A stretch of 27,932 nucleotides of DNA, taken from positions 1-27,932 of the IMG/VR virus record IMGVR_UViG_3300043409_001343; one strand, 5' to 3'. The notes under the pieces were generated by a model. That model did no database searches. It was not told where the DNA came from and saw nothing but the letters and a program-made list of their open reading frames with translations. Shown in pieces: positions 1 through 27,932 of the stretch. This DNA is from a virus. Position 1 is the first letter of the stretch. Each line of letters starts with the position of its first letter. The position numbers were made by a program, and so were the translations under genes.

Positions 1-1
1 T

Positions 2-187
2 AGAATCGGCATTGTTCTTGATAATGGCAAGTTCACCAAGTGGTCAAATCTGACGCACCAACAGCGGCTAGAGGTCGCGGCAAGTGGGCAGATGCTCAAC
101 GTGCCTCAGCACGTTCTAGATGCGTGCGAAGAATGCTGCACTGAAAGTGAGTGGAGCAAAATATTTGTGACTATTCTTGGGAGCTGA
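2..187 (+). CDS. Partial CDS, C-terminal end of an unrecognised protein
   Basis: An open frame runs in from the left edge of the window and ends at TGA 185-187, giving the last 61 residues of a protein whose start lies outside. The visible part is polar, with a CEECC cluster near residue 43 and a hydrophobic last few residues (KIFVTILGS). I do not recognise the family. The next small gene begins 2 bp after the stop, so it is probably the upstream member of the plus-strand accessory operon. It is supported by absence of stops and by tight spacing to the next gene, not by similarity. Confidence 0.5.
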   Translation, partial: RIGIVLDNGKFTKWSNLTHQQRLEVAASGQMLNVPQHVLDACEECCTESEWSKIFVTILGS

Positions 188-189
188 AA

Positions 190-303
190 ATGACTAAAAT
201 TAAAGTTTTCGCATTCATGTTGGCGCTGTTCGTGCCGTGGTCTATTGTCTCGTGTTTTGAGGCTAATTTTAGACAGCAAGAGGTGGCAACATGCAAAGAT
301 TGA
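190..303 (+). CDS. Small putative lipoprotein, 37 aa
   Basis: ATG at 190 lies 2 bp after the upstream stop, with GGGAGC about 10 bp before it as ribosome binding site. The 37-residue product has a Lys-containing N-terminus, a hydrophobic core (roughly residues 6-20) and IVSC at 19-22, which fits a lipobox with Cys22 as the lipidated residue. A 15-residue polar tail follows. A tiny lipoprotein in a phage could be an outer-membrane spanin (Rz1-like), but it has no proline-rich tail and no overlapping inner-membrane spanin, so that is speculative. Its 3' end overlaps the next gene by 13 bp in another frame. Confidence 0.45.
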   Translation: MTKIKVFAFMLALFVPWSIVSCFEANFRQQEVATCKD

Positions 304-563
304 TAACGATTTTGTGGTGTCTTGGCGCATTTGCGCTAGAGGTGGCAACGTGGGCGGCCGCCGCATATGTAGCATTTGATGAGATGGCTATTGGTTGGGC
401 CGTTTTTCTTGCCGCAGCATCATCAATTTTTTTAATGCCACGCCAGTGGCCAATTGATGACGAATATTTGCGCAATAGCGCTGCGGGAATGATTCATCGC
501 AGCGCTATTGTGCTTAGCTCGCTGAGCGTTATTTGGGTGCTCATTCGTGGGTTTGGGCTATGA
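291..563 (+). CDS. Small integral membrane protein, 90 aa
   Basis: ATG 291 is preceded by AGAGGTGG, a good ribosome binding site. The protein is almost entirely hydrophobic, with three likely membrane segments at about residues 3-28, 32-50 and 70-87, separated by a short charged loop (RQWPIDDEYLRN, 51-62). The start overlaps the preceding small gene and the stop (TGA 561-563) overlaps the next start as ATGA, so it is translationally coupled on both sides. No family is recognised. A holin-like or superinfection-exclusion role is possible, but nothing in the sequence decides it. Confidence 0.65.
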   Translation: MQRLITILWCLGAFALEVATWAAAAYVAFDEMAIGWAVFLAAASSIFLMPRQWPIDDEYLRNSAAGMIHRSAIVLSSLSVIWVLIRGFGL

Positions 564-856
564 GTTACGACAACAACGAACAATTCACAGCAGTAATAGC
601 AGTAGGCCTCGGCGGAGTTCACGCAATCATTGGCGTGGAGCCATCGAGCGGCCTAGGGTTTGATTTTGAGACTGGCGCTCTAAGCGTGCAAGAAACTGTC
701 GAGCACTGGATTTTTGGCCGCGATTTAAAATGCGGCGTTCACGGGGTTTCTGGCATTTACAGCTGGGACAATAAAGACGAAAACGGGCAAAGCTTTGCAG
801 AGTTTAGTGTATCAAAAGTGGAGCCGATACTGACAACAACGAAAGAGAGGTTTTGA
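560..856 (+). CDS. Hypothetical protein, 98 aa
   Basis: The start is taken at ATG 560, which forms an ATGA overlap with the upstream stop. An in-frame start at 533 would need a deep overlap. The product has a Gly/Val-rich N-terminal half (VIAVGLGGVHAIIGVE) and a mixed polar C-terminal half rich in Asp/Glu/Ser. There is no signal peptide or clear membrane helix and I recognise no family. Position in a chain of overlapping small genes supports it being real. Function is unknown; such genes near phage ends are often host-takeover accessory genes. Confidence 0.6.
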   Translation: MSYDNNEQFTAVIAVGLGGVHAIIGVEPSSGLGFDFETGALSVQETVEHWIFGRDLKCGVHGVSGIYSWDNKDENGQSFAEFSVSKVEPILTTTKERF

Positions 857-859
857 AAA

Positions 860-1093
860 ATGCAAAGCGTTTATTTATCAGAAAGAGAAAAACAGGATAA
901 TTTTGCAAAAATGGCTGCGAGATATTTTAATTTAAACAAAGAAAAAACCAGCTTTACAGAAGGCGAAATCGAAAGAGGTTGTTTTTTTGCGCTCAGATAT
1001 GGATGCGACGGCAATGGGGTTGTTGTTTTCAAAATTGACGACTTCGTTAGTCCGACAAACTATATTGATATCTGCAAAGAGGTAAGCATGTAA
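860..1093 (+). CDS. Hypothetical protein, 77 aa
   Basis: ATG 860 is preceded by a GAGAGG ribosome binding site (about 846-851). The 77-residue product has a highly charged helical N-terminal half (LSEREKQDNFAKMAARYF) followed by a probable beta-rich half (GCFFALRYGC, GVVVFKIDDF). No catalytic motif or membrane helix is visible and I recognise no family. The stop TAA at 1091-1093 directly abuts the ATG of the next gene, so the pair is probably co-translated. Confidence 0.6.
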   Translation: MQSVYLSEREKQDNFAKMAARYFNLNKEKTSFTEGEIERGCFFALRYGCDGNGVVVFKIDDFVSPTNYIDICKEVSM

Positions 1094-1324
1094 ATGAAAA
1101 ACTGCCCATATTGCAAATGCGGCTATGCGCCGCTTACAGGCGACCCCGCCAACCGTGTTGGCATTATTGGCATTGCTGGCAGCATGAAAGCTGCATACGA
1201 ATCTACCGAGTGCGGTCAGTGCGGCGTTAGGTTCCAGTGGCTGCCGCAGCGCGTAAATGCGGCTTATGCGATTCGGTGCGCGAGTGAGGCGGCCATCGCA
1301 AGTAGCGCGAGAATTTCAATATGA
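1094..1324 (+). CDS. Putative zinc-ribbon small protein, 76 aa
   Basis: The protein starts MKNCPYCKCG and contains CPYC (Cys4, Cys7) and CGQC (Cys40, Cys43). This is a CxxC-x32-CxxC pattern typical of small zinc ribbons. A Gly/Ala-rich stretch separates the two knuckles and the last 25 residues are Ala/Ser-rich. The metal-binding call rests only on cysteine spacing. Small zinc-ribbon proteins are common in phage accessory regions and may bind nucleic acid or protein partners; the partner is unknown here. It overlaps the next gene as ATGA (1321-1324). Confidence 0.6.
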   Translation: MKNCPYCKCGYAPLTGDPANRVGIIGIAGSMKAAYESTECGQCGVRFQWLPQRVNAAYAIRCASEAAIASSARISI

Positions 1325-1512
1325 GCGAAATAGAATCCCTACGAAAAGAGGTATTACTTCTGCGCAAAAAATGCCAAAAACTTGAGAGCAATATAATAAA
1401 AAATTCTAGCGCAAATCGCATTGATCTGCCTTGCGAGTGCGAAAACCCGCACTATACTCAAACTACAGCAACCAAAACCAACCGAATATGCACCCTGTGT
1501 GCAGGAGTTTAA
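1321..1512 (+). CDS. Small coiled-coil/Cys-rich protein, 63 aa
   Basis: The ATG lies in an ATGA overlap with the preceding gene. Residues 2-26 form a heptad-like helix (ESLRKEVLLLRKKCQKLES). The C-terminal half carries CEC (38-40) and CTLC (57-60), a possible single zinc site. A helix plus a metal knuckle suggests a dimeric binding protein, but no family is recognised. A sigma70-like promoter for the next gene (1431-1458) lies inside this reading frame, so the last third of the gene doubles as regulatory DNA. Confidence 0.55.
   Translation: MSEIESLRKEVLLLRKKCQKLESNIIKNSSANRIDLPCECENPHYTQTTATKTNRICTLCAGV
1431..1458 (+). promoter_or_regulatory. Sigma70-like promoter ahead of the ligase gene
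   Basis: TTGCGA (1431-1436), 16 bp, then TATACT (1453-1458). It lies 59 bp upstream of the ligase start and shares the TTGC -35 start of the other promoters in this window. It sits inside the 3' end of the preceding gene. Confidence 0.5.
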
Positions 1513-1516
1513 AAAA

Positions 1517-2062
1517 ATGAAAAAGATACCGACAATATTTAAACGCGACGTTGAAAATATGAAGCTAGTTTTAAGCGAGCAAAACCTAAAGTGTGATTGG
1601 GTATTTAAAGGCGAAGGTATTGCTACTCGCAAATATGACGGGACATGCTGCCTGGTTCGCAATGGTATTTTATACAAGCGCAGAGAGCTAAAGAAAGGCG
1701 ACAAAGAGCCCTTAGGTTTTGAGTTGGCTGATTTTGACAATGAAACAGGTAGGACGGTTGGATGGGTTCCAGTTTCAAAAGATGACCCAGCGGATAAATA
1801 CCATAACCTAGCTTTTGATTTATACTCTCACCTGAAGGATGGAACCTATGAATTGCTTGGAGATAAGGTTCAGGGTAACCCAGAAAAGATAAGCGGTCAT
1901 ATTTTGCTTAAGCATTCTCATATGGAAGAAATGTACCCGCCAAGAACTTTTGAAAGATTGCGCGAATGGATTAAAGATAAAGACATTGAAGGGATTGTCT
2001 TCCGTCACGAAGATGGGCGAATGGCGAAAATTAAAAAGCGTGATTTTGGCTTTGCGCGATAA
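1517..2062 (+). CDS. Minimal RNA/nucleic-acid ligase (nucleotidyltransferase), 181 aa
   Basis: The start is ATG 1517, preceded by CAGGAG at 1502-1507. An in-frame start at 1421 would lack this site and would precede the promoter. The protein shows the signature of covalent nucleotidyltransferases. Motif I is KYDGT at 39-43, with Lys39 the expected AMP-acceptor. A motif III-like stretch follows around 109-116 (GTYELLGD). Motif IV is EGIVF at 158-162 and motif V is KIKKRDF at 171-177. At 181 residues it is a core catalytic domain without added OB-fold or C-terminal domains, resembling stand-alone phage RNA ligase 1-type proteins (DUF5565-like, from memory). The expected role is 5'-3' end joining of nicked RNA, for example repair of cleaved tRNA or RNA. 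RNA versus DNA substrate cannot be told from sequence. It has its own promoter, so it may be expressed apart from its neighbours. Confidence 0.8.
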   Translation: MKKIPTIFKRDVENMKLVLSEQNLKCDWVFKGEGIATRKYDGTCCLVRNGILYKRRELKKGDKEPLGFELADFDNETGRTVGWVPVSKDDPADKYHNLAFDLYSHLKDGTYELLGDKVQGNPEKISGHILLKHSHMEEMYPPRTFERLREWIKDKDIEGIVFRHEDGRMAKIKKRDFGFAR

Positions 2063-2079
2063 TTAACGCACACTATGTA
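2052..2079 (+). promoter_or_regulatory. Possible sigma70-like promoter
   Basis: TTGCGC (2052-2057), 16 bp, TATGTA (2074-2079), spanning the end of the ligase gene and the gap before the next gene. The -10 match is weak. It is supported mainly by resemblance in -35 sequence and location to the promoters at 1431 and 2427. Confidence 0.35.
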
Positions 2080-2092
2080 CGGGAGTTTAAAA

Positions 2093-2422
2093 ATGAGCAA
2101 CGAAACCAAGTTTAAAACTTTAGTATTAGCAATTCTTGTTGGCGTAGCAATGGCGGCGGCAGCGTTTGGCTATGCTGTGGAGCCCGACAATAAGCCTGTT
2201 GCATCGTTCGGCGCCGCCTGCATTGCAGTGCTGTTGTGTATTGTTTGGCTTGAGTCGCGATTTAATATCGTGACAGATGACGTTGAGATTCGAGCAATTC
2301 GCGCTGTGCGTGTTGACCTGCAGCGAAAAATAGCAGCGCAAGCCAGTGGCCGCAGACGCTCGGACGGGCCAAGCCAAAAAGTTTTGGATGAGGTTAAAAA
2401 CTTTATGAAATGCCGTAGTTGA
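2093..2422 (+). CDS. Small membrane protein, 109 aa
   Basis: ATG 2093 follows a good GGGAG ribosome binding site (2081-2085). The in-frame ATG at 2075 lies upstream of that site and inside a putative -10 element, so it is less likely. Two hydrophobic segments (about 9-28 and 38-54) are followed by a basic/polar cytoplasmic-type tail (residues 56-109) with a GRRRSDGPS stretch. No family is recognised. With two membrane helices ahead of the holin it may belong to the lysis or membrane-acting module, but this is only positional inference. Confidence 0.65.
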   Translation: MSNETKFKTLVLAILVGVAMAAAAFGYAVEPDNKPVASFGAACIAVLLCIVWLESRFNIVTDDVEIRAIRAVRVDLQRKIAAQASGRRRSDGPSQKVLDEVKNFMKCRS

Positions 2423-2426
2423 TTTT

Positions 2427-2455
2427 TTGCACACCTTGTGCGCCAGTGCTAGAAT
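2427..2455 (+). promoter_or_regulatory. Strong sigma70 promoter ahead of the lysis-side genes
   Basis: TTGCAC (2427-2432), exactly 17 bp, TAGAAT (2450-2455), with an extended -10 TGC just before it. It lies in the gap after the 109-aa membrane protein and would drive the coiled-coil membrane protein and the holin. The expected start of transcription is about 2462. Confidence 0.65.
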
Positions 2456-2481
2456 GTCAAAAAACAAACCAACACTGGCGC
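2440..2481 (+). repeat. Inverted repeat bracketing the -10 and start site
   Basis: GCGCCAGTG (2440-2448) and its exact reverse complement CACTGGCGC (2473-2481) flank the -10 box and predicted start site of the 2427 promoter, with 24 bp between. The right arm ends 5 bp before the chosen start codon. It could be a paired operator for a dimeric repressor. The core CACTGGC also occurs in the palindrome at 25480, which overlaps the late promoter. Confidence 0.5.
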
Positions 2482-2486
2482 GATCA

Positions 2487-3017
2487 ATGACTCAGCATAT
2501 TCCTACAGACGTTGTTAAAAAATTTAGGGCAGCGCTCGCAGACAAAAGCGGCGATCTGTCTAGAGAATTTCACGAGCAATACCCACAGTTTTGTGAAAAA
2601 ACATTAGATTATTTTGAGAGGATGGGGCGATTCGCTGAAAATGCAGCGACACGCGACGATTTAACGGCACACATTGACGCGGTAACTGATGTGCTAAGCC
2701 GACAGACAAGCCAAATAAATCTACATGACCGACGAATCAATGAACTTGATTATCGCGTAAAACACCTAGAGCAATTAGCTACCCACACAAAAATCAGCGT
2801 TGACGCAAATACAGCTATTTCAAAACAGACTCTGCAGCTGGTCGAGCTCTCTAGCGCAAAAATAGATCAGCTCACTGCATCGCCAATTAAATCACTGCCA
2901 GCCATCGCCTATCCTATCTTGGGCGTTATTGCACTGGCATTAATAGCAGCCGCCAGCGGGCAGATGGCCGCGTTTATAGGTTGGCTTGGTACAATTAAAA
3001 TATTTGGGGGTGCGTAG
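2487..3017 (+). CDS. Coiled-coil protein with C-terminal membrane anchor, 176 aa
   Basis: The start is set at ATG 2487, after the promoter and inverted repeat. Upstream in-frame codons at 2427 and 2454 lie within the promoter and would not be on the transcript. Residues 1-50 are polar and mixed, and 55-130 are helical with heptads (for example DRRINELDYRVKHLEQL). Residues about 138-158 are a membrane helix (IAYPILGVIALALIAAA), followed by a short hydrophobic tail. The stop overlaps the holin GTG start (TAGTG), so the two are coupled. This may be a holin partner or lysis regulator. The orientation (coil first, anchor last) is not that of a classical inner-membrane spanin. Family not recognised. 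Confidence 0.65.
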   Translation: MTQHIPTDVVKKFRAALADKSGDLSREFHEQYPQFCEKTLDYFERMGRFAENAATRDDLTAHIDAVTDVLSRQTSQINLHDRRINELDYRVKHLEQLATHTKISVDANTAISKQTLQLVELSSAKIDQLTASPIKSLPAIAYPILGVIALALIAAASGQMAAFIGWLGTIKIFGGA

Positions 3018-3427
3018 TGAATCCGCTAGCTATTGTCGAAATCGGCGCAAAATTAATAGATAAATTGATCCCAGACCCACAAGCAAAAGCGGCGGCAAAG
3101 CTTGAGCTTCTAAAAATGCAAAACGAAGGAAGCTTAAAGGAGGTTGAGCTGTCTCTAAGTGCGATAATCAGCGACTCAAAAAGCGCAGACCCGTGGACTA
3201 GCAGGGCTCGCCCAACTTTTCTTTACGTCGTTTATATTTTGATTTTGTGGTCGCTGCCAATGGGGGCCATGTTTGTGTTCAGCCCTGACGCAGCCGAACG
3301 GTTTACTAATGGCTTTGGGTTGTGGCTTAGCTCGATCCCTGAGCCTGTTCTAACGCTGTTTGGCACGGTAATGCTGGGGTATATTGCTGGTAGGTCATTT
3401 GATAAAATTAAGGGGGTGGCTAAATAG
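3017..3427 (+). CDS. 3TM-type phage holin, 136 aa
   Basis: The start is GTG 3017 in a TAGTG overlap with the upstream gene. The N-terminus (IVEIGAKLIDKLIPDPQAKA) followed by a charged helix and the motif DPWTSRARPTF (58-68) are characteristic of the GTA-type/3TM holin family, as I recall it. Membrane segments fall at about 67-88 and 107-126, with an amphipathic N-terminal helix that may count as the third. The role is timed permeabilisation of the inner membrane, giving the endolysin access to murein. The lytic enzyme is on the opposite strand 376 bp downstream, so holin and endolysin are convergent. The 3' end (residues 121-136) is duplicated in divergent form at 3738-3785. Confidence 0.8.
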   Translation: MNPLAIVEIGAKLIDKLIPDPQAKAAAKLELLKMQNEGSLKEVELSLSAIISDSKSADPWTSRARPTFLYVVYILILWSLPMGAMFVFSPDAAERFTNGFGLWLSSIPEPVLTLFGTVMLGYIAGRSFDKIKGVAK

Positions 3428-3446
3428 CCAGTAGTCGGCGCATGCC
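3399..3446 (+). repeat. Holin-end/junction sequence, copy 1 of 2
   Basis: The last codons and stop of the holin gene plus the following bases (TTGATAAA, then AAATAGCCAGT and, after a few bases, GCATGCC) recur at 3760-3809 as TTGATAAA, AAATAGCCAGT, GCTATGCC. The two copies are clearly related but diverged, so this is not a recent exact duplication. They flank the putative omega-RNA element. A GCATGCCGGC match also occurs at 3439-3450 and 3743-3752. Confidence 0.6.
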
Positions 3447-3504
3447 GGCGAGTGTCGTTGAGGCCTCAATCCTATCGCAGTTTGCGGAACCGGCATAGAG
3501 CTGG

Positions 3505-3715
3505 TATAATTGAGTTGGGGTAAGCGGCTCCCCCCTAATGAATTCGCCTGAAATGGCAAAGCGAGCGTGGGTTTCGGTTGGGCGCCCCATAGCGTGTTAA
3601 GTCACGAGGATGCATAAATGCAAGTGGCTCGGAGATAGACGGAAGGCCGAGCAAACCGATGACAGCCGGAAAGACGGCACCATTCAATCAACTATCGGAT
3701 AAGCCGCGGCAATTA
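3505..3715 (+). ncRNA. Candidate HEARO / IscB omega-RNA element without an IscB gene
   Basis: The gene-free stretch after the holin contains elements that match, from memory, the conserved parts of HEARO/IscB-associated omega RNAs in the same order. These are GGGCGCCCCATAGCG (3580-3594), a hairpin GCTCGG/CCGAGC (3627-3632 with 3647-3652), a GCCGGAAAGACGGC hairpin followed by ACC (3665-3681), and a 3' ACTATCGGATAAGCC (3691-3705). The 3' end lies right before an ATGA (3716-3719), the type of site before which HEARO elements are described to sit. The length from about 3505 fits the roughly 200-nt omega RNA. The 5' boundary is uncertain and could reach back to about 3450. No IscB-like ORF is present, so this would be a stand-alone copy that could act only with a protein supplied in trans. 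No covariance search was done. Confidence 0.55.
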
Positions 3716-3737
3716 ATGACATCACAGCTCAACTAAT

Positions 3738-3785
3738 GTGTCGCATGCCGGCAAGCCAATTGATAAAGCCAAAAAGGCTGTATAA
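3738..3785 (+). pseudogene. Orphan 3' fragment of a second 3TM holin gene
   Basis: Read in frame from 3738 to TAA 3783-3785, this gives VSHAGKPIDKAKKAV. It aligns with the end of the intact holin (residues 121-136, GYIAGRSFDKIKGVAK): identical A-G, D-K and K positions and R/K, F/I replacements. Stops lie upstream in frame (TAA TGA at 3714-3719), so no complete second holin exists. The fragment and its downstream bases look like the holin-endolysin junction of a related phage. Recombination or the arrival of the RNA element could have left two junction versions side by side. The fragment is short, so homology is suggestive, not proven. Confidence 0.45.
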
Positions 3786-3802
3786 ATAGCCAGTGGTCAG
3801 TG

Positions 3803-4276
3803 CTATGCCTCTTCCCCAATAAACTTTTCAGCCATGCTTATATAATGCTCAACAGTGCCGGAACCTAGCTCGCTGTTGTAGTATTTTTTCCACATAGCAG
3901 CACGCTCAGCTCTCGTCATAGGTATTGCGGGCATCAAATAAACCTTTAGACGGCACCATATTGCCCCTACAAGAGGTGAGTATTCTAGGTCGCTAAACGC
4001 CACCCTGTTTATGTCGATATTGAACTCTGAAATCAAAGGCTTGACGAATCGCTGTGATCTGATTTTTGTATCAACAAACCCAACGCTATCAAATTGGAAA
4101 ACACCCTTTCCTTGTTCGAAATGCCTGTCTCGCACGCTGCCTAAGCCTGTTTCGGCAGCCGCTATTTCTAGTAAAAATTTAGATGCAATAGAAACGTTTT
4201 TATTGTTGATAATTTCGCACGCACGATGAATGTGATTGTTTAATTCTTGCTCTGAGCTTAGCCCATAAAAAATCAT
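3803..4276 (-). CDS. Endolysin: lysozyme/lytic-transglycosylase-like, 157 aa
   Basis: The protein has the pattern of small goose-type/SLT-like muramidases. An acidic residue lies in AAAETGLG (Glu42, likely catalytic), followed by GKGVFQFD (56-63), equivalent to the G-x-x-Q substrate-groove motif. A late WKKYYNSELGSGTVEHY (128-144) resembles the conserved Tyr-Asn region. The expected reaction is cleavage of the beta-1,4 bond between MurNAc and GlcNAc in murein. There is no signal peptide, so export would need the holin. The start is ATG 4276 with AGGGTG about 8-13 bp upstream. It is the last gene of the minus-strand late block but separated from the tailspike by 93 bp containing a hairpin, so it may have its own expression. 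The stop lies 18 bp past the holin-end repeat on the other strand. Confidence 0.75.
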   Translation of the reverse strand: MIFYGLSSEQELNNHIHRACEIINNKNVSIASKFLLEIAAAETGLGSVRDRHFEQGKGVFQFDSVGFVDTKIRSQRFVKPLISEFNIDINRVAFSDLEYSPLVGAIWCRLKVYLMPAIPMTRAERAAMWKKYYNSELGSGTVEHYISMAEKFIGEEA

Positions 4277-4297
4277 ATTTGAACACCCTGGTTAACA

Positions 4298-4316
4298 TAG
4301 CCGCCCTCGGCGGCTA
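4298..4316 (+). terminator. Strong hairpin, possible terminator between tailspike and endolysin
   Basis: TAGCCGCC / GGCGGCTA form an 8-bp GC-rich stem with a 3-nt CTC loop. On the plus strand it is followed by GTATTTTT, a short interrupted U tract, so it could stop plus-strand transcription coming from the holin. On the minus strand no U tract follows, so late transcription into the endolysin may continue, possibly with RNA processing or 3'-end stabilisation. Confidence 0.45.
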
Positions 4317-4369
4317 GTATTTTTGCTATAAATTTATTCAATACAAAATCGCTCAATTAGTGTTTTTGT

Positions 4370-6655
4370 CTAACCTACAACCCACGTCCCGGGAGTTCCT
4401 GCCGCGGAGCAAACAAATTTAGTAGCCCCTGCCGTTGGGGCTTCATCTATTACTGTATCCATGACGCGCCACGTTCCAGCTGTTGGTGCGGAAGACCCCT
4501 TTCGACGAACCCAAGCCTCTCTATAGTTTCCAAACTTCTGATAATTTTCAACCTCTGTTAAAATAAAACCGTACAAATCAATCGTATTCGCTACCCCCGC
4601 AGTACCATTTAGGGTGGCGAACCCTTCTGTTGCAGTTATGTCAACCGTATACCACGCCATCGATACCGCGTCTATGCCCCCTCCCGCCCAAAAAGTGCTG
4701 GAGGTTTCTGCAAAAGTTGGGCTAGACACACTAAAACCGCTTTTTCCGAATGTCCTATTTGATATGCCTCCGGTATTCCCACCGATCAGCAGGCACATTG
4801 CCATTTTAGTCCCCACAAAACTCTCAGGGACCGAAAACCTGCACGCATATGTAAAATTTCCTGCGGTAGTTAATTCTAGTTTATATCTAGCGAAAGGATT
4901 TTCAGCTGGAGCAGCCATCGTAACGACTGTACCGCCACCAATGTCATAGGGTAGCGTTTCAGGCCTATCAAATAAACCGTTAATAAAATAGTTGTTTAGT
5001 TTGTCGCCGTTCCTTAGGGATCCTGCAACGCTGGTATAGCTGAATGGAAAATATGATTGCACGCGGGTGTTGTAAAAAAATATCTTGCTTGTATCTAGGC
5101 AGTGAAAATCTGAGCCGTTATCGCGAGTGCCGGAGCTAACGCCATAATTTGAGTATACGTTACGCTCAACAAGCGCGTTATGTATTTCACAGATTCCTGA
5201 TCCGGATGTCTCTATTCCTCCGCAATGATAATCGACCTTTTTATCAATGCCGGAAGTTCCAGCATAACCAGCTGATAAGTTGCCACCTGAGCCAAGTGAA
5301 GATATGATTTTCTGATCTAGTATTAATCTTCCGCCTGTTACGTTTGCAACCTGCCACGGCCCATCCCCCAGGTAACACGCTTCAAACCTAGTTGCGCCGG
5401 AGTTATGTATTATGTGAGTTCTGTTGAATTCAAATACAGTATCATAAACACCAAAATCATTGTTGCCGTCAATCCTCATTCCGCATAGATGGTTATCTCT
5501 AAAATGGCCGCCTTTAATAGGGCTGGAGCCAACCGCTGCGCTAGTTGTATCATCTAGCCAAAAACCCGTGTTATTATTGTGACAATTTAGATTTTGATAT
5601 TCCTGATAATATGCTGAATCGTGATGAACTCCGTAAAAATAACCGCTAATGAATAAATCACGAAATGACGACCATTGCTTGTTTGTTGTTCCATCTATTT
5701 TTATCGCGGTGCCCGCATCTGCTGGATAATAGTCGCCTACGCTTACAGGTGCGTCAACAGAGCCCTTAAAATTCAGGTTGCCCATGGTCACTGTCCCGCT
5801 CGGCTTTAGCGCAACACTCGACGCGCCGAAATTTGCTTTAGTGACAAAATGAGGCTCACGAATTGAGCCCTCTCCAGCATAACTCTGATCTATGCCAGTG
5901 GCGTTGGTGGTTCCAATAAGCAAGCCATTATCGGTTTTTGGGATAACGATGTTGTCTGTAAGCACTCTGGCTGCAAAAAGAGCTGGCTGGCTGTCATTTA
6001 CAAAACTAGCGCCAGCATCTACGCAGCCTATATCATAGGCGTTAATAATCTGATCATTATTAAGAGCATAAAACCCACCGCCTAAGTCATGGTTTCTTCC
6101 CTGCCAAATCCCGCCAACCAGCGTTGATAAATTACCAGGATTGACATTAGTTATAACGTAATCAGCGCCGCCTGCGTTTGATGTTGTATTGTTGACAACT
6201 GTTGAAACTTTGCGGCCAAGGTAGTCCGACCAAACAATTGAACCAATACCATTAAGCGGTGTGCCAGTCTTCATTGCCGCTACTGTGGCGAACTCTGCCG
6301 AAACGATAGATTGATAACCGTCACCCTCGTAATTGCTTATGTTATCGCAAACCCAAAGAGCGTTAGCGGTGTTGTCCGCGTCGGCGTCGGCGGCTGTTGC
6401 GTATAGTGCAGCCTTATAGCCACCGTCAACATACGGAACAAATACAGAATCATCATCAACAGAATTGGAGATTGGCTCGCCGCGAGTGTTAAGCTTGCAT
6501 TTTGTTAAGCTTGAGCCTCCTATATCTAGCGTCCACATTAGTTTGTTAGTAGTGGTACCAACGTCATAAAGTTTAAGCCAGTATCCGCTGGCCGAGGCTC
6601 CGCCTGCATTTTTTGAATACTGGGGTGGTAATCCTGCGATTGAGCGCCTAGCCAT
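4370..6655 (-). CDS. Tailspike/tail fiber with beta-helix, 761 aa
   Basis: The start ATG 6655 overlaps the upstream stop (TAATG). The N-terminus (ASGYWLKLYDVGTTTNKLMW, then GYKAALY near 80) resembles the virion-attachment region of podoviral tail fibers. The centre (about 215-520) is a repeating Gly/Asn/Asp/Ser-rich series typical of right-handed parallel beta-helix spikes of the pectate-lyase superfamily. The C-terminal part contains a carbohydrate-binding-like beta sandwich and ends with SSAPTAGTWRVMDTV and AAGTPGTWVVG, a repeated tail motif seen in many phage spikes. The expected role is host receptor (capsule or O-antigen) recognition and possibly cleavage. Catalytic acids cannot be assigned by eye. 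It directly follows the three ejection-protein genes, as expected for a P22-like tail module. Confidence 0.75.
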   Translation of the reverse strand: MARRSIAGLPPQYSKNAGGASASGYWLKLYDVGTTTNKLMWTLDIGGSSLTKCKLNTRGEPISNSVDDDSVFVPYVDGGYKAALYATAADADADNTANALWVCDNISNYEGDGYQSIVSAEFATVAAMKTGTPLNGIGSIVWSDYLGRKVSTVVNNTTSNAGGADYVITNVNPGNLSTLVGGIWQGRNHDLGGGFYALNNDQIINAYDIGCVDAGASFVNDSQPALFAARVLTDNIVIPKTDNGLLIGTTNATGIDQSYAGEGSIREPHFVTKANFGASSVALKPSGTVTMGNLNFKGSVDAPVSVGDYYPADAGTAIKIDGTTNKQWSSFRDLFISGYFYGVHHDSAYYQEYQNLNCHNNNTGFWLDDTTSAAVGSSPIKGGHFRDNHLCGMRIDGNNDFGVYDTVFEFNRTHIIHNSGATRFEACYLGDGPWQVANVTGGRLILDQKIISSLGSGGNLSAGYAGTSGIDKKVDYHCGGIETSGSGICEIHNALVERNVYSNYGVSSGTRDNGSDFHCLDTSKIFFYNTRVQSYFPFSYTSVAGSLRNGDKLNNYFINGLFDRPETLPYDIGGGTVVTMAAPAENPFARYKLELTTAGNFTYACRFSVPESFVGTKMAMCLLIGGNTGGISNRTFGKSGFSVSSPTFAETSSTFWAGGGIDAVSMAWYTVDITATEGFATLNGTAGVANTIDLYGFILTEVENYQKFGNYREAWVRRKGSSAPTAGTWRVMDTVIDEAPTAGATKFVCSAAGTPGTWVVG

Positions 6656-9036
6656 TATTTTCCTTCCTCGTCTTTAGTTAGCCATGGGACTAATCCACTG
6701 GCGGTAATTGCGGTAACGTCATTTTTGTCTAACTGACGTAAAAAAACCTTGTATTGATCGGACGACTTCAGCCTCGCTGCGGCTGCTCGATAGCTCGATG
6801 ACCCTGTTCCGCTTCTTGCTGCATTGATTATCGCGTCCTTGAAGGCTTTTGAGTTAATCATTTGATCAACGGCGTCCACTGCCGGAGTGCGCTCCTTCGC
6901 GAAAAGCTTGGCGACATTTCCGGCGAAAGTTGCGGATGAACCTACCCCTGGTACAGTTTGGTATTTGTCGGCCAAGCTATATAGCTTGGCGGCCAAGTCC
7001 GCTGTTTGATCAAGCCTTTTGTATGTATCTAGCTGTATTCCGGTTCTTATTCTATTGGCCTTGACGCTGGATACTCCCTGCGCTAGCTCGTAAATATTGT
7101 CGAGCCTTCTTACCGCTTCTGGCGGGGCAAACTGCTTAAGGCTCTTATATGCTGCGCTCTCACTTCCGGCCGGTGCTCTAGTTAGGTTTCTATACCATTT
7201 TGCGTACTGTGTCGCATCAAGCTGACGCGATGAGTCTCGGCCTCCTGTCAGCGCTCGATTTAGCGATGTGGCAAGAACCTTCTGGCGGTATTCTGGCGGT
7301 ATTAACTCCATTTTTGCGCGAAAGTCGTTAACCTCGCCTGCGGAAAGTTTTGCTATCGCGCCATCAATTTGTGGGAATATGCTGCCCGTCAAATTGTCGC
7401 CCGCCAATGTTTTTGTTGCGTCCTGTAGGGCGAAACGCTTAGCACCAATTTTTTTAGCCTCTAGTAGCTGGTCCTTTAGCCCAAACTGTCCCGCTACGCC
7501 GATTCTAAGATCGCTCAGTTTTCCGTACAAGTCATTTAATACCGACAATCTAACATTGCTGTACACGTCAGTCTCCCGTCCAATCGCTGCACCTATATCC
7601 GCAATTGCGTCATCTAGGTTTGCATAACTCATTTTTCCATCCTTAACCAACTTGAATATGTCGCGCTCGGCTTTTGATAGGTTCTCTATTCCTCGCCTAG
7701 TGCGTGCCCTTGACGAAAGCAGGTTTTTTAATGGTTTGGCGTTTACTATCAGATCGGCGCCAATATTTTGGCGAATTTGCCCATAAAGCAAATCTTCCTC
7801 CCTTCTGATCTTTTTAATTGCGTCCTGCATGCCACCTATAACCTCAGAAGACATAGCGCCGCGATCAATTGAGCCTCCCATGCCGCTAATCAGGTCGTCA
7901 GCCTTTTGCGACAACCCCTCGGTGAACGAGTCAAACACGGTCGAAGCTGTGGACGCTGGCCTTGCGGCAAGCGCACCATAAAGCTCCTGAGTGGCCCTGT
8001 TCTCAGACATAACACCAAGGGGCACGGCATCCGCATCAAGGCCCAATTCTCTCGCAGCCTGTGCACGTCTGGCGCTTGGGGCTGCCACTGCAACACTCTC
8101 CGCGATGTCTGCAGCCTGATTTGTTTCGGCTGCGTTGGCAAAAACTTTTGCTACGTCAGCGCCGGAATCGTCTGCGGCAGACGCTACGAAGTCGGCAAAC
8201 GTGGTGTTATTTTGCTGAAGCAGTCGATTAAATCTAGCTGTCGGCCGCCCAAGATCATCAAGCAGCGCCCCAGCTGATGTATCACCTAGCCTAGCAGCAA
8301 GCGCGCCGCCAGCGCGACGCACGACAGGTATAAGAGCCTCAAGGCCACCGCCAATAAGGCCTCCAGCAATCGCGCTTTTAAGCACCTCAGCTTCGTTTCC
8401 GCCTGTACCTTTTGCAATTAAACCACCCTGTGCCGCGCCAGCGGCAGATTGGCCAACGACACGCCCAGCTATTGACGCTGGTGCGCTTGCGATAACAGAA
8501 AGAGGCAGAACTGGCAACGTTTGCCCAACAGCCCTGCCGACAATTGACGCCTTTGGATTTGTCAATTCTGTTTGAGCTTCGATGGCTCTAATTTCGTCTG
8601 ATTTGTTTTTAGTGAACGGAAGTCCGGCCCAGATGTCAGTTAGCCCGGCGCCTATGTTAATCGCCGCAGCCTCGACCGAGCCCATTTCTCGGAGGGCCTT
8701 AGCCTGAAAAGGGTTTGTTTTTTCCAGTTCAGCAAGCTTTGCATCTCTGTCAATTTCCGATTGCTTTGCATTAACGCTCTGAGATTGCTGCGCCGCGTAC
8801 GCCTGGGCCATTTGTGGATTTATCGCTAGAAGCTTGTCGTATTTCGATTGATCAAAATCAGACGACTTCGGCGGCTCTTGCTCAGTGCTGATATCGGCCT
8901 CTACCGGCGCCCGCTTTCGTGCCTCGTACTGCTGTTTTGCAAACGCAAGTATCTTGGCTTTTGGCGCATCATCAGGCGCACGGAATTTTATTACCGATCC
9001 ATCCGGCGCCTTAATTGAGTATTCTTTTGTGGCCAC
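6655..9036 (-). CDS. Large internal virion / DNA-ejection protein, 793 aa
   Basis: The start is GTG 9036, overlapping the upstream stop as TAGTG. Residues 1-43 (YSIKAPDGSVIKFRAPDDAPKAKILAFAKQQ) are a short conserved module found at the front of many phage ejection proteins. Residues about 165-245 are Ala/Gly-rich and hydrophobic (IVGRAVGQTLPVLP, AIAGGLIGGGLEALIPVV), fit to enter or cross a membrane. The rest is helical. It is the largest of three consecutive ejection proteins, in the position of P22 gp16. The role is packaging in the capsid and release into the host envelope to conduct DNA. No murein hydrolase motif is obvious. The identity is inferred from position, size and composition rather than clear similarity. 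Confidence 0.65.
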   Translation of the reverse strand: MATKEYSIKAPDGSVIKFRAPDDAPKAKILAFAKQQYEARKRAPVEADISTEQEPPKSSDFDQSKYDKLLAINPQMAQAYAAQQSQSVNAKQSEIDRDAKLAELEKTNPFQAKALREMGSVEAAAINIGAGLTDIWAGLPFTKNKSDEIRAIEAQTELTNPKASIVGRAVGQTLPVLPLSVIASAPASIAGRVVGQSAAGAAQGGLIAKGTGGNEAEVLKSAIAGGLIGGGLEALIPVVRRAGGALAARLGDTSAGALLDDLGRPTARFNRLLQQNNTTFADFVASAADDSGADVAKVFANAAETNQAADIAESVAVAAPSARRAQAARELGLDADAVPLGVMSENRATQELYGALAARPASTASTVFDSFTEGLSQKADDLISGMGGSIDRGAMSSEVIGGMQDAIKKIRREEDLLYGQIRQNIGADLIVNAKPLKNLLSSRARTRRGIENLSKAERDIFKLVKDGKMSYANLDDAIADIGAAIGRETDVYSNVRLSVLNDLYGKLSDLRIGVAGQFGLKDQLLEAKKIGAKRFALQDATKTLAGDNLTGSIFPQIDGAIAKLSAGEVNDFRAKMELIPPEYRQKVLATSLNRALTGGRDSSRQLDATQYAKWYRNLTRAPAGSESAAYKSLKQFAPPEAVRRLDNIYELAQGVSSVKANRIRTGIQLDTYKRLDQTADLAAKLYSLADKYQTVPGVGSSATFAGNVAKLFAKERTPAVDAVDQMINSKAFKDAIINAARSGTGSSSYRAAAARLKSSDQYKVFLRQLDKNDVTAITASGLVPWLTKDEEGK

Positions 9037-10184
9037 TATTCGATCACCTCAAAGCCTTCAAACTCATAAAATTCATCAGCAGAATCTTGCATTTCAGACT
9101 TCCTGCGCTTGCCTTCCGCGACCAAATCAGCAAGAGAATTTCCCTCATTAAGATATGTGACCGCATTCTCAAGGGCTTCTGCAGCTTTGGCTTGAGCCTC
9201 TTGGCGGTCTGTTATCCACTTGCGCAATGCCTTTGGCTCTTTTGTATCTGGCAGGGCGGTTGACAGTGCCATGCGCAACTCCCCCTCAGACAGCGCCCCG
9301 AAGGTTGTCATACTGACAACATCTAGGCCAAGCCTCCCGCGAACATTATCAAGCGTTTTTGAGGCCTCGTTAATCGATGGCAGGTACGATTGAATTTTGC
9401 CTGTGTTGGCCCCCTCGTCAATAGCTTTAATTGCTTCGTCGTACGTTGAAATAAGCGATCGAATTTTGCTGATCTTTGGAACCGCTTCGGAAATAAACCC
9501 TTGCGCCCCCTCTTGCTCTTTTTTAGCTCGAGTTGTCTCGGCCTCAATCTGAGGCTTAACGTCAAGCTCCTCATCCAAGCCTCCTCGCCGACGCTGGCCG
9601 TAAAGCTCGCGCTGTGCCCCAGCAAACTCCGATTCTGCCGCACGCAACTTCCCGCTCACCTGATCTTGCGGGATTTCTTGGCCGTACTCAAAATACTTCA
9701 CGCTGCCATCATTACCGTATTGCGCAGTAATTCGGCCTCCTGCCAAAGATTCAGAGCGCGTAGAGACCTGCCTTAGATCCTGCCCCGCGTTAACAATTGA
9801 TGAAAATTGCGCGATTCCAGCATCAAGACTTTGATCATCTAATTGCAATTTATCAAATGAATCAGCGCCAACACCTAAGTCATCAAGCACGTCGCGATCA
9901 ATAGTATTTAAGTATGTTCTACGCTGCGCAAGCGGTACAGATTTAAGTTTTTGCGCATAATTTAGTAGTACCCCAGCTTTGCGCATTGACTGCTGCTGTT
10001 CTTGCGCTTGCCGTTGTTGATCGATCTGTTGCTGTTGCTGCTGAACCCTGAGCTGGTTCTGCTGATTTATGAGTGGCGAGGCCCGCATAGAATCGTAAGC
10101 AGCGGTAGTTTCCTGCAGTATGCGCGGCACGTTAATGTCTGGCGTGCGGGCTGCCATCAATGGAATATTTGGATCAATTGGCAT
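9036..10184 (-). CDS. Ejection protein, 382 aa, Gln-rich
   Basis: ATG 10184 overlaps the upstream stop as TAATG. The protein has a short N-terminal extended segment, a Gln-rich low-complexity helix at about 40-67 (runs of Q with R), then long charged helices with a DYDEAIKAIDEGANTG-like central part and a Lys/Glu-rich C-terminus ending EFEGFEVIE. A Q-rich helical middle ejection protein between a small and a large partner matches the P22 gp7-gp20-gp16 order. Its stop couples to the next ejection gene. It probably forms part of the trans-envelope DNA conduit. No enzyme motif is visible. Confidence 0.6.
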   Translation of the reverse strand: MPIDPNIPLMAARTPDINVPRILQETTAAYDSMRASPLINQQNQLRVQQQQQQIDQQRQAQEQQQSMRKAGVLLNYAQKLKSVPLAQRRTYLNTIDRDVLDDLGVGADSFDKLQLDDQSLDAGIAQFSSIVNAGQDLRQVSTRSESLAGGRITAQYGNDGSVKYFEYGQEIPQDQVSGKLRAAESEFAGAQRELYGQRRRGGLDEELDVKPQIEAETTRAKKEQEGAQGFISEAVPKISKIRSLISTYDEAIKAIDEGANTGKIQSYLPSINEASKTLDNVRGRLGLDVVSMTTFGALSEGELRMALSTALPDTKEPKALRKWITDRQEAQAKAAEALENAVTYLNEGNSLADLVAEGKRRKSEMQDSADEFYEFEGFEVIE

Positions 10185-10876
10185 TATGCATACCTCTGAT
10201 TTGATTGCTGGCTAACCATGCCTACCTGCTGACCTCCAGCGGCGGTACTGTCGCCACCGCCAAATGCTCCAAAAATGGCCGGAAGAGCTTGTATTATTTG
10301 TGCGTTTTGGTTTGCTGTTGCTTGTTGCGCACCAATCAATCCTGCGGCTCGTGCATTTGCAGCTTGTGTGCCGTATTCGCCAATTGCCTCACCTGCCCGC
10401 TGACTATTGGCTCCAACCTGAGCAGCTGATGACTGACCAATGTTTGCAAGATTGAGTAGCTGTTGCTCGCGCTGAGCAAGCAGAGGCGATGCTGCCAGTA
10501 AATAGTTTTCCTGCAGCTGTGCGGATTGGTCGCCTGTACCAATTCGCCCTTGTGACGCGAGGCGCGCCGCTGTAGCCCTGTCTGCTGTGTTTAGCGACGC
10601 CTGAAACAATGGGTTTCCCTGCAGGTAATCCATTTGCGCCTGCGGATTTGTATTAAATTCCGTAAGCAAAGGCAAAGCTGACTCACCCGCTTGACGATAC
10701 GGCGCAAGGTCAGATCTAAAAGTCTCCTCACGTGAACTTATTCCGGCTTGGGCGTCTGCCGCAGATTGCGCCTGCATTTTTGCGGCCTCCTTAGCTGTTT
10801 TTCTGCCTTTGTGCCCCTGATATGCTGCGTTAGCTACAGCTGCCCCCGCTATAACCGCGCCTGTAACTGCAGCCAT
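10184..10876 (-). CDS. Small ejection protein, P22 gp7-like, 230 aa
   Basis: The start ATG 10876 abuts the GNAT gene stop. The N-terminal 25 residues are an Ala/Gly/Val hydrophobic helix (VTGAVIAGAAVANAAYQ) followed by a basic stretch. Then comes a Gln/Ala-rich helical body with DLAPYRQAGESALPLL (55-70), QGNPLFQASL and GTGDQSAQLQENYL motifs that I recognise from phage DNA-transfer/ejection proteins of the gp7 type. The C-terminus is Gly/Gln-rich. It is the first of three coupled ejection genes. It likely sits in the capsid and leaves first, inserting in the host outer envelope. Confidence 0.7.
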   Translation of the reverse strand: MAAVTGAVIAGAAVANAAYQGHKGRKTAKEAAKMQAQSAADAQAGISSREETFRSDLAPYRQAGESALPLLTEFNTNPQAQMDYLQGNPLFQASLNTADRATAARLASQGRIGTGDQSAQLQENYLLAASPLLAQREQQLLNLANIGQSSAAQVGANSQRAGEAIGEYGTQAANARAAGLIGAQQATANQNAQIIQALPAIFGAFGGGDSTAAGGQQVGMVSQQSNQRYA

Positions 10877-11311
10877 TTATAAAGCCCTCTCGTATCGAGT
10901 CTCGATCAATTTGTACCCCATTTTATCATAAATACTTTTAACTGTTTGCGGCATTGATGACTCCATAAAAACCATTGACATTCTTTTGCAGCCCATTAGC
11001 TTTGCGTAATCTTCGCCAGCTTTCAGTAGCCTTATTCCGCAACTACCGCCCCTTGCGCTTGGCGAAACATACCAAGCCAGCTCGCATGCCGTTAACTCTG
11101 GGCTGCATAAGTTGTCGGCAGCCGCAATGATCATAAACCCGACAATCACCCCGCCACTCTCCGCAACTAAAATCATGTGGTTTTCATGGAGGTGCGCGAG
11201 CTTTTTAACTGTGTGATCGTGATCATACGCTAAATCTTGAGTTGAGCACCAAAACGCCTTGCACATTGCTAATACATCAAAAAGGTCTTTGTCTTCGGCT
11301 GGCCTGATCAT
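10877..11311 (-). CDS. GNAT-family N-acetyltransferase, 144 aa
   Basis: The length and pattern fit a single GNAT domain. It begins IRPAEDKDLFDVLAMCKAF, has a beta-hairpin HMILVAESGGVIVGFM (45-60) and motif A ELAWYVSPSARGGSCGIRLL (77-95). The acetyl-CoA pyrophosphate loop is RGGSCG at 87-92, with Ser where a Gly is more usual. MSMVF follows, and the C-terminal YDKMGYKLIETRY is the typical GNAT end. The start overlaps the oxygenase stop as ATGA. It lies inside the virion operon, so a plausible target is a phage structural protein or the host; this is inference. No substrate is indicated. Confidence 0.85.
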   Translation of the reverse strand: MIRPAEDKDLFDVLAMCKAFWCSTQDLAYDHDHTVKKLAHLHENHMILVAESGGVIVGFMIIAAADNLCSPELTACELAWYVSPSARGGSCGIRLLKAGEDYAKLMGCKRMSMVFMESSMPQTVKSIYDKMGYKLIETRYERAL

Positions 11312-11862
11312 GAAAAAAACCTCGTGTAAACAACCCTCGCAGTGACGCCTTCGCCGCCGCCGCCGATGGGATGGGCTGCGTGCATCATTTGCGAGGGGAA
11401 TATCGCTACGGTGTTAACGTTAGCCTTTGCAAATCCTGTAACCCTCCAAGCGTCAACATCTTTCGAGTCGGCCGCGATAATGTCGATCGCCTCTTTTGCT
11501 GAAGGCGCAAAGCTAATGCCTGTGGCAGAATGAGTTACGAAAGCTGTGCCGCCGATTTCGGTCAAGTACAGCATTAGTGAATAGTCTCCCATTACTCCGT
11601 CATGATGGACGGGGTTTGGGCAGTGAACACCGGCAGGCGACGATCTAAAAAATTCGGTAACATTCATCGCGCTTCTACCGAGATGATTAAAGCAAACCTC
11701 GTCAATTTCAGCGCTAATAACATCTGGTACGCGACGGCAGATTAAGGGGTAAATAGTCCCGTCAAGCTCGTTCTCCTCGTCCGCAAATGGGCCGCATGCG
11801 ACCTGCGCAAATGCTGCCCGTAATGCTCTCGGACTTAGCGTGTCTTTAATTATTGTAATCAT
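11308..11862 (-). CDS. 2-oxoglutarate/Fe(II)-dependent oxygenase-like, 184 aa
   Basis: The protein shows the double-stranded beta-helix oxygenase signature. HHDG at 86-89 provides the H-x-D iron ligands (His86, Asp88), LMLYLTEIGGTAFVTH (97-111) is the strand pair, a distal His lies in MMHAAHPIGG (His161 or His164), and Arg176 (TARVVYTRFF) is suited to bind 2-oxoglutarate. It resembles phage prolyl-hydroxylase-like proteins (DUF6445-type, from memory). The expected chemistry is hydroxylation of a protein side chain or nucleotide; the substrate is unknown. It is coupled by ATGA overlaps to the small virion protein upstream and the acetyltransferase downstream, so both enzymes are made late with structural proteins. 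Confidence 0.75.
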   Translation of the reverse strand: MITIIKDTLSPRALRAAFAQVACGPFADEENELDGTIYPLICRRVPDVISAEIDEVCFNHLGRSAMNVTEFFRSSPAGVHCPNPVHHDGVMGDYSLMLYLTEIGGTAFVTHSATGISFAPSAKEAIDIIAADSKDVDAWRVTGFAKANVNTVAIFPSQMMHAAHPIGGGGEGVTARVVYTRFFS

Positions 11863-12182
11863 GCGGGCACCGTATTGCCGAAGATGTGATAGTTAAATGT
11901 GCTAGCGCCATCACCTTGTACCCGCAGTGAGTCGCCAGCGCTCAAGCCGCCAATGGCCTCGAAAACTATTTTAGACTTGCCGGCCCCTGCAGGCAATTTT
12001 ACTTTAGTGAGCAGCCTTTGTGTTGCGCCAGCATACGCGAACACGCTAACAGCAGTTACAGTTGCGCCCGCGTTAGTTAGCACCATGTTTGCAATCGTTG
12101 CGGTGGTTCCAGTGCCGACGCTAACGCATGTTGCGAGTGTTGTCCCGCTAACAGAGCCTGACCCTATTCTGTAGATGCTCAC
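11859..12182 (-). CDS. Small beta-rich virion protein, 107 aa
   Basis: GTG 12182 has GAGGT about 8 bp upstream. The product is Ser/Thr/Gly/Ala/Val-rich with alternating hydrophobic residues, suggesting a small beta-sandwich. There is a single Cys and very few charged residues. The fold is like small phage structural/decoration proteins such as the one at 22873-23109, with which it shares the general plan (short strands, an 'LSAGDSLRVQ' versus 'LQPYQQIAFTF' edge). No family name can be given with confidence. It lies between the large Ser/Ala/Thr-rich virion protein and the oxygenase and overlaps the latter by ATGA. Confidence 0.6.
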   Translation of the reverse strand: MSIYRIGSGSVSGTTLATCVSVGTGTTATIANMVLTNAGATVTAVSVFAYAGATQRLLTKVKLPAGAGKSKIVFEAIGGLSAGDSLRVQGDGASTFNYHIFGNTVPA

Positions 12183-12184
12183 AG

Positions 12185-13366
12185 CTAGACCTCATTCAGA
12201 ATGAAAATATCGAATTCAGCCGAAACGCTAGCCGTCCCAGCAGAAACTTTGGCCATAAAGCCTATATCTGTTGGCCCGACGTAGGGGCCAAATGGCACTT
12301 CAATCCCACCAAAAACCTCAATGCTGCCACCGGCCACGCCGGCCACTACGCTTTGCGCCTCCATTGGCGAATATGGTGCCGCCGTCTGGTCTGCGTTAGC
12401 ACGAGAGAAAAAAACCAAATCAATCGTTTTGCCGCTGTCCACGCTTAAATTTCTTAATTTTACATAGCCAGTCGAACCGGCTGGAACTGTGTATGCCGCA
12501 ATCTCAGACCGCCCTTTTGGAAATGCTGTGGCGTCTATTGTCGCCCAATCAGTTCCGCCGCTAGCGTTTTCTATTGTTATGGATCCCGCGTGAGAACCTG
12601 CTGAACTGGTCGCATACGTACCGCTACCCTCGACGCTTACGCGAAAAACTCGCGCAAATAATCCTGTAGTTGCCGCTGATGCTGACGCCCCGGCAGTTGC
12701 AACACTCTCACTCAACAGATTAAACGACGCATCGAGGCCTTCTATTAAAACAGACCTCGCCCCGCTTCCTGCCGCCGTGTCATTTGCATTTCCCCCTGCT
12801 TTTATTCTTAATGCCGTGGCGGCAGATGATTGAGGCGTTCTGTATATCCCACCAATCGACAAAGGCACGTAAGTAGTCCCAACGGCTGGGTTTCGCCCAA
12901 ATTTCTTTATTTCGGTAAATCCCGAAACAAGGCCGCGTGCCATATCTAGCCATGTTAGGGTTTGCCTAACGACTATTGCGTCACTGTCCAGCGCTATAGG
13001 TTGATTCAGTGGCGCCGTCGGCTGTCTAAAAACCCCGTAATATGTGGATAGCTGGAATGTAGCCTGCGGCGTTGCTGAGTTTACAAAGCGCGCACGGAAA
13101 TATCGCGGGCCTTTTACTGCTGTGTGGAACTCGTGAATATTTGCCTTTACTTCATAACCAGAAGTCGGGAACGTTCGCCAATTTGTGCCATCCACGGAAA
13201 AATCAAAAAACAGCGTACCGTCCGTATCTGAAAAACACGACGACATAACATCTGCTATTGGGTTTAGTTCTGCGGCGCCGGTAAATGTTGCACTGGTACC
13301 AAGCGGAGCGGTGCTTGTGTTGCCTATCGACGCTATACCATTGCTCGGGTTTGAGATGTATGTCAT
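12185..13366 (-). CDS. Beta-rich virion structural protein, 393 aa
   Basis: The start is ATG 13366 (ATGA overlap with the upstream stop), preferred to GTG 13378 by that coupling. Residues 30-120 look like an Ig-like or sandwich domain (FFDFSVDGTNWRTFP, GPRYFRARFVN). Residues about 135-330 contain FGRNPAVGTTYVPL, AGGNANDTAAGSGARSVLIEGLD and IAAYTVPAGSTGYVKLRNL. That series of motifs recurs in structural proteins of marine podo- and myoviruses as I recall. The C-terminus is another Gly/Val strand set. It probably forms a fiber, decoration or tail component. No catalytic motif is seen. Confidence 0.6.
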   Translation of the reverse strand: MTYISNPSNGIASIGNTSTAPLGTSATFTGAAELNPIADVMSSCFSDTDGTLFFDFSVDGTNWRTFPTSGYEVKANIHEFHTAVKGPRYFRARFVNSATPQATFQLSTYYGVFRQPTAPLNQPIALDSDAIVVRQTLTWLDMARGLVSGFTEIKKFGRNPAVGTTYVPLSIGGIYRTPQSSAATALRIKAGGNANDTAAGSGARSVLIEGLDASFNLLSESVATAGASASAATTGLFARVFRVSVEGSGTYATSSAGSHAGSITIENASGGTDWATIDATAFPKGRSEIAAYTVPAGSTGYVKLRNLSVDSGKTIDLVFFSRANADQTAAPYSPMEAQSVVAGVAGGSIEVFGGIEVPFGPYVGPTDIGFMAKVSAGTASVSAEFDIFILNEV

Positions 13367-13827
13367 TGAATTACCCACTGATTAAATTCAACTAGATACA
13401 CGATATTAACACAATCGCCATTTGCATAGATAAACGAGCTACTGGCGCCGTTTATATTGCCGGCAATTTCGACAAGAAAATGGCCGCCGTACACCTGTAC
13501 GTAAACGCTCTCGTTATCATCTGGGGTTGCGTTTAACGTAACAACCGTTGCTGCTGTACATCTCACAAACTCATTGCCAGAGGTTGTGTGCGCTCCAGAT
13601 GCTAACACCTCCGCGTGATCGTCGCCGTTCAGTATTGAAATTGCTGGCGACATCACCCCGTAAACGTCAGGGATGCCTTTTACTTGCGTTTGGCTAGTGC
13701 CAGTTTGACTTTGAAATTGCTGCAAAATATTCTCAAGCAGCGACAAATAGCGGTCAACCTCGCCCCCCTTGAATGCGCTGGGCCTTGATCTTGCCAACGT
13801 TAAAGCCTGAATATTTGAGTTTGCCAT
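13363..13827 (-). CDS. Virion-associated protein, 154 aa
   Basis: The start is ATG 13827, in a TAATG overlap with the stabilisation-protein stop. A longer reading from 13857 would overlap deeply. The N-terminal 60 residues are helical (LTLARSRPSAFKGGEVDRYLSLLENILQQFQ). The C-terminal 90 are beta-rich (SGNEFVRCTAATVVTLNATP, SVYVQVYGGHFLVEI). A short helical tag followed by a beta domain suits a tail-needle or head-fiber adaptor. The position after the gp10-like gene corresponds to the P22 tail needle gp26, but the sequence is not clearly needle-like and I leave the function open. Confidence 0.55.
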   Translation of the reverse strand: MANSNIQALTLARSRPSAFKGGEVDRYLSLLENILQQFQSQTGTSQTQVKGIPDVYGVMSPAISILNGDDHAEVLASGAHTTSGNEFVRCTAATVVTLNATPDDNESVYVQVYGGHFLVEIAGNINGASSSFIYANGDCVNIVYLVEFNQWVIQ

Positions 13828-15260
13828 TAGTGGCCAGCCTCTCGCAAATAGATACACGCTGAAAATATTGTAAAGCTGCTTATAAAATCAGTTGATCGAA
13901 GCTTAAACACCGCGCGCCTAAATTGTTTCATCAAGTGCAGCTCTACCGGCAGCGTGTAATCGCCCCTAGTACCAAGCTCTAAAATGTACTCTTTGCCCCA
14001 AGTATACCCGCCGTCAAATGACGGTATGACAGATATTTTAGGGTTGGGCGTTGAAACTATAGTTGTTGCAACTCCCGTCTCAACAGATAAGACTAATTTT
14101 GACATTTCCATTAGCTGCTGAGGCTTTCCAAAATCATCGCCCGATAAAACAGAAATTGTGCGCTCTTTTAGAATGCCTCTACCGCTGTTAAAAAACTGGT
14201 CAGGGGTTAGCTTCCAGATTAGCGCGCCACGGGTGTCAAAGCCGATAATCTCGCCAAAGGCTTCGACGAACGAATCGACAAACCACGCCCCGTCATCAAT
14301 GTCCGCCAGCTCAAGCCATGCTTCTGAATTTTCGGAATAAACCCACACCTCAGATTCGCCGCGAAAATTAAAAATAATAAATTTGTGCCCATTAAGATTT
14401 ACGCGATTAGCTACAACTTTGGTTAAATCCAGCGATTTAAAATGCGACGCAATTACTGGGTTGGTAATTTCTTCGGCCGTGAATGATGAGACCCTATACC
14501 CATGCCCATCACTGCCGATGAAGTACATAAATTTATCGGTATTTGCGACAGTGTAAGGGCTTTTTATGCCTACGTTTTCAATGATCCCGCCATTCATTCG
14601 CGCAAGTGGCGGCGCTCCAGCACCGACATCCTGCCACGGCTCTATACTGTTTTCTCCAAATACATACACCACCTGATTAAATACATACATGGTCACGGTC
14701 GTATCTGGCGACGAGCGAGCATAGAACACGTTAGCCGAATCAAAGCTTGCGGCCAGTACGTCGCCAACGCTTATAGCTTGATCGTCGCCGTTTAGCAGGA
14801 AGCGCTCGTTCAAAAAATCGCAGCATGTAGGGTTAAATGTTACCGCTGCTAGCTCTGTTATCGTCGTGCCGTCATAGATGAATGGGGTCGAGCCAACACA
14901 GCACAGCATTAACTCGCCGTTATCTGTGAATACTGCCCTAGCGTCACCTGCAGCACTAATAGCTCCTATCACGGTTGTGTTGTAGGATGAATCCATACTG
15001 ACAAGCTCATCCCCAAGCACCGCGTACACCAAACCCTTCCAGAAATAAGAGCCCCTGAAATACTCAAGAGAACCGGCAAGACTTGATGTTACAACCTCTA
15101 TGCCAGGCCATGAATGCATAACACTCTCACTCATGCCAGTCGGCGTATTTTCTGGATATAAATTTATGCTACGCTGAGACGAAAGCGGGATAACTCTACT
15201 GCTGTATGATGCGCCATTTGTTCTCAGTTGCACTGCTGTATAGCGTGACGTTCTCGCCAT
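13827..15260 (-). CDS. P22 gp10-like packaged-DNA stabilisation / tail hub protein, 477 aa
   Basis: The start is ATG 15260 (TAATG overlap). The N-terminus (SSQRSINLYPENTPTGMSES, about 28-47) is the hallmark of this family: residues preceding a beta-propeller-like body with repeated short strands (YFRGSYFWKGLVYAVLGDEL, ARAVFTDNGELMLCCVG, FMYFIGSDGHGYRVSSF). The length fits P22 gp10 (about 470 residues). The role is binding below the gp4 adaptor ring after packaging, to close the portal channel and carry the needle and spikes. It is adjacent to and coupled with the gp4-like gene, in the order expected for P22-type tails. Confidence 0.75.
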   Translation of the reverse strand: MARTSRYTAVQLRTNGASYSSRVIPLSSQRSINLYPENTPTGMSESVMHSWPGIEVVTSSLAGSLEYFRGSYFWKGLVYAVLGDELVSMDSSYNTTVIGAISAAGDARAVFTDNGELMLCCVGSTPFIYDGTTITELAAVTFNPTCCDFLNERFLLNGDDQAISVGDVLAASFDSANVFYARSSPDTTVTMYVFNQVVYVFGENSIEPWQDVGAGAPPLARMNGGIIENVGIKSPYTVANTDKFMYFIGSDGHGYRVSSFTAEEITNPVIASHFKSLDLTKVVANRVNLNGHKFIIFNFRGESEVWVYSENSEAWLELADIDDGAWFVDSFVEAFGEIIGFDTRGALIWKLTPDQFFNSGRGILKERTISVLSGDDFGKPQQLMEMSKLVLSVETGVATTIVSTPNPKISVIPSFDGGYTWGKEYILELGTRGDYTLPVELHLMKQFRRAVFKLRSTDFISSFTIFSACIYLREAGH

Positions 15261-15877
15261 TATGGTATGCACCCCACTATATGCTGAGTTGGTAGCGTGC
15301 CATAGCCTAGCATATCCGCATCCTCATTAGCCTTGAGGATGGCAGATTGAAACAAGTTTCCCCAGTACGTAACCTGTTCAATTTCACCAGCGTACTGAAA
15401 TGCGGCGGCCATCGCGCCATAAAAATACACGTTAGGGTAATTGGTTAAAATATCGTTAACGGGGGCTGCGTCAGATAGCGGCGTTAGCAGTGCGTAGTAT
15501 TCAAATTTAAAGTTATACTGCTTGTCTGGCTCAACATCCAAAATTATTGCGCTGGTTAGCGCATAGGCTGTCGGCCTGCCTGTCTCGCCATTATCCGGTA
15601 TTTGAGCTAGCGGGATTTTCTTTAGTCGATAAAAAACGCCATCAATCTCAACTGAAACATTCCTAAACTCAATAAGCCCAGCTGGAAACGCTATTGACTT
15701 GACGCTAAACATAGATTGCAGTTCAGTCTGCATTTCGGGCACGCGAAGTCCGGCCGTGCCTCGGTACATGTGAGACTCAGCAAGGGCAATACAGTCCGCT
15801 GCGTGCTCCTGTATGTCGTCGCGATGTGACCATTTTACAACCTGCTGTTGCAAATTTGCGTAGTTATCTAAGGGCAT
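15260..15877 (-). CDS. P22 gp4-like head-tail adaptor, 205 aa
   Basis: The start is ATG 15877 with AGGTG about 8 bp upstream. The frame-extending codons to 15907 would read through the terminator hairpin and are unlikely. The protein begins with a helix (DNYANLQQQVVKWSHRDDI), then ADCIALAESHMYRGTAGLRVPEMQ, which fits the conserved start of phage adaptor proteins of the gp4 type. The middle is beta-rich and the C-terminus is helical (YFYGAMAAAFQYAGEIEQVTYW). It should form the ring between portal and tail. P22 gp4 also has murein hydrolase activity; no such motif is seen here. It is the first gene after an internal terminator in the late operon. Confidence 0.7.
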   Translation of the reverse strand: MPLDNYANLQQQVVKWSHRDDIQEHAADCIALAESHMYRGTAGLRVPEMQTELQSMFSVKSIAFPAGLIEFRNVSVEIDGVFYRLKKIPLAQIPDNGETGRPTAYALTSAIILDVEPDKQYNFKFEYYALLTPLSDAAPVNDILTNYPNVYFYGAMAAAFQYAGEIEQVTYWGNLFQSAILKANEDADMLGYGTLPTQHIVGCIP

Positions 15878-15886
15878 TTTGCACCT

Positions 15887-15913
15887 ATAAAAAAAAGGGG
15901 CTTTCACCCCCTT
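15887..15913 (-). terminator. Rho-independent terminator/attenuator within the late operon
   Basis: On the minus strand AAGGGG, a 7-nt GTGAAAG loop and CCCCTT are followed by eight Ts in all (15889-15896). It sits between the capsid-side genes and the tail-side genes, just ahead of the gp4-like start. It probably reduces, but does not abolish, read-through, giving more capsid than tail transcript. Confidence 0.75.
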
Positions 15914-15928
15914 ATTGTATCACTACTT

Positions 15929-16165
15929 TTAGAGATCTGCCCCAAACTCAGCAGAAACGTCTAGATTTACGGGTTTTTCCGTTTTGCTAGATTTTGCTTT
16001 TGCAGGTTTTTGGTGTTCCTCCAAAGGCTCCAGCCAAGAGCACTCGAAATCTTTGCCATGCTCTTTTTTGTAGTCGGCAAGCCAATCATCGGAGATCTCG
16101 AACTTGTCACCTTCTTTGCGCAGCTTGTCAAGAATGTAACCTTTGTCAATAGCTTTAAATAACAT
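15929..16165 (-). CDS. Small charged protein after the capsid genes, 78 aa
   Basis: ATG 16165 is preceded by GGAGG, a strong ribosome binding site. The product is highly charged with a helical N-terminal half (MLFKAIDKGYILDKLRKEG) and a Lys/Glu/Pro-rich, likely disordered, C-terminus (HQKPAKAKSSKTEKPVNL). It resembles small proteins found directly after cement/capsid genes in podoviruses, whose role is not clear to me. Its gene is the last before the internal terminator, so it should be expressed at the same high level as capsid. Confidence 0.6.
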   Translation of the reverse strand: MLFKAIDKGYILDKLRKEGDKFEISDDWLADYKKEHGKDFECSWLEPLEEHQKPAKAKSSKTEKPVNLDVSAEFGADL

Positions 16166-16177
16166 TTAAAACCTCCA

Positions 16178-16609
16178 TTAGGTGATTGAATAGCCTATCG
16201 GCAAATTGCTGGTTTCTGTTGATACGTCGCAGGCGGGTTTCCATTCAGCAGTAACAGTGACAGACGGAGTGGTACCGCCAAGGGTTAGCCTGCCACGAAC
16301 ATACTGCTCAATGCCAAGCGGGGCGGGAACCCACACTTTAGCGCCAACGGTAAGAGCAGAACCGGCAACGGTCAGGCTGGTCAGCGCTGTAGCGCTACCA
16401 AACGCCGAATCGTTATCTGTTTCGATGCTGAATGCGTACGTCTCGTTGCCTGATGCCGTATCTGCCGCCACGTCAACAGTGTACAGAATCCCGAACGGTT
16501 CGCCACGATTTGAGCCGTAAACTGAACCGGTATTGTAGCTGTTAGTGGTTGCTGCAGTTGCGGTAAACGCCTGAGCGTTTGATAGTGTTGCTTGATAATC
16601 AGTAATCAT
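16178..16609 (-). CDS. Capsid cement/decoration protein (Bbp16-like), 143 aa
   Basis: The start is ATG 16609 with GGGGA about 8 bp upstream. The longer reading to 16660 overlaps the capsid gene. The sequence begins ITDYQATLSNAQAFTATAATTNS, followed by a beta-rich body (TYAFSIETDNDSAFGSATAL, LTVGAKVWVPAPLG, YVRGRLTLGG). This matches, from memory, the Bbp16-type cement protein of BPP-1-like podoviruses. It sits directly downstream of the major capsid protein, the usual place. The role is to bind the outer capsid surface and stabilise the expanded head. Confidence 0.7.
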   Translation of the reverse strand: MITDYQATLSNAQAFTATAATTNSYNTGSVYGSNRGEPFGILYTVDVAADTASGNETYAFSIETDNDSAFGSATALTSLTVAGSALTVGAKVWVPAPLGIEQYVRGRLTLGGTTPSVTVTAEWKPACDVSTETSNLPIGYSIT

Positions 16610-16620
16610 GAGTCGTCCCC

Positions 16621-17604
16621 TTAAACTACTAATGCTTCGGTTGATAAAATACCATCGCACAAACGCAATGGAACGCCTCTGAACTCGGTGCGCATAACGC
16701 CCTCAACTTCACGCGAAGTAAAGTAAGCGTTTGATTTCTCAACGCCCTCGAGGTCGAGAATCTGGCCGCCGTCGCGATTCATATAGAAGCCAAAATTGAT
16801 GCCGGCCGCTTTCAATGATGGCACTCGACGCATTGCGCGAATCATTAAATTAATAATGCCTGCGTTTGCCGGATCGGCAAGGCTCGCCGATACGTCGATA
16901 TTGCAAATGCGCACAGCATAGCGCCAGTCCTCAACAGCAATGCCGCCAGCCATGTCGTACAGATCACGGTGGGCCATATAGCTGTTGCCATCGGCGTCAT
17001 TGATCGGGTGAACGCCCTGATCTTGATGGCGAACACCTGATCCGTAACCCTCCGGCAAAACGCCATAAATTGCACGGCGACCCAAGCCAATGAGCCATAT
17101 TGAAGTATTATCTGCGCCAACGCCGCCAGCTTTCAGGATGTTCTGACCATTTCCTGCCGATGTTGAGCCGTAGCGAGTCGCTAAACCCACCAAACCTTCA
17201 GGATCAGCTGCTGTGCCGTAAAACAACTCTGTTGAAAAGTCGTTAGACAGCGCTGACATAGCCGACATCATTTCGGTGCCGCGGAGCTCTTTACCGTTTG
17301 GCATGCGGGTGTCTGTCAATCCAAGGGTTTCAAGGATCGCAGTGCCTTCCTTTTGGGTCACGGTTGCAGACTTTCCGGCAGGCGTGCCCTTGTTCATTTG
17401 AGCCCAGTAAGTAGGGTTCAGTCCAACACGCATACCGATCTCGTGAGTTGTGCCTTTGTTTGCGTCGACATAAGGCATATCGCCAAGAATATCATTTGTT
17501 TCTGCGAGCAATTCTGCAATTTGCATCGCGCGTTTTTTGCTATCACCTGTCAATCGATTTGCGCGATCAACAAGCGTCAAGTAACTTCCGCCTAAAATGG
17601 CCAT
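16621..17604 (-). CDS. Major capsid protein, 327 aa
   Basis: The start is ATG 17604 with GAGGG at -12. Its order (portal, small protein, scaffold, this gene, cement) and size point to the HK97-fold major capsid protein of a BPP-1-type podovirus. Sequence hints are the helical N-terminus (TLVDRANRLTGDSKKRAMQIAELL), the central YWAQMNKGTPAGKSATV stretch, TRYGSTSAGNGQNI, and late RAMRRVPSLKAAGINFGFYMNRD. This is the most abundant virion protein; the shell is built on the scaffold. The strong ribosome binding site supports high expression. Confidence 0.8.
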   Translation of the reverse strand: MAILGGSYLTLVDRANRLTGDSKKRAMQIAELLAETNDILGDMPYVDANKGTTHEIGMRVGLNPTYWAQMNKGTPAGKSATVTQKEGTAILETLGLTDTRMPNGKELRGTEMMSAMSALSNDFSTELFYGTAADPEGLVGLATRYGSTSAGNGQNILKAGGVGADNTSIWLIGLGRRAIYGVLPEGYGSGVRHQDQGVHPINDADGNSYMAHRDLYDMAGGIAVEDWRYAVRICNIDVSASLADPANAGIINLMIRAMRRVPSLKAAGINFGFYMNRDGGQILDLEGVEKSNAYFTSREVEGVMRTEFRGVPLRLCDGILSTEALVV

Positions 17605-17615
17605 ATTTTAACCCT

Positions 17616-18413
17616 CTAGCTAAAGAATAAGTCTTCTAATGATTCGCCTCGGCTCTGTGTGGTCTTGGCGGTTGATTTTGATGATTTGAAAATCTTCACC
17701 TTTTTTCGCTTCGCCTCAGCGCTTTTTGGTGCCTGCTTCAATCGTGCTAACTCAATAATTGCCGCCATGACTTTTGCAGATGTTAGATTGCGTGAATCAC
17801 TTTCAGTGAAGCCACTATCTCTTGCAAAAGCCTGATAGAGCTTTATATCGCCGGCTTTCTTTTCTTGATCGCTCCAGCCCAGTAATTCAACCAATTGCGT
17901 TTGCTGTTCGGCTAAGTATTCGCTTCGCGTTTCGGCGGCCTTAGCTTTAATTGCATCCACTTTTGCAGCTCGCTCGTTGCGCTCTTCTTTGACGCGCAAA
18001 TACTCGCTGTAGTCGTCTTTCTTGAGTTGGTCTAGATCAATATCATCAAGATCCCCAATAGCTAACTTTTTCAAGTCATTCTCGGCTGCCTCAAGCACGT
18101 TAAGTGCCTCATTTAGCTTAGAATCTTTAGCTTCGTACGCCTTGCGCTGTTCAGCGAGGGCGGTAGTTTTTTTGGTGTAATCCTGCTCGCGGAATTGAGA
18201 CTTTAGAGCCTTCTTGATTTCGTCAAGGGTGACTTCTTTGCCGTCTATTTCAACAACATCTAGTTCCTCTTCGTCATCGCCAAGCTCTTCGTCACCTTCC
18301 TCGGTGCCCTCCAGCTCCTCACCTTCGGGTTCTTCGACATTTTCTGTTTCGCTAGTCTCCTCGGGTGTTCCTTCGGAATCTTCAGAGAAAAACAAGTTTT
18401 CATCTAATGTCAT
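17616..18413 (-). CDS. Scaffolding protein, 265 aa
   Basis: Residues 1-60 are extremely acidic (many E and D, with EGTEEGDEELGDDEEELD). Residues 60-200 are helical and coiled-coil-like, and the C-terminus is very basic (SAEAKRKKVKIFKSSKSTAKTTQ, about 228-250). An acidic front, helical core and basic capsid-binding tail are typical of phage internal scaffolds. It lies immediately upstream of the major capsid gene. It should fill and shape the procapsid and leave before packaging. No protease motif is visible. Confidence 0.8.
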   Translation of the reverse strand: MTLDENLFFSEDSEGTPEETSETENVEEPEGEELEGTEEGDEELGDDEEELDVVEIDGKEVTLDEIKKALKSQFREQDYTKKTTALAEQRKAYEAKDSKLNEALNVLEAAENDLKKLAIGDLDDIDLDQLKKDDYSEYLRVKEERNERAAKVDAIKAKAAETRSEYLAEQQTQLVELLGWSDQEKKAGDIKLYQAFARDSGFTESDSRNLTSAKVMAAIIELARLKQAPKSAEAKRKKVKIFKSSKSTAKTTQSRGESLEDLFFS

Positions 18414-18418
18414 GTTGC

Positions 18419-18715
18419 TTATCGCTTATGTAAGTTGTTTGTTTTGGCTATCAAGTTGGCGCTCCTGATAGCTTCCTCGGACATTTTACCTGTTTGTATG
18501 GCTTGTAGCAAATGTTGTTCAAAAATGTCAACCTCTTTTAGAGTTCTGTGTATTTCTTTTCGCTCGTAGTCGCCGCCGTGGGCCGGTGTATTTCGAAAAT
18601 TCTCGAACAGTTGAGCGCGGCGGTACATAAAGTACTGTTTGATTATCGGGTTATTGAGCAGGCGCTCCGCCTCCTCTCCTACTGCAATGTCATTTGCTAA
18701 TTGGTTTCTATCCAT
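18419..18715 (-). CDS. Small helical protein between portal and scaffold, 98 aa
   Basis: The start is ATG 18715, inside the portal stop region, with GGAG about 10 bp upstream. The product is all-helical and charged (LANDIAVGEEAERLLNNPIIKQYFMYRRAQLFENF; EIHRTLKEVDIFEQHLLQAI). Proteins of this size with the VGEEAERLLNNPI pattern are found between portal and scaffold in many podoviruses. The function is not known to me, possibly a procapsid assembly factor. Coupled by overlap to the portal gene. Confidence 0.65.
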   Translation of the reverse strand: MDRNQLANDIAVGEEAERLLNNPIIKQYFMYRRAQLFENFRNTPAHGGDYERKEIHRTLKEVDIFEQHLLQAIQTGKMSEEAIRSANLIAKTNNLHKR

Positions 18716-20765
18716 CAATAAGATCTCCTGGTACGTTAACGCCGTATTTTAGTTGAAGCTCTGTCAAGTCTTTAATGTAGTTATCGCGGAATTGCTTATT
18801 CTCATTTGTAAACGTCATATTGAACTGACGCTCCTCTTCTCGAAGCTTTGCAACTGCAATCGTGTCTTTATTGTTCGCCTCGGCCAGCCTGGCTTGCGCC
18901 TTTATCGTTTCTGCTTCGGCTAGTGGGTTTGTTTGTACCTGCTGCTGAAGCTGCGCAACCAGCGCCGTTAATTGCTCCACTTGGGCCTGCGCGGTTGCCG
19001 CCGGTATCTCTGGATTATTGAAATACTCGGCGTTATTGTGCACGTTCATAGACGCCAGTATCTTTGTTAGCGTGTTGTAGATTTTCGCATCATCAACAAT
19101 AGTAGAACCTGCGCTTTTCAGTTCTTTTTGTGTTTGCAATATCACGCCAAGATTGCTTATAAGCTCTTGAGTGTCGCCGGAGCCAAGACCAATGTTTGAG
19201 CTAATCCGCGACGCGTAGCGCCAATCACTCGGGTTGTATGCGATTTGTTCGCCTAGAATTGTCTCTTCTAGCAGGGAGTCTTGATGATGTCGCACTAGCC
19301 ACTCCATGCCTAGGTACAATTTCCTAATGCCTGTCTCGACGTAGTTGCGCACAACCAATTCAAGTTTTGCTGCGCCCTCACTACTGACACCATTAAAGCG
19401 CGTAGCCGTCTCATTATAAATATCATCACGATTAAGGCCTTGCGACGCCATGAGTGCACCAGTCGTCTGCGCTCTTGTGAAATCCATGTACTCAATAATC
19501 TGCAGTGTTTCTGCTGCTATGCTAGGCGTCACTAGCGGCATTATTGACGCTTGCGGCTGCCCGTTAACGCGCACAATCCCATTTACGCGACGGTTAACTA
19601 TGTCGTCCATATTAACGCTGCCAAGCTCGCGATTAATATTGATGGCGGTCATAGGCTTGTTGACTGAGGCAATGTTGTTAAACATACCTCGCAACATTAG
19701 CGATTTTTGGCGTTGAGTTTCTCGTGTTACGCTAATGCGACTTTGCCCGATAACTTGTCCTGGCATTGGGTACCCAGATAAAACCGCGTAATTAACATGG
19801 TCAAACGGCTCATCATCTATTATTGTTTCGCCTACCGACATTATTCGGCGGCGCTCAAGGTGCCCAGATGACGTGCAGAATTTCACACACGCGGTTACTA
19901 GCTCGACCTCATCCATGTACCAAAGCGGGGTTTGGTCGTGCTGGTCGTCGCCGTTGATCGCGCCCAATTGCTTATCCTGAATACTGCGATTACTTCCAGC
20001 TGAATCCTGAGAATAAGCAAAGCCATTGCTTAGCGTTAGTGTCTCAACAAGCTTTTTGCTTATACCAATAGATATTAAGTATCCTTTGGTCACTCGCGAC
20101 CTATGCCCAACAAACTCGCAGTCGTCAATCGTAGGGCCGCCGCGAGTGATTAAAAAATCGTCTGGGTGAATGTATTCGATCTTGTATTTTGTAGTCTCGC
20201 GGAACACATGCACATCAATGTCGAACCGGTCTTGATCATCCGTGTCGCCAGTGACTTCAACTCGAGAAATCTTGTCTGACTCCTCAAAATTGCTGACGAT
20301 TGCATTAAGCTCAATTTTAGTGATTCCCTCATAGCGCAATATTTCGCGCTCTTCCGATTCCTCAGCGTAATACGTAACCGCTGCAAAATTGTATATTTCT
20401 GCTGCCTTTAGCCAATCGTACATCAATTTGTAGCTGCACTCTTGGCCTAAAACCAGCTTATTAATCAGCTTTGTTTTCTGCTGAGCCTCAAGGATTTTCC
20501 CTTCGTCGTCTGGATTATCGGCCGTGAATTCCATAATGTTTGCGCCGCCAAGAATCGCTCGCACGATGCCAGGCATATCACTTTCCACTACATCGAAACA
20601 ATCAGAACTAACAGCCGCTGACTCGTTCGGCAGTTCATTGCCCATTGGGTTGCGCAAGTAGTAGTCGATATTTAGCTCGTTCTCGACATTGAGCCGATCA
20701 ACATACTCTGTGGCGGACGCCAAGAGCTGCTTGTATGCCTGATATTCCAAGCTGTTTTCTTTCAC
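18708..20765 (-). CDS. Portal protein, P22-like, 685 aa
   Basis: The start is GTG 20765, overlapping the terminase stop as GTGA, with GGAG about 8 bp upstream. The alternative TTG 20801 lies deeper in the terminase gene. The size and layout match podoviral portals: an N-terminal helical domain with YYLRNPMGNELPNESAAVSSDCFDVVE, a mid region with GQSRISVTRETQRQKSLMLRGMF, and a long C-terminal helical barrel (residues about 560-685) rich in Gln/Glu/Lys (QVEQLTALVAQLQQQVQ). Twelve copies should form the DNA entry ring and dock the terminase. It lies between terminase and capsid as expected. Confidence 0.85.
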   Translation of the reverse strand: MKENSLEYQAYKQLLASATEYVDRLNVENELNIDYYLRNPMGNELPNESAAVSSDCFDVVESDMPGIVRAILGGANIMEFTADNPDDEGKILEAQQKTKLINKLVLGQECSYKLMYDWLKAAEIYNFAAVTYYAEESEEREILRYEGITKIELNAIVSNFEESDKISRVEVTGDTDDQDRFDIDVHVFRETTKYKIEYIHPDDFLITRGGPTIDDCEFVGHRSRVTKGYLISIGISKKLVETLTLSNGFAYSQDSAGSNRSIQDKQLGAINGDDQHDQTPLWYMDEVELVTACVKFCTSSGHLERRRIMSVGETIIDDEPFDHVNYAVLSGYPMPGQVIGQSRISVTRETQRQKSLMLRGMFNNIASVNKPMTAININRELGSVNMDDIVNRRVNGIVRVNGQPQASIMPLVTPSIAAETLQIIEYMDFTRAQTTGALMASQGLNRDDIYNETATRFNGVSSEGAAKLELVVRNYVETGIRKLYLGMEWLVRHHQDSLLEETILGEQIAYNPSDWRYASRISSNIGLGSGDTQELISNLGVILQTQKELKSAGSTIVDDAKIYNTLTKILASMNVHNNAEYFNNPEIPAATAQAQVEQLTALVAQLQQQVQTNPLAEAETIKAQARLAEANNKDTIAVAKLREEERQFNMTFTNENKQFRDNYIKDLTELQLKYGVNVPGDLIDG

Positions 20766-22423
20766 GCTATATGCTCCGTCGGGATGTTTAAATCGCCCCA
20801 ATCTATTGACAATGGAGCCGTATTGAATGTGCCCATCATAACACTATCAGCGATGTTGGGCGACGGCACCACTATTCTGTCGCCGTTTGGCATTGATATA
20901 CCTTTGCGCATTTCTTGTTTTGTGTAAAGTTCAATGTGACCAGTATTGTTTGTGGGCTTTTTCGGTAACCGGCACAGCTCTGCTTTGAGCTTTTGCAGCA
21001 TTGTTATTTTTGAGCTAAACGAAATCAGCTCGTCAGGGTTAGTGTATTTCTTCTGCTCTACCGCTTCCCACGTTTTACGCATTCGCTCTGCTAGGTTGAT
21101 ATAGCCTTGGGCGCGCTTGTTTCGGAATGCGTCTTTGTTTTTAACCTTGCCCTTGATGTTTGAGTAATACTCTGCCGATTCTCCAAAGTATTGGTCTGGA
21201 TTTTCTGGAGAGTTTGAGCCTTTGAACATTAGCTGCTCAACTTTGGTACCCTTGAATGCGCGCTCGACGTTATCGCGTAAAGTTGCGCCAAGCCCATCAC
21301 AGTCCCATCTAAAGTAATCCGCCTTGTGCTGCCGTGCCATCCCGCACGCTATGTCGCACGCTCGGTTTCCGTTCTCTGCATCAATCTCTCCAGCGTCAAT
21401 GTAAACATTGCCATGCCGCACAGCGTAGCCGTTCGGGTCGTCGCCAGTGTCGGCGGGATCAAAGGCAAGCACAATGGCGCCGGTAGGCTCAAAGCCAAGT
21501 TTTAAGTGCGCATCAACGCACGCCTCAAACCATTCTTCTTTGATCACGCCATTCTCGATATCATCATTGAAACCGCCCTCCCAAATCCAGTTGAAGCGCG
21601 TTTTACTCATGCGCTTAGCTTTGACTTTGGCCTTGTCTTTTTCAAGCTCAATGCGCAACGATTCGTCGTGCATGAACCACGGATTATCTTTGTATGTTGT
21701 TTTGATTATCAAGTGGTATTCGTCCTCATAAATCCCGCACCTATCAAGCTCGGCTTGATATGGGTTTATGAATTCAACGCTCATTGGGTCAGTTATAGAT
21801 TCAGGATTCCACACATACCAAAGTTCAGCGCCGTCAACATCACGAAGTGTTGGCCCTAGTACGTCAATCGTTTGGCGCTTTGTTCTCGCAGCCTCTTCCA
21901 TTACAAAGTACTTGAACTCGAACGACCCCTTGAAATCGATCATGTTTTGCATACCGCCAAATGCAAACCTTCCGCCGCTTCTATGTCGTATTTCGCCCCT
22001 TGACTCTACGCACCTAAACCCCGCCATTCCAAGCTTTGATATTCGCCCCTCTACTCCAGAATAAATCGACTCTTTGATGGACTTCATGCGCTCGCGTATG
22101 CCGTAAACTTTGGAACCGCACGAATTAACGTCACCAATAAGCAGATCGCATGCCATTGTGGTTTTCATTCCTGCGCGTCCGCCATATGCGCATTTGTACT
22201 TCTTGTGAGTTGTCAACCACGGCTCGAATACTTTAGCTATGATGATGTTCGGCTCATCGTCGACTTGCTCGACGTTCCCAATTGTTCCGCGCCATTTGCG
22301 TATATAGTGATTGCTGCCGTCCTCATTGAGTCGGTCAACAATGCCGTACACAGAAGGCTCAAGCCTGCCCGCGCTGGCCATAACCAGAGGTTCAAGTCGA
22401 TCAAGCCTATCTAGTAGACTCAC
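20762..22423 (-). CDS. terL: Terminase large subunit, 553 aa
   Basis: The start is GTG 22423 in a GTGA overlap with the small subunit. The ATPase part has Walker A GGRAGMKT (81-88, with Met at the usual Gly before Lys87), Walker B YFVMEEA (172-178) with catalytic Glu, and the coupling WNPES (205-209). The nuclease part has FDPAD (321-325) and WDCDGLGA (373-380), carrying acidic metal ligands. The role is ATP-driven DNA packaging and genome cutting at the portal. The length fits the family. It is immediately followed by the portal gene. The deviating Walker A is noted in the findings. Confidence 0.85.
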   Translation of the reverse strand: MSLLDRLDRLEPLVMASAGRLEPSVYGIVDRLNEDGSNHYIRKWRGTIGNVEQVDDEPNIIIAKVFEPWLTTHKKYKCAYGGRAGMKTTMACDLLIGDVNSCGSKVYGIRERMKSIKESIYSGVEGRISKLGMAGFRCVESRGEIRHRSGGRFAFGGMQNMIDFKGSFEFKYFVMEEAARTKRQTIDVLGPTLRDVDGAELWYVWNPESITDPMSVEFINPYQAELDRCGIYEDEYHLIIKTTYKDNPWFMHDESLRIELEKDKAKVKAKRMSKTRFNWIWEGGFNDDIENGVIKEEWFEACVDAHLKLGFEPTGAIVLAFDPADTGDDPNGYAVRHGNVYIDAGEIDAENGNRACDIACGMARQHKADYFRWDCDGLGATLRDNVERAFKGTKVEQLMFKGSNSPENPDQYFGESAEYYSNIKGKVKNKDAFRNKRAQGYINLAERMRKTWEAVEQKKYTNPDELISFSSKITMLQKLKAELCRLPKKPTNNTGHIELYTKQEMRKGISMPNGDRIVVPSPNIADSVMMGTFNTAPLSIDWGDLNIPTEHIA

Positions 22424-22830
22424 GACCGCATAGCCTCCTCAATTTTAGCAATCCGGTCTTTTATTTCGGTGTTGACTTCAATGTCAATAGCACTGCGAAT
22501 CGCTGTGATTATCTGAGTGCCAACGTCAGGCGGTATTTCGCCACAGGAAATTGCCGTGAGTATTTGCGCGACTTGCTCAACTGGTGTGCCACTGCTATTA
22601 AAGTCGAATTCAACATCTGGCAGAGTTGCCTTTTTTGTTGGCGAAAACCGAGATAGCAGCTCTTTTAAAGCAAAACTGTCAGAGCGGTCTAGGGCTCTGC
22701 TTAGGAGCTGATCATAAAAATCGTCTTCCGTCATTTTTATGCGCTTCATTGCCGCAAGAATTTTCACCCTCTCAGATATGCCCCTTCCTTTGCGCACTGA
22801 CGGCTGATGTTCAGAGCTAAACCTTGCCAT
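22420..22830 (-). CDS. Terminase small subunit-like protein, 136 aa
   Basis: ATG 22830 is preceded by GCGGTGG about 6 bp upstream. The product opens with a basic segment (SSEHQPSVRKGRGISERVKILAAMKRI), a helix-rich DDFYDQLLSRALDRSDSFALKELLSRF region, and a C-terminal helical oligomerisation-like part. It resembles small terminase/DUF5681-type proteins and overlaps TerL as GTGA, the usual arrangement. The role is recognition of phage DNA for packaging. The target site would likely be in or near the repeat region at 25431-26059; that is inference. Confidence 0.7.
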   Translation of the reverse strand: MARFSSEHQPSVRKGRGISERVKILAAMKRIKMTEDDFYDQLLSRALDRSDSFALKELLSRFSPTKKATLPDVEFDFNSSGTPVEQVAQILTAISCGEIPPDVGTQIITAIRSAIDIEVNTEIKDRIAKIEEAMRS

Positions 22831-22872
22831 AATCCACCGCTATACTTTCGTTAAAATCGGCATAATTAATTA

Positions 22873-23109
22873 TTACCCCATTATAGGATAGCACCACAGC
22901 CCAGATGGCGGCGTTGCCTGCACTTTAAATGTAAATGCAATTTGCTGATAAGGCTGAAGCGCAATTGTGTCTGTAACCGGCGCTGAGCCTTTCGGTTCAA
23001 CAGTTACAGATATTGAAATTGCCGCACCTGTGTTGTTATACATGGCGCGGTAGAGTGTATCCCCTGCTGCGGTGACGGGAATCATTGGGCCGATGTCATC
23101 TGATGCCAT
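22873..23109 (-). CDS. Small beta-rich virion protein, 78 aa
   Basis: ATG 23109 follows the stop of the upstream gene by 2 bp. The sequence (DDIGPMIPVTAAGDTLYRAMYNNTGAAISISVTVEP) has alternating hydrophobic residues and few charges, consistent with a small beta-sandwich that decorates or caps a fiber. I recognise no named family. It is co-transcribed with the large beta-helix protein upstream and precedes the terminase genes. Confidence 0.55.
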   Translation of the reverse strand: MASDDIGPMIPVTAAGDTLYRAMYNNTGAAISISVTVEPKGSAPVTDTIALQPYQQIAFTFKVQATPPSGLWCYPIMG

Positions 23110-23111
23110 TT

Positions 23112-25430
23112 TTATAGTCCTATGCTTAGAGAGATTGATATTTTTTCGTAAGTGTACCCGCCAGATCCTCCTGCGGAAAACTCATAAGCCCCAGCGGCGC
23201 CAGCTCCGCTATTGCTGCGCGCCACGCCATCTAGGTCAAATGATAGCACAGCCATTCCAGATGGCACTCGGTTTAGCATTTCTGTCGCCGCTGCTGTCAA
23301 GTGGTAGTCGCCACCAACCGCCGGTACAGCTCTCGGTGTTGTCGTCCAGTTTACAAACTGATCCATAAGTTGCGTTTGCGTATAGCCTTCCGCGAGCAGA
23401 TTTGGCGAGCTTGATGACAGCCAATAACTGCCGAGGTATTGATCTGCTGATGTGTTTTCCGGAAGCTCACCTGCGCTTCTTCGCGTATTTCCGAACAGCG
23501 AAACGTTTCCGACGTTCCCTACGCTGTATTCATACGCCCAGTTGCCAACTGAACCGCTGCCGTCACCCAAATTAAATCGATCATCTTTAATATTGTAGTT
23601 GTCGTAGATCGAGTATTTTGATACGCCGCGTTTTTGCACGCCGTTTGGCGCTATTTTTGTAGCTATAGCGTCGTTGTACATGCGTGAGCAGCGGTCGCCG
23701 ACAGCTGTGTTGTGATAGTCAATATAGTTCGTAATCGTCGTCAAATCGCCGTCTGCATAGGCGTTCATACAGATAACGCTAACGCCAGCTTCATATTCGT
23801 AGACGTTTTGAATATTGGCAACGCCAACATTTACAGTGTTTAAACTTGTGGTGTTTAGATTCAGCTGTCTCAGCCTGTTATTGTAAATAACACGCCCGTG
23901 ATTTCCGGCCGTTGACCCAGTATCATCAAGCCCATAATCAGGGATGTCACAACCAACAATAGATTGAGGATAACTGGTTGTCCCATCGTCTTTTGGGTGG
24001 CTGTCTCTATTCGCAGAAACAACCCCTGCGAATAGTGGGATAGCTCTGTCGGTTGGTCCTAATCCGTTTACTGCGAAATCAATAGCGTTTCCACCGTCGA
24101 GCGTAACGTTTCTAAAATAGCGATAAGAGTGCCAGCCGATACCGTTTTTGTTTAACGAGTTATTTAGCGTTACATCCTCGAAATAAACATTCGTTGCCGG
24201 GGTTCCTGTGGTCGAGTATCCAACGTGCAGGTATGCAGAGGCTCCCGCTTTGTACGTCAAACCCCGCCAAAGCGTGTTAGATGCCAAGCTAACCTGCACC
24301 GTGGCCTCTACCGTGATTGCTGCGTTTGCTAGCGGGTCAGACTCAACAACACAGCGCCCTGTACCTGGGAAATTGCCGCTAGCTACTCCTATGGGGTAAG
24401 TTACAGGTGATCCGCTATCGTTAATAAAACGAATCGTAGCGCCGCCGAAATCGTTATGGCTCTTGTTTGTATTGTTCCACGCTCTAACGGCGGTAAACGC
24501 CGCAGTTAGCGTAGCGTATGGGGTTGTTTTTGCTGTAGCTGGGTCGGATGACACGGCAGGAGTGCCAGCGCCAACGCCGTTAACATACGCGAATGCACCC
24601 CCGTAAGCGCCATTGCGGTCACAGAACACGCGCAGCGGTGTGTGTGGCAGAGCTGTAGGCCAAGCTGCGCCATCAACATCAAGATTCATAATTGCAGATG
24701 AGTCACCGATCCACGGATACAGCTTGGCATTAACTTTGCTAAATCCTCCTTGAGTTTGACCGCCCATATTTAGCGTAGCCGAATGACACTCAGGCGGAAA
24801 GCCTTGAGTAACCAGTGTTGAAATTGCTGTGGAGTTGCTAAACACGCTAGCACTCTGCGTAACCCCATCCGTCACATAAAACTCAACACACGCCACTTGG
24901 CGACCATTTCGCGCGGTGTCAGATGCTGGCACAAACTCAACGTAAACGTTGTTTGTTGTTTCAGTGTCGCCGTTAAAATTTAGCCAGCTGCCGAATGGCT
25001 TTTTATACGCCAGAGTGCTGCTGTTAGTTGCTGTAACTGTGTCAGCGTTAGCCCCTGTATAAAACCCTGCTGCAATTCCAGCCGTAACGATTGTGGTGCC
25101 GCTGTAGATCCAGTCATCTAACGAAATGTACAGCGTTAGATTGCTTCCGTCAGTTGTAATGAGGCGCTGGTCGCCGTTGGGGTGAGTGCGATGTAAAAAC
25201 GTCTGCCCTGTAATTGTGCGGCTAACGGTGGTAGTTGCGCCATTAGCCAAAAAACCTGGATCTTGAACTGTAAACGTTAACTTTGACGCATCTAGCGTAC
25301 CGGCGGTGCTAGTTATCCCATCCAGCACAACAATGGCCACCCAGCCATTGCCGCTTGGGCCGATCCCGCCTTGTGGGTCGATTGCCGTACTGTCTGCAAT
25401 CGTTATGCTGATTAGGTCGCCAGTTGCCAT
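23112..25430 (-). CDS. Large beta-helix virion protein, 772 aa
   Basis: The start is ATG 25430, the first gene of the minus-strand late operon, 27 bp after the predicted -10 box. The N-terminal 230 residues are beta-rich repeats (ITSTAGTLDASKLTFTV, NVYVEFVPASDTARNGRQVA). Residues about 285-600 include ATAKTTPYATLTAAFTAVRAW (the PYATLxxAF opening of pectate-lyase-like folds), and then NVYFEDVTLNN, YRYFRNVTLDGG and GRVIYNNRL, rungs of a right-handed parallel beta-helix. The C-terminal part ends FDLDGVARSNSGAGAAGAYEF, a common end of beta-helix proteins. It may be a second spike or capsule-binding protein. No signal peptide is seen. It is placed far from the tailspike gene, at the head of the operon. 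Confidence 0.65.
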   Translation of the reverse strand: MATGDLISITIADSTAIDPQGGIGPSGNGWVAIVVLDGITSTAGTLDASKLTFTVQDPGFLANGATTTVSRTITGQTFLHRTHPNGDQRLITTDGSNLTLYISLDDWIYSGTTIVTAGIAAGFYTGANADTVTATNSSTLAYKKPFGSWLNFNGDTETTNNVYVEFVPASDTARNGRQVACVEFYVTDGVTQSASVFSNSTAISTLVTQGFPPECHSATLNMGGQTQGGFSKVNAKLYPWIGDSSAIMNLDVDGAAWPTALPHTPLRVFCDRNGAYGGAFAYVNGVGAGTPAVSSDPATAKTTPYATLTAAFTAVRAWNNTNKSHNDFGGATIRFINDSGSPVTYPIGVASGNFPGTGRCVVESDPLANAAITVEATVQVSLASNTLWRGLTYKAGASAYLHVGYSTTGTPATNVYFEDVTLNNSLNKNGIGWHSYRYFRNVTLDGGNAIDFAVNGLGPTDRAIPLFAGVVSANRDSHPKDDGTTSYPQSIVGCDIPDYGLDDTGSTAGNHGRVIYNNRLRQLNLNTTSLNTVNVGVANIQNVYEYEAGVSVICMNAYADGDLTTITNYIDYHNTAVGDRCSRMYNDAIATKIAPNGVQKRGVSKYSIYDNYNIKDDRFNLGDGSGSVGNWAYEYSVGNVGNVSLFGNTRRSAGELPENTSADQYLGSYWLSSSSPNLLAEGYTQTQLMDQFVNWTTTPRAVPAVGGDYHLTAAATEMLNRVPSGMAVLSFDLDGVARSNSGAGAAGAYEFSAGGSGGYTYEKISISLSIGL

Positions 25431-25456
25431 GATGTTGCCCGCTAAATATTTCCCCC

Positions 25457-25485
25457 ATTCTAATCCAGCTTAGCCATGGGTGCCA
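25457..25485 (-). promoter_or_regulatory. Predicted late-operon promoter
   Basis: On the minus strand TGGCAC (25485-25480), 17 bp, TAGAAT (25462-25457), lying 27 bp ahead of the start of the first late gene. The -10 equals that of the 2427 promoter and the -35 differs from its TTGCAC by one base. The -35 is inside a perfect palindrome, so it may be regulated. Confidence 0.5.
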
Positions 25486-25492
25486 CTGGCAC
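25480..25492. promoter_or_regulatory. Perfect palindrome over the late -35, putative operator
   Basis: GTGCCA-C-TGGCAC is a perfect 6+6 palindrome with a 1-bp centre. It covers the predicted -35 of the minus-strand promoter. The GTGCCAC half recurs in three boxes inside the repeat region (25597-25919), and GTGGC occurs in the spacer of the opposite promoter at 26000-26004. Confidence 0.5.
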
Positions 25493-25596
25493 AGCCAAAA
25501 ATTCACAAAACCCCGCAATATGCGCCAGTTTGTCGCTTTTCTAACTTTTCTAACTTTTCTAACCTGCCTTTAGAACCAAGTTAGAAAAAAGTTGCC

Positions 25597-25919
25597 TAGT
25601 GCCACGTGGCTTAGCGGGGAGTTTTCTTATTTTCTTATTTTTATTATATATATAAAGATATAAAGATATATATATATATAAGAAAGAAAGGGGGGGGTAG
25701 GTAAGTAAGAACTAAAGGGGGTGCGTCAGAAAAGTTAGAAAAGTTAGAAAATAAGAAAACTCTTCTGTAGCCTTAGTGCCACGCGGGTTTCGTTTTCTAA
25801 CTTGAAGTTAGAAAAAAGTTAGAAATGAGAAACCAGCAAAACGGCTTTTCTAACTTTTCTAACTTTTCTAACTTTTCTAACCTGTAAGTTAGAAAAAAGT
25901 TTCTTAGTGCCACGCGGCC
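25597..25919 (+). repeat. Three TAGTGCCACG(C/T)GG boxes within the control region
   Basis: TAGTGCCACG followed by TGGC (25597-25610), CGG (25774-25786) and CGGCC (25905-25919). The first contains the perfect palindrome GCCACGTGGC. The first and third are followed by TAGCGGGGAGTTTTCT, so the repeat unit is longer: 9-mer run, inverted 9-mer, GTGCCACG box, GCGGGGAG, then 9-mer-like bases again. The middle unit is degenerate. Confidence 0.7.
25624..25681. other. Extreme AT-rich tract, candidate DNA-unwinding element
   Basis: Nearly pure A/T, starting TTCTTATTTTCTTATTTTTA then alternating TATATA with AAAGATAT repeats, directly after the first repeat unit and followed by a run of eight Gs (25690-25697). 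Together with the iteron-like arrays this is the arrangement expected of a replication origin. Confidence 0.5.
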
Positions 25920-25983
25920 TAGCGGGGAGTTTTCTAACTTTTCTAACTTTTCTAACTTATTTTGAAAAATAGAAAATAAGAGC

Positions 25984-26012
25984 TTGCATTATGCGTAACG
26001 TGGCGCCATAAT
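25984..26012 (+). promoter_or_regulatory. Predicted promoter of the rightward early operon
   Basis: TTGCAT (25984-25989), 17 bp, CATAAT (26007-26012), 47 bp before the first rightward gene. The spacer contains ACGTGGCGCC, related to the GTGCCAC boxes on the reverse strand. A short TCGG-ATGA-CCGA hairpin lies in the leader at about 26025-26036. Confidence 0.6.
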
Positions 26013-26059
26013 GTCATCACTGGATCGGATGACCGACCAGACAACCAAGAGCTATAAAT

Positions 26060-26212
26060 ATGAAGTTCATTCACGCACTAAACAAAAACATCTATATGCC
26101 AATCCGTCCAGTAGTTGGCGGAGTTGAGTTTAAAGTTCAGGAGACTGGCGAGGTAAAGGTTTTAACAGATCATCAAATCGTAAAATTGCTATCAAAGGCT
26201 GGCGAGCAGTGA
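26060..26212 (+). CDS. Small hypothetical protein, 50 aa
   Basis: ATG 26060 is preceded by AAGAG about 6-10 bp upstream and is the first gene after the rightward promoter. The product begins MKFIHALNKNIYMPIRPVVGG and continues VEFKVQETGEVKVLTDHQIVKLLSKAGEQ, a short beta-strand/helix protein. No family is recognised. The stop TGA (26210-26212) overlaps the GTG of the next gene, a coupling that supports it being real. Confidence 0.6.
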   Translation: MKFIHALNKNIYMPIRPVVGGVEFKVQETGEVKVLTDHQIVKLLSKAGEQ

Positions 26213-26391
26213 CCAGCCACAAGGGCGAACCCGCGCCCACCCCAAACGCCCAGCGCCAGCGCGATTTTAGGGCGAAGAAGAAAGCTGCGCAGCTGCATGA
26301 GGTTCGCGGCATATTTGCAACGATCGAGCATGAAGCGCTGATTAAGGCTTTCGCTCAACAACTAACCAATCAAGAGAGAGCAAAACCATGA
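26209..26391 (+). CDS. Small basic protein, possible DNA-binding, 60 aa
   Basis: GTG 26209 is in a GTGA overlap with the upstream gene. The N-terminal half is basic and Pro/Gln-rich (TPNAQRQRDFRAKKKAAQ). The second half, EVRGIFATIEHEALIKAFAQQL, has the strand-helix look of short phage proteins that resemble ribbon-helix-helix regulators. Recognition is weak. As an early gene next to the repeat region it is a candidate for binding the repeats or boxes; this is inference. The stop overlaps the next ATG (ATGA 26388-26391). Confidence 0.55.
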   Translation: MTSHKGEPAPTPNAQRQRDFRAKKKAAQLHEVRGIFATIEHEALIKAFAQQLTNQERAKP

Positions 26392-27488
26392 CTAAATTCC
26401 CAATTCCAATAGAGGTGCACGCGTCGCCAGAAGCTGGCGCCATGCCATCAATCCCCGCCGTTTTCGGCGATGACAACCTGCGAGCACTTTTTGAGCAGGT
26501 GCGCGAAGAAGTGGCGCATGAGGTGCCCGACGTTGAAACTCTGGAGGGCCGCGCGCGCATTCGTTCAAATGCGGCAAAAGTGGCATCCTCAAAAACGGCG
26601 ATAGACAAGCCGATAAGGGATTATTTGCGAGAAATGAAATCAATCCCGAAGATTTTAGAGAAGAGTGCCCGCGAAAGTGTTGAGCGGTTTGATGATCTTA
26701 AAGCTGAACTGATGGCGCCCCTTGAGATTGCACAAGAGCATCAACTACGGCAGCTGGAAAAATTAGCTGTGGTGGTTTCTCGCTGCGCTGAACGCGACGC
26801 GTTCTCCCAAGGGGTTGACGCGATGCTTGAGTGGGCCAAGACTGTGGACGTAGAAAGTTTTTGGCCAGAGCTACAGAAAAAAGCCAAAGTCGCGCGTGAT
26901 GCAGCGGTGACGGTAGCCACTGACGCGCTAGAAAGATTAGAGCGTGAGGAGGTCCAAGCCGCTGAGCTTAAACGCCTGCAAGCGGAAGCCGCAGAGCGTG
27001 AGCGCATAGATCGTGAGCGCCAAATAGCAGAGCGCGCAGCGGAACAAGCGCGAGAACAAGAGCGCGCACGCGCACAGCAGGAGCGCGAGCAACTAGAGCG
27101 CCGCGCAGTTGAGGCCAAGCAGCGTGAAGAAGCTCAAAAGCTTGAGGCTGAGCGACAAAAGTCGGCAGCCGAGCGCGCAGAAGCTCTGCGCGAGCAACAA
27201 CAGAAAGAAGCAGAAGCAAGAGCGGCGGCTGAAGCAGAGCGCGCAAAAGCCGCAGCGCTAGCGCAAGCAGAAAAGGCGCGCGAAGATGAGCGTAAGCGCA
27301 TAGCTGAGGAAGAGGCGCAGCACGCGGCAGAAGCCAAGCGACGCGAAGAAGACAAGGCGCACAGAATTAAAATAAACCGTGCTGCTCTAGTTGCGCTAAT
27401 GACGTGCGGAATTGATGAAGACGCCGCCAAAGCGGTTGTCATCGCTATCGCAAAAGGTAGCATCCCGAACGTTAAAATATTTTATTGA
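26388..27488 (+). CDS. Large coiled-coil protein of the early operon, 366 aa
   Basis: ATG 26388 is in an ATGA overlap with the preceding gene. Residues 1-170 are mixed helical (LRALFEQVREEVAHEVPDV, SSKTAIDKPIRDYLREMKSI). Residues about 180-325 are a continuous, highly charged coiled coil, mainly Ala, Glu, Arg, Gln and Lys. The last 42 residues (INRAALVALMTCGIDEDAAKAVV, ending IAKGSIPNVKIFY) form a small conserved C-terminal unit that I recall from proteins encoded near recombination genes (RecT/Erf, exonuclease) in gammaproteobacterial phages. No nuclease or ATPase motif is present. A role in DNA recombination or replication scaffolding is likely but not proven. Confidence 0.7.
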   Translation: MTKFPIPIEVHASPEAGAMPSIPAVFGDDNLRALFEQVREEVAHEVPDVETLEGRARIRSNAAKVASSKTAIDKPIRDYLREMKSIPKILEKSARESVERFDDLKAELMAPLEIAQEHQLRQLEKLAVVVSRCAERDAFSQGVDAMLEWAKTVDVESFWPELQKKAKVARDAAVTVATDALERLEREEVQAAELKRLQAEAAERERIDRERQIAERAAEQAREQERARAQQEREQLERRAVEAKQREEAQKLEAERQKSAAERAEALREQQQKEAEARAAAEAERAKAAALAQAEKAREDERKRIAEEEAQHAAEAKRREEDKAHRIKINRAALVALMTCGIDEDAAKAVVIAIAKGSIPNVKIFY

Positions 27489-27498
27489 GAACAAGACT

Positions 27499-27615
27499 AT
27501 GCAGACAATCATAGCAAAAACCCTGCCCGATTTAATTAAAATTGGCGGCGGCGCGAGGTTCCTAAGCGTGAAACGCTTGGCCGGCAAAAAATATTGGGTA
27601 GGAGTGCTCGCATAA
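27499..27615 (+). CDS. Very small protein, 38 aa
   Basis: ATG 27499, 10 bp after the coiled-coil gene, with a weak GAGAAC ribosome binding site. The sequence MQTIIAKTLPDLIKIGGGARF ... WVGVLA is short and mixed. The stop TAA overlaps the next ATG (TAATG 27613-27617), which is the main evidence that it is translated. No family recognised. Confidence 0.45.
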   Translation: MQTIIAKTLPDLIKIGGGARFLSVKRLAGKKYWVGVLA

Positions 27616-27818
27616 TGAAAAAAATTGATTTTGAAGTTGGCCGCGCCCGCGCAGCGCGAAGAGTTGCACAAGAGCGCTTAACATGGCTTGGCGTGCAAGG
27701 CCTGGGCTTGGGCGACGAAGAGTATGACAAGTGCTTTTCTGAGGTGCGGCACTTAGCGCGCGAAGCCAAAAACTTGGCGGCTTACAGGGATAAATGTAAA
27801 AAGGATTTGCGTCAGTAG
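27615..27818 (+). CDS. Small charged helical protein, 67 aa
   Basis: The start is ATG 27615 in a TAATG overlap. An in-frame codon at 27594 is less likely because of the coupling and of the AGGAG just upstream (27600-27604). The product is basic and helical (KIDFEVGRARAARRVAQERLTW; KCFSEVRHLAREAKNLAAYRDKCKKDL). It is the last gene of the early operon in this window. No domain is recognised. Confidence 0.55.
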   Translation: MKKIDFEVGRARAARRVAQERLTWLGVQGLGLGDEEYDKCFSEVRHLAREAKNLAAYRDKCKKDLRQ

Positions 27819-27835
27819 CTATAACGTATTATAAT
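27807..27835 (+). promoter_or_regulatory. Near-consensus sigma70 promoter
   Basis: TTGCGT (27807-27812), 17 bp, TATAAT (27830-27835), the best promoter in the window. Its -35 overlaps the last codons of the preceding gene. It points toward a terminator only about 60 bp away. Confidence 0.75.
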
Positions 27836-27841
27836 CGGCCA

Positions 27842-27900
27842 ACCTTGGTTGGTTGGTGTTTCTTAAAATTTAACCGCGCTTAAAACACGCGGTTTTTTTT
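27842..27900 (+). ncRNA. Candidate small RNA or attenuated leader, about 59 nt
   Basis: The predicted transcript from the promoter at 27807-27835 begins near 27842 and meets a rho-independent terminator at 27872-27900. At its 5' end CCAACC-TT-GGTTGG (27839-27852) could form a 6-bp hairpin if initiation is slightly upstream; GGTTGG is repeated. No ORF of note fits inside. It is either a stand-alone regulatory RNA or a leader that limits expression of genes beyond the right edge. Confidence 0.5.
27872..27900 (+). terminator. Rho-independent terminator
   Basis: AACCGCG (27872-27878), loop of 9, CGCGGTT (27888-27894), with T tract through 27900. A 7-bp stem and a run of eight Ts (two paired) make it a good terminator. 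It ends the putative small transcript and possibly also early-operon read-through. Confidence 0.75.
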
Positions 27901-27932
27901 CGTCTTAAATAAAGTTGTTTGAATTTCTATAG

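What the first reader, a model, noticed from the sequence alone, without database searches (positions are those of the whole stretch)
25537..25956. Dense two-orientation 9-mer arrays with an AT-rich tract: origin or packaging locus
Sixteen exact copies of TTTTCTAAC or its complement lie in 420 bp, arranged in runs of 3, 1, 4 and 3 forward copies, each followed by an inverted copy, plus GTGCCACG boxes, a nearly pure A/T tract and a G8 run. It is the only long gene-free region and separates divergent operons. This fits a replication origin with iterons, or a pac/cos site, and the 9-mer is not one I recognise.
Basis: partly seen in the sequence, partly recalled or inferred. Interest (0 to 1): 0.75.

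Follow-up and report, generated by a model that had tools for sequence, protein, structure and literature searches.

The report
Phage replication origin with shared element
A 420-base stretch between a virus's two gene blocks looks like the place where its DNA copying starts, and the small 'GTGCCACG box' in it turns out to be a short sequence that unrelated Pseudomonas phages and plasmids also carry in their own putative replication origins.

Summary
The array is real: 16 exact TTTTCTAAC copies (11 forward, 5 inverted) at 25537-25956; shuffled windows give at most 2. It flanks an 89% A+T tract between divergent gene blocks and is kept in a near twin. Best reading: an iteron replication origin, built like PICI origins (two iteron sets around an AT-rich tract). 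Support: arrays of the same 7-mer core lie just 3' of helicase genes in unrelated phages; Serratia phage Eta has a GGATAA array in the matching place, next to its primase gene. pac/cos has no support. New: the 'GTGCCACG boxes' are copies of a ~23-base motif, AGCC[CT]TAGTGCCAC..GG.TT, with a 23-base exact match in phiKMV-like phages and a Pseudomonas plasmid. It is in 51 distinct contexts; 45% have an 8-mer repeated at least 4 times within 250 bases, against 1.7% of control positions; each replicon has its own iteron, often beside a primase, helicase or Rep gene. It is absent from 5,426 E. coli genomes at blastn sensitivity and from the open papers searched. It is not a supported hairpin. Its function is inferred: a host-directed priming or helicase-loading site.

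The parts
25537..25563 (+). three tandem forward iterons TTTTCTAAC (9-base period)
25580..25588 (-). one inverted iteron
25592..25614 (+). shared motif, copy 1 (TTGCCTAGTGCCACGTGGCTTAG)
25620..25690 (.). A/T-rich tract (89% A+T), candidate unwinding element; a TA-repeat length difference in the twin
25690..25697 (+). G8 run (G9 in the twin)
25734..25751 (-). two tandem inverted iterons
25769..25791 (+). shared motif, copy 2 (AGCCTTAGTGCCACGCGGGTTTC): 23 bases identical to phiKMV and to a P. mendocina plasmid
25793..25815 (.). one forward and one inverted iteron
25846..25881 (+). four tandem forward iterons
25888..25896 (-). one inverted iteron
25900..25922 (+). shared motif, copy 3 (around TTTCTTAGTGCCACGCGGCCTAG)
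25930..25956 (+). three tandem forward iterons
25984..26012 (+). weak sigma-70-like promoter by eye, TTGCAT-17-CATAAT (twin TTGTAT-17-TATAGT); not called by the promoter scan
   Evidence: inference
26060..26212 (+). first rightward ORF (50 aa), no family match
26209..26391 (+). second rightward ORF (60 aa), no family match
26388..27488 (+). phrog_1376 protein; in relatives it is followed by exonuclease and RecT/Bet genes, and in two of three it is preceded by a primase gene
23112..25430 (-). first leftward gene (772 aa, no family match), left flank of the array

Best explanation
The stretch 25537-25956 is a replication origin of the phage. A phage initiator, probably a replicative helicase or a Rep protein with a winged-helix domain whose gene lies in the missing part of the genome, binds the TTTTCTAAC iterons on both sides of the A/T tract, melts the tract and loads the helicase. 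The three AGCC[CT]TAGTGCCAC..GG copies are an accessory replication signal read by the host machinery (priming or helicase loading), because replicons with different initiators and primases share it. Shown: the array, its conservation in the twin, the recurrence of the motif in iteron arrays and beside replication genes. Inferred: initiator binding, melting, and the role of the motif.
For: Array far above chance and conserved in a near twin, where TAGTGCCAC and the following GG stay intact in all three motif copies while flanks and iterons drift. Iterons in both orientations around an A/T tract, the layout reported for PICI origins (PMC6092414). Arrays with the same core TTCTAAC lie just 3' of helicase genes in unrelated phages: AAA_25 + winged helix (L189, L207), DUF927 + Cch helix-turn-helix (L170), a P-loop-like protein without a Pfam match (L171). 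Motif: 51 distinct contexts, 45% with an 8-mer repeated at least 4 times within 250 bases versus 1.7% of 1669 control positions and 1.7% of 240 ORF-free ones. Genes near the motif: Rep_3 (L316), plasmid RepA_C (pMBUI4, L318/L320), VapE (L275), DUF927 + toprim (L277), Toprim/DnaG-like (L245), VapE + PriCT-2 + Toprim primase 2.3 kb away (Persinger, L317), DnaB (L254), DUF3987/primase (L293, L305), PolA-like phrog_4756 (L256, L281-L283, L291). Serratia phage Eta: primase, then 13 GGATAA copies around an AT-rich stretch (other windows at most 6), then the phrog_1376 homologue. Cumulative GC skew turns at 24-25.5 kb, though gene direction turns there too.
Against: No replication gene is on the fragment, so the initiator is unknown. 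Origin activity was not measured. Skew is confounded with gene direction. The homologous gap in Shewanella phage 1/41 and Aeromonas phage 62AhydR11PP lacks a dense array. About half of the motif contexts have no iteron array. Most motif hits come from searches that fixed 14-16 of its bases, so those bases cannot be used as proof of conservation. No hairpin: covariation no better than shuffled and ssDNA folding no better than shuffles. No fixed polarity between motif and A/T tract.
Confidence: 0.72

Rival explanations
1. A large operator: a phage repressor or activator binds the 9-mers and controls the divergent early and late gene blocks.
For: Intergenic position between divergent blocks; a promoter-like sequence starts 28 bases after the last iteron.
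Against: 16 sites with an A/T tract is unusually large for an operator; the promoter-like sequence lies outside the array; arrays of the same core elsewhere lie 3' of helicase genes, not upstream of regulators; the motif also occurs beside plasmid Rep genes.
Confidence: 0.13
2. A DNA packaging site (pac or cos) bound by the small terminase.
For: Repeats in both orientations occur in some pac sites (own knowledge); the array lies on the late-gene side.
Against: 2.7 kb from the presumed terS; in headful phages pac is commonly in or near terS (own knowledge); similar arrays in other genomes adjoin replication genes; plasmids with the motif have Rep genes and no need of a pac site.
Confidence: 0.05
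3. A partition/centromere site (parS-like) of a phage-plasmid.
For: Iteron-like arrays also serve as centromeres; one motif copy holds GCCACGTGGC, which resembles a parS core (own knowledge).
Against: No ParA/ParB was recognised on the fragment (families were searched for only part of its genes); the other motif copies are not palindromic; phiKMV and KPP25, lytic phages (own knowledge), carry the motif.
Confidence: 0.05
4. The array is the origin, but the shared motif is not a replication signal; it is a binding site for some other host protein (nucleoid or transcription) that phages placed in their open regulatory regions. (Compatible with the first half of the best explanation.)
For: phiKMV has the motif upstream of its early promoters without an iteron array recognised by eye.
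Against: Strong association with iteron arrays and with replication genes of many kinds.
Confidence: 0.2

Closest known systems
PICI/SaPI-type replication origin (two iteron sets flanking an AT-rich region, 3' of pri-rep; PMC6092414)
   Same: Short iterons in both orientations on both sides of an AT-rich tract; arrays of the same core lie 3' of helicase genes in other phages
   Different: Found in a tailed phage with its own head genes; adjacent rep gene not seen; carries three copies of an extra shared motif
SCCmec Cch2/CCPol-MP putative origin (PMC7581432)
   Same: Short iterons used by a helicase and an A-family-polymerase primase; here a helicase with a Cch helix-turn-helix (L170) ends beside a TTCTAAC array and PolA-like phrog_4756 genes carry the shared motif
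   Different: Different iterons; no such genes on this fragment
Iteron plasmid oriV (Rep_3, RepA)
   Same: Iterons with an AT-rich region; the shared motif lies beside Rep_3 (L316) and RepA_C (pMBUI4) genes
   Different: 9-base tandem period rather than about 20-base iterons; no DnaA box in the array
RSF1010 ssiA/ssiB and phage G4-type priming sites
   Same: Proposed role: priming signal near an origin
   Different: No motif match in IncQ1, IncQ2, G4 or R388 sequences, nor in the half of R100 examined; no supported hairpin

Membership tests
Iteron replication origin (PICI-like layout) | Multiple short iterons in two sets flanking an AT-rich tract | tested here: met
Iteron replication origin (PICI-like layout) | Adjacent initiator/primase gene | tested here: inconclusive
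   None on the fragment, which ends at 27932; met in Serratia phage Eta at the matching place and for TTCTAAC arrays in L170/L189/L207
Iteron replication origin (PICI-like layout) | Initiator binds the iterons; fragment replicates autonomously | not testable with these tools
   needs experiment
PICI (satellite) | No complete head gene set of its own | tested here: not met
   Window encodes its own terminase and portal and further leftward genes in the position of head/tail genes
DnaA-dependent origin | DnaA boxes (TTWTNCACA) | tested here: not met
   None in 25431-26059; 3 in the window, 2.9 expected
pac/cos site | Lies in or next to terminase genes | tested here: not met
   2.7 kb from the presumed terS
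pac/cos site | Virion DNA ends there | not testable with these tools
   needs virion DNA reads
RSF1010-type ssi (for the shared motif) | Hairpin with flanking single strands | tested here: not met
RSF1010-type ssi (for the shared motif) | Sequence similarity to IncQ ssi | tested here: not met
   Best matches at 4 mismatches, scattered, in IncQ1 pCCK381 and IncQ2 pRAS3.2; RSF1010 itself was not available

The most novel reading that the evidence does not exclude
AGCC[CT]TAGTGCCAC..GG.TT is an undescribed replication signal, spread among unrelated phages, phage satellites and plasmids of Pseudomonas and relatives, that hands any locally opened origin to the host replisome (a host-range-specific priming or helicase-loading site independent of the initiator type).
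Probability: 0.35. Interest if true: 0.82.

Novelty: new variant of a known kind. Interest (0 to 1): 0.6.

Why it matters
Origins of most environmental phages are unknown. Here the 9-mer array fits a known origin layout, and the accompanying motif gives a searchable tag for origins across unrelated phages, satellites and plasmids. If the motif proves to be a host-read replication signal it would explain part of replicon host range and offer a general way to locate origins in metagenomic phages and to find the host factor involved.

Tried and rejected
Hairpin model of the motif: RNA folds looked promising in single cases, but pairing shows no covariation beyond shuffles (z 0.8) and ssDNA folding is no better than shuffles: rejected. 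Fixed polarity motif to A/T tract: not found. Known priming sites: no match in G4, R388, IncQ1, IncQ2 or half of R100. DnaA boxes: none in the array. Rfam: only sub-threshold hits, mostly miRNA-type, that the inverted repeats would explain. A viral-contig search with the phrog_1376 protein found no relatives, so the missing early region could not be recovered. Literature: no paper in the open library holds the motif strings; subscription-only work on priming sites could not be checked. The genome-contig scan of an 18-base form of the motif gave only one match, in a cyanobacterial MAG, which may be chance.

Full report
OBSERVATION. Sixteen exact TTTTCTAAC/GTTAGAAAA copies lie at 25537-25956 and nowhere else in the window; 0.27 are expected and the largest of 100 shuffles has 2. 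Three TAGTGCCAC boxes (25597, 25774, 25905) all point the same way. The gap 25431-26059 separates a leftward block (including portal and terminase genes) from a rightward block.

CONSERVATION. A near twin (L039/L069) keeps the array (14 exact copies), the tract (TA-repeat and G-run length differ) and all three boxes; TAGTGCCAC and the following GG are unchanged in every copy, and most changes next to them fall on positions that also vary in the wider family. A weak promoter-like sequence (25984-26012) starts 28 bases after the array and has changed in sequence but not in spacing; this is by eye, the scanner did not call it.

THE SAME 9-MER CORE ELSEWHERE. Pattern searches in viral contigs brought arrays of 6-13 TTCTAAC copies, several in both orientations with AT-rich centres, in unrelated phages. 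In L189 and L207 the array starts directly after the stop codon of a helicase-like gene with an AAA_25 domain and a C-terminal winged helix; in L170 it is at the 3' end of a DUF927 gene with the helix-turn-helix of SCC Cch helicases; in L171 it follows a P-loop-like protein without a Pfam match. PICI origins lie 3' of the rep gene and have two iteron sets around an AT-rich region (PMC6092414). In P2-like prophage-type contigs (L021, L027, L033, L044, L051) similar arrays lie beyond the portal/lysis end with no helicase seen in reach, so the core alone does not prove an origin.

SYNTENY. The window's 26388 gene is phrog_1376. In Serratia phage Eta the order is primase, 601-base gap, phrog_1376 homologue, exonuclease, Bet; the gap holds 13 GGATAA copies in both orientations (other windows: mean 3.8, maximum 6) around an AT-rich stretch. 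Shewanella phage 1/41 has primase, gap, two small genes, phrog_1376 homologue, RecT; Aeromonas phage 62AhydR11PP has the gap, the homologue, exonuclease and RecT without the primase next to it; both gaps have only weak repeats.

THE SHARED MOTIF. A blastn search of the region hit 72 phage records, 69 of them Pseudomonas, the listed ones mostly through one short stretch. 23 bases (25769-25791) are identical in phiKMV (early non-coding region), and nearly all of it recurs three times in KPP25 inside an array of TTTCGTAAC/TTGTCACGA repeats next to an AT tract. Plasmid hits are non-coding too: P. mendocina (23 of 23), pPSEST02, p3/pHS87b, pMBUI4. Pattern scans of viral contigs gave many more, each array with its own iteron: CCGGAACA, CTGGGACA, TCCCACCA, ATTCCAG, AGTCGATA and others. 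Among 51 non-redundant contexts 45% have an 8-mer repeated at least 4 times within 250 bases, against 1.7% of controls. Columns outside the search pattern are conserved as well: TT after the GG (36 and 48 of 51), CT before AGCC (39 and 38), AG downstream (33 and 40); the central bases were fixed by the search pattern and are no evidence.

REPLICATION GENES NEAR THE MOTIF. Rep_3 (L316), RepA_C (pMBUI4), VapE (L275), DUF927 + toprim (L277), about 890-aa Toprim proteins (L245 tested; similar lengths in L298, L301, L303, L304, L306), VapE + PriCT-2 + Toprim (Persinger, 2.3 kb away), DnaB (L254), DUF3987 or primase (L293, L305). Five loci have phrog_4756 or its homologue immediately downstream; the alignment shows polymerase-A-like motifs and the model (mean pLDDT 65, so weak) matches family-A DNA polymerases best (Foldseek E about 2e-5), like CCPol, the primase of SCCmec (PMC7581432). 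Other loci had only terminase, integrase, tail or unknown genes nearby. Neighbours were read locus by locus, without a counted control for gene content; the iteron association is the counted result.

WHAT THE MOTIF IS NOT. Not a supported hairpin; no polarity with the A/T tract; not in E. coli genomes at blastn sensitivity; no match in IncQ, G4, R388 or half of R100; no DnaA boxes in the array.

MECHANISM. Most likely: initiator binds iterons, A/T tract melts, helicase is loaded, and the host replication machinery uses the motif for priming or loading. The first three steps follow the established behaviour of iteron origins; the last is inference from the host-limited, initiator-independent distribution. 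Host: 106 of 114 matching phage records are Pseudomonas, so the window's host may be Pseudomonas or a relative; this is a lead only, and phage collections are biased.

Noticed in passing
L256:8873-10195, L281:3870-5138, L282:576-1925, L283:1692-3050, L291:2702-3952: phrog_4756 ('unknown function') and homologues look like small family-A DNA polymerases, perhaps CCPol-like primases; the shared motif lies about 50-110 bases upstream of each gene.
   Followed up: partly
L021, L027, L033, L044, L051: P2-like prophage-type contigs carry GGTTAGAA/TTCTAACC arrays beyond the portal/lysis end; no helicase gene seen nearby. Function unclear.
   Followed up: partly
L102:733-757 and its counterparts in phiKMV-like phages: The motif is conserved in the early non-coding region of the listed phiKMV-like phages, about 140 bases upstream of the first annotated early promoter in phiKMV.
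   Followed up: partly
L276:4004 and 5958: P. mendocina plasmid pHN21SC3150TT-1 has two motif copies in opposite orientation, each with its own repeat array, on either side of an AAA_14/DUF4143 gene.
   Followed up: no
window 1421-2062: An RNA ligase gene (phrog_14301; Pfam RLIG1) in the rightward block.
   Followed up: no
L286:5096-5613: Three motif copies in both orientations inside a GTGGCA repeat array: here the iteron resembles part of the motif itself (GTGCCAC).
   Followed up: no
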